Assembly (NCBI RefSeq): GCF_000381045.1 | Contig: NZ_KB905730.1 | Span: forward strand, 62,001 to 126,000 | Reading direction: 5' to 3' | Source: Thermus scotoductus DSM 8553 | Lineage (GTDB): Bacteria > Deinococcota > Deinococci > Deinococcales > Thermaceae | DNA length: 64,000 nt | Part shown: piece by piece, positions 1-64,000 of the stretch | How positions within the stretch are numbered: the stretch's first letter is position 1 | Layout: the number at the start of each line of letters is the position of its first letter | Made by a program: the position numbers and the translations under genes | Notes under the pieces: generated by a model | Databases searched by the model: none | What the model was told of the DNA's origin: nothing | What the model saw: only the letters and a program-made list of their open reading frames with translations

Positions 1-635
1 AGATGGGGGGTCTCCGCCAGGGCCTGGGCCTTGCGGGCCTCGAGGAGGAGCTCCACCCTTCTTCCCCGGCGGTGGAAGCCATCCTGCACCGCCAAAAGCT
101 TGGCCTTGGCGTCCTTGAGCCGCACCGCCGCCGCCTCGGCGGCGTAGCCGGAGAAGATGGGAATGGCGATGGCCCCAAGCCAGGCGGTGGCCAGGAGGAG
201 AATGGCCGCCTCGAGGCCCATGGGGAACCACAAGCCCACCCGGTCCCCTCGCTCCACCCCCAGGGCCCGAAGCCCTGCCGCCACCCGTTCCACTTCTTCT
301 AAAAGCTTCCCGTAGGTGAGGGCGCGCACCGTTCCCTCCTCGGTTTCGTGGATGAGGGCTAAGGCGGTGGGCTCGTGGCTGAGGGCTGCCTCCACCAGGT
401 TAAGCCGCCCCCCCACGAAGAAGCGGGGAAGGGGAAACCCACCTTCTATGACCCGCTCGTAGGGTTTGCGCCAGGGTAGGCCCAGGTGGGTGAAAAACTG
501 GTGGTAAAAAGCCTCAAGTTCCTCCACGCTATAGCGGTAGAAAGCCTCGTAGTCCCGGAAACCCAGGGCCTCCATGAATCGGAAGAGCCTGGTGGCCTGG
601 ATCTCCTCCGGGTTGGGATACCAGATGGGCTCCAT
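1..635 (-). CDS. AMP-forming acyl-CoA synthetase, N-terminal part
   Basis: The N-terminal 211 residues of an acetyl/acyl-CoA synthetase-type enzyme; the rest lies beyond the window edge. The start reads MEPIWYPNPEEI and is followed by the N-terminal lid typical of acetyl- and acetoacetyl-CoA synthetases (LPWRKPYERVIEGG, then FFVGGRLNLVEAAL), then the adenylating domain beginning (LTYGKLLEEVERVAAGLRAL, GVERGDRVGLWFPMGLEA). Family members activate a carboxylic acid with ATP and transfer it to CoA in the cytosol. The ATG directly follows the TAG of the kinase gene, so the two are probably translated together. The A8/A10 motifs and the acyl pocket are not in view, so the substrate cannot be judged. 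Confidence 0.85.
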   Translation of the reverse strand, partial: MEPIWYPNPEEIQATRLFRFMEALGFRDYEAFYRYSVEELEAFYHQFFTHLGLPWRKPYERVIEGGFPLPRFFVGGRLNLVEAALSHEPTALALIHETEEGTVRALTYGKLLEEVERVAAGLRALGVERGDRVGLWFPMGLEAAILLLATAWLGAIAIPIFSGYAAEAAAVRLKDAKAKLLAVQDGFHRRGRRVELLLEARKAQALAETPH

Positions 636-1463
636 CTATTTCCTCCAAAAGGGAAAGCCCTTGCGTTTGCTTGGCGTTTCGCCCTCCTTCTTGCCGTAAG
701 GGTTCTCCAGAGTCTCGATAAAACCCTTGATGTCCAGGCGCTCCTCAGGAGTTTTGGCCAAGAGGCGCCTCAAGGCCTTGTCCAGCCTGGGGGGCAGGGA
801 GGTGGGGGGAGGGGGAAGGAAGAGGTGGGCATTCCGTAGCTCCTCCAGGGTTTCCCCGCGAAAAGGGCGCTTTCCCACAAGGAGCTCGTAGGCCATGACC
901 CCAAAGCTGTAAGCATCGCTTTTGGGGCTGGGCTTGGCCCCCAGGAAGAGCTCGGGGGCCAGGTAGTGGGGGCTTCCCGCATACTCCGGGCTGGCCTCCT
1001 CCAAGGGACGCACGGTGCCCAGGTCCCCAAGCTTGTAAACCCCGTCGCCCACGAACACGTTGGAGGGCTTCACATCCTGGTGGAGGAAGCCCTTTTCGTG
1101 CAGGAAGAGCAAGGCCTGCCCCACCTGCAAAAGCGCCCGCATGGCTTCCTCCTGGTTCAGGGGACCCTTGAGGAGGCGTTCCTCCAGGGTGCCTTCCTCC
1201 AGGTACTCCAGGGCCAGGAAGGCTTCCTCGCCGAAGGGTATCCCGTAAAGCCCCTGCACCAGGTGGGGGTGCTTCAGGGAAAGGCTAAGGGAAACCTCCC
1301 GGGCAAACCGCTCGGCAAGCCTGGGGTCCTGCCTTACCTCCTTGCGGGGAAGCTTGAGGGCTACCTTTTGCCCATCGGGAGCCTCCGCCAGGTAGACCTG
1401 GGCGGTCTGTCCCAGGCCCAAAAGCATCCGAAGGCGGAAATCCTTGCGCTTCAGGCTAGTCAA
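636..1463 (-). CDS. Ser/Thr protein kinase (Hanks type), soluble
   Basis: A small eukaryotic-like kinase of about 275 residues with no membrane segment or sensor domain. Visible motifs: glycine loop LGLGQTAQVYLAEA near residue 15, VALKLP with the ATP-binding lysine near 37, FAREV helix-C glutamate, catalytic loop FLHQDVKPSNVF (HQD in place of HRD), metal-binding segment KLGDLGTV (DLG in place of DFG) and YLAPEL (APE). The basic tail ends KGFPFWRK. I chose the TTG at 1463, eight bases inside the preceding hydrolase gene, because GGGAGGGG lies just upstream; a longer ATG reading frame to 1529 would add 22 residues without kinase homology. It lies between a metallo-hydrolase and an acyl-CoA synthetase, which could be co-regulated or even phosphorylated; that is inference. 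Confidence 0.85.
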   Translation of the reverse strand: MTSLKRKDFRLRMLLGLGQTAQVYLAEAPDGQKVALKLPRKEVRQDPRLAERFAREVSLSLSLKHPHLVQGLYGIPFGEEAFLALEYLEEGTLEERLLKGPLNQEEAMRALLQVGQALLFLHEKGFLHQDVKPSNVFVGDGVYKLGDLGTVRPLEEASPEYAGSPHYLAPELFLGAKPSPKSDAYSFGVMAYELLVGKRPFRGETLEELRNAHLFLPPPPTSLPPRLDKALRRLLAKTPEERLDIKGFIETLENPYGKKEGETPSKRKGFPFWRK

Positions 1464-2130
1464 GAACCAGCACCCCTCCCGGGCGAAGGGCGTGGCCCTC
1501 CACCCCCTTCTCCTTGGCCTTGGCCGCAAAGGCCTCGCCGTCCTGCTTAATGGGGGGGAAGGTGTTGTAGTGGATGGGCACCACCCGCTTGGGCCTTAGG
1601 AGGTCTAGGGCCTTTAGGGCGTCTTCCGGTCCCATGGTGAAGTGGTCGCCGATGGGCAGGAAGGCCAAGTCCAGGCCCAGCTCCCCGATGAGGCGCATGT
1701 CGGAGAAGAGGGCGGTGTCCCCAGCATGGTAGATGCGCTTGCCGCCAAGTTCCACCACCACCCCCATGGGCATGCCCCCGTAGGTGCCGTCGGGGAAGCT
1801 AGAGGAGTGCCAGGCGGGGAACCATTTGAGCCACCCTCCGGGGAAGCGGTAGGTGCCTCCGATGTTCATGGGCACCGCCTTGGCCCCGTGCTTCTCCGCA
1901 TAGGTGGCGATCTCAAAGGTGGAGACCACCGTGCCTCCTTTCTTGGACAGGGCCACGGCGTCGCCGAAGTGGTCCCCGTGGGCGTGGGTAACCAGGATGA
2001 GGTCCGCCTGCACCTCCCCTACCCCCACCGGGGCCAGGGGGTTACCGCTGAGGAAGGGGTCGATAACCACCTTGGTCTTGCCATCGGAAAGCCAGACCGC
2101 CGAGTGGCCCAGATACCGGATCTCCAGCAT
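1456..2130 (-). CDS. UPF0173 metal-dependent hydrolase (metallo-beta-lactamase fold)
   Basis: A 224-residue MBL-fold protein of the UPF0173 group. It begins MLEIRYLGHSAVWL and has the metal-binding motif THAHGDHFGD near residue 50, GDTALFSDM and the late histidine segment VPIHYNTFP. The family binds two metal ions and is annotated as a hydrolase, but its physiological substrate is unknown. ATG at 2130 is preferred over the upstream in-frame GTG (2136) because AAAGGAGG sits five bases before it. It is the first gene after a plausible promoter (2151-2179) and overlaps the kinase gene by eight bases. Confidence 0.9.
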   Translation of the reverse strand: MLEIRYLGHSAVWLSDGKTKVVIDPFLSGNPLAPVGVGEVQADLILVTHAHGDHFGDAVALSKKGGTVVSTFEIATYAEKHGAKAVPMNIGGTYRFPGGWLKWFPAWHSSSFPDGTYGGMPMGVVVELGGKRIYHAGDTALFSDMRLIGELGLDLAFLPIGDHFTMGPEDALKALDLLRPKRVVPIHYNTFPPIKQDGEAFAAKAKEKGVEGHALRPGGVLVLD

Positions 2131-2150
2131 AGGCACCTCCTTTATATGGC

Positions 2151-2179
2151 ACTATACCGGAGAGGAGGGCATTTGGGAA
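2151..2179 (-). promoter_or_regulatory. Promoter for the hydrolase-kinase-synthetase genes
   Basis: On the minus strand, TTCCCA (2174-2179) is separated by 17 bases from TATAGT (2151-2156). The -10 box overlaps the stop codon of the upstream gene, and a start near 2144 would give a short leader with AAAGGAGG before the ATG at 2130. The -10 is good and the -35 matches four of six positions. Confidence 0.45.
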
Positions 2180-2523
2180 AGGGACCGCTCTAGGCTTTTA
2201 TAGAAGAGGAGTTCCAGGATGCGGGCAAAGGCCCGCTCCCCCCAGGTTTGTCCCTCGGGGAGGACCAAACTGAGCTCCAGTTCCAGCTCCAGCCCCTTCG
2301 TGCCTGAAAGCACGCGACCCTCTACCTTGAGGGAAGGTGGAGGGAGGAGCTTGGCCTCGAGGTTCTCTCCTCTAAGCCTCGAGGCGAAGGGAAGGGCCAC
2401 CTCCCCCAGCACGGGGTTTTCCTGCCGGAAGACCCCACGGACCTCGTTTCCTTCCAGCTGGAGTTCCAGGGGTAAACCCTGGGAGGGATGGCCGTTTAGG
2501 ACGAGGTGCAGCCTGGCCTTCAT
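2152..2523 (-). CDS. Hypothetical protein, about 123 aa
   Basis: No family recognised. The protein (MKARLHLVLNGHPSQGLPLE at the start) has alternating hydrophobic and polar residues typical of a beta-rich fold (VRGVFRQENPVLGEVALPF, LELELELSLVLPEG) and a short helical tail LLFYKSLERSLSQMP. There is no signal peptide and no membrane segment. The ATG at 2523 overlaps the stop of the preceding small gene as ATGA, which implies translational coupling and fixes the start better than the in-frame codon 12 bases upstream. Probably the second gene of a two-gene unit. Confidence 0.65.
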   Translation of the reverse strand: MKARLHLVLNGHPSQGLPLELQLEGNEVRGVFRQENPVLGEVALPFASRLRGENLEAKLLPPPSLKVEGRVLSGTKGLELELELSLVLPEGQTWGERAFARILELLFYKSLERSLSQMPSSPV

Positions 2524-2729
2524 CCTTCCACCCACTCCACCCGCACCCGGCCTTCCTTGGCCAGGCGGGCCACCTCGGCATCCGGGATGTTCAAGAGCCT
2601 GGGCAACTCCCGGAAGCGGGGTGTGGCCGAGGCCAGGCCCACCCGCACCACCAGGACCTCTTCCTCCTCGGCCCGGCCGATCCGCCAGACCAGGTGCTGG
2701 CCCAGGGCTTCCAACAGGTCCTTCTCCAC
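2520..2729 (-). CDS. Hypothetical small protein, 69 aa
   Basis: An acidic soluble protein of 69 residues starting from GTG (MEKDLLEALGQHLVWRIGRA). The middle is EEEEVLVVRVGLASATPRFR, and the end LLNIPDAEVARLAKEGRVRV reads like a short helical, possibly DNA- or protein-binding segment. AAGGGGG lies just before the GTG, and a TAGACT box six bases upstream of it could serve as a -10. No known domain is recognised. It is coupled by an ATGA overlap to the 123-residue protein, so the two probably work together. Confidence 0.6.
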   Translation of the reverse strand: MEKDLLEALGQHLVWRIGRAEEEEVLVVRVGLASATPRFRELPRLLNIPDAEVARLAKEGRVRVEWVEG

Positions 2730-2774
2730 CCCCTTAGTCTATCCCGGGGTGGCCTTGGGGGATAATGGATGGGG

Positions 2775-2957
2775 ATGCTCCTGGAGGTGGCCTACTGGCC
2801 AGCAGGGCCCTTTTCCCGGGGAAGACGGGCTTTGGTCCTCCACCTGGAGAACGGGGAGGGAGTACCCCTTCCCGTACCCGATCCCGAGGCCCTGGCGGCC
2901 CGGATCAGAGAACTTCTAAAAGGGCGAACTTCAGGTAGTGGGTTTCAGGGTGGTTGA
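2775..2957 (+). CDS. Possible small protein, about 60 aa
   Basis: A short forward reading frame ([20 protein letters not shown]) with an even, protein-like composition ending in a helix ([15 protein letters not shown]). A GATAAT box (2761-2766) lies eight bases before the ATG at 2775, fitting a leaderless start; an in-frame ATG at 2769 is the alternative. The last 53 bases overlap the convergent methyltransferase gene. No family is recognised. Evidence is codon-like composition and the -10 box only. Confidence 0.45.
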
Positions 2958-4050
2958 GGAGCACGGGATGGTCAAAGCCCTGGCCCCGCTTCTCCAACAC
3001 CCTTAGGCTACGGTGGGCGTCCTGGGCGGCCTCGGTTAGCATCTGGTAGAAAAGGGGTTCCCTGAGGTGGTGGCTACAGCTGCTGGTGGCCAGCAGGCCC
3101 CCTTCCTTGAGGAGCTTGATGGCCCGGAGGTTCACCTCCTTGTAGGCCCTGTAGGCCCTTTCCAGATCCTTTTTCCCCTTGGCAAAGGCGGGTGGGTCCA
3201 GCACGATGAGGTCAAACCGCTCCCCTGCCTTTTCCAGGGCCCTCAGGTGGTCGAAGGCGTTGGCTTCCACCGTCTTGAGGGTAAGCCCATTCAGCCTGGC
3301 GTTTTCCTCCGCCTGCCTCAGGGCCTCGCCGGAGCTGTCCACGCTGATCACCTCCTTGAAGCCCAGGGCTAGGTGGAGGCCGAAGCTACCCGCATAGCTG
3401 AACACGTCCAGGGCCCTTTCCCCACGGAAGCGTTCCATGAGGATCCGGTTGTCCCGCTGGTCCAGGTAGGCCCCGGTCTTCTGGCCTCCCGTGAGGTCCA
3501 CCAGGTAGCGTATCCGGCCCTCCTTCACCGCTACCCGTTCGGGGGCCTGGCCCAGGAGGGGCCGGACGTAAAGGGGGAGGCCCTCGAGTTCCCGGACCCT
3601 GGCATCGTTTTTGGCCAGGAGGTTTTTGGCCAGGGGTTTGAGCCTCTCGGCCACCTGGGGCAAGAGGGCTTCCCAGGCGTAGGCGGTGGTCTGCAGAACC
3701 GGGTGGCCGGCGTAGTAGTCCAGCACCAGACCCGGCAGGAAATCCCCTTCGGCGTGGGCCAGGCGGAAGCCTCCTTCGGGCTCCTTTTCCAGCGCGGGGA
3801 GGCGCCGGGCCAAGGCTTTGTCCAGGTTGTCCAGAAGCGCCTCCGCCGGGTCCCTTGCGGGTCGGAAGCGGTAGGCCCGCACGCTTAGGTCGCTGGTGGG
3901 GTTGAAGAGGGCTAGGGCCAGAAAACGCTTGCCCCAGTAAACGGGGTAAAGGCCCGGCTCCTCGGGGCCCGAAATCACATCGCGGCGAAAGACCCAAAGG
4001 TGCCGGGCCAGTAGGCGCTGGGCTCCTTTTTCGTTGACGAGAATCCGCAT
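2905..4050 (-). CDS. PUA-domain class I SAM methyltransferase (RlmI/RlmO type, 23S rRNA m5C)
   Basis: A 381-residue rRNA cytosine-C5 methyltransferase of the YccW/RlmI family. The N-terminal PUA domain ([20 protein letters not shown], then [15 protein letters not shown]) binds RNA. A linker domain is followed by the SAM-binding Rossmann domain with [15 protein letters not shown] near residue 190, [26 protein letters not shown] and the catalytic cysteine segment TSSCSHHL near residue 325. The Thermus thermophilus member of this family modifies 23S rRNA; the exact base is family knowledge, not visible here. The ATG abuts a 20-base perfect palindrome (4051-4070) that contains TATACT six bases upstream, so the message is probably leaderless or nearly so. 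It diverges from the V-ATPase operon. Confidence 0.9.
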
Positions 4051-4070
4051 CGCTTAAGTATACTTAAGCG
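4051..4070. promoter_or_regulatory. 20-base perfect palindrome with -10 box, possible operator
   Basis: CGCTTAAGTATACTTAAGCG is a perfect inverted repeat. On the minus strand it includes TATACT ending six bases before the methyltransferase ATG; on the plus strand it lies seven bases upstream of the ATPase -35 box. Its position between divergent genes suggests an operator for a dimeric regulator, a core promoter, or both. No good -35 is seen for the minus strand. Confidence 0.5.
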
Positions 4071-4077
4071 GGGTTGG

Positions 4078-4106
4078 TTGACGTTTGCCCCAAAGGCCGG
4101 TATCCT
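4078..4106 (+). promoter_or_regulatory. Promoter of the V-ATPase operon
   Basis: TTGACG (4078-4083), a 17-base spacer and TATCCT (4101-4106) form a strong housekeeping-sigma promoter. The start near 4113 gives a leader of about 40 bases ending in GGGAGGGGC before the atpG ATG at 4152. Confidence 0.75.
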
Positions 4107-4151
4107 GTCCGGCGGGCGCAGTTTGCGCATCTTTTCACGAAGGGAGGGGCA

Positions 4152-4466
4152 ATGGGAGGCCTGGGACTTATCAAGAGCCTGGCGGAAAAGGAAAGGGAGC
4201 TGCTGGCCCGCCTCGAGGCCGCCAAGAAGGAGGCCGAGGCCCTGGTGGGGCAGGCCGAGGCGGAGGCCAGGGCCCTTCTGGAGGAGGCCGAGGCCAAGGC
4301 TAAGGCCCTGGAGGCCGAGTACCGGGAACGGGAGGCCAAGGAAACGGAGGCCATCCTGGCCCGCTACCGGGCCCAGGCGGAGGCCGAGGCTAAGGCGGTA
4401 AAGGAGAAAGCAGGGGCCCGGTTGGAGGAGGCCGTGGCCCTGGTTCTTAAGGAGGTTTTGCCGTGA
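4152..4466 (+). CDS. atpG: V-type ATPase subunit G (peripheral stalk)
   Basis: A 104-residue, almost entirely helical, Ala/Glu/Lys-rich protein (MGGLGLIKSLAEKERELLAR, then repeated EAEA and AKAKALEAEY segments) that forms the right-handed coiled coil of the peripheral stalk with subunit E. The stalk holds the A3B3 head still against the torque of the central shaft. The start at 4152 follows GGGAGGGGC with good spacing; the longer frame from 4074 would begin inside the promoter. It is the first of nine genes in the Thermus V-ATPase operon and overlaps atpI as GTGA. Confidence 0.88.
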   Translation: MGGLGLIKSLAEKERELLARLEAAKKEAEALVGQAEAEARALLEEAEAKAKALEAEYREREAKETEAILARYRAQAEAEAKAVKEKAGARLEEAVALVLKEVLP

Positions 4467-6421
4467 TCGCCCCCATGGAGAAGCTGGTCCTGGCCGGGCC
4501 CAAGGCCAAGGCCCAGGAGCTTCTCCACAGCCTCCAGCAGGCGGGGGTGGTCCACCTGGAAACCCTCCGGGTGGAGGAGCTTGCCGAGTACAGGCTTTCC
4601 CAGGAGGAGCGGGAGGAACTCAGGCGCTGGGAGGGGGTGGCGGCGGGAGCCGAGCATACCCTCACCCTCCTGGGCCGGGAGATGGAGCCCGCAAGGCCCT
4701 TCCCCGATGGGCTAGAGGCGGCGGAAAAGGCCCTTTCCCCCATCCAGGCCCACGCTGAGGGCCTTGCCCGGCAGAAGCAGGAGCTGGAGGAGGAGCTTGC
4801 CCTGGCCCAGGCCTACCTGGAACCCTTGGAGAAGCTTGCCAGCATGGCCCAGGGACTGGACCGAAGCGCCCTCTTCCGGGTGGTGCCCTTTTTGATCACG
4901 GAAAAGGAGCTTCCCCTGGTGGAGGAGGCCTTGAAAAAGGCCCTGGAGGACCGGTTCATCCTGGCCAGCGAGTCCTACTCCAAAGGGGTTGCCGGGCTTC
5001 TTGTGGTGCACCGGAAGGACCTCGAGGCGGCCAAGGCTGCCCTTTCCCGGGCCGGGGTGGCGGAGCTCCGCCTCCCTGGTAACTACGGGGATCTTCCCCT
5101 CAGCGAGGCCACCCGCCGGTTGAAGGAGCGGGCCGAGGCCGCGCCAAGAGAGCTTTCCGAGGTGCGCCAGGCCCTTTACCGGCTGGCCCAGGAGGCAGCC
5201 TCCACCCTGCAGAGCCTCTGGACCCGGGCCAAGGACGAGGCGGCCCGGCTTAAGGCCTTGGAGGAGCTGGCCTCAGGCCGGTTCGGCTTTGCCCTTTTGG
5301 GCTACGTGCCGGTGAAGGCCAAGGGCCGGGTGGAGGAGGCCTTGGCCCGCCACAAGGACCAGGTGATCTACGCCTTTGAGCCGGTGGACGAGCACCACGA
5401 GGCGGATCGGGTGCCCGTGGCCCTGGACAACCCTCCTTGGGTCAAGCCCTTCGAGCTTCTGGTGAGCTTCCTCAACACCCCCAAGTACGGTTCCTTTGAC
5501 CCCACCCCGGTGGTCCCCATCTTCTTCCCCTTCTGGTTCGGCATGATCGTGGGGGACATCGGCTACGCTCTTCTTTTCCTCCTCCTTGGGCGCTGGCTTT
5601 CCGGGTTTGTTAAGCGGAATGAGCCCTTGGTGATAGACCTTTTTGCCCTCAAGCTCAAGCCTGCGGTTATCGGCAAACTGGTCTACATCCTTAACTGGAT
5701 GGTCTTCTGGACGGTGGTCTGGGGCTTCGTCTACGGGGAGTTCTTCGGCACCTTCCTGGAGCACCTGGGGGTGTTTGGCACCCCCGAGCACCCGGGTCTC
5801 ATCCCCATCCTCATTCCCCGCATCGACACGGCCAAGACCGCCAACCTCCTCATCCTCCTCTCCGTGGCCTTTGGGGTGCTGATGGTCTTCTGGGGCCTGG
5901 CCCTTCGGGCCTACCTGGGCCTAAAGCACCACCACATGGCCCACTTCTGGGAAGGGGTCGGGTACCTGGGCGGTCTGGTGGGTATCCTGGCCTTGGCGGC
6001 TTCGTACCTTGGCAACCTGCAGGCCCCATGGCTTTCGGGCCTCATGTACCTGGGGTTTGGCCTCTTCCTGCTTGCGGTCCTCATGAGCCGCATCTGGCTC
6101 ATGATCCCGGAGATCTTCACCCAGGCGGGGCATATCCTCTCCCACATCCGTATTTATGCGGTGGGGGCTGCCGGGGGTATCCTGGCGGGCCTTCTCACCG
6201 ATGTTGGCTTTGCCTTGGCAGAGCGGCTTGGACTTCTGGGAGTTGTTCTGGGTGTCCTGGTGGCCGGGGCCTTGCACCTTCTCGTCCTCCTCCTCACCAC
6301 CCTGGGCCACATGCTCCAGCCCATCCGTCTTATCTGGGTGGAGTTTTTCACCAAGTTCGGTTTCTACGAGGAGAACGGCAGGCCTTACCGGCCGTTCAAA
6401 AGCGTCCGCGAGACGCTTTAG
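4463..6421 (+). CDS. atpI: V-type ATPase subunit I (membrane stator, a-subunit)
   Basis: The 652-residue subunit I/a that forms the proton (or ion) half-channels against the L ring and anchors both peripheral stalks. The N-terminal half is soluble and helical (residues about 1-320, MIAPMEKLVLAGPKAKAQEL). The C-terminal half has about eight membrane helices, beginning near PIFFPFWFGMIVGDIGYALL, and the helix with AGHILSHIRIYAVGAAGGIL carries the conserved Arg that faces the ring glutamate. The GTG start overlaps the atpG stop by four bases. Full family length. Confidence 0.93.
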   Translation: MIAPMEKLVLAGPKAKAQELLHSLQQAGVVHLETLRVEELAEYRLSQEEREELRRWEGVAAGAEHTLTLLGREMEPARPFPDGLEAAEKALSPIQAHAEGLARQKQELEEELALAQAYLEPLEKLASMAQGLDRSALFRVVPFLITEKELPLVEEALKKALEDRFILASESYSKGVAGLLVVHRKDLEAAKAALSRAGVAELRLPGNYGDLPLSEATRRLKERAEAAPRELSEVRQALYRLAQEAASTLQSLWTRAKDEAARLKALEELASGRFGFALLGYVPVKAKGRVEEALARHKDQVIYAFEPVDEHHEADRVPVALDNPPWVKPFELLVSFLNTPKYGSFDPTPVVPIFFPFWFGMIVGDIGYALLFLLLGRWLSGFVKRNEPLVIDLFALKLKPAVIGKLVYILNWMVFWTVVWGFVYGEFFGTFLEHLGVFGTPEHPGLIPILIPRIDTAKTANLLILLSVAFGVLMVFWGLALRAYLGLKHHHMAHFWEGVGYLGGLVGILALAASYLGNLQAPWLSGLMYLGFGLFLLAVLMSRIWLMIPEIFTQAGHILSHIRIYAVGAAGGILAGLLTDVGFALAERLGLLGVVLGVLVAGALHLLVLLLTTLGHMLQPIRLIWVEFFTKFGFYEENGRPYRPFKSVRETL

Positions 6422-6433
6422 GGAGGGAAAGAG

Positions 6434-6733
6434 ATGAAGAAGCTTCTGGTTACGGTTCTGGTGGCGGTTTTCGGCGCTCTGGCTTTTGCGGCGGAGGAGG
6501 CGGCGTCCTCCGGGGGCTTGGACCGAGGCCTCATCGCTATAGCCATGGGCCTGGCTGTGGGGCTTTCGGCCCTGGGTACCGGGCTGGCCCAGGCCCGGAT
6601 CGGGCCCGCGGGTATAGGGGCCATCGCTGAGGACCGGAGCAACTTCGGTGCCGCCCTCATCTTCCTGCTCCTGCCCGAGACCCTGGTGATCTTCGGCTTC
6701 CTCATCGCCATCATCCTGAACGGCAAGCTGTAA
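6434..6733 (+). CDS. atpL: V-type ATPase subunit L (c-ring proteolipid)
   Basis: A 99-residue proteolipid. A cleavable signal peptide (MKKLLVTVLVAVFGALAFA, cut before AEEAASS) precedes two membrane helices, IAMGLAVGLSALGTGLAQAR and ALIFLLLPETLVIFGFLIAI; the Glu in LLPETLVIF is the ion carrier. In T. thermophilus twelve copies form the rotor ring, so this protein is needed in large excess over the other subunits. GGGAGGGAAAGAG precedes the ATG. A terminator-like hairpin (6745-6775) follows directly, which may enrich the promoter-proximal message for this gene. Confidence 0.93.
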   Translation: MKKLLVTVLVAVFGALAFAAEEAASSGGLDRGLIAIAMGLAVGLSALGTGLAQARIGPAGIGAIAEDRSNFGAALIFLLLPETLVIFGFLIAIILNGKL

Positions 6734-6744
6734 GGGGTTTTTAG

Positions 6745-6775
6745 GGCCCTGCCCCTTGTGGGGTGGGGCCTTTTT
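6745..6775 (+). terminator. Intra-operon terminator-like hairpin after atpL
   Basis: Left arm GGCCCTGCCCC (6745-6755), loop TTGT, right arm GGGGTGGGGCC (6760-6770): 11 pairs of which two are G-U, followed by TTTTT (6771-6775). This is a textbook intrinsic terminator, yet it lies inside the operon 14 bases before the atpE ATG (6789). It is probably a leaky attenuator or an mRNA stabiliser. Confidence 0.7.
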
Positions 6776-6788
6776 CCAAGGAGGGCAG

Positions 6789-7355
6789 ATGTCCAAACTG
6801 GAAGCCATTTTGAGCCAGGAGGTGGAGGCGGAGATCCAGGCCGTCCTGCAAGAGGCCAAGGCCAAGGCCGAGGCCTTGAGGTCCGAGGCCAAGGCCAAGG
6901 CGGAGGGCTTGCTTTCCGCCAGAAAGCGGGCCCTCGAGGCCGGCCTGCAGGCCGCCATCCGCCGGGCAGAAAGTGCTGGGGAACTCCTCCTGGCCACCGC
7001 CCGTACCGAGGCCAAGGGGGAGGTGCTCTCCCAGGTGAAGGCCAAGGTGGAGGAGGCTCTTAGGGCCTTGCCGAATAGCCCCGACTGGCCTCAGGTGTTG
7101 CGGAAGCTGGCCGAGGAGGCCCTTGCGGCCTTGGGCGAGCCCGAGGCCCTGGCCTCCCATCCGGACAATCTTCCGCACCTCGAGGGTCTGGCGCGGGAGC
7201 GGGGCCTGGAGCTTAGGGCCGACCCTGCCTTGCGCCTGGGGGTGAGGGCCATCGGCAAAGGGGGCAGGACCCAGGTGGAGAACGCCCTGTTAAGCCGTCT
7301 GGAACGGGCCTGGGATGCCCTTTCCTCCAAGGTGGCCCAGGTGCTTTGGGGCTAG
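6789..7355 (+). CDS. atpE: V-type ATPase subunit E (peripheral stalk)
   Basis: A 188-residue subunit E. The N-terminal half is a long coiled coil (LSQEVEAEIQAVLQEAKAKA onward) that pairs with subunit G; the C-terminal half is a globular head (ELRADPALRLGVRAIGKGGR) that binds the top of the B subunit. The start at 6789 has AAGGAGGGCAG before it; an upstream in-frame codon at 6756 would lie within the hairpin and is rejected. The length equals that of the T. thermophilus protein as I remember it. Confidence 0.92.
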   Translation: MSKLEAILSQEVEAEIQAVLQEAKAKAEALRSEAKAKAEGLLSARKRALEAGLQAAIRRAESAGELLLATARTEAKGEVLSQVKAKVEEALRALPNSPDWPQVLRKLAEEALAALGEPEALASHPDNLPHLEGLARERGLELRADPALRLGVRAIGKGGRTQVENALLSRLERAWDALSSKVAQVLWG

Positions 7356-7358
7356 GCC

Positions 7359-8330
7359 ATGGCGGACGATTTCGGTTACTTGAACGCCCGGGTGCGGGTC
7401 AGGAGGAGCACCCTCCTCAAGGAGAGCTTCTTTCAGGAGGCTTTGGACCTTTCCTACCCCGATTTTGTCCGGCTTCTTTCGGAAAGCGTCTACGGCCAGG
7501 ATCTGGCGGGCCAGAGCCTTCCGGAGGTGGACCGGGCCATTGCCCTCACCCAGGCCCGGTTGGTGGGGGACCTGGCGGGGTTGGTCACGGGGGAGGCTCG
7601 GGAGGCGGTCCGCCTCCTCTTCCTGCGCCACGACCTGGCCAACCTGCAGGCGGTCCTCCGGGCCAAGGCCACGGGCCGCCCCTTTGAGGAGGTGCTCCTC
7701 CTTCCCGGTACCCTGAAGGAGGTCCTCTGGCGCCAGGCCTACGAGGCGCAGGATGCGGCGGGGATGGCCCAGGTGCTTTCCGTGCCCGGCCATCCCCTGG
7801 CCCGGGCCTTAAGGTCGGTGCTCCGGGAAACCCAGGACCTGGCGCGCATCGAGGCCCTTTTGGCCAAGCGCTTCTTCGAAGAGGTGGCCAAGGCTTCTAA
7901 GGCCCTGGAGGAGACGGCCTTGAGGGATTACCTGGCCCTCGAGGTGGATGCGGAGAACCTGCGCACCGCCTTCAAGCTCCAGGGGCAGGATGTGCCGGTG
8001 GAAACCGTCTTCATACGGGGTGGGCGGTTCGTGGACAGGGTCCGCTTCGCCCGGCTCCTCGAGGGGGATTACGCCGTCTTGGACGAGCTTTCGGGCACTC
8101 CCTTCGCCCCCTTAGCGGGCGCTCGGGACCTCAAGACCCTGGAAAGGCGGCTCAGGTGCCTCCTTCTGAAGGGGGCCAGGAAGGGAGCCACCGACCCCCT
8201 GGGCGTGGGATTGGTGCTGGCCTATGTGAAGGAGCGAGAGTGGGAGGCCGTGCGGCTTAGGCTCCTGGCCAGGCGGGCCTACTTCGGGCTTCCCCGGGCC
8301 CAGGTGGAGGAGGAGGTGGTCTGCTCATGA
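7359..8330 (+). CDS. atpC: V-type ATPase subunit C (socket between central shaft and c-ring)
   Basis: A 323-residue, all-helical, funnel-shaped subunit (MADDFGYLNARVRVRRSTLL) that couples the D-F shaft to the proteolipid ring, called subunit d in eukaryotes. Repeated helical segments such as DLARIEALLAKRFFEEVAKA are visible and there are no membrane helices. Three bases separate it from atpE, and its last four bases overlap the atpF start as ATGA. Full family length. Confidence 0.92.
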   Translation: MADDFGYLNARVRVRRSTLLKESFFQEALDLSYPDFVRLLSESVYGQDLAGQSLPEVDRAIALTQARLVGDLAGLVTGEAREAVRLLFLRHDLANLQAVLRAKATGRPFEEVLLLPGTLKEVLWRQAYEAQDAAGMAQVLSVPGHPLARALRSVLRETQDLARIEALLAKRFFEEVAKASKALEETALRDYLALEVDAENLRTAFKLQGQDVPVETVFIRGGRFVDRVRFARLLEGDYAVLDELSGTPFAPLAGARDLKTLERRLRCLLLKGARKGATDPLGVGLVLAYVKEREWEAVRLRLLARRAYFGLPRAQVEEEVVCS

Positions 8331-8647
8331 GGATCGCCGTGATTGCCGACCCCGAGGCGGCGCAGGGGTTTAGGCTGGCGGGCCTCGAGGCCTACGCCGC
8401 CACCTCGGCAGAGGAGGCCCGGGCCCGGCTGGAAAACCTGGTTCAGGCCGGGGGGTACGCCCTGGTGGCCGTGGACCAGGGGCTTTTGCCGGAGCCGGAA
8501 AAGGCGGTGGAGCGGCTCATGCGGGGCAAGGACCTTCCCGTGCTCCTGCCCATAGCCGGGTTGAAGGAAGCCTTCCAGAACCCCGATGTGGAGGGGTACA
8601 TGCGGGAGCTGGTCAAGCGGACCATAGGCTTTGACATCAAGCTGTAG
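8327..8647 (+). CDS. atpF: V-type ATPase subunit F (central stalk)
   Basis: A 106-residue subunit of the rotating shaft. It starts MRIAVIADPEAAQGFRLAGL, the Rossmann-like fold of subunit F, with PVLLPIAGLKEAFQNPDVEG and a C-terminal helix YMRELVKRTIGFDIKL that contacts subunit D and regulates ATP hydrolysis. The ATGA overlap with atpC fixes the start. Confidence 0.92.
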   Translation: MRIAVIADPEAAQGFRLAGLEAYAATSAEEARARLENLVQAGGYALVAVDQGLLPEPEKAVERLMRGKDLPVLLPIAGLKEAFQNPDVEGYMRELVKRTIGFDIKL

Positions 8648-8659
8648 AATGGAGGGACG

Positions 8660-10396
8660 ATGATCCAGGGCGTGATCCAGAAGATTGCGGGCCCGGCGGT
8701 GATTGCCAAGGGCATGACCGGAGCCCGCATGTACGACATCTGCAAGGTGGGCCACGAGGGCCTGGTGGGGGAGATCATCCGCCTGGACGGGGATACCGCC
8801 TTCGTTCAGGTTTACGAGGATACCTCGGGGCTCAAGGTGGGGGAACCTGTGGTGTCCACGGGCCTTCCTTTGGCGGTGGAGCTGGGCCCCGGGATGCTGA
8901 ACGGCATCTACGACGGCATCCAGCGCCCCCTGGAGCGCATCCAGGAGCGGACCGGGATCTACATCACCCGGGGGGTGGTGGTGCATCCCCTGGACCGAGA
9001 GAAGAAGTGGGCCTGGACCCCAAAGGTCAAGCCGGGGGATGAGGTGAAGGGGGGCATGGTCCTGGGCACCGTGCCGGAGTTCAACTTCACCCACAAGATC
9101 CTGGTGCCCCCGGATGTGAAGGGCCGGGTCAAGGAGGTGAAGCCCGCCGGGGAGTACACGGTGGAGGAGCCGGTGGTGGTCCTGGAGGACGGCACCGAGC
9201 TCAAGCTCTACCACACCTGGCCGGTGCGTCGGGCTCGCCCCGTCCAGCGCAAGCTGGACCCCAACACCCCCTTCCTCACGGGGATGCGCATCCTGGATGT
9301 CCTCTTCCCCGTGGCCATGGGGGGCACTGCAGCCATCCCCGGGCCCTTTGGTAGCGGAAAGACCGTGACCCAGCAGGCCCTGGCCAAGTGGTCCAACGCC
9401 GACGTGGTGGTCTACGTGGGTTGCGGGGAGCGGGGCAACGAGATGACCGACGTCTTGGTGGAGTTCCCCGAGCTCACCGACCCCAAGACCGGAGGGCCTT
9501 TGATGCACCGCACGGTGCTCATCGCCAACACCTCCAACATGCCCGTGGCCGCCCGCGAGGCCAGCATTTACGTGGGGGTCACCATCGCCGAGTACTTCCG
9601 CGACCAGGGCTTCTCCGTGGCCCTCATGGCGGACTCCACCAGCCGCTGGGCCGAGGCCCTGCGGGAGATTTCCAGCCGCCTCGAGGAGATGCCCGCGGAA
9701 GAGGGTTACCCTCCTTACCTGGCTGCCCGTCTGGCCGCCTTCTACGAGCGCTCCGGCAAGGTGATCACCCTGGGGGGCGAGGAGGGAGCCATCACCATCG
9801 TGGGGGCGGTTTCCCCTCCCGGCGGCGACATGTCCGAGCCCGTCACCCAGTCCACCCTGCGCATCGTGGGGGCCTTCTGGCGGCTGGATGCCTCCTTGGC
9901 CTTCCGGCGCCACTTCCCGGCTATCAACTGGAACGGGTCCTACTCCCTCTTCACCCCGGCCCTGGACCCCTGGTATCGGGAGCACGTGGCCCCCGACTAT
10001 CCTGAGCTTCGCGACGCCATCTCTGAGCTCCTGCAGAGGGAAGCGGGCCTGCAGGAGATCGTGCAGCTGGTGGGTCCCGACGCCCTCCAGGATGCCGAGC
10101 GCCTGGTCATCGAGGTGGGGCGGATCATCCGCGAGGATTTCCTGCAGCAGAACGCCTTCCACGAGATCGACGCCTACTGCTCCATGCAGAAGGCCTACGG
10201 CATCATGAAGATGATCCTGAGCCTCTACAAGGAGGCTGAGGCGGCCATCCGGCGGGGGGTCAGCGTCGACGAGATCCTGGGGCTTCCCGTCATCGAGCGC
10301 ATCGGCCGGGCCCGCTACGTGAGCGAGCAGGACTTCCCCCGTTACTTTGAGGAAGCCATGCGGGAGATCGAGGGAGCCTTCAAGGCCTTGGCCTAG
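8660..10396 (+). CDS. atpA: V-type ATPase catalytic subunit A
   Basis: The 578-residue catalytic subunit. The N-terminal beta barrel ([20 protein letters not shown]) is followed by the non-homologous bulge region typical of V-type A subunits (residues about 115-190), the P-loop GPFGSGKT at 228-235, the catalytic glutamate segment [27 protein letters not shown] and a helical C-terminal domain. Three copies alternate with subunit B in the head and make or hydrolyse ATP. GGAGGGACG precedes the ATG, 12 bases after atpF. Confidence 0.96.
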
Positions 10397-10407
10397 GGGA
10401 GGGAAGG

Positions 10408-11844
10408 ATGGATCTTCTTAAGAAGGAATACACGGGCATCACCTACATCTCGGGACCTCTCCTCTTCGTGGAGAACGCCAAGGACCTGGCCTACGGTGCC
10501 ATCGTGGACATCAAGGACGGCACGGGCCGGGTGCGCGGCGGCCAGGTGATCGAGGTTTCCGAGGAGTATGCGGTCATCCAGGTGTTTGAGGAGACCACGG
10601 GGCTGGATCTGGCCACCACCAGCGTGAGCCTGGTAGAGGATGTGGCCCGGCTCGGGGTTTCCAAGGAGATGCTGGGCCGGCGCTTCAACGGGATCGGCAA
10701 GCCCATCGACGGCCTGCCCCCCATCACCCCGGAGAAGCGGCTTCCCATCGTGGGCCTTCCCCTGAACCCCGTGGCCCGCAGGAAGCCCGAGGAGTTCATC
10801 CAGACGGGGATCTCCACCATCGACGTGATGAACACCCTGGTTAGGGGGCAGAAGCTTCCCATCTTCTCGGGCTCGGGCCTTCCCGCCAACGAGATTGCGG
10901 CCCAGATCGCTCGTCAGGCCACGGTGCGCCCCGACCTCTCGGGGGAAGGGGAGAAGGAGGAGCCCTTCGCCGTGGTCTTCGCCGCCATGGGCATCACCCA
11001 ACGGGAGCTCTCCTACTTCATCCAGGAGTTCGAGCGCACTGGGGCCTTAAGCCGCTCCGTCCTCTTCCTGAACAAGGCGGACGACCCCACCATCGAGCGC
11101 ATCCTCACCCCCCGCATGGCCCTCACCGTGGCCGAGTACCTGGCCTTTGAGCACGACTACCACGTGCTGGTCATCCTCACGGACATGACCAACTACTGCG
11201 AGGCCCTGCGGGAGATCGGGGCGAGCCGCGAGGAGATCCCGGGCCGGCGGGGTTACCCGGGATACATGTACACGGACCTGGCCACCATCTACGAGCGGGC
11301 CGGGGTGGTGGTGGGGAAGAAGGGCTCCGTGACCCAGATCCCCATCCTCTCCATGCCCGACGACGACCGCACCCACCCTATTCCCGACCTCACCGGCTAC
11401 ATCACCGAGGGGCAGATCCAGCTTTCCCGGGAGCTTCACCGCAAAGGGATCTACCCCCCCATTGACCCCCTGCCCTCCCTTTCCCGGCTTATGAACAACG
11501 GGGTGGGCAAGGGGAAGACCCGGGAGGACCACAAGCAGGTTTCCGACCAGCTTTATTCCGCCTACGCCAACGGGGTGGACATCCGCAAGCTGGTGGCCAT
11601 CATCGGCGAGGACGCCCTCACCGAGAACGACCGCCGCTACTTGCAGTTCGCCGACGCCTTTGAGAAGCACTTCATTAACCAGGGCCAGCAGAACCGCTCC
11701 ATTGAGGAGAGCCTGCAGATCGCCTGGGCCCTGCTTTCCATGCTGCCCCAGGGGGAGCTCAAGCGGATTTCCAAGGACCATATCGGCAAGTACTACGGGC
11801 AGAAGCTGGAAGAGATCTGGGGTGCTCCCCAAGCCCTGGACTAA
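10408..11844 (+). CDS. atpB: V-type ATPase non-catalytic subunit B
   Basis: The 478-residue B subunit, homologous to A but without a P-loop: the equivalent segment is [18 protein letters not shown]. Other landmarks are [58 protein letters not shown] and [20 protein letters not shown], the last contributing the arginine finger to the catalytic interface. GGGAGGGAAGG precedes the ATG. Full family length. Confidence 0.96.
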
Positions 11845-11853
11845 GGAGGTTAG

Positions 11854-12525
11854 ATGAGCCAGGTAAGCCCCACCCGCATGAACCTTCTGCAACGGCGCGG
11901 CCAGATGCGCCTGGCGCAGAAGGGGGTGGACCTCCTCAAGAAGAAGCGGGATGCCTTGGTGGCGGAGTTCTTCGGCCTGGTAAAGGAGGCCTTGGAGGCC
12001 CGCAAGGCCCTGAACCAGGCGGCGCAGGAAGCCTATGGTGCCCTGCTTTTGGCCCAGGCCTTTGATGGGCCGGAGGCGGTGGCGGCTGCGGCCTTGGGGG
12101 TGCGGCCCCTCGAGGAGGTGGAGGCGGAGGTGGAAAACGTCTGGGGAAGCAAGGTGCCGAGGCTTAAGGCCACCTTCCCCGATGGGGCCTTGCTCTCTCC
12201 GGTGGGCACCCCGGCCTATACCCTGGAAGCCGCCCGTGCCTTCCGCCGCTATGCCGAGGCCTTGATCCAGGTGGCCAACACCGAGACCCGCTTGAAGAAA
12301 ATCGGGGAGGAGATCAAGAAGACCACCCGACGGGTGAACGCCCTGGAGCAGGTGGTTATTCCCGGGATCCGCTCCCAGATCCGCTTCATCCAGCAGGTTC
12401 TGGAGCAGCGGGAGCGGGAGGACACCTTCCGGCTAAAGCGCATCAAGGGCAAGATCGAGGCCCGGGAGGCGGAAGCGGAGGGAAGCCGCCCCAACCCCCA
12501 GCTGGAGATTGGGGCCGGGCTTTAG
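11854..12525 (+). CDS. atpD: V-type ATPase subunit D (central rotor shaft)
   Basis: The 223-residue shaft protein: two long helices forming the coiled coil inside the A3B3 head (MSQVSPTRMNLLQRRGQMRL at the N-terminus and RRVNALEQVVIPGIRSQIRF in the C-terminal helix), the equivalent of gamma in F-type enzymes. SD is TAAGGAGG, which overlaps the atpB stop. Last gene of the operon; a strong bidirectional terminator follows 23 bases after the stop. Confidence 0.94.
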   Translation: MSQVSPTRMNLLQRRGQMRLAQKGVDLLKKKRDALVAEFFGLVKEALEARKALNQAAQEAYGALLLAQAFDGPEAVAAAALGVRPLEEVEAEVENVWGSKVPRLKATFPDGALLSPVGTPAYTLEAARAFRRYAEALIQVANTETRLKKIGEEIKKTTRRVNALEQVVIPGIRSQIRFIQQVLEQREREDTFRLKRIKGKIEAREAEAEGSRPNPQLEIGAGL

Positions 12526-12544
12526 CACCTTCCTAGAGGGGTAG

Positions 12545-12576
12545 AAAAAAGGCCCCGGGTCATGACCCGGGGCCTT
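12545..12576. terminator. Bidirectional terminator between atpD and acnA
   Basis: A 24-base perfect palindrome (12551-12574; core CCCGGGTCATGACCCGGG) is flanked on the left by six A (12545-12550) and on the right by TT. Read from acnA (minus strand) it ends in a U-run and is a strong intrinsic terminator; read from atpD the tail is only TTGTG, so termination there relies mainly on the stem. Confidence 0.85.
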
Positions 12577-12586
12577 GTGCGCTTCC

Positions 12587-15292
<2,706 letters not shown>

Positions 15293-15454
15293 GGCTGCTC
15301 CTTTCCCTTCCCCCTTTCCAAACCACACCCAGCGGGTTGCAAACCCCGGTACCCGGGCGCCAAAGCCAGGGTTTCGGATGGGTGTGGGTTTTGGGGGGAA
15401 GTGTTCCGAGGGGGGGCGCCCGCCCCGGCTTTTTCCACTATACCACCTCGGCCC

Positions 15455-16207
15455 TCAGCGGTGGGCCTGGGGCGGGGGAGGGGCGTCCAGGCCCAGGCCC
15501 CCCAAGAAAAGCAGGACCTCCTCCTGGATCTCCCGCCATAGGGCTTCCCGGGGCCTTCGGGCGGGCCGGTCCCCTTTCTGGGGACCGTAGGCGCCAAAGC
15601 CCGCATGGTTCAGCCCTTCCACGAAGACCACCCGGGCGTTTTTGGGAAGGAGCCGGGCCTTCTCCCGGGCTTTTTCCGGGGGGAGGAGGCCGTCTTCCGT
15701 GCCGAAAAGGGCCAGGACGGGAAGGTTTTCCTGGGAAAGGTCCTTTTCCGGGTAGCTGGCGAAGAGTATGAGGGGAAGCCCTTCCGAGGCGGCCAGCTCT
15801 GCCGCCGCCACCCCGCCTAGGCTGTGCCCGCCCCCTACCCAAGGGAGCCCGGAATGGGCCCGGTGGGCCTCCAGGGCCCTTTCCTTTCCCAGGAGGGCGA
15901 TGCCCGAGGGAACCTTCAAAAGGACCACCAGGTACCCCGCCTCCGCCACCGGGGCCAGGACCGGGGCGTAGGCCAAGGGCTCCACCCGGGCCCCGGGGTA
16001 GAAGGCCAAAAGGGCCTTGGGGGCTTTGGGGATGAGCTCTAGGCCGTAAGAAGCCTCCCGCACCTCGAGGCCAGCTTGCTTCAAAGCTTCCTGGGCCACG
16101 GCCTCCGCCTTTAAGGGCCTGAGGAAGTAGTGGGCCACCCCAACCATGGCCAGGGCGATGAGGAAGGCCGCCACCAGAAAGAGGAGAAGGAGCTTTTTGG
16201 CGCTCAT
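15455..16207 (-). CDS. Membrane-anchored alpha/beta hydrolase
   Basis: A 250-residue hydrolase with one N-terminal membrane helix (LLLLFLVAAFLIALAMVGVA), so the domain faces the periplasm. The fold is seen in YPGARVEPLAYAPVLAPVAE and the nucleophile elbow GGHSLGGVAAAELAA, with the catalytic Asp in LFGTEDGLLPPEKA and His in GLNHAGFGAYG. It resembles the dienelactone-hydrolase-like group of small alpha/beta hydrolases; the substrate is unknown. It is the last gene downstream of the RND efflux operon, three bases after the pump gene, and probably cotranscribed, but a role in efflux is not implied by its sequence. Confidence 0.85.
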   Translation of the reverse strand: MSAKKLLLLFLVAAFLIALAMVGVAHYFLRPLKAEAVAQEALKQAGLEVREASYGLELIPKAPKALLAFYPGARVEPLAYAPVLAPVAEAGYLVVLLKVPSGIALLGKERALEAHRAHSGLPWVGGGHSLGGVAAAELAASEGLPLILFASYPEKDLSQENLPVLALFGTEDGLLPPEKAREKARLLPKNARVVFVEGLNHAGFGAYGPQKGDRPARRPREALWREIQEEVLLFLGGLGLDAPPPPQAHR

Positions 16208-16210
16208 GGA

Positions 16211-19200
16211 TCACCTCAGGATCGCTTCCTGGGCCCTTCGCCCTTCAAAGGCGTAGAAGGCCGCGGGCACCACGAAGAGGGTGAGGAGGGTAGAGGAAAG
16301 AAGCCCCCCCAGGATGATCACCCCTAGAGGCCTGCGGTACTCCGCCCCTTCCCCGGTGCCCAGGAGCAGGGGCAGGCTGATGATGAGCACGGTGAGGGTG
16401 GTCATGAGGATCGGCCTTAAGCGGAGCCGGGCCGCCTCCACCAGGGCTTCCCTTAAGGGCTTTTCCCGCATGCGCTGCACGGCGAAGTCCAGGAGCAGGA
16501 TGGCGTTTTTGGTGACCAGACCGATGAGCATCACCACCCCCAGCACGCTGATCACGTCCAGGCCGGTTCCCAAAAGGTAGGTGAGCCAGAAGGCCCCCAC
16601 CAGGGCTAAGGGAACGGGGAGGAGGAGGTAAAGGGGGTAGCGCCAGGCGTTGAACTGGCTGGCGATGACCAGGTAGTTGAGCACCAGGGCCAGGGCGAAG
16701 GCCAGGGGGGCCAGCCGGGCCAGCTCCTCGGTGAAGCTTCCCAGACCCGTGGCCAGAAGCTCCACCCCATCGCCCAGGAGCCCGTTGGACTGGAGCTCCG
16801 CCTCCAGCTCCTGTTGGATCTGGAAGCTTCCGGGGGCATCCGGCTTCAGGTTGATGTTGATGCCGGCGGCGTAGGCTTGGTTGCGCCTCGAGATCAGGGT
16901 GGGCCCCGGCCGCTCCACGAACCGCCCCAGGCTTCCCAGGGGCAGGAAGGCTCCCTGGGCAGGGGCGTAGATGGGCAGGGAGAGGAGGTCGGACTCGCCC
17001 CCGAGGCGTAGGGGATCCACCTGGACCACGATGGCCAGTTCCTCGCCGCCCCTCCTGGCGGTGGCCGCCTGGCTGCCCGAGAGGTAAAGGCGCAGGGTCT
17101 GGGCCACGTCGAGGGGGGTGAGGCCGGTGCCGGAAAGCCGGGCAGGATCCGGCACGAAGACCCGTTCCCGCTGGGTGGCCTCGAGGGTGTTCTTCACGTT
17201 GAGGACATAGGGTTTTCCCGCAATCAGCTGGGTGATCTCCCTCACCCGCTCCTCCAAAAGGGCCCGGTCGGGGCTGGTGACGAAAAACTGCAGGTCCGCA
17301 TCCCCGGCCTCGGGGCCGGTCTGGGCCAGGACCCGCAGGTCGGCCCCAGGGAAGTCCTTAAGGGCCTCCCGTCCTTGGCGGTTGAAGACCTCGGTGAGGG
17401 TGAAGATGTCCTGGCGCTCGTTCTTGGGTTTCAGGACGATCTGGAGCTGCACCCGGCTGGGGTCCCCCACCTGGGCCCCGCCGGTGGCGCTGGCCCCCAC
17501 GGTGGTGACCACCCGCTTCACCGCCGGGTGGGAGAGGAAGTAGGCCTCGAGGGCCCTTGCCGCCCGGTCGGAGACCGCCAGGGGGGTGTCCTTGGGGAGG
17601 AGGAGGGTGGCCGTGAGAATCCCCGTGTCCGAGCGGGGGACGAAGTTGAAGGGGATCCTGGGCAGGATGGGGAAGAGGGAGAGGAAGGCCAGGGTGGCGA
17701 GGCCCAGGACCACCCAAGGCCGCCTTAGGACCTGGCCAAGGCTTCGGGCGTAGGCCTCGGTGAGGCGGTGCATCAAGGCCTCGGAGCTGGCGTGGAGGAG
17801 GTGAGTGAGGGCTCCCGCCAGGTCCAGGAAAAAGCGGCCCAGGTAGCGCCCGAGGCCGAGGAGGGCGGGGTACAGGGGAAGGAGGAGAAGCCAAAGGGGC
17901 CCCTGCCGGTAGAGGAGGAAGGCGGCCAGGGCTCCGAGGAGAAGGCCCACCGGGGTGCGGAAGCCCCTTCGGTAAGCGAAGCGGAGGTCCTGGGGCAGGA
18001 GGCGTAGGGCCAGAAGGGCTTCCCTGGGGCTTGGGGGCTCGGGGTCCGGGAAGTAGGCCAGGCGCACGGTGAGGAAGAGGAGGGCCTCCAGCCAGCTCAC
18101 GGCGATGGCGGCGGCCATCCCAAGGCCGAACTGCTGGAAGATCTGGCCGATGATGCCGGGGAGGAAGCTGATGGGGAGGAATACCGCGAGAAGGCTCAGG
18201 GTGGCGGCGGCCACCGCCACGGAAACCTCGCTGGCTCCCTTCAGCACCGCTTCCTTGAGGCCGTACCCCATGCGCCGGTAGCGGTCGATGTTCTCCGCCA
18301 CCACGATAGAGTCGTCTACCACGATGCCCACCGCCACGGTGAGGGCGAGGAGGCTGATCAGGTTGTAGGTGAAGCCCAGAAGGCCGAAGAGGAGGATGGC
18401 TCCGGAGAGGGTGATGGGGATGGCCAGGATCACGGAGAAGACGGAGTTCAGCTTCCCCAAGAAGACCAGCACCACCAAGGACACCGCCAAGGCAGCCAGG
18501 AAGGCCTCCCGCACCGTGTCCAAAACGGCGGCCCGGATAAAGCGGGTGGAGTCCAGGGCGATCTCCGCCCGGTAGCCTGCGGGGAGTTTGGTTTCCGCTA
18601 GGGTCTTTTTGACCCCGTCCGCCACGGCCACGGCGTTGGAGTCGGGGGTCTTCACCACCGCCAGGAGGACGGCGGGGCGGCCGTTCAGGCGGTTTAGGGT
18701 GCTGGGCTCCTCCGCCCGTTCCTCCACCCGGGCCACGTCCCGGATCCTGAGGCCCCGGGAGGGATCCAGGACCAAATAAGCCACCTCCTCGGCGGTGGCA
18801 GGGGTGTTGCGCAGGGTGTAGACCAGGCGCTTTTCCCCCTCGGTGAGGCTTCCCAAGGGCAGGTTCAGGGCCGAGGCGGAAAGCGCCTGCACCACCTGGC
18901 CGGGGGCCACGCCCAGGGCCTGGAGCCGGTCGGGATCCAAGTAGACCCGGATGGCCCGCTTGGGCGCCCCGGTGAGGCGGATGTCCGCCACCCCCGGCAC
19001 CAGCTGGAGGCGGGGCTTTAGGGTTCGCTCGGCGTAGCGCAACACCTGGGAGAGATCCTCCCCGGGCGCCTCCAGGGCCACGTAGAGGATGGGGCTTGCC
19101 GAGGGGTCAAACTTCTGCACCACGGGGGGCGAGGCATCCTTGGGAAGCAGGGCCCGGGCGGCGGCCACCTTCTGGCTCACCTCCACCGCTACCCGGTCCA

Positions 19201-19510
19201 CGTCCACCCCTTGCTGGAACTGGACAAAGACCAGGCTGAAGCCCTCGGTGGAGCTGCTTCCGATGGTGTCCACCCCGCTTAGGGTGGAAAGGGCGTCCTC
19301 GAGGGGTTTGGATACTTGCTCCGCCACCTCCTCGGGACCGGCCCCGGGGTAGCTGGTGGAAACCGCCACCACGGGCACGCTGAAGCGGGGCAGGAGCTCC
19401 ACCCCAAGTCCAAGGCCCAGGAGGAGCCCCACCAGCACGAGCCCCACGAAGATGGCGGTGGCGAAGACGAACCGCTCCACGAAGAAGGCCACCAGGGGGT
19501 TGGTCCTCAC
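16211..19510 (-). CDS. RND-family efflux pump, inner membrane subunit
   Basis: A 1099-residue AcrB/HAE1-like proton-driven exporter (MRTNPLVAFFVERFVFATAI, then SVPVVAVSTSYPGAGPEEVA with the pore-domain start). The TM4 proton-relay pair is in VGIVVDDSIVVAENIDRYRR. The second half repeats the fold, with LNYLVIASQFNAWRYPLYLL and VMLIGLVTKNAILLLDFAVQ. The protein is about 60-70 residues longer than AcrB: an insertion near 17830-18060, between the two halves, adds two hydrophobic stretches (TPVGLLLGALAAFLLY and PLWLLLLPLYPALLGL). The ATG overlaps the fusion-protein stop as ATGA. Substrates may be drugs, lipids or metals; the motifs do not say. Confidence 0.92.
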   Translation of the reverse strand: MRTNPLVAFFVERFVFATAIFVGLVLVGLLLGLGLGVELLPRFSVPVVAVSTSYPGAGPEEVAEQVSKPLEDALSTLSGVDTIGSSSTEGFSLVFVQFQQGVDVDRVAVEVSQKVAAARALLPKDASPPVVQKFDPSASPILYVALEAPGEDLSQVLRYAERTLKPRLQLVPGVADIRLTGAPKRAIRVYLDPDRLQALGVAPGQVVQALSASALNLPLGSLTEGEKRLVYTLRNTPATAEEVAYLVLDPSRGLRIRDVARVEERAEEPSTLNRLNGRPAVLLAVVKTPDSNAVAVADGVKKTLAETKLPAGYRAEIALDSTRFIRAAVLDTVREAFLAALAVSLVVLVFLGKLNSVFSVILAIPITLSGAILLFGLLGFTYNLISLLALTVAVGIVVDDSIVVAENIDRYRRMGYGLKEAVLKGASEVSVAVAAATLSLLAVFLPISFLPGIIGQIFQQFGLGMAAAIAVSWLEALLFLTVRLAYFPDPEPPSPREALLALRLLPQDLRFAYRRGFRTPVGLLLGALAAFLLYRQGPLWLLLLPLYPALLGLGRYLGRFFLDLAGALTHLLHASSEALMHRLTEAYARSLGQVLRRPWVVLGLATLAFLSLFPILPRIPFNFVPRSDTGILTATLLLPKDTPLAVSDRAARALEAYFLSHPAVKRVVTTVGASATGGAQVGDPSRVQLQIVLKPKNERQDIFTLTEVFNRQGREALKDFPGADLRVLAQTGPEAGDADLQFFVTSPDRALLEERVREITQLIAGKPYVLNVKNTLEATQRERVFVPDPARLSGTGLTPLDVAQTLRLYLSGSQAATARRGGEELAIVVQVDPLRLGGESDLLSLPIYAPAQGAFLPLGSLGRFVERPGPTLISRRNQAYAAGININLKPDAPGSFQIQQELEAELQSNGLLGDGVELLATGLGSFTEELARLAPLAFALALVLNYLVIASQFNAWRYPLYLLLPVPLALVGAFWLTYLLGTGLDVISVLGVVMLIGLVTKNAILLLDFAVQRMREKPLREALVEAARLRLRPILMTTLTVLIISLPLLLGTGEGAEYRRPLGVIILGGLLSSTLLTLFVVPAAFYAFEGRRAQEAILR

Positions 19511-20694
19511 CGAACCACCTCCACGGGATCCCCATCCTTGAGGCCCACGGGCACGGGATGGATGACCTCGGCACCCTCGTCAAGGCCCTCCACCGCCGCT
19601 TGTCCGCCTTCTTGGGCGAGAAGGCGCACGGGGGTTTTTCTCGCCTTCCCCTCCTTCACCTGGTAGACCAGGGTTTCCCCCTCCTGGACCTGGAGGCTCG
19701 TTGCGGGGATGAGGAAGCCTTCGGCCAGCTTCACCCGGTAGCGCACCTCGGCGGGACCCGGGAGCAGGGTGTCTTCCGGCTTCAGGACCACCTCCACCAG
19801 GCGGGTCTGTCCCGGGAGGTCCGTCTTGCGCAGGAGGCGTGCCCGTACCTCCCGCCCGTTTTGCCTGAGGAGGAAGGGTGTTTCTGGAGTGAGGGCGCTG
19901 GCTTGGTCGGGAGGGAGGTAGACCTTGGCCAAAAGGCGGTCCGTGGTGGCCAACCGGAAGGCCCGGTTTCCCGTTCCCACGAACTCCCCTTCCCTTACGA
20001 AGACCTCCACCACCTCCCCGGCGAAGGGGGCCCGCACCGTGTTTTCCTTGAGGTTCCTTTCCGCCTGGCGCACCTGGAGCCGGGCGGCCTCCACCTGAAG
20101 CTCAAGAAGCCGGAGGTCCTCTCCCCGCTCCAGGCGGGATAGGGCCTCGAGGGCGTTCTGGTAGTTGCTTTCCGCTTGGCGGTACTGGGCCTCGAGGGCC
20201 TTGAGGTCCAATGGGGCCAAGGCCCCCGCCGAAAGCAAGGCCTGGCCTTCCTCGTAGCGCTTCTTGGCCGCCTGAAGCTGGGCTTCTGCCGCCTGGAGCT
20301 GGGCCTTGAGGGTGGCCCGGTTTCCCGCAAGCTGGTTTCGGGCGCGCTCCAGGTTGGCCTCGGCTTGTTTTAGGTTAAGCCTGGCGGCTTCCAGGGCCTC
20401 CTGGAAGGGAGCGGGGTCCAGGTAGACCACCCCTTCCCCCGCCTGCACCCGGGTGCCGGCGGGAAGGGTTCGCAGGACCCGGCCGGAGGCGCCTGCCGCC
20501 ACCAGGCTGTCCTTTTCCGCCTGCAAGGTGGCGGAGGCCCGCACCTCCCGCTCCAGGATTCCAGACTGGGCCCGCACGGTGCGTACCTCCGTGGCCAGGG
20601 TAGGGCTGGGAGGGGCCTCGGGGGCTTTGGCCTCCTTGGGGGCGCAGGCGCTCAGGAGGATGAGGCTTAGGGCAAGGCTTGCCATCGGGCGCAT
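19507..20694 (-). CDS. RND efflux membrane fusion lipoprotein
   Basis: A 395-residue periplasmic adaptor. The N-terminus MRPMASLALSLILLSACAPK is a lipoprotein signal with cysteine at 17. Then follow the half-lipoyl and barrel segments (VAAGASGRVLRTLPAGTRVQ), a long helical hairpin (LNLKQAEANLERARNQLAGN to LEVEAARLQVRQ-like repeats), the second lipoyl half (TVRAPFAGEVVEVFVREGEF) and a C-terminal beta domain. It bridges the RND pump and an outer-membrane channel. AAGGAGG before the ATG fixes the start; the gene is coupled to the pump by ATGA. Confidence 0.93.
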   Translation of the reverse strand: MRPMASLALSLILLSACAPKEAKAPEAPPSPTLATEVRTVRAQSGILEREVRASATLQAEKDSLVAAGASGRVLRTLPAGTRVQAGEGVVYLDPAPFQEALEAARLNLKQAEANLERARNQLAGNRATLKAQLQAAEAQLQAAKKRYEEGQALLSAGALAPLDLKALEAQYRQAESNYQNALEALSRLERGEDLRLLELQVEAARLQVRQAERNLKENTVRAPFAGEVVEVFVREGEFVGTGNRAFRLATTDRLLAKVYLPPDQASALTPETPFLLRQNGREVRARLLRKTDLPGQTRLVEVVLKPEDTLLPGPAEVRYRVKLAEGFLIPATSLQVQEGETLVYQVKEGKARKTPVRLLAQEGGQAAVEGLDEGAEVIHPVPVGLKDGDPVEVVR

Positions 20695-20704
20695 GGTTTC
20701 CTCC

Positions 20705-21673
20705 TTAGCGGCTCGCCAGAAGGCTGTAGTAAGCCTTCAAGTAGGCATGCTTGGCCTGCTCCAGGGAAAGCGCCGCCTGCTTGAGGGCGAGTTCCTGTTG
20801 TAGAAGGCCTAACCGGCTGGTGAGGCCGGCCTGGAACCGCTTCTCCTCGGCGCGGTAGCGCTCCTGGGCTGCCCGGTAAGCTTCCTCCGCCGTTTTCACC
20901 CCTTGCAGGAGGGGGGATAGCTGGCGGTACCTGGCCTCCAGTCCTACCCTTAAGGAACGCTCCAGGTTGGCCAGGTTGGCCTCGAGGGTTTGGATCTGGT
21001 CCTCCAGGGCCTCGATCTCCTTCCTTGGGACGAAGCTTTCGTCCAAGAGACCCCGCTGGAAGCGGAGAAGGGCCAGGGACTGCTTCAGCTGCAGGAGGTC
21101 GGTGTGCTCCTGAAGAAGGGTTTCCACCAGCTTCTCCTCGGGGAGGGCTGGCAGCTCCTTGACGCCTTCCGGCTTCCAATCCCCCACCAGGTTCGCCAAG
21201 GCGGCCAGGGCGGTATCCCGTCCCCTTTGGGCCAGCTCCAGGTTCTTCCTGGCCTCCAGAAGCCGGTTTTGCGCCTCCAGGAGGTCCAGGCTGGTGGCCC
21301 CGCCTCCCTTGAGGCGGATCTCCGTGGCCTTGAGTCCCAGCTCGGCCACCTCCACCGCCTTTTCCGCCAGATCCACCTGCAGGAGGGCTTCATAGGCCTG
21401 GGTGTAGGCGGAAACGATCTCGCTTTCCGTCTGGGCCAGGGCCCGTTTGAACCTGGCCTCGGCCAGATCCCTGGCCTGGCGCGCTTGCAACTCGGCCAAG
21501 GCCGTGCGCAAGGGGTCCTGGAGGGTGCGGGCGAGGTCTTTTTGCTTGGTTTGGTAGTCCAAGCGGGCCGTGACCACCGCCGCCACCTCCGGTGCCTTTT
21601 TCAGGGCCTCGGGGAGGGGCTGGGCTAAGCCAGGAGCCAGAAGCACGAGTAAGGCTAGGGCGTTTTTTCTCAT
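20705..21673 (-). CDS. TolC-family outer-membrane efflux protein (second of two)
   Basis: A 322-residue, secreted (MRKNALALLVLLAPGLAQ signal peptide), coiled-coil protein of the outer membrane efflux (OEP) family. Helical segments such as VELGLKATEIRLKGGGATSL-like and GVKTAEEAYRAAQERYRAEE match the TolC periplasmic barrel, but the protein is about 100 residues shorter than usual TolC homologues. The start at 21673 overlaps the preceding TolC-like gene as ATGA; the longer frame to 21724 is rejected because it lacks a signal peptide. With its neighbour it probably supplies the outer-membrane duct; a mixed trimer is possible. Confidence 0.85.
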   Translation of the reverse strand: MRKNALALLVLLAPGLAQPLPEALKKAPEVAAVVTARLDYQTKQKDLARTLQDPLRTALAELQARQARDLAEARFKRALAQTESEIVSAYTQAYEALLQVDLAEKAVEVAELGLKATEIRLKGGGATSLDLLEAQNRLLEARKNLELAQRGRDTALAALANLVGDWKPEGVKELPALPEEKLVETLLQEHTDLLQLKQSLALLRFQRGLLDESFVPRKEIEALEDQIQTLEANLANLERSLRVGLEARYRQLSPLLQGVKTAEEAYRAAQERYRAEEKRFQAGLTSRLGLLQQELALKQAALSLEQAKHAYLKAYYSLLASR

Positions 21674-22938
21674 GGGGTCACCTCCGGTAGGAGTTCGCCG
21701 TAGAACTGGTAAAGCTCCATCCACTTGGTTCTCAGGTCGCTTTCCGCCTGGGCCAGGGCCAGTTCCGCCTGGGCAAGGGAAAGCTCCGCCTGCAACAGGG
21801 CCAGGGGGCTTTCCAGGCCCAGTTCCAGGCGCTTTTTCGTTTCCGCCAGGGTCCTTTCCTGGGCCTCGAGGCGGAGGCGGGCTAGCTCCAGGGACGTCCT
21901 CAGGGTTTTCAGGGAGTTATTCAGGGTCTCTTCCTGAAGCCGGGCTTGTCTTTCGGCTGCCTTTAGGGCTTCCTCCGCCCCCCGCACCTGGGCCTCTGCG
22001 GCCTCCAGGGCGGCGAAAAGACCCGGGGAGAGGGTGAGGGAAAAGGAGAGCCTCATTTCCTCCAGGGTGCGGTAGCTACCCCCTCCGGGTAGGCTGGTGG
22101 GCCTTTGCGCGGGATCCTGCCGGGTGTAGGCCAGGGTGGGTTGCAGGGTCCGGCTGGAAAGGCTCAGGGCCAGGGTGTCGTTCCCGCTCGGGTAGAGGAG
22201 GTAGCTGGCCTTGACCTCGGGGAAGAGGGTGCGGAGGGCGCTCATGTGGGCGATCCTGGCTTCCTCCAGGCTCAGGCGGGCTTCCTCCAGGGAGAGGGGC
22301 GTGGTGCCTTGGGGTGGGGGGATCTCGGGAAGGGGCTTGGTGAGGTCTACCAGCCCCTCCGCTCCCTTCCTGGCCAGTTCCACGTTCCTCTGGGCCTCCA
22401 GGAGGCGGTTTTCCGCTTCCTTCAGGGCAAGTTCCGCCTCCCTGAGCTCCTTGGGGTTGGCCTGGCGTTTCCGAGCTGCCTCCAGGGCTGCCTGGGCCAG
22501 TTCCACTCCCTTTTGCGCCACCTTTTCCCCCAAGAGGGCCAGCTGGTAGCGTCCGTATGCGGCCACCGCCTGGGTTTGCAGGGCAGTAAGGACCTTGCGG
22601 TAGCCGAGCTCCGCTCTTCGGTAGGCGATCCGGGCCCGTTCCAGGCTGTCCTGCACGTCCCCGAAGGGGAATGGAGTAAGGACCAGGGCCAGGGTGAGGC
22701 TTCCCCCTGTGGCGGGCAGGCTTTGGCAGAGGGAGGGAGGAGTGCACTCGTATCCCAAGCGGGCGTAGTTTCCCTGCACATTGAGGGCTAAGGGGGAAGC
22801 CTGGGCCTCGAGGGCCTTGGCGGCAGCCTGCAAGAGGGCCTGGGCCTGCCGGGCCAGGGGGTGGTCCTTGAGGGGACTCAGCGCCCCCTGGGCCAATGCG
22901 GGGAGGAGAAAGAGGAGGAGGGCGAGGGCTTTAGCCAC
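21670..22938 (-). CDS. TolC-family outer-membrane efflux protein (first of two)
   Basis: A 422-residue TolC/OEP-family protein with signal peptide MAKALALLLFLLPALAQG. Two OEP repeats are visible: helices such as LERARIAYRRAELGYRKVLT and ALEAAEAQVRGAEEALKAAE, with hairpin-like beta segments between (LNVQGNYARLGYECTPPSLC, LSLSSRTLQPTLAYTRQDPA). The GTG start overlaps the marR stop by eight bases and follows CGGAGG. First structural gene of the efflux operon. Confidence 0.88.
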   Translation of the reverse strand: MAKALALLLFLLPALAQGALSPLKDHPLARQAQALLQAAAKALEAQASPLALNVQGNYARLGYECTPPSLCQSLPATGGSLTLALVLTPFPFGDVQDSLERARIAYRRAELGYRKVLTALQTQAVAAYGRYQLALLGEKVAQKGVELAQAALEAARKRQANPKELREAELALKEAENRLLEAQRNVELARKGAEGLVDLTKPLPEIPPPQGTTPLSLEEARLSLEEARIAHMSALRTLFPEVKASYLLYPSGNDTLALSLSSRTLQPTLAYTRQDPAQRPTSLPGGGSYRTLEEMRLSFSLTLSPGLFAALEAAEAQVRGAEEALKAAERQARLQEETLNNSLKTLRTSLELARLRLEAQERTLAETKKRLELGLESPLALLQAELSLAQAELALAQAESDLRTKWMELYQFYGELLPEVTP

Positions 22939-23365
22939 CTTCCACCTCCGTGAGCTTGCGCAGGAGGTCGCGGAAAAGGAGGAGCTCCTTTGGGCTGAGC
23001 CGGGCTAGGTGCTGCCCGTAGGCCTGAAGCCAGGCTTCCTGTAGGCGCTTGTGCACGGCCTCCCCCTTGGGGGTGAGGCGCAGGAGCACCCTGCGGCGGT
23101 CCTGGGGGTCTGGGTGGCGCCTCAGGAGGCCGGCTTCCTCCATGGAGGCCAGGAGGTGGGAAACCTGGGAGGGAAGGACCTCGAGGTGTTCCGCCAGGCG
23201 GGAGGGAAGCTGGATCCCCTCCTTCACCAGGCGGAGTACCTCCGCCTGGAGGAGGGAGAGGCCTTCTTGGGCAAAGGTTTCCTTGGCCCGGGCGAGGAGA
23301 AGGCGCATCAAGGCATACCCCAGCCGCGAGAGCTCCTCCACCAGGGGAGCAGGGGGACCCTTCAT
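22931..23365 (-). CDS. MarR-family transcriptional regulator of the efflux operon
   Basis: A 144-residue winged-helix regulator (MKGPPAPLVEELSRLGYALM). The DNA-binding region reads LPSRLAEHLEVLPSQVSHLL (recognition helix) followed by the wing RHPDPQDRRRVLLRLTPKGE, the MarR signature. MarR proteins are dimers that usually repress the adjacent operon and release DNA on binding a small phenolic ligand. The ATG at 23365 lies eight bases after TATAGT, so the message is probably leaderless; an in-frame TTG at 23374 is the alternative. First gene of the marR-tolC-tolC-fusion-RND-hydrolase operon. Confidence 0.9.
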   Translation of the reverse strand: MKGPPAPLVEELSRLGYALMRLLLARAKETFAQEGLSLLQAEVLRLVKEGIQLPSRLAEHLEVLPSQVSHLLASMEEAGLLRRHPDPQDRRRVLLRLTPKGEAVHKRLQEAWLQAYGQHLARLSPKELLLFRDLLRKLTEVEGG

Positions 23366-23373
23366 ACTCTTCA

Positions 23374-23401
23374 ACTATACATGTAAATCAAGGAAAAACA
23401 A
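23374..23401 (-). promoter_or_regulatory. Promoter of the marR-RND operon
   Basis: On the minus strand TTGTTT (23396-23401), a 16-base spacer and TATAGT (23374-23379). The spacer contains the palindrome TACATGTA (23378-23385), a candidate half of a MarR operator overlapping the -10. The transcription start would fall at or next to the ATG at 23365. Confidence 0.5.
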
Positions 23402-23447
23402 GGGCGTGCCCCACATGGCCCCATGGTGTAGAATGGCGAAAGGTGAT

Positions 23448-24773
23448 ATGGACAGACCTCCCAGTCGGTGGCTCTTCTTCTTGCCCTTCGGTTCCCTAGC
23501 CCTGGCCCAATCCCAAGCCCCAAGCCCTGGGGACCTCTTTCTTTTGGTCCTTCTCTTGGCCCTTTCCGCCTTCTTCTCCGCCAGCGAAACGGCCTTCACC
23601 ACCCTATATCCCTGGAAGGTGCGGGAGCTTGCGGAAACCCAAGGGGGGCCCTTCCGGCTTCTCTCCCAGGACATCACCCGTTTCCTCACCACCATCCTGG
23701 TGGGCAACAACCTGGTGAACATCGCCGCCACCGCTTTGGTGACGGACCTGGCCACCCGGGCCTTCGGCTCGGCCGGCGTGGGCCTGGCCACGGGGCTCAT
23801 GACCTTTCTCATCCTGTTTTTCGGGGAGATCACCCCCAAGTCCATCGCTGTTCACCACGCCGTACCCTTGGCCCGGGTAGCTGCCTGGCCCATCTATCTT
23901 TTTTCTATCCTGCTTTATCCGGTGGGCCGCTTCTTCAGCCTGGTTTCGGGTTTCTTCTTGAGGGTGCTGGGCCTGGAGCCCCGGGATACCCCCCTGGTGT
24001 CCGAGCACGAGCTTAAGCTCATCCTGGCGGGGGCGGAGGAGTCCGGCACCATCGAGGCCCAGGAGGAGGAGATGATCCACTCCATCCTGGAGCTGGAGGA
24101 AACCCCCGTGCGGGAGATCATGACCCCCCGGGTGGAAATGGTGGCCATCGAGGCCGAGGCCAGCCTGGAGGACTTCCTCCACCTCTTCCGCGAGCACCGC
24201 TACAGCCGGGTTCCCGTCTACAAGGAGAGCGTGGACCACATCGTGGGGGTGGCCTACGCCAAGGACCTGCTGGACTACTACTGCGAGGAGGATCTTAAAG
24301 GGCGCACCGTGGCCTCCATCGCCCATCCCCCTTACTTCGTGCCCGAGAACATGGATGCCTGGTCCCTCCTAAGGGAGCTTCGCCGGCGGAAGGTGCACAT
24401 GGCCATCGTGGTGGACGAGTTCGGGGGCACGGCGGGCCTGGTCACCTTGGAGGACGTGATGGAGGAGATCGTGGGGGAGATCTACGACGAGACCGACGAG
24501 CCGGAGGACCTGGCCATTCGCAGGCTTCCCGACGGCTCCTTCTCCATCCAGGCCCAGACCCCCGTGGACGAGGTGTCCGAGGTCTTGGGAGTGGAGCTTC
24601 CCGAAGGAGAGTACGACACCCTTTCCGGCTTCCTCTACGAGCAGTTTGGTCGCATCCCCGGCGTGGGGGAAAGCGTGGAGTGGCAGGGGTTTCGCTTCGT
24701 GGTGGAAAGCGCCGACCAGCGCCGCATAGAAAGGGTGCGGGTGGAAAGGCTGGTGGAGCATGGAGAGGGTTAG
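23448..24773 (+). CDS. CNNM/CorC-type membrane protein with CBS domains
   Basis: A 441-residue protein of the HlyC/CorC (CNNM/DUF21) family. The N-terminal DUF21 membrane domain starts FLLVLLLALSAFFSASETAF and includes ITRFLTTILVGNNLVNIAAT; it is followed by two CBS domains (ETPVREIMTPRVEMVAIEAE near residue 215 and the second ending EFGGTAGLVTLEDVMEEIVG) and a C-terminal CorC_HlyC domain (LGVELPEGEYDTLSGFLYEQ). Relatives transport or sense Mg2+ and other divalent ions. AAAGGTG precedes the ATG at 23448; TAGAAT at 23428-23433 is a likely -10. The end overlaps cdd by 14 bases. Confidence 0.9.
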   Translation: MDRPPSRWLFFLPFGSLALAQSQAPSPGDLFLLVLLLALSAFFSASETAFTTLYPWKVRELAETQGGPFRLLSQDITRFLTTILVGNNLVNIAATALVTDLATRAFGSAGVGLATGLMTFLILFFGEITPKSIAVHHAVPLARVAAWPIYLFSILLYPVGRFFSLVSGFFLRVLGLEPRDTPLVSEHELKLILAGAEESGTIEAQEEEMIHSILELEETPVREIMTPRVEMVAIEAEASLEDFLHLFREHRYSRVPVYKESVDHIVGVAYAKDLLDYYCEEDLKGRTVASIAHPPYFVPENMDAWSLLRELRRRKVHMAIVVDEFGGTAGLVTLEDVMEEIVGEIYDETDEPEDLAIRRLPDGSFSIQAQTPVDEVSEVLGVELPEGEYDTLSGFLYEQFGRIPGVGESVEWQGFRFVVESADQRRIERVRVERLVEHGEG

Positions 24774-25128
24774 GGCCATCCTCGAGGCCCATGTGGAGCG
24801 GGCCTACGCTCCTTACTCCGGCTTCCCCGTGGTGGCCCTGGTGGAGGCGGAAGGGGAAAGCTTCCTTGGGGTCAACGTGGAAAACGCCTCCTTCCCCCTT
24901 TCCCAGTGTGCGGAACGGAATGCGGTGGCCGCCATGGTGCTTTCGGGGAAGAGGCGCATTGACCGGGTGCACATCTATAGCCCCAAGGGGCCCATCCCCC
25001 CGTGCGGGGGGTGCCGCCAAGTCCTCTTGGAGTTTGGCAGCCCCGAAACCGAGGTGGTGTTGCATGGTCCCGAGGGGTATGTGGTGAAGACCCTGGGGGA
25101 ACTCTTACCCTGGGGCTTTAGGCTCTAG
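24760..25128 (+). CDS. cdd: Cytidine deaminase
   Basis: A 122-residue tetrameric zinc enzyme that deaminates cytidine and deoxycytidine for pyrimidine salvage. Both signatures are present: NVENASFPLSQCAERNAVAA with the CAE zinc and proton-shuttle residues, and PIPPCGGCRQVL with the other two cysteines. The ATG lies inside the end of the CorC-type gene, so translation is probably coupled. Its TAG overlaps the TAG of the convergent lipoprotein gene in the palindrome CTAG. Confidence 0.95.
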   Translation: MERVRAILEAHVERAYAPYSGFPVVALVEAEGESFLGVNVENASFPLSQCAERNAVAAMVLSGKRRIDRVHIYSPKGPIPPCGGCRQVLLEFGSPETEVVLHGPEGYVVKTLGELLPWGFRL

Positions 25129-25793
25129 AGGGAAAGGACGAGGCTTTGGCGGAGGAAGCCTGGGACCTCGAGGGTGAGTTCCAACCTGCCTGTCCCCCGT
25201 TCCAGGCCAGGTCGGAAGCCCACCACCTGAAGCCGGCCCTCGCCCCGGGCGGGCAGATCCACCTGTACCCGGAAGCTTTGGCCCAGGAGGACCAAGCTTC
25301 CTTCCACCTTGAGGGGAAGGGGGTTGGGGTTTTCCAGGAAGAAGTTCACCCCCACCCGGCGGACCCTTGGGGGCTCCAGGGGGAAGGCCAGCCGGGTGCG
25401 GAAGAAGGTGAGGCTTTGGCCCAGGGTGCGGCCTTCCAAGGCCACCGCCACCCCCTCCCGGGAGAGGAGGGCCTGGGCTGTGGCCAAGGCCTCCTTGGGG
25501 GTGAGCCGTACCAGGAGCACCTCCTCCTTCCTTCCGGGGGGTAGGGTTAGGTCCAGGGGCACGGCCACCTCCCCCACCCTGAGCCGGGTGCCAAAGGTGG
25601 CCAGGGGCAGGGGGAAGGGGTTGGGGTTTTGGAACTCCACCCTTACCCCCAGGAGGAGGGCGGGTTCCGGGCTCACTTCCAGGCCCCGCAGCTCGGCTCC
25701 CAGGAAGCGGGCCTCGGGGGTCAGGGTCTGGGGAGCGCAGGCGGCCAAAAGGCCCAGGGTCAAGAGGCCTAAAAGAATTCTCACAGGAGCCAT
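25125..25793 (-). CDS. Lipoprotein with two WHy/LEA14-like domains
   Basis: A 222-residue exported lipoprotein: signal RILLGLLTLGLLAAC with lipobox LAAC. Two successive WHy/LEA-14 type domains follow, each with the hallmark Asn-Pro-Asn-Pro: VEFQNPNPFPLPLATFGTRL near residue 55 and VNFFLENPNPLPLKVEGSLV near residue 150. WHy domains are linked to desiccation and stress tolerance in bacteria and plants; the activity is not known. ATG at 25793 has GGAGG close upstream; a GTG at 25785 overlapping the preceding stop as GTGA is an equally good start. Confidence 0.75.
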   Translation of the reverse strand: MAPVRILLGLLTLGLLAACAPQTLTPEARFLGAELRGLEVSPEPALLLGVRVEFQNPNPFPLPLATFGTRLRVGEVAVPLDLTLPPGRKEEVLLVRLTPKEALATAQALLSREGVAVALEGRTLGQSLTFFRTRLAFPLEPPRVRRVGVNFFLENPNPLPLKVEGSLVLLGQSFRVQVDLPARGEGRLQVVGFRPGLERGTGRLELTLEVPGFLRQSLVLSL

Positions 25794-26635
25794 CCTTCCT
25801 CCTTGAGGGCTTCCAAGACGGGCCGAAACTCCTTCCAGATAGGGCTTTCCTGGGGATAGGGAGGCCTTGGGTAACCGGCGGGTAGGCCCAGGTGCCTCAT
25901 GGCCTGCTTGAGGAGGGGTACCCCACCCCTGGAAAGAAGGTTCCCCAAGGGGAATAGCCGTTTTTGCAGGGCCTGGGCTTCGCTTAGGCGGCCGGTCCGG
26001 AAGGCCTCCAGGAGGGACCGGTAGGCCCTGGGGGCCAGGTTGGCCGCCGCCAGGATGCCTCCTTCGGCTCCCAGGGCCAAAGCCCCCAGGAAGGTGGGGG
26101 CGTGGCCGGTGAAGACCCGGAAGTCATCCCTCAGATGGGCCTGGTAAAAGGCCAGGCGGGTTAGGTCCCCGCTGGAGTCCTTGATTCCCGTGATCCTGGG
26201 GTGTTGGGCCAGGGTTTCCACCGCGGAAAGGGGCAGGTCCACCTTGGTGTTCTGGGGCACGTGGTAGAGGAAGATGGGCATCCTTTCCGCCAGGGCTTTG
26301 TAGTAGGCCACGAGCCCCTCGCCGAGGCTTGCGTGGTAGTAGCGGGGAGGCGTGGCCAGAAGGGCCATGGCGCCTGCTTCCTGGGCCTCGAGGAGGGCCC
26401 GTTCCGCCTGGGGCACGGTTTCCTCCATGAGGCCCACCAGGAAAGGCTTCCGGGGTTTTAGGGCCCGAAGCCCCCTGGCCCGTTCCTCCGGGGTCAGGTG
26501 GACGCCTTCCCCGTTGGAGCCGTAGATGAGAAGCCCGTCCACCAGAGGTTCCAGGGCTTCCGCCAGTTCCCGAAAGGCCTCTGTGTCCAGGCGGCCCTCC
26601 CGGTCAAATGGGGTGGGGATGGGGGGAAGGATCAT
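25781..26635 (-). CDS. DHDPS/NAL-superfamily aldolase, substrate unknown
   Basis: A 284-residue TIM-barrel class I aldolase. The Schiff-base lysine is in ITGIKDSSGD near residue 155, the catalytic Tyr in IFLYHVPQNTKVDL near 127 and the carboxylate-binding loop reads YGSNGEGVHL in place of the usual GTTGE. The family includes dihydrodipicolinate synthase, N-acetylneuraminate lyase and 2-keto-3-deoxy-sugar aldolases. Thermus makes lysine by the alpha-aminoadipate route, so a DapA role is unlikely; a keto-acid aldolase is more plausible. It is followed, with a 13-base overlap, by the WHy lipoprotein and preceded by a membrane protein. Confidence 0.85.
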   Translation of the reverse strand: MILPPIPTPFDREGRLDTEAFRELAEALEPLVDGLLIYGSNGEGVHLTPEERARGLRALKPRKPFLVGLMEETVPQAERALLEAQEAGAMALLATPPRYYHASLGEGLVAYYKALAERMPIFLYHVPQNTKVDLPLSAVETLAQHPRITGIKDSSGDLTRLAFYQAHLRDDFRVFTGHAPTFLGALALGAEGGILAAANLAPRAYRSLLEAFRTGRLSEAQALQKRLFPLGNLLSRGGVPLLKQAMRHLGLPAGYPRPPYPQESPIWKEFRPVLEALKEEGWLL

Positions 26636-28563
26636 GAATGCCTCCTTAGACCCAGTACCAGCAGAAGAAGGTGAAGCCCATAGGCCAGGATTAGGAAAGA
26701 GGGTCCCTGGCCCTTTAGGAGGGCTAAAAGCCCGTAGGCGGCAAAGAGGAGGAGCGCCAGGCCGAACCCACTGGAGAAGCCGAGGCTTCCGGGTACCAAG
26801 ACCCGCACCAGAAGGCCCCAGGCGGGGGGCACAGGCGTCCTCCTTCGCGGCAGCAGGAAGGTGAGGAGATGGTAGAGGAGAAGGAGCCAGAAGCCGGCGA
26901 AAACCCAGGGTCTTAGCCTTTCCGGGAGGGGGGTATCCAGCTGCATGAATCTCCGGAAGGGATCTTCCTGAAGGCGCACAAGCTCCACCTGGAGGAGGGT
27001 TAGGTAGAGGGTGCGCAGGGTGGGACCCGGCTCCCTGGCCCCCCAGGGATCCTGCCCCAGTTGGAGGGCTGTGCGGATGGGTCCCTCGAGGGGAGCCTGG
27101 CGGTAAGCCTGGGCCAAGGAGGCCTCATCCCCCCTGAGGGCCAGGGCGAAGGGTAAGGAGGCTTCCCGCAGGAGGCCTTGGGCCTCCTTGGGGGCCTCCG
27201 AAAGGAGGGCGTAGCCCAGAAGGGCCTTGACCTCGGGGGTGGGGGGCAGGGTACGGAGCCAGTCCTGGGCTTTTTGGGTACGGAGGGTGCCTTGGTCCAA
27301 GGGGGGGGCGAAAAGCTCTTTTCGCACCTGGGCGTCCAGTCCCTGAAGGAGGAAGCCCAGGCTGAGGGCTAGGAAGAGGGCCAGGGCCAACACCCGTTCC
27401 CCCAGGCTGGCGTAGGCCAGGTGAAGGTGCCGAAGGCGCAGGAGGGGGTGCCGCCAGAACCCGCCCAGGTAGCCACCGATGGGCCTCAGGTCCTTTAGCT
27501 GGGCGGGCAGGTAGTAGAGCAAGAGGTAGAGCATGAGGCCCAGGTAGGCCAGGCCCAGGGTCCAGAGGGCCATGGGAAGCAGGGAAAGCCTGGGGGGAAG
27601 CCAGGTGCGCAGGATCTTTCCCGCCTCGAAGAAGGTCAGAGCCTGGGCAGGGTGGCCTTGGGCCTCGAGGTATTGGGCAGTACCTTGGAAAAAAGCCAAG
27701 GAACCTGGGAAGAGAGGGGTGTAGCGGAGGAGGGCCTTGGCCAGGAGAAGGGCCTTTTCGGGGTCCTTCTCCTGCAGAAGGCGGGAGGCCTCCGCCATGC
27801 GGGCCACCCCCGGTTGGCCGAAGAAGAGTTCCGGCCTATGGCCCCGGGCCAGGAGGTCCTGGCCGTAGGCCTCGAGGTCCTCCGGGGTGAGGGTGGTGGG
27901 GTCCAGGGTCCAGTAGGCATAGTAGGGCCAGGGCTTTGGGGGGTTGAGAGCTTCCAGGAGGGAGCCCAGGACCTTTAGGTCCTCCTCCTTGCCTTCAAAG
28001 GGCACCCGGGGGAAGGGGATGGGCAGGACCCAGTCCCCCTCGAGGAGGGCTTCAGGGCCTGGCCTGAGGGCCAGGATGCGGGCCGGGGCAAAGTGGAAGG
28101 AGAAGGTTTTCTCCTTCGCGCTGGTTTCAACTACCAAAAGCCCCTGGGTCACGTACACCTTATCCCCTTGGACCAAAGGTCCCAGCCAACCCCCCGGGGG
28201 TAGGGGCAGGAGGCCCCAGGGGAGCTTGAGCCCTTCCCGGGTCAGCTCGGGGGTGGCGGGAGCCAGGGCGATGAAGCGGGCTTCCAGGGCACCGGCGGGC
28301 AGGGAAAGGCGGATGCGGTACTCCCCGGGGACCTTGGGGTGTAGCTCCAGCTGGAACCTTCCCTTCTGGGCCTCCACCTCCAAGGTTTCTTGTCCCTCGG
28401 GGCCCTCCAGCACCATGGGGAAGCGCCCCTCGGGCAGGTCCCGCCCCTCCAGGACCATGGACCTTCCCGCCTGGACTTCCTTCGGGACCACCAGGCTTTG
28501 GCCTAAAACCGGGAGTCCCAGGGCCAAGAGGAAGCCGATGGCCCGGGTCAGGAACGCGCGCAT
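26632..28563 (-). CDS. Large membrane protein of unknown function
   Basis: A 643-residue protein I do not recognise. A signal peptide (IGFLLALGLPVLGQ) is followed by an Ig-like beta domain (residues about 25-110, VPKEVQAGRSMVLEGRDLPE), a second beta-rich region, and TPR-like helices (residues about 250-330, LLQEKDPEKALLLAKALLRY). At least five membrane helices then follow, including LLPMALWTLGLAYLGLMLYL, LALALFLALSLGFLLQG, FAGFWLLLLYHLLTFLL and two at the C-terminus. The layout suggests an envelope protein that senses or assembles something outside. TAGAAT six bases before the ATG points to a leaderless message. Its end overlaps the aldolase start as ATGA. Confidence 0.75.
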   Translation of the reverse strand: MRAFLTRAIGFLLALGLPVLGQSLVVPKEVQAGRSMVLEGRDLPEGRFPMVLEGPEGQETLEVEAQKGRFQLELHPKVPGEYRIRLSLPAGALEARFIALAPATPELTREGLKLPWGLLPLPPGGWLGPLVQGDKVYVTQGLLVVETSAKEKTFSFHFAPARILALRPGPEALLEGDWVLPIPFPRVPFEGKEEDLKVLGSLLEALNPPKPWPYYAYWTLDPTTLTPEDLEAYGQDLLARGHRPELFFGQPGVARMAEASRLLQEKDPEKALLLAKALLRYTPLFPGSLAFFQGTAQYLEAQGHPAQALTFFEAGKILRTWLPPRLSLLPMALWTLGLAYLGLMLYLLLYYLPAQLKDLRPIGGYLGGFWRHPLLRLRHLHLAYASLGERVLALALFLALSLGFLLQGLDAQVRKELFAPPLDQGTLRTQKAQDWLRTLPPTPEVKALLGYALLSEAPKEAQGLLREASLPFALALRGDEASLAQAYRQAPLEGPIRTALQLGQDPWGAREPGPTLRTLYLTLLQVELVRLQEDPFRRFMQLDTPLPERLRPWVFAGFWLLLLYHLLTFLLPRRRTPVPPAWGLLVRVLVPGSLGFSSGFGLALLLFAAYGLLALLKGQGPSFLILAYGLHLLLLVLGLRRHS

Positions 28564-28580
28564 GGGGTTATTCTACAGGC
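28564..28580. promoter_or_regulatory. Shared -10 region of two divergent leaderless genes
   Basis: Only 17 bases separate two divergent ATGs. Plus strand: TATTCT (28569-28574), six bases, ATG at 28581. Minus strand: TAGAAT (28570-28575), six bases, ATG at 28563. The two -10 boxes occupy the same base pairs, so the two promoters must exclude each other. No good -35 is seen on either strand. Confidence 0.55.
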
Positions 28581-29243
28581 ATGGGTCTACTGGACATGAT
28601 CGGCCCGGTGATGGTGGGGCCTTCCTCCAGCCACACCGCCGGGGCTTGCCGCCTGGCCCTTCTGGCCCGGCACCTTTTGGGGGAAAGGCCTAGGCGGGTG
28701 GAGTTTGGCCTGCACGGCTCCTTTGCCAAGACGGGAAAGGGCCACGGCACCCACCTGGCCCTGGTGGCGGGGGTTTTGGGCTTTACCCCCGACGACGAAA
28801 GGCTTAAGGAAAGCCTTTCCCTGGCGGAGAAGGAAGGCCTCGAGGTGGCCTTCAAGGCAGTGGAGCTAGGGGATGTGCATCCCAACACCGTGCGCATGGT
28901 CCTGGAGGGGGAGAAGGAGCGCATCACCGTGACGGGAAGCTCCCTGGGAGGCGGGTTGGTGCGCATCTTTGACCTGGATGGCTTCGAGGTGCGCATCACC
29001 GGAGCCGCCCCCACCCTGGTGATCCGCAACGTGGACACCCCGGGGGTGGTGGCCCGGGTGGCCCGCATCCTGGCCGATGACGAGGTGAATATCGCCTACC
29101 TCACGGTGAGCCGCAAGAAGCGGGGCGGGGAGGCCATGATGAGCCTCGAGGTGGACCGTCCCCTTCCCGAGGTCCCCTTGAGGTACCTGGAGCACCTCTC
29201 CTACATCCTCTGGGTGCGGCAGATCCCCCCGGTTATGGACTAA
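28581..29243 (+). CDS. sdaAB: L-serine dehydratase, beta subunit
   Basis: A 220-residue beta subunit of the two-subunit, iron-sulphur L-serine dehydratase that converts serine to pyruvate and ammonia. The start MGLLDMIGPVMVGPSSSHTA carries the SSHTAG signature that binds substrate; a C-terminal ACT domain (LVIRNVDTPGVVARVARILA) is a likely regulatory amino-acid site. The alpha subunit, which carries the cluster cysteines, is not next to it and must be elsewhere. The ATG is preceded by a -10 box at leaderless spacing. Its stop overlaps that of the convergent histidine kinase. Confidence 0.93.
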   Translation: MGLLDMIGPVMVGPSSSHTAGACRLALLARHLLGERPRRVEFGLHGSFAKTGKGHGTHLALVAGVLGFTPDDERLKESLSLAEKEGLEVAFKAVELGDVHPNTVRMVLEGEKERITVTGSSLGGGLVRIFDLDGFEVRITGAAPTLVIRNVDTPGVVARVARILADDEVNIAYLTVSRKKRGGEAMMSLEVDRPLPEVPLRYLEHLSYILWVRQIPPVMD

Positions 29244-30223
29244 AGCTCCTTGGCCGAGGGGAGTTCCAGGCGCAAACACGCCCCGCCCAAGGGGGTTTTG
29301 CAGGTCAGAAGCCTCCCCCCGTGGGCCTCGGCCACCCGCTTGGCGGTGTAGAGGCCAAGCCCCGCGCTTCCCCGGTTCGGGCCTCCTTGGCGGAAGGGCT
29401 GGGCCAGGGCTTCCAGGGGCAGGGGAAGCCCTTCCCCGTCGTCCTCCACCTGCAAGGCCCCTTCCTCCACCCGGATGCGCACCTGGGTTTTGGCGTGCCG
29501 CAGGGCGTTGTCCAGAAGGTTGGCCAGGGCCCTTTCCAAAAGGAGCCGCTCCCCCCGGGCGAGACCCACCCCCTCCACCGTGAGGCCAAGCCCCCGCCTT
29601 CCCGCTTCCTCCCGGTAACGCAGAAGGAGATCCTCGGCCAAGGCCCTTAGGTTCAGGGTTTCCCGCTGGGGGGTGCGGGCCTCCAGGCGGGAGAGGGCCA
29701 GGAGGTTTTCCACGAGAAGGTGGGCCTGGAAGAGCTCCCCCCTCAAGGCCAGAAGGAGTTCCACCCGCTTCTCCCGTCCCAGGTGGTCCGCCCTTTCCAG
29801 GTACTCCAGGGCCCGGATGGCGGAAAGCAGGGGGGTTTTCAGGTCGTGGGCCAGGGCCCCGTAGAAGGCTTCCCGGGCCTCCATAAGGCGCTGGAGGCGT
29901 TGAAGAAGCTCCCCGAAGCGGGCGCGGAGCAGGGCGATCTCCATGGGGGGAGGCTCCTTGGGGGCGGGTAGCCTGAGCGCGTTCACCGGGCCCTCCTTGA
30001 CGGAGAGGTAGGCCAGGGCGCGGGTGAGCTCCTCGAGGGGCCTGAGGAGGCTTCGGGCCAGGAAGTACCCCACCGCCCCAGAAACCAGGGCGATGAGAAG
30101 AAGCCAAAGCACCAAGGGCAGCCAGGGACCCTCCCCCATGAGGCCCAGGGTGAGGGCCAGGACCAGGTTGGGCAGAAAAGCCAGAAGGGCGATAACCAGG
30201 GCGAGCCTTGCCCTAAGACTCAT
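29240..30223 (-). CDS. Orphan sensor histidine kinase
   Basis: A 327-residue membrane sensor kinase. Two membrane helices ([20 protein letters not shown] and [20 protein letters not shown]) are separated by only a few residues, so there is almost no external sensor. They are followed by a HAMP-like linker ([17 protein letters not shown]), the H-box [20 protein letters not shown], the N-box [16 protein letters not shown]1 VEDDGEGLP and G2 [19 protein letters not shown]. The ATG lies inside the end of lepA (11-base overlap). No response regulator is adjacent, so its partner is elsewhere. A signal within the membrane is the likely input. Confidence 0.9.
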
Positions 30224-32039
30224 CCCGCCCCGCCGAGAGCACCGCCAGGAAGGCCTCCTGGGGCACCTCCACCTTGCCGATGGCCTTGAGCCGCTTCTTC
30301 CCCTCCTTTTGCTTTTCCAGAAGCTTCTTCTTCCGGGTTACATCCCCGCCGTAGCACTTGGCCAGCACATCCTTGCGCAGGGCCTTCACCGTGGCCCGGG
30401 CGATGATCTTGCCCCCGATGGCCGCCTGGATGGGCACCTCAAAAAGCTGACGGGGGATGACCTCCGCCAGCTTGTCCACGATGGCCCGGGCCATGGCGTA
30501 GGCCTTGTCCCGGTGGGCGATGAAGGTGAGGGCGTCCACGGGCTCCCCGTGCACCAGCACGTTGACCTTGACTAGGTCCCCAGGCTGGTAACCGATCTGC
30601 TCGTAGTCCATGGAGGCGTAGCCCCGGGAAAGGCTTTTCAGGCGGTCGTGGAAGTCGTAGAGGATCTCGGCAAAGGGCACCTCGTAGACCAGCTCTACCC
30701 GCTTGGTTTCCCCGGGAAGGTAGGTCATGTTCACCAGACGGCCCCGTTTTTCCTGGACGAGTTGCATGATGGCCCCCACGTATTCCTCGGGGGTAAAGAC
30801 GGTGAGCTTCACGTAGGGCTCGAGGATCTCCTCGATCTTTGTGGGGTCGGGGAGGTCGGCGGGGTTTAGCACCTCCACCTCTTCCCCGTTTTTCAGGCGC
30901 ACCCTGTAGACCACGCTGGGGGCGGTGGCGATGAGCTCCAGGCCGAACTCCCGCTCCAGGCGCTCCTGCACGATTTCCGCATGGAGAAGCCCCAGGAAGC
31001 CGCAGCGGAAACCGAAGCCCAAGGCGGTGGAGGTTTCCGGTTCAAAGGAAAGGGCGGCGTCGTTGAGCTTGAGCTTTTCCAGGGCATCCCTGAGCCTTCC
31101 GTAGTCCCCGGAGTCCACGGGGTAGAGGCCGGCGAAGACCACGGGTTTGGCGGGGCGGAAGCCGGGGTAGGGGGCGTCGGTGGGCCTATGGGCATGGGTG
31201 ATGGTATCCCCCACCTGCACGTCGTGGATGTCCCGGATGGCGGCCACCAGCCAGCCCACCTCCCCGGCGGTGAGCTCCTCCACGGGGATGAGCCCCTGGG
31301 GGGTGAAGATCCCCACCTTGTCCACGGTGAACTCCTTGCCGGTGGAGTAGATGCGAATCCGGTCCCCCGGGCGCACCCGGCCCTCAAAGAGGCGGAGGTA
31401 GGGGATGACCCCCTGGTAGGCGTCGTAAAGGGAGTCGAAGATGAGGGCCTTAAGGGGAGCTTCCGGGTCGCCCTTGGGGGGTGGGATGCGCTTTACGATG
31501 GCCTCGAGGATCTCCCCCACGCCTTCCCCCGTCTTCCCCGAGGCGAAGATGGCCTCGTCGGCGGGAAGGCCCAGCACCTCCTCCACCTCGAGGGCTACCT
31601 CCAGGGGCCTGGCGTTGGGAAGGTCGATCTTGTTGATGACGGGGATCATCACATGGCCGTGTTCCAGGGCCATGTAGAACTTGGCCAGGGTTTCCGCCTC
31701 CACTCCTTGGCTGGCGTCCACCACCAGAAGGACTCCTTCCACTGCCGCCAAGGCCCGGGATACCTCGTAGGTGAAGTCCACGTGGCCCGGGGTGTCGATC
31801 AGGTTGAAGATATAGGTTTCCCCGTCCTTGGCCCGGTACTCCACCCGCACGGCGCTGGCCTTGATGGTGATGCCCCGCTCGCGCTCCAGCTCCAGGGAGT
31901 CCAGAAACTGCTCCCGCATCTCCCGCTCGCTCACCGCATGGGTCAGCTGCAGGATGCGGTCGGCCAGGGTGGACTTCCCGTGGTCCACATGGGCGATGAT
32001 GGAGAAGTTGCGGATGCGCTTGTCATCCATCCTTCCCAT
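30213..32039 (-). CDS. lepA: Elongation factor 4 (LepA), back-translocating GTPase
   Basis: About 608 residues. The GTPase domain shows [20 protein letters not shown] (G1), [13 protein letters not shown] (G3) and [10 protein letters not shown] (G4), then the EF-G-like domains, and the LepA-specific C-terminal domain ends [19 protein letters not shown]. LepA acts on stalled or mistranslocated ribosomes and in 30S assembly. The start is uncertain: ATG at 32039 (MGRMDDKR) and at 32030 (MDDKR) both fit, and neither has ideally placed SD. Downstream it is overlapped by the histidine kinase gene; upstream lies the remnant region. Confidence 0.93.
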
Positions 32040-32105
32040 CGTCCAGGGTGGAGGGGGCAAAGTCAAGCTCGCCTGGTGGTTTGGACGGTCCGGGTAGAAT
32101 GCGGC

Positions 32106-33023
32106 ATGTCCCGGGGGGATGTGGTCACGGGTTGTGTGACCCAAACCGGGGAACAGGGGGCCAACATAGGACGGCTTGCCGTCCTCCTTTCCCGCCTACC
32201 CCAGGAGGTTCCCGCGGTAAGCCTGAACCGCATGTGCGGCTCCAGCCAGCAGGCTGTGCACTTCGCCGCCCAGGCCATCGCTGCCGGCGACCTGGACTTT
32301 GCCATTGCCGGCGGGGTGGAGAGCATGACCCGATCCCCCATGTTCTCCGATATCGGGGGAGGCTTCCACACCTTGAATCCGGCGCTTTTTCAGCGGTACG
32401 AGCTCGTCCACCAAGGGGAAAGCGCGGAGCGCATCGCAAAGAAGTATGGCCTCTGCCGGGAGGAGCTGGACGAGTGGGGCTATCTCTCCCACAGGCGGGC
32501 GGCCCGGGCCATCCAGGAGGGGCGCTTCCGTAGCCAGATCCTTCCCCTGGAGGGGGTGGATGGGGAGGGAAGGCCCTTCCTGCTGGACCGCGACGAAGGG
32601 GTGCGTTTCGACGTGGACTACGAGCAGATGCTGGCCTTGAAGCCCGTCTTCCGGGAGGACGGGGTGGTGACCGCCGGCAACTCCAGCCAGGTTTCCGACG
32701 GGGCGGCGGCCCTGCTCCTGGGGGATAGGGAAAAGGCCTTGGCCTTGGGCCTCCGCCCCCGGGCCCGTTTCCTTGCCCGGGTGGTGGTGGCGGGGGATCC
32801 CACCCTGCAACTATTGGAGGTGATCCCCGCCACCAAAAAGGCCCTGGAGAAGGCGGGGCTTTCCCTTAGGGACCTGGACGTCATCGAGATCAACGAGGCC
32901 TTCGCCAGCGTGGTTCTGGCCTTCCTGCGGGAGTTTGGCCCGCAAGGTTCTGGGGCGCGAAGGCCCCCACGACCTGGAAGGTTTCCGCAAGGTGGTGGAG
33001 GTGAACCTTATCGGCACCTTTAA
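32106..33023 (+). pseudogene. Thiolase fragment, truncated at both ends
   Basis: The central part of an acetyl-CoA acyltransferase. Homology begins at [20 protein letters not shown], about residue 50 of a normal thiolase, so the N-terminal start is missing. It continues through the active-site cysteine in LNRMCGSSQQAVHFAAQAIA, GGVESMTRSP and GNSSQVSDGAAALLLGD, to [19 protein letters not shown] near 32937. There it stops: the C-terminal active-site His and Cys motifs are gone and the frame runs into unrelated SDR sequence until a stop at 33023. An ATG (32106) five bases after TAGAAT could express it, but no active enzyme is possible. Confidence 0.85.
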
Positions 33024-33432
33024 CGTCTTGCGCCTTGCGGCTTGGGCCATGCGGGAGAACCCTCCCGATGCCGAGGGGCAGCGGGGGGTGGTGGTGAACA
33101 CCGCCAGCGTGGCGGCTTTTGAGGGCCAGGTGGGCCAGGCGGCCTACGCGGCCAGCAAGGGGGGCGTGGTGGGCCTCACCCTCCCCGTGGCCCGGGAGCT
33201 TGCGGACTGGGGCATCCGGGTGGTGACCATCGCCCCGGGCCTCTTCGATACCCCCCTCCTTCAGGGGCTTCCTGAAAAGGCCAAGGCCTCGCTGGCCGAA
33301 CAGGTGCCCTTTCCCAGGCGCCTGGGCCGGCCGGAGGAGTACGCCCTATTGGTCCTCCACATCCTGGAAAACCCCATGCTGAACGGGGAGGTGATCCGCC
33401 TGGATGGCGCCTTGCGCATGGCCCCCAGGTAG
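32938..33432 (+). pseudogene. Type-2 3-hydroxyacyl-CoA dehydrogenase (SDR) fragment
   Basis: The C-terminal two thirds of a short-chain dehydrogenase of the HSD10/type-2 HADH kind: [40 protein letters not shown] with the catalytic Ser, Tyr and AASKGG Lys, [18 protein letters not shown] and the natural end [20 protein letters not shown]. The first 90 or so residues, including the NAD-binding TGxxxGxG motif, are missing and are replaced by the thiolase fragment in another frame. It catalysed the third step of beta-oxidation; this remnant cannot bind NAD. The junction is near 32937-32945. Confidence 0.85.
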
Positions 33433-33763
33433 GGTTCTGGATCTCACCCGGCTTCTTCCCGGGCCCTTGGCGGGCAAGCTCCTTGCGGATCTGGGCTTTC
33501 CCGTCCTCAAGGTGGAGCCCCCTCGAGGGGACCCCCTCAGGGACTGGGCCCTGGAGGCCTACCGCTTCTTGAACGGGAAAAAGGAGATCCTGACCCTGGA
33601 CCTGAAGAGGAGGGAGGATCGGGAACGTTTCCTGGTCTTGGTTCCCGAGGCCGCCATCCTCCTCGAGGCCAACCGCCCCGGGGTCATGGAGCGGTTGGGC
33701 CTCGGGCCTGAGGTGCTCCTGGGGATCAACCCCCGCTTGGTCTATGCCCGGCTTCGGGGCTAG
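33404..33763 (+). pseudogene. CaiB/BaiF CoA-transferase, N-terminal fragment
   Basis: About 119 residues of a class III CoA-transferase or alpha-methylacyl-CoA racemase: RVLDLTRLLPGPLAGKLLAD, LKVEPPRGDPLRDW, NGKKEILTLDLKRREDRERF and LGPEVLLGINPRLVYARLRG. Normal family members have 350-400 residues and the catalytic Asp comes later, so the fragment is inactive. It overlaps the SDR end by 29 bases, probably as in the original operon. The TAG at 33761-33763 belongs to the junction with an inverted gene, not to the original transferase. Confidence 0.8.
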
Positions 33764-34035
33764 CGGGCGGTCCAGCCCAGGTCGATGGGGAAGACGGCCC
33801 CGGTGATGGCCGCGGCCTTTTCCGAGGCCAGGAAGAGGGCCAAGGCCGCCACCTCCTCGGGTTCGATGAGGCGCTTGATGGCCGCTTGGGCTAGGAAGAC
33901 CTTTTCCACCACCTCGCTTTCAGGGAGGGAAAGGGTGCGGGCTTGGTCGGCAATCTGGTTCTCCACCAGGGGGGTGCGCACGTAGGCGGGGGCGATGGCG
34001 TTCACGGTGATGCCATAGGGACCCGCCTCGAGGCT
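33760..34035 (-). pseudogene. 3-hydroxybutyrate dehydrogenase-like SDR, C-terminal fragment
   Basis: The last 90 or so residues of an SDR on the opposite strand: [60 protein letters not shown] and the family ending IDLGWTAR. The PYGITVNAI and [10 protein letters not shown] segments fit 3-hydroxybutyrate dehydrogenases. The Rossmann half and the catalytic Ser-Tyr-Lys are missing. The upstream junction lies near 34020-34040, where the sequence turns into the start of the large regulator; the downstream stop overlaps the end of the CoA-transferase fragment. Confidence 0.8.
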
Positions 34036-34060
34036 CCTGCCCCCTCGCACGGCCAAGGAG

Positions 34061-36550
34061 GTGCGGCGGGACCGTCCTCGGCGCCAAGTGGAGGAGGCCT
34101 TTCGCCAAAGCCCCGGGGTGGTCCTGGCGGCGGGGGCGGGGTACGGGAAGACTAGCCTGGCCTCGGAGTTTTCCGGGGTCTACGTGGCCCTGGCGGAGGA
34201 GGCCAAGGACCCTGCGGTTTTCCTGTGGCACCTTCTGGCTGCCTACCAAGGCCGGGCCGAGCTTCAGAGGGTGGCGGAGCTTTTGGAGGCAGGGGCTTGG
34301 CCCAGGGCCTTGGAGGCCCTTTTGGGTGCCCTGGAGCCCTTGGGTTTCCACCTCCTGGTGCTGGATGAGGTCCACCGGGCGGAAAGCCCTGGGGTGCTCA
34401 AAGTGGTGCAGGGCCTGGTCCGGCTTCCCGGCCTAAGGCTCTTGCTCCTCTCACGGAAGGCCACACCCTTTGCCTTCCTCACGGTACTTTCCGAGTGGGA
34501 GCTGGCTTTTGATCCCGAGGAGGCCTGCCAGCTTGCCAAGGCGCTGGCCCCGGAACTTCCTGCCTTTGAAGTGGAGCGAGCCCTTTCCCTGGTGAGGGGA
34601 TGGCCCCTGGGCCTACGGGTGGTCCTGTTGGCCATGCGCCGGGGCCTGAAGCCGGAGCTGGCGCTGGAAAGCGCCGAGGGGCTATTGGCTTACCTGGCCT
34701 ATGGCCTTCCCGAGGAAGTTCTGCGGGAGGCCTCGAGGCTGGCCCTTTTGGGGGAGGTCCCGGAGGCGGAAGGCCAAGCCCTCTTGCCCTATGCCGAAGA
34801 CCTGCTTCTGGAGAGGCGGGAGGGCAAGCTCTGGTTCCATCCCCTGGTGCGCAGTGCCTTGAAAACCCTCCTTCCCGAGGCGGAAGCCCGGGGGCTCCTC
34901 ACCAAGGCGGCGGAGGAGGCCTTGGACCGCGGGGAGGGGATCCGGGCAGCCGGGTTCCTCCTGGAGGCGGGAAGACTTGGCCACGTGGCGGATCTCCTGG
35001 TGCAGGAGGGATTTTCCTGGTTGGCGCGCGGTCTCACCTACACCGTGTTGCGCCTTTTGGCCCACCTACCGGAAGCCTTGCGCCAAGGGCGGCGCGCCCT
35101 CGACCTGTTGGAGGCTGAGGCCTTGCGCCAGGCTGGGCGCTACCAGGAAGCGGAGGCCGCTTACCAGAAGGCCCTTAGGGCGGGGGAGACCCGGGCCTAC
35201 TTGGGTCTGGCCCGGCTGTTCCTGGACACCGTGGAACCTGCTCGAGGACGTCCTTACCTGGAGGAGGCCTCGAGGTTGTTTCCAGCGGAAGCCAGGCTTC
35301 TCCTGGCGGAGAATCTTCTCAACGAGGGCCGGGTAGCGGAGGCGGAAGCCTTGGGGTTCTCCGGGTCAAGGCTTCTCCTTAGGCAGGGGAGGCCCAAAGA
35401 GGCCCTGGCCCGCCTTAGGGAAAGCGAGGACCCCGGCCTGCACCGGCCGCCGCAGAACCATCGGGAGGGTACCCTTCTCCGGTCACTTTTGGAGTGCGTG
35501 GCAGGGGATGCGGAGGAGGGCCTCCGGTGGGCGGAGCGGGGGCTTTGGGAGGCTGAGGTGCTGGGGAGTCCTTTCGGCATGAGCCTGGCTCAGGCCAGGA
35601 GGGGGCATGCCCTTCTGGTTTTGGAACGCTTAGAGGAGGCCAAGGCGGAAGGGGGTCCAGCGCGGCTTAGGGTGGAAGCCCTGGGGGGTCTGGCTGCCCT
35701 GGGGGATGAGAAGGCCTACAGGGAAATGGTTCGCCTGGCCCGGACCGCCGGGGATCTTTGGGTGGAAGGCTTCCTCACCCTTATGGCGGCGGTGGCTTGG
35801 CTTCGGCGGGGCGAGGTTTTTTCCTTGCCCACCCTGCCCCTTTTGGACCCCTTCCTTCAGGCTTTGGCCGAGGCTTACCCCTTTGGGGATGGATGGGAAG
35901 ACCTTTTGCGGGTTTACCCCTTCCTGGCCCACCGGACGCTTTTCTCACCTCCGGTTTCCCGGGTACGCCGGGCCCTTTGGCGGCTTGGCCGCCTTCCCGT
36001 TCCCTACCATCCCGGGGTGCGGGTGGAGATACGGGTCCTCGGGGGATTTGAGGTGCGGGTGGAGGGACGACTTGTGCGGTTCCGCCGGGATAAGGCCCGG
36101 CTTCTTTTGGCCCTTCTGGTGGCCACCCAATGGGAGAAGGAGGATCTCCTCGAGGCCCTGTCGGTTTCCCCTGGGGAGTTTCGGGTGCTGTGGTGGGAGG
36201 TGGTCAACGCCCTGGAGCCCGACCGGCCCAGAGGGGCCAGGCCCTACTTCCTGCGCCAGAAGCCCTATGGCCTTTTCCGCCAGGCGCCGGAGCTATACCT
36301 GGACCTGGAGCCCCTCGCCCCACCCTACCTGGGGCTGGACCATCCTTTTCTGGATGAGGTTTCCAGGGCTTACCTGGAGGAGCGGCGGAGAGAGCTTTTG
36401 CAAAGCCCTAGGCTCGAGGACTGGCTTTTGGCCTTGCGCCTGGATCCCCTGGATGAGGAGGTCCTGAAGAGGCTTTGCGGCACCCCCGCCCAGGAAGAGG
36501 CTCTCCGCCTTCGGCAGCGGGCCCTGGAGGAGCTGGGTCTTAAGGCGTAA
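34061..36550 (+). CDS. ATPase-TPR transcriptional regulator with C-terminal SARP/BTAD region
   Basis: An 829-residue STAND-type regulator. Domains in order: AAA/NTPase with P-loop [17 protein letters not shown] at about residue 25 and Walker [11 protein letters not shown] near 105; a winged-helix-like and helical arm; TPR repeats (residues about 320-600, [20 protein letters not shown]); a winged-helix DNA-binding domain [20 protein letters not shown] near 655, as in SARP activators; and a short BTAD-like end. In AfsR the SARP part is N-terminal, so the order here is reversed. The GTG at 34061 is the first start after the remnant junction; AAGGAG touches it with no spacing, so the original start and promoter may have been lost. 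Its target is unknown; the neighbouring remnants suggest acyl-CoA metabolism. Confidence 0.8.
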
Positions 36551-36551
36551 G

Positions 36552-36581
36552 GCCCACCCCCCGGGATCCCGAGGGGTGGGC
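36552..36581. terminator. Bidirectional terminator between the regulator and secDF
   Basis: GCCCACCCC (36552-36560) and GGGGTGGGC (36573-36581) form a perfect nine-pair stem, and the loop itself contains the palindrome CGGGATCCCG. The two flanking genes converge here. No long T-run follows on either strand, so efficiency is uncertain. Confidence 0.65.
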
Positions 36582-36603
36582 GCTGTGTTCTCTTCCGAGG
36601 ACC

Positions 36604-38811
36604 CTATGTGGCTTTCTTGGCCTGGCGTTGCCGTAACTCCTTCCAGAACACCACCATGGCGCTCACCACGTAGATGGAGCTGTAGGTGCCCACGAAGATG
36701 CCCACGAAGATGGCCAAGGAGAAGTCCCTGAGGACGCTTCCCCCCAGGAAGAGGAGGGCGATGATGGGCAGGAGGGTGGTCAGGCTGGTCATCACCGTGC
36801 GGGAAAGGGTCTGGTTGATGGAGCGGTTCACTATCTCCCTGTAGGGAAGCCCCCGGAGGAGGCGCTGGTTTTCCCGGATGCGGTCGGAAACCACGATGGA
36901 GTCGTTGATGGAGTAGCCCACGATGGTGAGCAGGGCGGCGATGGTGGGGATGGAGAACTCCAGGCCCAAGAGGCTATACATCCCCGCCACGATGGCCACG
37001 TCGTGGGCCACGGCCAAGACGCTCGCCACCCCAAAGGTCCAGTCGAAGCGGAAGGCCACGTAGAGGAGGATGAGGCCCAGGCCCACCAAGACGGCCATCA
37101 CCGCATTCCGGCGGAGCTCGGAGCCAATGGCCGGGCCCACGGTTTCCGAGGTGAGGACGGTGGCCTTGAGTTCAGCGCCGAGGAGGCGTTCCAGCTCCAG
37201 GCGTTTTGCATCGGGCAAAGGAGGAAGCTTTACGGAAAACTCCCTGTAGTCGGCAGTGGGAGCCTGCACCTGGGTGATGACGGCTTCCTTGGCGGGAAAG
37301 CCTTTGGTTTCCAGGAAGCGCCTTAGGGTGTCCACACCCACCTCTGGGCTGGTGCGCAGGGTATAGGCGGTGCCGCCGGTGAAGTCGATGGAGTAGTTGA
37401 ACCCCTTGGTGAAGACCACCCCCGCGGCCAAGACCGCCAGGAGGAGGGTGGCTAGGGTGATGAAGCGGGCCGGGCCCATGAAGTTAAACCGGGGGTTCAC
37501 CAGCCACATGGGAGGCTTTATCTCACCCCGGTCCGCCAGGCGCTCCAGGAGGTAGCGGCTGAAGACCAGGTTGGAGAAGACGCTGGCCACCACCCCGATA
37601 GCCAGGATTACCGCGAAGCCCCGTACGGGTCCCGTGGCGTACTGGTAAAGGGCGGCAGCGGCCAGCAGGTGGGCGGCGTTCACGTCCAGGATGGTCAGGG
37701 TGGAGTGTTTGAAACCCTCGGGGATGGCCTGGCGGAACTTCTTCCCGGCCCTGAGCTCCTCCTTGATGCGCTCAAAGGAAAGCACGTTCCCGTCCACGGC
37801 AGCCCCCAGGGTGAGGACCAAGCCGGCGATGCCGGGGAGGGTCAGGGTGGCCCCGAGGCCCGAAAGGAGCCCCAGGATGAGCACCGAGGTGTAGATGAGG
37901 CCCAAGGAAGCCACCAGACCTAGGCTTGGGCCGTAGTAGGCGAAGATGAGGAGGAAGATGGCCAGGGTGCCGATGAGGGCCGAGCGGATGCCGGCTTGGA
38001 TGGCGTCCTGACCCAGGGTGGGACCGATGGCCCGGATCTCCGCCACCTCCAGGGGAACGGGCAATGCTCCGGAACGCAGCACCAGGGCGATCTCGCTGGC
38101 CTCCTCGAGGCTCGAAAGCCCCTCTATGACCGCCTGGCCCCCGGTGATGGCCTGCCTTATGACGGGAGCGGTGTAGACCTTGCCGTCCAGGACAATGGCC
38201 AGCCGCTTGCCCACGTTGGCCCGGGTGACCTCCTCAAACTTCTTGGCCCCTTCCGGGGTAAAGGTAAGGGCCACCTGGGGGCGGCCGAACTGGTCAAAGA
38301 CCGCCCGGGCATCCGCCAGGTCTGCCCCCGTGAGGAGGGGCGGGCCCAGGTCCTCGGGCTTGATGAGGTCCTTTTCCAGGTCCTCCCGCTTAAGCCTGGG
38401 GTTTTCCCTAAGGGCCTGGTTGATCTGGGCCACGGTGGTGCCCGTGGCTCCTTCCTTGAGGATGCGGAACTCCAGGACCGCCCTTTGCCCTATAAGCTTA
38501 AGGGCCCGGTCCTGGTCGGCCTGGGAAAGGCCGGGTAGCTCCACCACGATGCGCTTTTGCCCCTGGATCTGGATGAGGGGTTCCGCCACCCCTAAGGCGT
38601 TGATGCGGTTTTCCAAGATGGTGCGCGCCTTTTCCAGGTCGTCGGGGGTAGGGTTTTCCACCGCGGCCTCGAGGACGATGCGAAGACCCCCTTTAAGGTC
38701 CAGACCCAGCTTGACCATGGGTTCCCCGGGGGCCCAGGGCTTCCAGACCATGAGGAGGGCCAGCAGGAAAAGACCTAGGAGTAGAAGTCCATTCAGAAGC
38801 TTACGATTCAT
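36604..38811 (-). CDS. secDF: SecDF, fused preprotein translocase subunits
   Basis: A 735-residue single-chain SecDF, the same length as the T. thermophilus protein used for structure work. It uses the proton gradient to pull proteins out of the SecYEG channel. Visible: N-terminal membrane helix (LLNGLLLLGLFLLALLMVW), the SecD signature LGLDLKGGLRIVLEA, the large periplasmic P1 domain, the transport Asp in AAVDGNVLSFERIKEELRAG, the SecF half beginning GFNYSIDFTGGTAYTL, and VGYSINDSIVVSDRIRENQR. AAAGG occurs before the ATG. Separate from the upstream infB operon by an 87-base gap that holds no clear hairpin. Confidence 0.95.
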   Translation of the reverse strand: MNRKLLNGLLLLGLFLLALLMVWKPWAPGEPMVKLGLDLKGGLRIVLEAAVENPTPDDLEKARTILENRINALGVAEPLIQIQGQKRIVVELPGLSQADQDRALKLIGQRAVLEFRILKEGATGTTVAQINQALRENPRLKREDLEKDLIKPEDLGPPLLTGADLADARAVFDQFGRPQVALTFTPEGAKKFEEVTRANVGKRLAIVLDGKVYTAPVIRQAITGGQAVIEGLSSLEEASEIALVLRSGALPVPLEVAEIRAIGPTLGQDAIQAGIRSALIGTLAIFLLIFAYYGPSLGLVASLGLIYTSVLILGLLSGLGATLTLPGIAGLVLTLGAAVDGNVLSFERIKEELRAGKKFRQAIPEGFKHSTLTILDVNAAHLLAAAALYQYATGPVRGFAVILAIGVVASVFSNLVFSRYLLERLADRGEIKPPMWLVNPRFNFMGPARFITLATLLLAVLAAGVVFTKGFNYSIDFTGGTAYTLRTSPEVGVDTLRRFLETKGFPAKEAVITQVQAPTADYREFSVKLPPLPDAKRLELERLLGAELKATVLTSETVGPAIGSELRRNAVMAVLVGLGLILLYVAFRFDWTFGVASVLAVAHDVAIVAGMYSLLGLEFSIPTIAALLTIVGYSINDSIVVSDRIRENQRLLRGLPYREIVNRSINQTLSRTVMTSLTTLLPIIALLFLGGSVLRDFSLAIFVGIFVGTYSSIYVVSAMVVFWKELRQRQAKKAT

Positions 38812-38898
38812 AACCTTTACCTTTGGGCACGCATGTGCCTGATGGGCTATTGCCTTGGGTACCGAGAGCCTAACCGGGTTACGGGTACTTGGGCTCTC

Positions 38899-39219
38899 CT
38901 AGCCCCCGTCCAGCTGCAAGCGGCCATAGAGGAGGTAGAGATGGATGGCGGGGAGGACGGTCGGGAGTGGGGGACGCACCCCCTGGTACGAGGGTCTTGC
39001 CGCGGTCTCGGAGGGTCTGGCAGGAGTCTGGGCCAGGGAGGAGGTCCCGCTTCCTTGCCGCTCTTCCTTCAGGACCAGGGCCGGCCCCTTGGCTGCAAGC
39101 CCGGCTTCTCCCTTTCCCTTCCCCTGGGAAAGAGGCAAGGCCAGGCCTTGAAGGAGGAGGGCCAGGACCACCAGGGGGATCCCAGGCCACTTCCTACCCA
39201 CCAGTTCCCCCCACTTCAC
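38899..39219 (-). CDS. Small membrane-anchored hypothetical protein
   Basis: A 106-residue protein following infB by eight bases. GTG start (MKWGELVGRKW) with AAGGTG overlapping it; one hydrophobic helix (PGIPLVVLALLLQGLALPL) is followed by a Ser/Pro/Lys-rich, probably disordered external segment (TSSLAQTPARPSETAARPSY) and a hydrophobic end (LPAIHLYLLYGRLQLDGG). No family is recognised. Position suggests the last gene of the nusA operon. Composition is less typical than its neighbours, so there is some doubt that it is translated. Confidence 0.5.
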   Translation of the reverse strand: MKWGELVGRKWPGIPLVVLALLLQGLALPLSQGKGKGEAGLAAKGPALVLKEERQGSGTSSLAQTPARPSETAARPSYQGVRPPLPTVLPAIHLYLLYGRLQLDGG

Positions 39220-39227
39220 CTTGCGCC

Positions 39228-40943
39228 CTATGCGGGCACCTCCACCATCTGGAAGGCTTCGATGATGTCCCCTTCCTGGAAGTCGTCAAACCCCTCGAGG
39301 CCGATGCCGCACTCGTAGCCCTGGGCCACCTCCCGCACGTCCTCCTTGAAGCGTTTGAGGCTGGCCATTTTCCCCTTCCAGATTTCCTCGCCCTTGCGCA
39401 AAACCCTTACCTCGGCGCTACGCACCACCTTGCCCTGGGTGACCATGCATCCCGCCACCTGTTTGCCCCCGGGTAAGCGGAAGATGGCCCGCACCTCGGC
39501 CCGGCCCAGGATCTCTTCCTTGTAGATGGGCTCCTTTTGCCCCTTGACCATGGCTCGGACCTCGTCGATGAGGTCATAGATGATGCGGAAGGTTTTGAGG
39601 AGGACCCCCTTGTTTTCCGCCGCCTTCTTCACCGCACCGGAGGGGTTCACCCCGAAGGCCAGGATGGCGGCGTTGGCCGTCTGGGCCAGGAGGACATCGG
39701 ACTCCGTGGGGGCCCCCACCTGGGCCAGGAGGACGTTGATCTTGACCTCCTCGGTGCTCTCCTTGGCCAGGATGTGCTGGATGGCCTCCAGGGAGCCCTG
39801 GGTATCCGCCCGGAGAATGAGGTTAACCTCCTTCTGCCCTTCCTCCTGCAGGGTCCGGAGCAGGTCGGCCATGGTCCTGGGGCGGCGCTCCTTCTCGGCT
39901 TCCTCCCGGGCCTTTCGCTCTTCCTTTCGCTCCTCGGTGATCTCCTTGGCGGCTTCGAGATCCGGTACCCACTCCACCACATCCCCGGCGTGGGGAAGCT
40001 CCTGGAAGCCCAAAACCTGCACGGCGCTTCCCGGGCCCGTTTCCTTGCGCTGGTTGCCATCGGCGTCCATCATGGCCCGGATGCGGCCGTACACCTCTCC
40101 GGCCACCACGTAGTCCCCCACCCGGAAGGTCCCCTCCTGGACCAGCATGTTGGCGATAATGCCCGCCTGCTTGTCCAGCTTGGACTCGAGGATAACCCCT
40201 TTAGGCTCGGCGTTCGGGTCGGCCCGGTAGTCCTCCAGCTCGGCGATGAGGAGGATCATCTCCAAAAGGTCCTGCACCCCTTGGCCCGTTTTGGCGCTGA
40301 TGGGCACCACGATGGCATCCCCGCCGTACTCCTCGGGCACGAAGCCCCGCTCCATTAGCTGGCGCTTGACCCGGTCGGGGTCGGCCTGGGGCAGGTCCAT
40401 TTTGTTCAGGGCGAAGACGATTTTGGCCCCGGCTGCCTTGGCGTGGGCGATGGCCTCATCCGTTTGGGGCATGATCCCGTCGTCGGCGGCGATGACGATG
40501 ACGGCGATGTCCGCCACCTTGGCTCCCCGCTGCCTTATGGTGGTGAAGGCCTCGTGCCCCGGGGTGTCAATGAAGACCACCGTGCCCTGAGGGGTCTTCA
40601 CCTCGAAGGCACCCACGTGCTGGGTAATGCCTCCCGCCTCCTTCTCGGCGATGCGACTTTTCCGCAGGTAGTCCAGGAGGGTGGTCTTCCCGTGGTCCAC
40701 GTGGCCCATGATCACCACCACGGGAGGCCTTCGGGGCAGGGCTTTCCTGCGCTCCTCCTCCGCCAGCTTCTCCTGCAGGCCTCGTTGCTCTTTTACCAGC
40801 TCCCGCACCGCCTCCGCGTCCTCCTCGGAAAGGGTAGAGGCGTGGGACTTGTAGGCAACCCCCATCTGGTCCAGGAGCTCCAGGAGCTCCTCGTTGGTCA
40901 TGCCCAGCTCTTTAGCCAGCTGGTAGATGCGTATTTTGGCCAT
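39228..40943 (-). CDS. infB: Translation initiation factor IF-2 (short form)
   Basis: A 571-residue IF-2, the compact length seen in Thermus, without the long N-terminal extension of enterobacteria. N-terminal subdomain MAKIRIYQLAKELGMTNEEL; GTPase motifs GHVDHGKTTLLDYL, VFIDTPGHEAFT and NKMDLPQADP; then domain II, and C-terminal fMet-tRNA-binding domain ending FDDFQEGDIIEAFQMVEVPA. It positions initiator tRNA on the 30S subunit and promotes subunit joining. TAGGAGGTAC before the ATG is a strong SD. The ATG lies inside the end of ylxR (32-base overlap). Confidence 0.96.
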   Translation of the reverse strand: MAKIRIYQLAKELGMTNEELLELLDQMGVAYKSHASTLSEEDAEAVRELVKEQRGLQEKLAEEERRKALPRRPPVVVIMGHVDHGKTTLLDYLRKSRIAEKEAGGITQHVGAFEVKTPQGTVVFIDTPGHEAFTTIRQRGAKVADIAVIVIAADDGIMPQTDEAIAHAKAAGAKIVFALNKMDLPQADPDRVKRQLMERGFVPEEYGGDAIVVPISAKTGQGVQDLLEMILLIAELEDYRADPNAEPKGVILESKLDKQAGIIANMLVQEGTFRVGDYVVAGEVYGRIRAMMDADGNQRKETGPGSAVQVLGFQELPHAGDVVEWVPDLEAAKEITEERKEERKAREEAEKERRPRTMADLLRTLQEEGQKEVNLILRADTQGSLEAIQHILAKESTEEVKINVLLAQVGAPTESDVLLAQTANAAILAFGVNPSGAVKKAAENKGVLLKTFRIIYDLIDEVRAMVKGQKEPIYKEEILGRAEVRAIFRLPGGKQVAGCMVTQGKVVRSAEVRVLRKGEEIWKGKMASLKRFKEDVREVAQGYECGIGLEGFDDFQEGDIIEAFQMVEVPA

Positions 40944-41190
40944 CCGTACCTCCTAAAAGGGTGACAAGCGCTTCCGACAAGGCTCTGGCCCGGGCCCCGG
41001 CAAAGCGCCTCAGCTTCTTTTCCGTCCAGCACTCCGGGTTGTCGGGGCAGACATAAGCCCCCCTGCCCGGCAGTTTCCCCGTGGGGTCCAGGCGAAACCC
41101 CTCCGGCATGAGCAGGATCCGCAAAAGCTCCCCCTTGGGCCGCCTTTTGCGGCACGCCACGCACATGCGGATGGGGACATGCTTCGCCAT
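40912..41190 (-). CDS. ylxR: YlxR family RNA-binding protein
   Basis: A 92-residue basic protein. The signature segments are PIRMCVACRKRRPKGELLRI and GRGAYVCPDNPECWTEKKLR, with four cysteines that match the YlxR (DUF448) family. It is found almost always between nusA and infB; relatives bind RNA or act as nucleoid-associated or RNase P regulators. Its ATG overlaps the nusA stop (TAATG), and its 3' end overlaps infB by 32 bases. Its C-terminal tail (GGTDGQNTHLPAG) is probably flexible. Confidence 0.92.
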   Translation of the reverse strand: MAKHVPIRMCVACRKRRPKGELLRILLMPEGFRLDPTGKLPGRGAYVCPDNPECWTEKKLRRFAGARARALSEALVTLLGGTDGQNTHLPAG

Positions 41191-42353
41191 TACTCGGAAA
41201 GATCCCGGAAGAGTTTCTCGAATTCCTCTTTCGCCCGGCTGGTGGTTTCCGCCTCTTCCTTGGCGGCCTTGCGAATGGCCTCGTCCAGGTCGGAGATCTC
41301 CGCCTCCTCAAAGTGGATCTCGTAACCCGTGAGCTTGGAGGCCAGGCGCACGTTCTGACCCCCGGTGCCGATGGCCAGGGAGTGTTGGTCCTTGGTCACC
41401 TTGACCCGGGCCTTCTGCCCATCGGGTTCCAGCTCGATGGAACCCACCTGGGCGGGGGAGAGGGCGTTGCGGATGAACTCCTTGGGATCCTTGGCCCAGA
41501 GGATGATGTCCACCTTCTCCCGGCCCAGCTCGGCGGAAACCGCCTGGATGCGCTGGCCCTTATGGCCGATGCAGGCCCCGATGGGGTCCACATTGGGGTT
41601 GTGGGTCATCACCGCCACCTTGCTGCGGCGGCCGGGCTCGCGGGCGATGGCCTTGATCTCCACGATGCCCTCGGCGATCTCGGGGACCTCCTGCTTCAAG
41701 AGGTGCTCCAGAAGCTTCTCGTGGGCCCGGCTTACGATCAGGGAAGGGCCTTTGGCGGATCGGTCCACCTTTTTTAGGTACACCTTGAGGCGCTGCCCGG
41801 GGTAGTAGCGCTCCGTGGGGATCTGCTCGCTCTTGGGGAGGTAAGCCTCCCCCCGGCCCAGCTCCACGAAGACGTTGCCGCGGTTGTCCACCCGGGTCAC
41901 CACCCCGGTGAGGACCTGGCCCTCCTTGTCCTTGTACTCGTTGTAGATGCGGTTGCGCTCGGACTCCTTGAGGCGCTGGGTGAGGATCTGGCGCAGGTCC
42001 TGGATGGCCATGCGGGAGAGGCCCTCGGGGTCGATGGGGAACTCCATCTCGTCGCCCACCTGGACCTCGGGGTCGTACTGGAGGGCCTCGGAGAGGGCGA
42101 TTTCCTTGTCTGGATCCTCCACCTTCTCCACCACGCGGCGGACCTCCACCATCTCGATGCGCCCGGTCTGGGGGTCTATATAGACGTCCACCTCCGGACC
42201 CTTACCCGCATCGATTTCTTCCTTGCGGTACCCCTTTTGCCGCTTGATGTAGGCCTTGCGCAGGGCTTCCTTGAAGGCCTCGAGGACCTCCTCGGTGGTG
42301 ACCCCCCGCTCCAAGGCCAGCTGCTGCATGGCGTCTATGAATTCCCGGTTCAT
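41190..42353 (-). CDS. nusA: Transcription termination/antitermination factor NusA
   Basis: A 387-residue NusA: N-terminal RNA polymerase-binding domain (MNREFIDAMQQLALERGVTT), S1 domain (GQVLTGVVTRVDNRGNVFVE), and two KH domains (PIGACIGHKGQRIQAVSAEL and LAIGTGGQNVRLASKLTGYE). It lacks the acidic repeats of E. coli NusA. It modulates pausing, intrinsic termination and rRNA antitermination. It follows rimP with a 23-base gap containing AGGGAGGAG. Confidence 0.96.
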   Translation of the reverse strand: MNREFIDAMQQLALERGVTTEEVLEAFKEALRKAYIKRQKGYRKEEIDAGKGPEVDVYIDPQTGRIEMVEVRRVVEKVEDPDKEIALSEALQYDPEVQVGDEMEFPIDPEGLSRMAIQDLRQILTQRLKESERNRIYNEYKDKEGQVLTGVVTRVDNRGNVFVELGRGEAYLPKSEQIPTERYYPGQRLKVYLKKVDRSAKGPSLIVSRAHEKLLEHLLKQEVPEIAEGIVEIKAIAREPGRRSKVAVMTHNPNVDPIGACIGHKGQRIQAVSAELGREKVDIILWAKDPKEFIRNALSPAQVGSIELEPDGQKARVKVTKDQHSLAIGTGGQNVRLASKLTGYEIHFEEAEISDLDEAIRKAAKEEAETTSRAKEEFEKLFRDLSE

Positions 42354-42376
42354 CTCTCCTCCCTAAATCTCGGCTG

Positions 42377-42802
42377 TTACCTGGGCTCCTCGGGCCACTC
42401 GGCAAGGTTGGCGCGGAAGGTGCCGATCCTCAGGCGCTTTTCCTCCTGGCCCACCTGGAAGACCACCTCGTCCCCTTCCACCCGAAGGATGCGCCCGGTG
42501 AAGCCCTCGGGCCCCGGCACCTTGGCCTTTAGACCCTGGAAGCGCTCGAAGTGGCGGCGGGTAAAGAGAGGGCGCTTGGGGCCGGGAGATTCCACCAGAA
42601 GGCGGTAGCTTCCCGGAATGGGGTCCTCCTGGTCAAAGACGGCCTCTATGGCCCGGCTGGCCCGTTCCAGGTCAGCCACGCGGATGGGCCTTTCGTCCTT
42701 TCGCTCCAGGCGGACCAGGACCTCCCCGGGGGCTTCCTTCACCTCCAGGACCTCGAGGTCCAGAGGCTCCACCGCTTCCTCCACCAACCGCCAAAGGTCC
42801 AC
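42377..42802 (-). CDS. rimP: Ribosome maturation factor RimP
   Basis: About 141 residues: MDLWRLVEEAVEPLDLEVLE, DLERASRAIEAVFDQEDPIP, YRLLVESPGPKRPLFTRRHF and VGQEEKRLRIGTFRANLAEW are the RimP alpha-beta domain and C-terminal SH3-like barrel. It is needed for 30S subunit assembly. I chose GTG at 42802, with GGGAGG five to six bases before it; the frame stays open to a GTG at 42826, which would put the SD inside the gene. First gene of the rimP-nusA-ylxR-infB operon; the region upstream shares space with the divergent ssrA promoter. Confidence 0.9.
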   Translation of the reverse strand: MDLWRLVEEAVEPLDLEVLEVKEAPGEVLVRLERKDERPIRVADLERASRAIEAVFDQEDPIPGSYRLLVESPGPKRPLFTRRHFERFQGLKAKVPGPEGFTGRILRVEGDEVVFQVGQEEKRLRIGTFRANLAEWPEEPR

Positions 42803-42897
42803 AGGCACCTCCCTACCTCCCTTCACAAAGGAAGGGTGGGCTTACACCCACCCCCCTCCCTTGGGAGCACTGGGCTCAGTTTACACCCAAAACCCCC

Positions 42898-42927
42898 TTG
42901 ACTACAACCCCTTTAGCCTGTTACACT
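42898..42927 (+). promoter_or_regulatory. Promoter of ssrA
   Basis: TTGACT (42898-42903), an 18-base spacer and TACACT (42922-42927). Transcription from about 42934 gives a leader of 27 bases containing the hairpin GCCGG-TCCGAGT-CCGGC (42935-42951), which is removed by RNase P-type processing at 42961. Confidence 0.65.
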
Positions 42928-42960
42928 CAAGGTTGCCGGTCCGAGTCCGGCCAGTCACAT

Positions 42961-43309
42961 GGGGGTGAACGGTCTCGACGGGGGTCGCCGAGGGCAGGTG
43001 GCGCGCCGAGGTGCGGGTGGCCTCGTAAAAACCCGCAAAAGAATAAAGGCCAACAAGCCTGCTTACGCTCTCGCGGCTTAATGACCGCGACCTCGCCCGG
43101 TAGCCCTGCCGGGGGCTCACCGACGCGGGGACAAGAAACCCGGCTAGCCAAGGCTTAGGCCCCGTAAGCCAAGGCGAAGTTAAGCGGGGCTTGCTCCTGG
43201 CCGCCCGTCCGCGGGCCAAGCCAGGAGGACACCCAAAACGCGGACTACGCGCGTAGAGGCCTGCCGTAGGGACTTTCGGACGGGGGTTCGACTCCCCCCA
43301 CCTCCACCA
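42961..43309 (+). ncRNA. ssrA: Transfer-messenger RNA (tmRNA)
   Basis: A 349-base tmRNA that rescues stalled ribosomes. The tRNA-like ends pair: 5' GGGGGUG with 3' CACCUCC, followed by discriminator A and an encoded CCA (43307-43309). The alanine D-loop region GAACGGTCTCGACGGGGG and the T-arm CGGGGGTTCGACTCCCCC are typical. The tag reading frame is 43049-43081: resume codon GCC, then AAC AAG CCT GCT TAC GCT CTC GCG GCT and TAA, giving the tag ANKPAYALAA after the tRNA-borne alanine. The LAA end is the usual protease signal. Its own promoter lies at 42898 and a compound hairpin follows. Confidence 0.97.
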
Positions 43310-43319
43310 TAGAAGCCTC

Positions 43320-43372
43320 CAGGGGCCCTCGAGGTGTTTCCCTACGGGAAAGCACCCAAAGGGCCCCTGTTT
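43320..43372 (+). terminator. Compound hairpin after ssrA, probable terminator
   Basis: Outer stem CAGGGGCCCT (43320-43329) pairs with AGGGCCCCTG (43360-43369); inside it GGTG/CACC and TTTCCC/GGGAAA form a second helix with a three-base loop. TTT (43370-43372) follows. It is stable and well placed to end the tmRNA precursor, although the T-run is short. Confidence 0.55.
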
Positions 43373-43450
43373 GGCTATTCAGGAAGGAGTGGTGCGTCCT
43401 GGCATCTGGCCTTGCTTTCTCTTGGTAAACTGAATGCGGTGCCTGTAGGC

Positions 43451-43569
43451 ACCTCCTTCGGGGCGGGGTGGAAGTCCCCACCGGCGGTGAAAGCCCGCGA
43501 AGCCCCTTTGGGGCCCGACCCGGTGGAATTCCGGGGCCGACGGTGAAAGTCCGGATGGGAGAAGGAGGT
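43451..43569 (+). promoter_or_regulatory. FMN riboswitch (RFN element) of the rib operon
   Basis: The conserved RFN core is clear: GGGGCGGGGTGGAAGTCCCC, ACCGGCGGTGAAAGCCCGCG and, on the 3' side, GGGGCCGACGGTGAAAGTCC then GGATGGGAGAAGG. The closing P1 helix is ACCTCCTTC (43451-43459) with GAAGGAGGT (43561-43569). The 3' strand of P1 contains GGAGG, the ribosome-binding site of ribD, whose TTG starts at 43573. FMN binding, which stabilises P1, would therefore block translation directly. No separate terminator hairpin is visible, so control is probably translational. Confidence 0.95.
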
Positions 43570-43572
43570 CTT

Positions 43573-44706
43573 TTGCGAGAGCTGGACGAGAGGTTCCTTC
43601 GTAGGGCGTTGCAGTTGGCCGAGAGGGCTCGAGGCCACACCCACCCCAACCCCCTGGTGGGAGCGGTGCTGGTGCGGGAGGGCCGCGTCGTGGGGGAGGG
43701 GTACCACCCCAGGGCCGGGGAGGCCCACGCGGAGGTGTACGCCCTGCGCCAGGCGGGCGAGGAGGCCCAAGGAGCCACCCTCTACGTGTCCTTGGAGCCT
43801 TGCAACCACTTTGGCCGCACCCCTCCTTGCTCCTTGGCTCTTCTGCAGGCGGGGGTGGCCCGGGTGGTGGCGGCGGCCCGGGATCCCAACCCTTTGGCCC
43901 AAGGGGGTCTGGAACGGCTTAGGGCCGGGGGAGTGGAGGTGGAGGCCGGGCTCTTGGAGGCCGACGCCCAGGGGCAGAACGAGGTCTTCTTCCACGCGCA
44001 GAAAGAGGGTCGGCCCTTCGTGCTCCTCAAGGCTGCCTTGACCTTGGATGGCAAGGTAGCTGCCGTAAGCGGGGATGCCCGCTACGTGTCCTCGGAGGAA
44101 AGCCGGCGCGTGGCCCAGGCCTACCGCCAGTGGCTTCCCGTGGTGATGGTGGGGGTGGGGACGGTCCTCAAGGACGATCCCTGGCTCACCGTGCGGGAGC
44201 CGGACTTCAGGCCCTTCCCTCTCATGCTGGAGCCCCCGCCCCTCAGGGACCCGGTGAAGGTGGTCTTGGACACCGAGGGCCGCACTCCCCCCACCGCCCG
44301 TATCTTTCAGAAGGGACCCCGGGGGGAGCCTGCCCGCGTGTACGTGCTGGTGGGCAAGGGTGCGCCCAAGGATCGGCTTAGGGCCCTCGAGGAGGCGGGT
44401 GCCCGGGTGGTGGAGCTTCCCCGGGAAGGAGGGAGGGTGAGCCTCGAGGGGGCCTTGCACCTTCTCTTGGAGGAGGGACTGGACGGGATCCTTCTGGAGG
44501 GGGGTCCGAGGCTGGCTGGGGCCTTCTGGGAGAGGGGACTGGTGGACAAGCTGGCCCTCTTCGTGGCGCCCAAGGTGTTGGGGGAGGGGAGGGGGTTCTT
44601 GGAGGGGTTTGCCCTGGAGCGCATGGCCGAGGCCAAGAGGCTGAGGCTCGTCCGCAAGGAGTGGCTTGGGGAGGACCTTTGGCTGGAGGCGTACCCGGAG
44701 GGGTGA
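43573..44706 (+). CDS. ribD: Bifunctional riboflavin deaminase/reductase RibD
   Basis: A 377-residue enzyme for the second and third steps of riboflavin synthesis. N-terminal deaminase: GHTHPNPLVGAVLVREGRVV, zinc motif GEAHAEVYAL and SLEPCNHFGRTPPC. C-terminal NADPH reductase: PFVLLKAALTLDGKVAAVSG, YVSSEESRRVAQAYRQWLPV and GILLEGGPRLAGAFWERGLV. Start TTG at 43573 is preferred because GGAGG lies four bases before it; an in-frame ATG at 43555 has no SD and lies within the riboswitch. First gene of ribD-ribE-ribBA; its stop overlaps ribE by one base (TGATG). Confidence 0.93.
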   Translation: MRELDERFLRRALQLAERARGHTHPNPLVGAVLVREGRVVGEGYHPRAGEAHAEVYALRQAGEEAQGATLYVSLEPCNHFGRTPPCSLALLQAGVARVVAAARDPNPLAQGGLERLRAGGVEVEAGLLEADAQGQNEVFFHAQKEGRPFVLLKAALTLDGKVAAVSGDARYVSSEESRRVAQAYRQWLPVVMVGVGTVLKDDPWLTVREPDFRPFPLMLEPPPLRDPVKVVLDTEGRTPPTARIFQKGPRGEPARVYVLVGKGAPKDRLRALEEAGARVVELPREGGRVSLEGALHLLLEEGLDGILLEGGPRLAGAFWERGLVDKLALFVAPKVLGEGRGFLEGFALERMAEAKRLRLVRKEWLGEDLWLEAYPEG

Positions 44707-45290
44707 TGTTCACGGGATTGGTGGAGGAAACCGGCGAGATCGTGGAGGTCCGGGAGGGGCCTTTCCTCAGGGTCAGGATCGCCGCCAAGGAAGTGCTTTC
44801 TGACCTTAGGGTAGGGGATTCGGTGGCGGTGGATGGGGTCTGCCTCACCGCAGTGGAGGTGGACGAGGGCGGTTTTTGGGTGGAGCTTGCCCGGGAAACC
44901 CTGCGCCGCACCGCCCCCACCTGGCGGGTGGGGCACCGGCCCAACCTGGAGAGGGCCCTTAAGGTGGGGGACCGGCTTGGGGGGCATTTCGTCACCGGGC
45001 ATGTGGACGGGGTGGCGGAGGTGGTGGCCATCCGGGAGGCCCCGGGGGCCAAGGACTACTTCTTCCGACTCCCCCAAGACCTTGCCCGCTACATTGCCGA
45101 GAAGGGAAGCGTGGCCCTAAACGGCGTTTCCCTCACGGTGGCGGGCCTAAAGGGGCAGGACTTCTTCGTCACCCTCATCCCCCACACCCTTAAGGTCACC
45201 AACTTAGGAAGCCTAAAGGTGGGGGATGGGGTGAACCTGGAGGTGGACCTCATCGCCCGCTATCTGGAGCGGCTTGTGAAGGGGGAATGA
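44706..45290 (+). CDS. ribE: Riboflavin synthase, alpha subunit
   Basis: A 194-residue riboflavin synthase that dismutates two 6,7-dimethyl-8-ribityllumazine molecules. The duplicated lumazine-binding domains begin [15 protein letters not shown] and, in the second half, [31 protein letters not shown] and [13 protein letters not shown] mark the equivalent positions of the two halves. Coupled to ribD by TGATG and to ribBA by a four-base overlap. Confidence 0.95.
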
Positions 45291-46489
45291 TGGAGGGTTT
45301 GGCCAGCGTCAGGGAACTCATGGAGGAACTCCGCCAAGGCCGCCCGGTGATCCTGGTGGACGACGAGGACCGGGAAAACGAGGGCGACCTCATCATGGCG
45401 GCAGAGCACGTGACCCCGGAGTGGGTGAACTTCATGCTCAGGGAGTGCCGGGGGCTCCTTTGCGCGGCCTTGACCGAGGAACGGGCCAGGGCCCTGGACC
45501 TGCCCCTTATGGTGGAGAAAAACCAGGATCCCCAGGGTACCCGCTTCACCGTGAGCGTGGATGCCCGGGGGACCACCACGGGGATCTCCGCTTTTGAGCG
45601 GGCGGCCACCATAAGGCTTCTGGCTGATCCCGAGGCCACCGCCCAGGATTTCCGGCGCCCTGGGCACATCTTCCCCCTGGTGGCTAGGCCGGGCGGGGTC
45701 CTGAGGCGGGCCGGGCACACGGAGGCCACCGTGGACCTTTTGCGCCTGGCGGGGCTTAGGCCGGTGGGGAGCCTCATCGAGATTCTCAAGGAGGATGGCA
45801 CCATGGCCCGGCTTCCGGACCTTTTGGAGTTTGCCGGGCGCCACGGCCTTAAGGTGGGCACCATCGCCGACCTCATCCGCTACCGCCTGGAGAAGGGGGA
45901 CCTCTACGTGAAACGGGAGGCAGAGGCCCTTTTGCCCACCCGGTTTGGCGAGTTCCGCATCCTGGGCTACCGGGATAGCCTCACCGGGGAGGAGCACGCC
46001 GCCTTGGTCATGGGAAGCTGGGACCCTGAGGAGCCCGTCCTGGTGCGCATGCACTCCGAGTGCCTCACCGGGGATGCCCTGCACTCCCTGAGGTGCGACT
46101 GCGGTTTCCAGCGGGATCTGGCTCTGGAGCGTATCTCTAAGGAGGGGAAGGGGGTTTTGGTCTACCTGAGGCAAGAGGGGCGGGGAATCGGCCTTGTGAA
46201 CAAGATCCGGGCCTACCACCTGCAGGACCAAGGCCTGGACACGGTGGAGGCCAACCTGGCCCTGGGGTTCCCGCCGGACCTGCGGGACTACGGGGTGGGG
46301 GCCCAGATCCTCTACGACCTTGGGGTGCGCAAGATGCGCCTCCTCACCAATAACCCCCGCAAGGTGAAGGCCCTGTCGGGTTTCGGCATCGAGATCGTGG
46401 AGCGCATTCCCCTGAGGGCCGGGGACAACCCCCACAACGAGCGTTACCTCCAGGCCAAAAAGGAGAAGCTGGGGCACTGGATGGACTGA
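45287..46489 (+). CDS. ribBA: RibBA: DHBP synthase / GTP cyclohydrolase II
   Basis: A 400-residue fusion supplying both precursors of riboflavin. N-terminal 3,4-dihydroxy-2-butanone-4-phosphate synthase: [20 protein letters not shown] and [18 protein letters not shown]-terminal GTP cyclohydrolase [22 protein letters not shown] with the zinc cysteines, [20 protein letters not shown] and [20 protein letters not shown]. Two adjacent ATGs (45287 and 45290) are both possible. The lumazine synthase gene ribH does not follow and must be elsewhere in the genome. Confidence 0.95.
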
Positions 46490-46500
46490 TGGGGTTCCCT

Positions 46501-46518
46501 GGATGGCCCAGGCCATCC
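46501..46518 (+). terminator. Hairpin after ribBA
   Basis: GGATGGCC-CA-GGCCATCC is an 18-base palindrome starting 12 bases after the ribBA stop. It has no T-run, so it may be a weak or Rho-assisted terminator or an mRNA-stabilising stem. Confidence 0.35.
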
Positions 46519-46527
46519 CAAAGCCTC

Positions 46528-46533
46528 TAGCAT
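46528..46533 (+). promoter_or_regulatory. -10 box at leaderless spacing before the VWA gene
   Basis: TAGCAT ends six bases before the ATG at 46540, with no Shine-Dalgarno between. This is the spacing of Thermus leaderless promoters. No convincing -35 is seen. Confidence 0.4.
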
Positions 46534-46539
46534 GAGGCT

Positions 46540-48657
46540 ATGCTCCGGCTTCTTAGGGTTGGGGTCCTCATCCTACTTTTCTTGGCCTTCCTGGATCCCA
46601 GGTGGCCCATGCCGGGGCGGGTGGTGTACCTTCTGGACTTTTCGCCCTCTGCCCGGGAAAGCGTCTTCGCCTTGGCGGATAGGCTTCCTAGGGATGGGAT
46701 CTATGTGGCCTTTGCGGAGCGGGCGGCGAGGCTTCCTTCGCCCACCGCCCGCAGGCTGGACCTGGGGGAGAGGACAGACCTGAAGGCGGCCTTCCAGGAG
46801 GCAGAGGCCCTGAGGCCGAGCCGCGTGGTCCTGGTTTCCGACGGGCTTTTCGAACCCATTTCAGCCCCCTTTCCCCTGGATGCGGTTTACGTTCCCCCCA
46901 AGCCCCATGTGGCGGTGGAGCTCGTCCCCCCGCCTTACCCCCTGTACGGGGAAACGGTGGGGGTGGGAGTGGTCCTCGAGGCACCCCTCTCCGTGGAGGC
47001 ACGCCTGAGGGTGGAGGGCCCCGCAGGGACCTGGGAACGAAGCCTTCGGGTGGAGGGGCGTAAGAGCCTGGCGTACACCTTCTCCCTTACGGAGAAGGCG
47101 GAGGTGTGGGCGGTGGTGGAGGGTTCCTGGGGCCGGAGCGAGGCCCAGGTGAGCCTCCAACCTGCCGACCGCGGCAGGGCCTTGGTGCTGGGGGACCCGG
47201 CCTTGGCCCGTTACCTGGAGGCCCAGGGCTTCCAGGTGGAGGAAGGCCCTTTCCGCCTGCCCCTCGAGGCCGACCTGGTGGCGGTGGGCCTCGGGGTCTT
47301 GGACCTTCCCGAGGGGGCCCCGGAGGCCCTGAGGAGCTACCTCCGCCAAGGCGGCGGCCTTCTTTTCACCGCCACCCCCAAGGGTCTTTTCTTCGGCGGC
47401 TGGGACCGGGCTTTGCCGGAAGACCTTCCCCTAAAGCCCCTGGGCCGCAAGGGGGCGGCCTTGGTTCTGGTGATGGACGTATCGGGAAGCATGGAGGGGG
47501 AGAAGCTTTCCCTGGCGGTGGCGGGGGCCTTGGAGCTGGTGCGGTCGGCGGCGGAGGAGGACTACCTGGGCGTGGTGCTCTTTTCCTCCACCCATCGGGT
47601 TCTTTTTCCACCCAGGCCCATGACGGAGCAGGGGAAGAAGGAGGCGGAAAGCCTCCTCTTGTCCGTGCGGGCGGGGGGCGGGACGGTCCTGGGCTCCGCC
47701 TTCCGGGAGGCGGTGCGGCTTTTGCAGGGGGTGCCGGTGGAGCGCAAGGGGATCCTGGTGCTCAGCGATGGCCTCATCTCCGACCCCCAAGACCCCATCC
47801 TGGCCCTGGCGGAGGCCTCGGGCCTCGAGGTGAGCGCCATGGCCCTGGGAGCCGACGCCGACCGGGCCTTTCTGAAGGTCCTCGCCGAAAGGGGTGGGGG
47901 CCGGTACTACCAAGCGGCCACCGCCCAGGAGCTTCCCCGGCTTTTCCTGAAGGAAGGGCAGGAGGTTTTCCAGGGGGAGGGCCTGGAGGGCCGTTTCCCC
48001 GTCAAGGCCAGGCTCCATCCCCTGGCCCAGGGGTTTTCCCCACCTCCCCTTTCCGTTCTCCTTCCGGCCCGGGCCGAGCCCTGGGCGGAGGTGGTTTTGG
48101 AAAGCGACGGCAGAGCGGTGCTGGCCCTGGGGGAGAGGGGAGAGGGGCGGGTGGCCGCCTTGGCCACGGATCTTTCCCGTTCCTGGCGGGGCTGGAAGGA
48201 GGCAGCTTCTTTTCTGGGCGGCCTTGCCCGCTACCTCATGGGGGGCAAGAAGGCCATGGCCCTGTACGCCTATCCCGAGGGGAAAGGGGTGCGGGTGGTG
48301 GTTCTGGGCCACCTGGAGCGCCCGCTTTTCCTAAGCGAGGGCCAGGAGATGCCCCTGGTGCCCACGGGGCCTGGGCGGTACGAAATCCAGGCCCCGGCGG
48401 CTCCCGGGGTGCTCCTGGACGGCTCGCGCCGCTTGCCCCTGGCCTTCCCCTTGCCCGGGGAGTGGACCCCCAGGGATGGGAAGCTGGTCCTCAAGACCCT
48501 GGCCGAGGCTTCCCATGGGCGGTTGCTGGCCCTGGAGGACCTGGGGCAACCTGGATCCTCCCCCCTGCCCCTGCGCCCCTATCTCCTGGCCTTGGCCCTG
48601 GCGCTTTTCCTCCTGGAGCGGCTCCTCGAGGCGCGCTCCTTTGCCAGGAAAGCCTGA
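46540..48657 (+). CDS. Membrane protein with VWA domain
   Basis: A 705-residue protein anchored at both ends: N-terminal helix VGVLILLFLAFLDPRWPM and C-terminal helix YLLALALALFLLERLLEA. Between them lie a first alpha-beta domain (VVYLLDFSPSARESVFALAD), an Ig-like stretch, a GATase-like domain (LPEGAPEALRSYLRQGGGLL) and a von Willebrand A domain near residue 310 with intact MIDAS residues ALVLVMDVSGSMEGEKLSLA and GILVLSDGLISDPQ. The arrangement resembles Bat/aerotolerance-type and DUF1355 VWA proteins often coupled to MoxR ATPases, none of which is seen here. It probably binds a partner through a metal in the periplasm or cytoplasm; function unknown. Confidence 0.85.
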   Translation: MLRLLRVGVLILLFLAFLDPRWPMPGRVVYLLDFSPSARESVFALADRLPRDGIYVAFAERAARLPSPTARRLDLGERTDLKAAFQEAEALRPSRVVLVSDGLFEPISAPFPLDAVYVPPKPHVAVELVPPPYPLYGETVGVGVVLEAPLSVEARLRVEGPAGTWERSLRVEGRKSLAYTFSLTEKAEVWAVVEGSWGRSEAQVSLQPADRGRALVLGDPALARYLEAQGFQVEEGPFRLPLEADLVAVGLGVLDLPEGAPEALRSYLRQGGGLLFTATPKGLFFGGWDRALPEDLPLKPLGRKGAALVLVMDVSGSMEGEKLSLAVAGALELVRSAAEEDYLGVVLFSSTHRVLFPPRPMTEQGKKEAESLLLSVRAGGGTVLGSAFREAVRLLQGVPVERKGILVLSDGLISDPQDPILALAEASGLEVSAMALGADADRAFLKVLAERGGGRYYQAATAQELPRLFLKEGQEVFQGEGLEGRFPVKARLHPLAQGFSPPPLSVLLPARAEPWAEVVLESDGRAVLALGERGEGRVAALATDLSRSWRGWKEAASFLGGLARYLMGGKKAMALYAYPEGKGVRVVVLGHLERPLFLSEGQEMPLVPTGPGRYEIQAPAAPGVLLDGSRRLPLAFPLPGEWTPRDGKLVLKTLAEASHGRLLALEDLGQPGSSPLPLRPYLLALALALFLLERLLEARSFARKA

Positions 48658-48686
48658 GCCAGGGTCCAGAGGGCCGGTTCTGGGAG

Positions 48687-48746
48687 CCAGTGCATGGATC
48701 ACACCGGGATGCCGAGTCTTTCTTTAATCTGGAATCCATGCACTGG
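48687..48746. repeat. 13-base inverted repeat spanning a start codon
   Basis: CCAGTGCATGGAT (48687-48699) and ATCCATGCACTGG (48734-48746) are perfect inverted copies separated by 34 bases. The right arm contains the ATG (48738) of the coiled-coil gene, and TAATCT (48725-48730) between the arms could be its -10. The pair may be operator half-sites or an mRNA stem that hides the start codon in read-through transcripts. Confidence 0.6.
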
Positions 48747-49076
48747 GATGATTGGGAGAAGCTGATCCGCCGGGAGAGGGAGCAGAGGCGCCAGGAGGAA
48801 AAGCCCCTCCATGACCGTATCCACCAGCTGGAGGCGGACCTCTACTTTGCCAGGCAGGAGATCAGGCACCTGCAGCGGGAAAAGAAGGAGCTTTGGGAAA
48901 GGTCCCAGGCCGTGGCCCTGGGTACCGTCTTCCCGGGAAGGGAGCTGGAGGAGGTGAAGAAGATCCTGGAAGAAGCCTGGCTGGAGCTGGTTCTGGTGGC
49001 CTCCCCCAAAGCCGAGGGTCTTTCCCGCATTATCGGCCTTTTGGAGCGGTATCTCCTTGGCCGAAGCCCTCGATGA
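48738..49076 (+). CDS. Coiled-coil hypothetical protein
   Basis: A 112-residue, highly charged helical protein (MHWDDWEKLIRREREQRRQE, then DRIHQLEADLYFARQEIRHL). Heptad spacing over residues about 20-60 predicts a coiled coil; a second half (VFPGRELEEVKKILEEAWLE) is amphipathic. No signal peptide and no known family. The ATG lies seven bases after TAATCT and within an inverted repeat. Its last 47 bases overlap the convergent thioesterase gene. A cytosolic scaffold or adaptor is possible, but that is a guess. Confidence 0.65.
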   Translation: MHWDDWEKLIRREREQRRQEEKPLHDRIHQLEADLYFARQEIRHLQREKKELWERSQAVALGTVFPGRELEEVKKILEEAWLELVLVASPKAEGLSRIIGLLERYLLGRSPR

Positions 49077-49518
49077 TCTGCACCAGGACCGCCTCCCCCC
49101 GTACGGTCACCTCCCCGTTGGCGTAGAGTTCGGTTTCCACCACCACCTTCCTCCCCTTCACCTCCTTGGCCCGGCCCACCAGGACCAGCTCGGGCCCCAA
49201 AGGGGTGGGCTTCAGGTAGTCCACCTTGAGGCTGGCGGTGACGAAGCGGAGGGGGTGGGTTGCCAGATCCAGGCCCTCAGCATGGGCCTTGGCGGCGGCG
49301 GCGGTGGCGGTGGAGTGGCAGTCCACCAAGGAGGCGAGAAGCCCCCCGTAGACGAACCCGGGAATGGCAGTGTGATGGGGGCTAGGGGTGAAACGGGTTT
49401 CGCTCTGGCCCTCGTCCGCCTTCCAGTAGGTCTTGAGGTGGAGGCCCATGGGGTTTAAGTAGCCGCACCCGTAGCAGTGAGCCCACTCCGGGGGGTAGTA
49501 AAGCTGGATGGCCTTCAT
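49030..49518 (-). CDS. PaaI-type hotdog thioesterase
   Basis: A 162-residue hotdog-fold protein: [40 protein letters not shown] (the substrate-binding central helix, with the catalytic acidic residue nearby in DCHST) and [20 protein letters not shown]. The family hydrolyses acyl-CoA thioesters, often aryl or short-chain. The ATG overlaps the mutase small-subunit stop as ATGA, so a role in releasing CoA from intermediates of the methylmalonyl pathway is plausible. Convergent overlap of 47 bases with the coiled-coil gene. Confidence 0.88.
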
Positions 49519-49934
49519 GCTAAGCCCTGGGCCTGCCAGCGCTCCGGCACCGCCCGTTTCAAGAAGTCCACGATCTCCTGGGTGCTGGTTCCGGGGCCAA
49601 AGACCGCTGCCACCCCGAGTTCTTGCAGCTTGGGCACGTCCTCGTCGGGGATGATGCCTCCGCCAAAAACAAGGATGTCCGAGGCTCCTTGCTCCTCGAG
49701 GAGCCGCTTCACTTCCCGGAAGTAGTGCATGTGGGCCCCGGAGAGGATGGATAGCCCTATGGCGTCCACATCCTCCTGGATGGCCGCGGACACGATCATC
49801 TCCGGGGTCTGCCTGAGCCCCGTGTAGATCACCTCCATGCCGGCGTCCCTTAAGGCCCGAGCCACCACCTTGGCCCCGCGGTCGTGGCCGTCCAGCCCGG
49901 GCTTGGCGATGAGCACCCGTATGCGCCTGTCCAT
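49515..49934 (-). CDS. Methylmalonyl-CoA mutase, B12-binding subunit
   Basis: A 139-residue cobalamin-binding protein: [20 protein letters not shown] contains the DxHxxG motif whose His ligates cobalt; [20 protein letters not shown] and [20 protein letters not shown] complete the Rossmann-like fold. In bacteria such as Propionibacterium this domain is fused to the catalytic barrel; here it is a separate gene nine bases after it, the split form also known from archaea. The start ATG at 49934 is close behind the large-subunit stop. Confidence 0.95.
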
Positions 49935-49943
49935 ATGCTAATC

Positions 49944-51599
<1,656 letters not shown>

Positions 51600-51696
51600 G
51601 GGCCCTCCCTTGGGCCATAGTTTACGCTTTTATGCGCCTTTGGAAAAGAGCGTCATGAACCCCTGCCAAAGGGCGGGGGCGCTGGGGGACGGGCCC

Positions 51697-52572
51697 TTAG
51701 TTGCCCAACTCTTTGCGCTCCTTTTCGGGCTCCACGTGGATGGTGACCACCAGGCCGGGGAACTCCTTTTCCAGGGCCCGTTCCAGCTCGTCGCAGAGCC
51801 GGTGGGCTTCCTCCACGGTCATGGACCCCGGCACCACCAGGTGGAACTCCAAAAAGGCCCGGTTTCCCGCCTTGCGGGTTTTGAGGTCGTGGACCTCGAG
51901 GGCCCTTCCCCCCAAGGCCTCGGCGATGGTTTTTCGGATCCGGCCCACCTCCGCCGGGGAGAGCCCCTCATCCATAAGCCCTCCCACGGACTGGCGCACC
52001 AGGCGGAAGCCCATGAGGAGGATGTTCCCCGCCACCAAAAGGGCCAGCAAGGGATCCAGCACCCATAACCCCGTGGCCCACGCAAGGCTTACCCCGGCGA
52101 GAACCCCCACGGAGGAGAGCACGTCGGAAAGCACGTGGTAGCCGTCGGCGGTGAGGGCGGGGGAGCGCAGGCGCCTCCCCTGGCGGAGGAGGTGCCAGGC
52201 GAGAAGGCCGTTGATCAGGGAGGCCAAGAGGCTGACCAGGAGGCCCGGTCCCAGGTCCCCTAGGGGCCTGGGATGAAGGAGGCGGGGGATGGATTCCTTG
52301 GCGATGAGAAAGGCGGTCAGCACCACCAGGACTCCCTCCAGCACCGCGGAGAAGTATTCGGCCTTGCTGTGGCCGAAGGGGTGGGTTTCGTCGGGAGGAC
52401 GCTGGGCGAAGCGGATGGCGAAGAGGGCCAAAAGCGTCGCGGCCACGTTCACCGTGGACTCGAGGGCATCGGAGAGAAGGGCCACCGAGCCGGTGAGGAG
52501 GTAGGCGAAGGCCTTGAGCCCCAAGACGAGGAGGGCGACGACGAGGCTCAACCGGGCGGCGTTTTCGGCCAT
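51697..52572 (-). CDS. czrB: Cation diffusion facilitator, CzrB-like Zn/Cd exporter
   Basis: A 291-residue CDF transporter, the same length as T. thermophilus CzrB. Six membrane helices are visible; TM2 and TM5 carry the metal sites (SVALLSDALESTVNVAATLL and ADGYHVLSDVLSSVGVLAGV). HPFGHSKAEYFSA is the usual loop after TM2, and the cytosolic metallo-chaperone-like domain ends FLEFHLVVPGSMTVEEAHRL, VVTIHVEPEKE. It exchanges Zn2+ or Cd2+ for protons. The ATG directly follows the lysS stop (TAGATG), so it is cotranscribed with lysS and gfh1; a metal-responsive promoter of its own is not evident. Confidence 0.9.
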   Translation of the reverse strand: MAENAARLSLVVALLVLGLKAFAYLLTGSVALLSDALESTVNVAATLLALFAIRFAQRPPDETHPFGHSKAEYFSAVLEGVLVVLTAFLIAKESIPRLLHPRPLGDLGPGLLVSLLASLINGLLAWHLLRQGRRLRSPALTADGYHVLSDVLSSVGVLAGVSLAWATGLWVLDPLLALLVAGNILLMGFRLVRQSVGGLMDEGLSPAEVGRIRKTIAEALGGRALEVHDLKTRKAGNRAFLEFHLVVPGSMTVEEAHRLCDELERALEKEFPGLVVTIHVEPEKERKELGN

Positions 52573-54951
<2,379 letters not shown>

Positions 54952-55350
54952 TTAGCTTAGCCCAAACCGCCCGAGGAGGGGAGGCAAGAGGAGGTAAAGG
55001 CCCACCAGGAGGGCGAAGAAGCTCGCCAAAAGCACCGCCGCTGCCGCCGTGTCCTTGGCCCGCTTGACCAGGGGATGGAATACCGGGCTCACCAGGTCGG
55101 CCAGGGCCTCGAGGGCGGTGTTCATGAGTTCCAGGGAAAGCACCAGGGCGCTAACGAGCAACACCGGCACCGGATTGACCTCCAGCCAGAGGGCAAGCCC
55201 GAGGGCCAGAAGGGCCAAGTAGGCCTCGAGGCGGAAGTTCCGCTGCACCCGCCAGGCGTAGAGAACCCCCTCCCAGGCATAGCCCAGGGAGCGCCAAACG
55301 CCCCTTAGAGGGCGAGGATCCTCTCTTGGACGTGGCGGAAGCCCCGCCAA
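54952..55350 (-). CDS. dgkA: Diacylglycerol/undecaprenol kinase, DgkA family
   Basis: About 132 residues with three membrane helices (LEAYLALLALGLALWLEV, VLLVSALVLSLELMNTALEA, TAAAAVLLASFFALLVGLYL). The catalytic signature is ELMNTALEALADLVSPVFHP followed by LVKRAKDTAAAAVLLAS. Gram-positive-type members phosphorylate undecaprenol for cell-wall recycling. The start is uncertain: TTG at 55350 follows AGGAGGAGGA; an ATG at 55389 would add 13 residues. Either start lies within the end of ybeY. The phoH-ybeY-dgkA order is widespread in bacteria. Confidence 0.85.
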   Translation of the reverse strand: MAGLPPRPREDPRPLRGVWRSLGYAWEGVLYAWRVQRNFRLEAYLALLALGLALWLEVNPVPVLLVSALVLSLELMNTALEALADLVSPVFHPLVKRAKDTAAAAVLLASFFALLVGLYLLLPPLLGRFGLS

Positions 55351-55724
55351 TCCTCCTCCTGTTGGTGGTCGTGGCCGAGAAGGTGCCATAGTCCGTGGGC
55401 CGCCAGGACCAGCACCTCTTCCTCGAGGGGAACCCCTCTTTCCTCCGCCTGCCTCTTGGCGGTGTCCAGGCTGATCCAGATATCGCCCAGGTGGGGGGGT
55501 ACAAAGGGATCGCCGGGTTCGTAGTGGGGAAAGGAAAGGACATCCGTGGCCTCATCCTCCCCCCACCACTCCCGCTTTAGGACCCTGATCCTGCGGTCCC
55601 CGGTGAGGATGACCGTGACGGCCTTGTCCCCCACGCCCAGTTCCTCCATCAGGGCGGAAAGGGCCCGGCGGAGCCTGGGGATGAGGCCCCTTGGCGGACG
55701 CTTATTGGCTACGATCTCCACCAC
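55305..55724 (-). CDS. ybeY: Endoribonuclease YbeY
   Basis: A 139-residue metallo-endoribonuclease used in 16S rRNA 3' maturation and 70S quality control. The zinc motif HGLWHLLGHDH (His-x3-His-x5-His) is complete; the N-terminal part shows VTVILTGDRRIRVLKREWWG and TDVLSFPHYEPGDPFVPPHL. I chose GTG at 55724 (GTG GTG GAG ATC), which overlaps the phoH end by 23 bases and has GAGG upstream; the frame extends further but only into phoH shadow. Confidence 0.93.
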   Translation of the reverse strand: MVEIVANKRPPRGLIPRLRRALSALMEELGVGDKAVTVILTGDRRIRVLKREWWGEDEATDVLSFPHYEPGDPFVPPHLGDIWISLDTAKRQAEERGVPLEEEVLVLAAHGLWHLLGHDHQQEEDWRGFRHVQERILAL

Positions 55725-57765
55725 GCTCGGCTTCCTCGTAGGCCTTGATGATGCGGGCCACCAGGGGATGGCGCACCACGTCAGACTCCTTGAAGTACAC
55801 GAAGGCGATGCCCTCAATGCCCTTGAGGATGCGGATGGCCTCCACCAGCCCCGACTTTTGGTGCTTGGGCAGGTCGATCTGGGTGATGTCTCCGGTGATG
55901 ACCATCTTGGAGGAGAAGCCCATGCGGGTGAGGAACATCTTCATCTGCTCGGGGGTGGTGTTTTGGGCCTCGTCCAGGATGATGAAGGCGTCGTTCAGGG
56001 TGTTGTGGGTGAGGATGAAGTCCTCGGTCACGTAGAGGCCGTCGGGGCTAGCCACCGTGATGCACACTGCCTCCGCTTCCCCGGTGGGCTCAATGGCCTC
56101 CACGAAACGCATGGGACGTATTCCCCCGGCTTGGGCGTAGACCGCCGCCTTCCGTGCCAAGCGGAAGGGAGAAAGGCCTGGGGGCAGGCGGATGTCCAGG
56201 ACGTGGCTGTCGGCCCGGTGGGGCACAGTCCGGCCCCGGGCCAGGCCTGGGCGCAGGCGGTGTTGCGGCCGCACCCGGTGGTACACCACGCCGCCTAAGG
56301 AGCGGACCAGGAAGGCCACGTGCTGGGCTAGGCGGGGGGAGGAGGTGGAGAACTGGACCCGTGCCCTCCGCCCCGGCTGGACGTGAACGCTGCCGTCGGC
56401 GTCCAAAAGCCCTTGGAGCACGGCCAACCGCACGTCCCATGCGTTCCAAAGGTAGGCTTCCGGCACGAAGCGCTCCCCGGAGCGTGTTCCCCAGAGGCCT
56501 AAGGTCTGGAGGGCGGCGCTTACCGGATTGCGGTTTTTCCCTCCCTTGAAGCCCAGGGTCAAGGTGTGGTCCACGCCGCCCTTGGGGACCACCTTCACCC
56601 CCTGAAGCCGGGCGGCGAGGGCTTCCTTCAGCTCGGGGTCGCCGGTGGAGAAGCTCGGCGTGGTGCTACCCGTAAGGCACCCATCCCCCAGGAGGAGTCC
56701 CAAAGCGTAGGGGTCCAAGGGGACGGGGCGCCGCGGAAACTCCACGGGGGCCTGGAGCAGGGGGATTTCGTAGCGGTGCTGGTGGTGCAGGCGGAGGTTA
56801 TCCCGCATCTCCTCGGTGGTGACCAGGCGAGGAGGGCGCTTTCGCTTCCGGTCCCAGGGGGTGAGGACGGCCCAAAGATGGTCGGCCGTGGCTCTCGTCT
56901 CCACGCCGTCGCTAAAGCGCACCCGGTAGATGGGCTTGACCCCTTGGGGGTGGACGGCCACCACCATCACCGGTACGCCATAGGCGCCCACCACCCAGTC
57001 CCCCGGCTTAAGGCTCCCGATAGGGCGGAAGCCTTCGGGGGTGAGCACCGGCGTCTCCACGGGCTGGGCCCTGCCCCGCATAAAGGCCAAAGGCGCCACC
57101 TCAATGATCCCCGACTGCAGGTACTGCTCAAAGCGCTCGGCGTCGATCATGTCAAAGAGGGCGTCGTAAAGGGGTCTTAGGTAGGGATCCACCTTGGCCT
57201 GGATATCCCCGGGTAGGAAGCCCAGCTTTTCCCCGGCCTCCACCGCCGGCCGGGTGAGGATGATGCGCTTAACCCTTTTGGCCCGGAGGTGGCTCACCGC
57301 CATGGCCACCGCCAAATAGGTCTTGCCGGTTCCCGCAGGACCCACCCCGAAGGTAATGTCATGGTGGGCGATGGCCTCCACGTACCGCCTTTGCCCTGGG
57401 GTTTTGGGCCTGAGACGGCCCGGTAGCGCAAGCTCGGTTTCTGGGGTGGTGGCCTGGTACAGGCCCTCGCCTTGCAGGGCCAGGGCCACGGATTGTTCCA
57501 GGGTGGGCTGGTCCAGCTCCGCTCCTTGCCTGAGGAGGGCCAAAAGGTCCCGCACGGCCCGCTCGGCCACCCCCACCGCTTCCGGGTCGCCCTCCAGCTC
57601 CACCTGGTTGCCCCGCATGATGAGCTTGAGCCGGTCGCCGAAGGTCTCCCGGAAAAGGGAACGGAGCTTCTTCAGGTTTCGGTCTGCCTGCCCTAAAAAG
57701 GCCAGGGTTTCCTCGGGTTTTAGGGGGATCACCAACCTTTGGGCTTCTTCAGGATTTCGTGCCAT
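55702..57765 (-). CDS. phoH: PhoH-family ATPase interrupted by an intein
   Basis: A 687-codon gene: the PhoH-like ATPase is residues 1-232 and 589-687 (331 residues after splicing) and an intein is 233-588. The host protein has a KH-like N-terminal region ([20 protein letters not shown]), the P-loop [20 protein letters not shown] near 140-155, [20 protein letters not shown] and, after the intein, the Walker B segment [20 protein letters not shown] and [20 protein letters not shown]. The intein sits between Walker A and Walker B, so unspliced protein is probably inactive. PhoH/PhoL proteins act with YbeY in RNA metabolism; the gene overlaps both the upstream small gene and ybeY. Confidence 0.95.
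56002..57069 (-). other. Class 3-type intein with LAGLIDADG endonuclease, in PhoH
   Basis: A 356-residue in-frame intein. N-terminal block A is [20 protein letters not shown], starting with Ala rather than Cys or Ser. Block [13 protein letters not shown] has Thr293, His296 and Trp298. The endonuclease motifs are [11 protein letters not shown] near 355 and [11 protein letters not shown] near 450. Block F is [12 protein letters not shown] with Cys568 where class 1 inteins have Asp, and block G is FILTHN with Thr586, His587 and Asn588; the +1 extein residue is Thr589. Ala1 with Trp/Cys/Thr at these positions is the class 3 signature, in which the block F Cys starts splicing. The extein joins cleanly as MRGR-TLNDAF. 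Confidence 0.92.
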
Positions 57766-58133
57766 ATCACCCCTTTTAGGATGCTTTCGCCGTCGGTGGT
57801 GAGCAGCCGTTTCCGCGGGCGCTTCCTTCGCTCTTCCTCCGGCGAGGATGCCTCGCGGAACCGCACTTCCAGGGGTTGCCGTTCGGGGCTAGAGGGCCGT
57901 TCTAAACTCTCCGCCTCCGGTTTCTTGGGTGCGGGAAGGGACGGGGGCGGCGGGACCTTGGGCTTGGGCCGGGCCTTGGGCTTGGGGCGGGGTAGGGGTT
58001 CCGGTAGGGGCAGGTCCTCGGGAAACCCCGGGGGAATGGGGGGAGGCTGGCCCCGGCGGCTTAGGCCCTGCAGGGCCGGGATGACGATGAAGAAGAGCAG
58101 GAAAAGGAGACCCAGAAGGTCGTCTAGGCTCAT
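57729..58133 (-). CDS. Membrane-anchored proline-rich hypothetical protein
   Basis: A 134-residue protein with one N-terminal helix ([19 protein letters not shown]) and a long Pro/Lys-rich segment ([20 protein letters not shown]) ending in a short conserved-looking tail ([20 protein letters not shown]). It probably projects into the cytoplasm or periplasm as a flexible arm. Its ATG overlaps the floA stop by four bases and its end overlaps phoH by 37 bases, so it is translated with them. The gene order nfeD-floA-this suggests a membrane microdomain partner, as with YqfB in Bacillus, but there is no clear homology. Confidence 0.7.
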
Positions 58134-59107
58134 TCCTCACCCTCGGGCTTGGCGGCCCGGCTGATGGACTCCCGCATGTCGGTGTCGGCCTCGATGTTTT
58201 TCAGGCGGTAGTAGTCCATGACCCCAAGCCTTCCCGTGCGCAAGGCCTCCGCCAGGGCCAGGGGCACCTGGGCCTGGGCCTCCACCAGCTTGGCCCGCAT
58301 GGCCTCCACCAGGGCCCGGTTCTCCTGCTCGGCGGCCACCGCCATGGCCCGGCGCTCCTCCGCCTTGGCCTGGGCGATTTTCTTGTCGGCCTCCGCCTGG
58401 TCGATCTGAAGCTGGGCCCCGATGTTCTTGCCCACGTCCACGTCGGCGATGTCCACGGAGAGGATCTCAAAGGCGGTGCCGGCGTCCAGGCCCTTTTCCA
58501 GCACGGTTTTGCTGATGCGATCCGGGTTTTCCAGGACTTCCTTGTGGGAGTTGGCGCTGCCGATGGTGGTCACAATGCCTTCCCCCACCCGGGCGATGAT
58601 GGTTTCCTCCCCGGCCCCGCCCACCAGGCGGTCGATGTTGGCCCTAACCGTTACCCGGGCCGTAGCCAGAAGCTGGATCCCATCCTTGGCCACCGCGGCC
58701 ACCATGGGGGTCTGGATCACCTTGGGGTTCACGGAAACCCGCACCGCCTCCAGCACATCCCGCCCCGCCAGGTCGATGGCTGCGGCCCGGTCAAAGGTGA
58801 GCTTGATGCCTGCCTTGTCGGCGGCGATCAGGGCATCCACCACCCGGTCCACATTGCCCCCGGCCAGGTAGTGGGCCTCGAGGCGGTCCAGGCGGACATC
58901 CAGCCCCGCCTTGGTGGCCTTGATGAGGGGGTAGATGATCTTGGCCGGGGGAACCCGCCTCAGGCGCATGGCCACCAAGGTGATCAAGGGCACCCTGACC
59001 CCTGCGGCCCAGGCGGAGATCCAGAGGCCTACCGGGATGAAGCTGAAGAAAAGAAAAACGAGGATGAGAACAAAAAAGGCCAGAAAGAGCACGCCGAGTC
59101 CTTCCAT
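58130..59107 (-). CDS. floA: Flotillin-like protein FloA
   Basis: A 325-residue FloA (YqfA family). N-terminal membrane hairpin or helix [20 protein letters not shown], then [20 protein letters not shown], the PHB-like domain ([40 protein letters not shown]) and a coiled-coil end ([20 protein letters not shown]). It organises membrane microdomains and fluidity. The ATG follows the nfeD stop with GGAGGAATGAT between. Operon partner of nfeD as in Bacillus. Confidence 0.94.
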
Positions 59108-59108
59108 A

Positions 59109-60368
59109 TCATTCCTCCAAGGCTTCCACCACCACCGTGGGTCCCCTGACCTCCACCACCCTAAGGGTGGTGCCCTTGGGCAGGAAACCCCGGTTGGCCA
59201 CCACATCGATGCGCTTGTTGCCGAAGCGGGCCACCCCGCCAGGCCTCAGGTCGGTGAGGGCCACGCCGATGGCGCCCACCTCCACCTCGTCCCCGGTGGC
59301 GTGTTCGGAAATGGCACTTTCCAGCACCAAAGCCCTTGCCGGACGGGTCCTGGGTAGGAAGCGAAAGACCACGAGAAGGCCAAGGCCCAAAGCGATCACC
59401 GCAATAGCGATGACCATGAGGGCGTTCTCCCCGAAGGTGAAGTACACAGAGGCCAATATGGATCCCACGCCCAAGGCCCCAGCGATGCCAAACCCGGGGA
59501 AGAGGAAGGCCTCGGCCAGGAGGAGGGCCACCCCCAGGAAGAAGAGAACCAGCTCGAAGGCCCCGGAAAGCCCGGCGAGCCACCCCCCGGCAAAGTAAAG
59601 GGCTAAAAACGCCAGGCCCAAGGTTCCCATGACCCCAAAGCCCGGGGTGAAGAGCTCGAGGAGGAGAAGAAGAAGCCCAAGGGCCAGGAGAAGCCCCGCC
59701 ACGGTGGAGCTGGTGAGGAACCGGGCCACCTGCACCCTAGGGCCAGGCTCAAGCCTTTCCGTTTCCAGGCTGTACCCTGCCTGGCGCAGGGCCTCGGAGA
59801 GGCTTCCTGCCTTGAAGTCCGCCACCTTGAGCTCCACCGCCTTGTCGGCGGAGAGGGTGAGGGGCTCTCCTTTGGCGGAGAGGCCAGGGATCTCCACCTG
59901 GGGGTCCACCATGGCCTCCGCCAGCTCCACCGGCCTTCCCCGGGCCTCGGCCACCGCGCGGAACTTGCCCTTAAGGGCGGAGATGATCTTCTGGTCCGCC
60001 GCCTGGGGCTGCTGCAGGGGAAGAGCCACCACCGGCAGGGCTGCCCCGATCTCCGAGCCCGGCAGCATGGCCATCTGGCGGCAGGAAAGGGCGATCAGGG
60101 CCCCGGCGGAAAAGGCGTTCTGCACCACCGCCAGGGTGGGAAGGGGGGTTTGCAGGATCCGGTCGGAGATGCGGATGGCGGCGTCCACCCGGCCCCCCGG
60201 GGTATCTATGAGGAAGGCTACCCCGCTCGCCCCCTCCCGCTCAGCCCGGGTGAGGGCCTGGTCCACGAAGACGGCCAGGGCGGGGTCGATCTCCCCCTGG
60301 ATGGGAATGAGGTAGGTTTTCCCCAGGGCCAGGGAAAGAAGGAAGCATAGGGCAAGGAGCCTTTTCAC
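59109..60368 (-). CDS. nfeD: NfeD-family membrane serine protease (ClpP class)
   Basis: A 419-residue long-form NfeD. Signal peptide ([13 protein letters not shown]), a ClpP-like protease domain ([40 protein letters not shown], nucleophile Ser in [15 protein letters not shown] and a likely Lys partner in [14 protein letters not shown]), four to five membrane helices ([40 protein letters not shown]) and a C-terminal OB-fold ([20 protein letters not shown]). Relatives cut stomatin/flotillin partners, here FloA next door. GTG at 60368 follows AAGGACG; TAGAAT lies seven bases upstream of it. Confidence 0.92.
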
Positions 60369-60387
60369 CGTCCTTATTCTATACGGT

Positions 60388-60416
60388 TTGGGTGAGGGAG
60401 TGGGGTGGGGTATCCT
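60388..60416 (+). promoter_or_regulatory. Leaderless promoter of aroE
   Basis: TTGGGT (60388-60393), a 17-base spacer and TATCCT (60411-60416), with the ATG seven bases further on at 60424. The transcript should start at or next to the ATG; there is no Shine-Dalgarno. Confidence 0.65.
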
Positions 60417-60423
60417 GAAGCTC

Positions 60424-61218
60424 ATGTTGCGCCTGGCGGTGTTGGGCAGTCCCATCGCCCACTCCCTGTCCCCGGCCATGCACCGGTACGCCTTGAGCTC
60501 CCTGGGCCTCGAGGGAAGCTACGAGGCCTTGGAAACCCCCCTCGAGGTCCTGAAGGACCGCCTGGAGGAGGTGCGCCGGGAATACCGGGGCGTGAACCTC
60601 ACCATCCCCCTTAAGGAGGCGGCCTTGCCCCTTTTGGATTGGGTTTCCCCGGAAGCCCAGGCCATTGGTGCGGTGAACACGGTGCTTTCCGTGGAGGGCA
60701 GGCTTCTCGGCTTCAACACCGATGCCCCTGGGTTTTTGCAGGCCCTGAAGGCCGGGGGGATCCCCCTCATGGGCCCTGCCTTGATCCTGGGGGCCGGGGG
60801 GGCGGGGCGGGCGGTGGCCTGGGCCTTGAGGGAGGCGGGCCTTACGGTCTGGATCTGGAACCGCACCTGGGAAAGGGCCTTGGCCCTGGCGGAGGAGTTT
60901 GGGCTGAAGGCGGTTCCCTTGGAACGAGCCCAGGAGGCCAGACTCCTGGTGAACGCCACCAGCGTGGGGCTTAAGGACCCAGGGGCTACTCCCTTGCCGG
61001 CTGAGTTTTTCCCCAAGGAGGGGGCTGTGGTGGATCTGGTCTACCGTCCCCTCTGGACCCGGTTGTTAAGGGAGGCCAGGGAAAGGGGCCTTCAGGTGCA
61101 GACTGGGCTTCCCATGCTGGCCTGGCAGGGAGCCTTGGCCTTCCGCATCTGGACCGGCCTTCTCCCGGACCCCAGGGGCATGGAGGAGGCGGCCCGCCAG
61201 GCCTTGGAGGGGGAGTGA
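60424..61218 (+). CDS. aroE: Shikimate dehydrogenase
   Basis: A 264-residue NADPH enzyme that reduces 3-dehydroshikimate in aromatic amino acid synthesis. The substrate domain has MLRLAVLGSPIAHSLSPAMH and GVNLTIPLKEAALPLLDWVS with the catalytic Lys; the cofactor domain has LILGAGGAGRAVAWALREAG and the NADPH-preferring Arg in WNRTWERA; NATSVGLKD follows. The ATG follows a leaderless promoter. TGA is followed directly by the YigZ start. Confidence 0.95.
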   Translation: MLRLAVLGSPIAHSLSPAMHRYALSSLGLEGSYEALETPLEVLKDRLEEVRREYRGVNLTIPLKEAALPLLDWVSPEAQAIGAVNTVLSVEGRLLGFNTDAPGFLQALKAGGIPLMGPALILGAGGAGRAVAWALREAGLTVWIWNRTWERALALAEEFGLKAVPLERAQEARLLVNATSVGLKDPGATPLPAEFFPKEGAVVDLVYRPLWTRLLREARERGLQVQTGLPMLAWQGALAFRIWTGLLPDPRGMEEAARQALEGE

Positions 61219-61797
61219 ATGGCCTACACTCTGGCGGCCCCGGTGGTTCACGAGGAGACCATTCAGAAAAGCCGCTTCATCGCCAAGGCGGCCCCGGTGG
61301 CCTCGGAGGAGGAAGCCTTGGCCTTTCTGGAAGCCCAGCGGGAACCCCAGGCCACCCACAACTGCTACGCCTACAAGCTGGGCAACCTCTACCGCTTCTT
61401 TGACGACGGCGAGCCCACGGGCACGGCGGGTAAGCCCATCCTCCACGCCATTGAGGCCCAAGGGCTGGATAGGGTGGTGGTTTTGGTGGTGCGCTATTTC
61501 GGTGGGATCAAGCTGGGGGCCGGGGGGCTTGTCCGGGCCTACGGGGGGGTGGCTGCGGAGGCCCTGAGGCGGGCTTCCAAGGTGCCCTTGAGGGAGTGGG
61601 AGGAGGTGCGGTTTGTGGTCCCTTTTCCCCAGATGGGCCGGGTGCACAGGCTTTTAGCCTCCCGCTCCTGGACGGCTTTGGAGGAGTACCTGGCGGAGGG
61701 GGTGCGGTTTCACCTCAAGCTTCCCGCAGAGGAAAGGGAGGCTTTTTGGCAGGAGCTCAGGGACCTCACCCGGGGACAGGTGCGCTGGGAAGGCTAG
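61219..61797 (+). CDS. YigZ/IMPACT family protein
   Basis: A 192-residue protein with the UPF0029 N-terminal domain: VVHEETIQKSRFIAKAAPVA, ATHNCYAYKLG, FFDDGEPTGTAGKPILHAIE and VVRYFGGIKLGAGGLVRAYG, followed by the smaller DUF1949 domain. The family is related to the yeast/human IMPACT translational regulator; its bacterial role is unclear. The ATG is the base after the aroE stop, so the two genes are cotranscribed. Confidence 0.9.
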   Translation: MAYTLAAPVVHEETIQKSRFIAKAAPVASEEEALAFLEAQREPQATHNCYAYKLGNLYRFFDDGEPTGTAGKPILHAIEAQGLDRVVVLVVRYFGGIKLGAGGLVRAYGGVAAEALRRASKVPLREWEEVRFVVPFPQMGRVHRLLASRSWTALEEYLAEGVRFHLKLPAEEREAFWQELRDLTRGQVRWEG

Positions 61798-61812
61798 GGT
61801 AGCATAAGGGCG

Positions 61813-64000
61813 ATGCTGCCCCTCTTTGAGCCCAAGGGCCGGGTGCTTCTGGTGGACGGCCACCACCTGGCCTACCGTACCTTTTTTGCCCTGAAGGGCC
61901 TCACCACCAGCCGCGGGGAGCCGGTCCAGGCGGTGTACGGGTTTGCCAAGAGCCTTTTGAAGGCGCTAAGGGAAGACGGGGATGTGGTGATCGTGGTGTT
62001 TGACGCCAAGGCCCCCTCCTTCCGCCACCAGACCTACGAGGCCTACAAGGCGGGGCGGGCTCCCACCCCCGAGGACTTTCCCCGGCAGCTTGCCCTTATC
62101 AAGGAGATGGTGGACCTTTTGGGCCTGGAGCGCCTCGAGGTGCCGGGCTTTGAGGCGGATGACGTCCTGGCTACCCTGGCCAAGAAGGCGGAAAAGGAAG
62201 GCTACGAGGTGCGCATCCTCACCGCGGACCGGGACCTTTACCAGCTTCTTTCGGAGCGAATCTCCATCCTTCACCCGGAGGGTTACCTGATCACCCCGGA
62301 GTGGCTTTGGGAGAAGTATGGGCTTAAGCCTTCCCAGTGGGTGGACTACCGGGCCTTGGCCGGGGACCCTTCCGACAACATCCCCGGCGTGAAGGGCATC
62401 GGGGAGAAGACGGCGGCCAAGCTGATCCGGGAGTGGGGAAGCCTGGAAAACCTTCTTAAGCACCTGGAACAGGTGAAACCTGCCTCCGTGCGGGAGAAGA
62501 TCCTTAGCCACATGGAGGACCTCAAGCTATCCCTGGAGCTATCCCGGGTGCACACGGACTTGCTCCTTCAGGTGGACTTCGCCCGGCGCCGGGAGCCGGA
62601 CCGGGAGGGGCTTAAGGCCTTTTTGGAGAGGCTGGAGTTCGGAAGCCTCCTCCACGAGTTCGGCCTGTTGGAAAGCCCGGTGGCGGCGGAGGAAGCTCCC
62701 TGGCCGCCCCCCGAGGGAGCCTTCGTGGGGTACGTTCTTTCCCGCCCCGAGCCCATGTGGGCGGAGCTTAACGCCTTGGCCGCCGCCTGGGAGGGAAGGG
62801 TTTACCGGGCGGAGGATCCCTTGGAGGCCTTGCGGGGGCTTGGGGAGGTGAGGGGGCTTTTGGCCAAGGACCTGGCGGTGCTGGCCCTGAGGGAAGGGAT
62901 TGCCCTGGCACCGGGCGACGACCCCATGCTCCTCGCCTACCTCCTGGATCCTTCCAACACCGCCCCCGAAGGGGTAGCCCGGCGCTACGGGGGGGAGTGG
63001 ACCGAGGAGGCGGGGGAAAGGGCGTTGCTTTCCGAAAGGCTTTACGCCGCCCTCCTGGAGCGGCTTAAGGGGGAGGAGAGGCTTCTTTGGCTTTACGAGG
63101 AGGTGGAAAAGCCCCTTTCGCGGGTCCTGGCCCACATGGAGGCCACGGGGGTACGGTTGGATGTGGCCTACTTAAAGGCCCTTTCCCTGGAGGTGGAGGC
63201 GGAGCTAAGGCGCCTCGAGGAGGAGGTCCACCGCCTGGCCGGGCATCCTTTCAACCTGAACTCCCGGGACCAGCTGGAAAGGGTCCTCTTTGACGAGCTT
63301 GGGCTTCCCGCCATCGGCAAGACGGAGAAGACGGGCAAGCGCTCCACCAGCGCCGCCGTTTTGGAGGCCTTGCGGGAGGCTCATCCCATCGTGGACCGCA
63401 TCCTTCAGTACCGGGAGCTTTCCAAGCTCAAGGGAACCTACATCGATCCCTTGCCTGCCCTGGTCCACCCCAAGACGAACCGCCTCCACACCCGTTTCAA
63501 CCAGACGGCCACCGCCACGGGGAGGCTTAGCAGCTCGGATCCCAACCTGCAAAATATCCCCGTGCGCACCCCTTTGGGCCAGCGGATCCGCCGGGCCTTC
63601 GTGGCCGAGGAGGGGTGGAGGCTGGTGGTTTTGGACTACAGCCAGATTGAGCTCAGGGTCCTGGCGCACCTTTCCGGGGACGAGAACCTAATCCGGGTCT
63701 TCCAGGAGGGCCAGGACATCCACACCCAGACGGCCAGCTGGATGTTCGGCGTGCCCCCAGAGGCCGTGGATTCCCTGATGCGCCGGGCGGCCAAGACCAT
63801 CAACTTCGGCGTCCTCTACGGCATGTCCGCCCACCGGCTTTCGGGAGAGCTGGCCATCCCCTACGAGGAGGCGGTGGCCTTCATCGAGCGGTATTTCCAG
63901 AGCTACCCCAAGGTGCGGGCCTGGATTGAGAAAACCCTGGCGGAAGGACGGGAACGGGGCTATGTGGAAACCCTCTTTGGCCGCCGGCGCTACGTGCCCG
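61813..64000 (+). CDS. polA: DNA polymerase I, 3' end outside the window
   Basis: The first 729 codons of a Thermus DNA polymerase I. The N-terminal 5'-3' exonuclease is intact (MLPLFEPKGRVLLVDGHHLA, VVFDAKAPSFRHQTYEAYKA, GFEADDVLATLAKKAEKEGY, LAGDPSDNIPGVKGIGEKTA). The middle domain (residues about 290-420) lacks the acidic residues of a 3'-5' proofreading exonuclease, as in Taq. The polymerase domain shows RLHTRFNQTATATGRLSSSD, motif A LVVLDYSQIELRVLAHLSGD and motif B RRAAKTINFGVLYGMSAHRL; motif C is outside. TAGCAT seven bases before the ATG suggests leaderless or very short-leader expression; AAGGG may act as SD. Function: gap filling and Okazaki fragment processing. Confidence 0.97.
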   Translation, partial: MLPLFEPKGRVLLVDGHHLAYRTFFALKGLTTSRGEPVQAVYGFAKSLLKALREDGDVVIVVFDAKAPSFRHQTYEAYKAGRAPTPEDFPRQLALIKEMVDLLGLERLEVPGFEADDVLATLAKKAEKEGYEVRILTADRDLYQLLSERISILHPEGYLITPEWLWEKYGLKPSQWVDYRALAGDPSDNIPGVKGIGEKTAAKLIREWGSLENLLKHLEQVKPASVREKILSHMEDLKLSLELSRVHTDLLLQVDFARRREPDREGLKAFLERLEFGSLLHEFGLLESPVAAEEAPWPPPEGAFVGYVLSRPEPMWAELNALAAAWEGRVYRAEDPLEALRGLGEVRGLLAKDLAVLALREGIALAPGDDPMLLAYLLDPSNTAPEGVARRYGGEWTEEAGERALLSERLYAALLERLKGEERLLWLYEEVEKPLSRVLAHMEATGVRLDVAYLKALSLEVEAELRRLEEEVHRLAGHPFNLNSRDQLERVLFDELGLPAIGKTEKTGKRSTSAAVLEALREAHPIVDRILQYRELSKLKGTYIDPLPALVHPKTNRLHTRFNQTATATGRLSSSDPNLQNIPVRTPLGQRIRRAFVAEEGWRLVVLDYSQIELRVLAHLSGDENLIRVFQEGQDIHTQTASWMFGVPPEAVDSLMRRAAKTINFGVLYGMSAHRLSGELAIPYEEAVAFIERYFQSYPKVRAWIEKTLAEGRERGYVETLFGRRRYVP

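Follow-up and report, generated by a model that had tools for sequence, protein, structure and literature searches.

Bidirectional promoters have been described for Escherichia coli and other prokaryotes by Warman, Grainger and colleagues (PMC12825309). According to the available part of that paper, a -10 element is read on both strands by virtue of its symmetry, and the most common spacing between the two start sites is 18 bp (spacings of 10 and 23 bp also occur). The locus described here shows the same symmetric reading and the same number, though its 18 bp are counted between start codons (ATG to ATG). It differs from those promoters in that the predicted transcription starts coincide with the start codons, no -35 element is visible and the gap between the genes consists of the promoter alone.

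A second group of related systems is found in Deinococcus-Thermus, where leaderless genes are put at near 40% in five genomes (PMC3160421, as far as its available text goes). Reporter experiments in D. radiodurans, as given in the accessible portion of PMC12340547, identify the motif TANNNT at about 6-7 bp before the open reading frame as a -10 element for which no -35 is required. Both the spacing and motif positions 1, 2 and 6 matter, T1C is tolerated for sigma binding in vitro, and T. thermophilus RNA-seq is said to be consistent. Two such -10-only leaderless promoters were transcribed markedly less than a -35/-10 promoter. The genes in these two papers resemble ours in having the box six bases from the ATG, no Shine-Dalgarno sequence and no visible -35; PMC12340547 treats one gene per box, and its available text makes no mention of bidirectional, divergent, opposite or symmetric use. 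Adjacent divergent genes are also represented by prpD/Rv1129c of M. tuberculosis, where both genes are reported as leaderless (PMC3898074, in the part available); the likeness lies in divergence and leaderlessness, and the available passage makes no statement on a common -10.

A literature search over titles and abstract openings, mostly without subscription papers, yielded no -10 element common to two leaderless genes, which is weak evidence of absence. Among the matches listed for serine dehydratase or sdaAB in Thermus there was no paper on the gene pair studied here. The arrangement is real and well conserved. Its best reading is that of a leaderless promoter working in both directions, which combines two known kinds in a new way.

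Geometry of the element and its two genes

The window is a stretch of 64,000 nucleotides from Thermus scotoductus DSM 8553 (contig NZ_KB905730.1). Its features relevant here are as follows.

25781-26635, minus strand: DapA/NanA-like aldolase (PF00701), overlapping the end of the membrane-protein gene by four bases
26632-28563, minus strand: putative membrane protein of 643 amino acids, with homologues in 48 of 50 family genomes (its own genome included)
28564-28580: the entire intergenic gap of 17 bp (ATG-to-ATG distance 18)
28569-28575, both strands: heptamer TATTCTA, candidate two-way -10 element (from sequence and comparison)
28569-28574, plus strand: -10 box TATTCT of sdaAB, ending six bases before the ATG at 28581
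28570-28575, minus strand: -10 box TAGAAT of the membrane-protein gene, ending six bases short of the ATG that begins at 28563
28581-29243, plus strand: sdaAB, beta subunit of the iron-sulfur L-serine dehydratase (ammonia-lyase), 220 amino acids (TIGR00719 and PF03315 matches)

The sequence from 28561 to 28583 is CATGGGGTTATTCTACAGGCATG, and nothing besides the putative promoter lies between the two genes. The initial annotation placed each box six bases from its ATG, which is confirmed for TATTCT on the plus and TAGAAT on the minus strand. It further stated that the boxes cover the same base pairs; this holds for five of the six, since the two hexamers are offset by one base. The key -10 bases (T, A and the final T) are in place on both strands, with TAGAAT matching TATAAT at five of six positions and TATTCT, the weaker face, at four. 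The bases directly before the two ATGs, ACAGGC and AACCCC, are without a properly spaced Shine-Dalgarno sequence. No sigma70-type -35/-10 pair was found by a scan of 27900-29300 and no structured RNA by Rfam matching in 27500-29700; no regulator site was found at the locus either, nor anything that would activate one side.

Both open reading frames are genuine. The identity of sdaAB is clear from its score against TIGR00719 (217.9 bits, with a curated cut-off of 161.2). The position of its start codon is the same in 27 Thermus genomes and 20 more distant relatives examined, the codon being GTG in one of the Thermus genomes; sdaAA, which encodes the partner subunit, is located on another contig of the draft assembly. 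The facing gene is less easily placed. Its product gave no Pfam or NCBIfam match for the window member, while five of 19 relatives show weak Filamin-like Pfam matches. The structure model (mean pLDDT 89.6) comprises an N-terminal helix, Ig-like strands, helical repeats and long hydrophobic helices, and a PDB fold search with it returned low-TM matches only, none convincing. Sequence and model together point to a signal peptide, transmembrane helices and a membrane location. Nothing in the present data makes a functional tie to serine breakdown evident. The aldolase gene probably forms one operon with it.

To assess leaderless starts more broadly, we surveyed 464 kb (the window plus 20 stretches of genome G008) with a simple gene caller that yielded 447 genes. 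Among 1403 in-frame ATG/GTG candidates, TANNNT peaks at six (67) and seven (32) bases before the start, against 1-12 at each remaining distance within 0-17; counted by gene, 98 of the 447 have a box at six or seven bases compared with 14 at 13 or 14. Judged by this signal, sdaAB and the membrane-protein gene are probably both leaderless. The claim that two divergent leaderless genes share one -10 is borne out as regards the two faces, the conservation across the Thermus genomes examined and the lack of a -35/-10 pair in the scanned stretch, while its leaderless part is only probable. Within the same sample there are four divergent pairs whose start codons are 23-24 bp apart and whose boxes overlap by a TA (L120:16756-16780, L123:3490-3514, L124:5292-5316 and L124:18439-18462), and at 60368-60424 of the window a divergent pair carries a possible leaderless box on each side, without overlap.

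Given these data, we consider it quite probable that TATTCTA is a two-faced sigma-A -10 element which serves two leaderless genes at roughly independent outputs, with no switch. Most likely the sigma-A holoenzyme can bind the box either way round, and the side it takes determines at which ATG it initiates. Read on the plus strand as TATTCT, the element would give a leaderless sdaAB mRNA starting at A28581; read on the minus strand as TAGAAT, it would give a leaderless mRNA for the membrane protein starting at 28563, probably together with the downstream aldolase. A28570 and T28574 would be needed by both strands, T28569 and A28575 by one strand each. With no -35 or leader visible, the intergenic region would itself be the promoter, and output in both directions is expected to be low and constitutive. 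What is shown directly is the sequence and its comparison among genomes, whereas start sites, sigma-A use and occupancy by one polymerase at a time are what we infer; the last is plausible for TATTCTA, and steric constraints are reported, in the available part of PMC12825309, to prevent simultaneous binding at bidirectional promoters. Since its own face, TATTCT, matches less well, sdaAB could rely on a further feature that has escaped notice.

Conservation and recurrence of the geometry in Thermus

Conservation across Thermus had been named in advance as a check. In our set of 27 Thermus genomes the pair is adjacent in 26 and split in one (G014). The gap length and the heptamer are identical in all 26 adjacent pairs, and also in G049, which belongs to another genus of the same family. 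As the genomes are related, this 27/27 conservation may reflect one inherited event. Changes were counted by Fitch parsimony on a joint tree, used instead of a poorly resolved sdaAB-only tree, of 26 genomes (25 Thermus and G049; omitted are G014 with its split pair and G020 with a broken assembly). All seven heptamer columns show 0 changes, compared with 2-4 in each of eight other gap columns (28566-28568 and 28576-28580) and a mean of 2.82 at four-fold sites of sdaAB, of which 20 out of 101 are unchanged. The GG at 28564-28565, beside the start codon of the membrane-protein gene and outside both boxes, is likewise without change in the 26 genomes.

Coding bases of the membrane-protein gene at 28519-28557 vary freely (2-9 changes each), so that no conserved -35 is evident for sdaAB. 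Codons 5-7 of sdaAB (28593-28601), where a -35 of the membrane-protein gene would fall, show scarcely any change; this may be due to protein constraint, a conserved upstream element for the membrane-protein gene being possible too. One locus (L021, genome G016) has an sdaAB match for which a single in-frame TAG is reported.

The geometry is not restricted to this locus. Across the 27 Thermus genomes we counted 63 sites with the pattern CAT-N5-TANNNTA-N5-ATG and 0 with a reversed-pattern control, which exceeds chance within the genus: with the base composition of the window and genomes taken to average 2.26 Mb, about 5 sites are expected. Lengthening the spacers to N8 while keeping the letters gives 6 sites, close to this expectation. 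The 63 sites divide into 25 at the sdaAB/membrane-protein locus, 23 at one co-directional gene pair (11 of these 23 genomes were checked, the rest being assigned by sequence likeness) and 15 others, among which three are clear divergent gene pairs: trpC/patatin in G005, and both Sir2/NAD(P)H-hydrate enzyme and PIN/trpC in G016. For 84 non-Thermus genomes of the phylum the pattern is scarcely enriched (53 sites against 32 in the control), so that the excess is either a Thermus feature or diluted elsewhere. A 23-bp version, in which two boxes share a TA, is found at 47 sites in the 27 Thermus genomes (control 1), and 7 of 12 loci fetched have open frames of at least 100 codons in both directions.

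The co-directional pair (G000:C2:52479) was considered as a second genus-wide shared box and dropped, only its plus face being a leaderless start. There the box overlaps the stop of an upstream frame with 365-427 open codons (13 loci, 11 genomes). At G000:C2:52479-52501 (L062, outside the window) the pattern is kept in 23 of 27 Thermus genomes, and the last codons and stop (TACGC-TAA/TAG) seem to be used a second time, as leaderless -10 for the co-directional gene that follows. The 18-bp geometry is also present ahead of a gene for a MerR-type regulator carrying a B12-binding domain (L032, L056, L068, L072 and L073; Pfam basis for L032), the opposite strand having a short frame that starts with M[YS][RK][FL]CQ.

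Relatives in which the two faces come apart

Natural separations of the two genes provide a view of each face on its own. In 22 of 50 family genomes, covering three genera, sdaAB is absent: each has one weak match (best E-value 8.9e-16), mostly in frames of more than 500 codons and probably a phosphoglycerate dehydrogenase, and 20 of the 22 are listed without a match at 1e-30. The membrane-protein gene is present in 20 of these 22. For 18 of them the 5' end was read (G033 and G038, with partial matches, being left out), and all 18 carry TA[A/G/C]AAT six bases before the ATG, the box-bearing start (one per locus) lying among the leading candidate starts listed (at most nine per locus).

In a related family (f4) the membrane-protein gene stands divergent from sdaAB in all nine genomes read (out of ten that bear sdaAB), with a gap of 41-73 bp and two boxes. 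There, all nine sdaAB genes carry a TANNNT of their own at six bases. The membrane-protein box is NA[A/G]AAT; its first T is missing in eight of the nine (replaced by C in four of them), so that it is not a strict TANNNT. Among 11 more distant genomes, TANNNT is found exactly six bases before sdaAB in one, and the membrane-protein gene has no significant match in about 1.6 kb upstream of sdaAB.

Within Thermus the two genes are about 16.6 kb apart in G014. The membrane-protein gene there has TAGAAT at six bases from its ATG. For sdaAB, which in this genome follows a galactokinase-like gene, the box six bases before the start is TATGCT, the sole middle-base change among the 27 Thermus genomes.

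These separations allow the base required by the other strand only to be compared between shared and unshared boxes (G014 is left out of the counts). Following the membrane-protein box it is A in 27/27 shared against 5/27 unshared cases, and following the sdaAB box in 27/27 against 1/9. Fisher values for the two comparisons are 2e-10 and 3e-7; they take no account of relatedness and serve as description only. A counterpoint is given by G014, where both boxes retain the other-strand A, contrary to quick relaxation; the split may be recent.

Alternative readings and origin of the arrangement

It might be argued that the overlap is mere compaction without regulatory meaning, kept by drift and lock-in. 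We regard this as rather likely, and it is compatible with the two-faced promoter proposed above; the difference is whether the coupling is selected. Two divergent leaderless genes with a 17-bp gap must have overlapping boxes, and the related family keeps the same genes on separate ones. A comparison with trpC points in the same direction, its divergent start-to-start spacing depending on the species: 18 bp (2 loci), 21 (1), 23 (4), 27 (1) and 34 (3). These values come from 11 of 26 loci (L295-L320) with a close pair called by script; no pair was called in 12, which is not evidence of absence, and three have doubtful GTG starts only. The neighbours facing trpC are patatin-like or PIN-domain genes. 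That other pairs keep to discrete spacings of 18 and 23 bp was an earlier idea, rejected given the 21, 27 and 34 bp seen here, and Sir2 spacing was not used because the script missed known 18- and 23-bp sites (L289 and L266), apparently because it picked an overlapping frame of greater length. Against mere compaction, the sdaAB/membrane-protein spacing is unmoved in all 27 genomes, unlike that of trpC. This constancy fits either lock-in or selection.

A second reading, which we consider unlikely, is that only the membrane-protein gene uses the box, with a promoter for sdaAB farther upstream inside the membrane-protein gene and the plus face arising as a by-product of symmetry. In the bases that count, TANAAT is close to a palindrome, so that a plus face needs just one extra T; moreover, the face of sdaAB is the weaker match, and the membrane-protein box is retained in genomes without sdaAB. 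Nonetheless, T28569, useful to sdaAB alone, is fixed in all 27 shared boxes against 5/27 equivalent matches in unshared ones. The boxes that sdaAB owns in the related family and retains in G014, away from the membrane-protein gene, argue against this reading too, as do the missing Shine-Dalgarno sequence and the lack of any sigma70-like site found upstream.

The initial annotation had proposed a compact toggle, in which polymerase in one direction represses the other enough for the genes to alternate. Simultaneous open complexes do look impossible on boxes that overlap by five bases, and competition appeared in the published bidirectional promoters once one direction was strengthened or strongly activated (PMC12825309, available part). 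At basal activity, however, five E. coli promoters described there were too weak for competition, and lowering one direction barely altered the other. The negative scans for a -35/-10 pair, a regulator site and an RNA element at our locus offer no means of such activation. In addition, switching sdaAB alone would not cleanly switch the enzyme as sdaAA lies on another contig, and the related family shows that the pair exists without sharing a box. The divergent leaderless genes prpD and Rv1129c are reported to rise together in starvation rather than in opposition (PMC3898074, in its accessible part). We find no support for the toggle and judge it very unlikely. Finally, a palindromic operator or other protein-binding site in place of a promoter has hardly any probability: the outer bases of the heptamer are symmetric and conserved genus-wide, but its position relative to both ATGs is that of the leaderless promoter peak, the same kind of box stays six bases from the ATG outside the pair, the three to five gap bases on each side of the heptamer vary, and the flank on the side of the membrane-protein gene varies freely.

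Returning to the two-faced promoter, its origin can be sketched from the relatives. That sdaAB arrived beside an older membrane-gene promoter was considered and dropped, since the related family has the same divergent pair with separate boxes. The two-box pair would predate the split of the two families, sdaAB would have been lost in three genera, and an ancestor shared by Thermus and G049 would have seen the gap shrink to 17 bp, with the box of the membrane-protein gene becoming the sole one. We think that the arrangement arose in this way, by loss of the own box of sdaAB and shrinkage of a longer gap, and that it is kept because hardly any change of the gap would leave both genes working. 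More tentatively, and with some doubt on our side, divergent leaderless genes in Thermus might follow a path of promoter merging, from two boxes (34 or 27 bp) through TA-sharing (23 bp) to one box (18 bp). The last step would be near-irreversible, tying two unrelated genes to one seven-base element, and the sdaAB pair would be the oldest case, fixed before Thermus and the genus of G049 separated.

Overall, the locus unites bidirectional -10 elements with leaderless -10-only promoters, both described recently, in about the smallest possible control region for two genes. A change of the single base at 28569 is predicted to silence one gene, and a change at 28575 the other. The natural intermediates, with shared, touching, separate and split boxes, may show how bidirectional promoters arise and whether interference between polymerases is selected.
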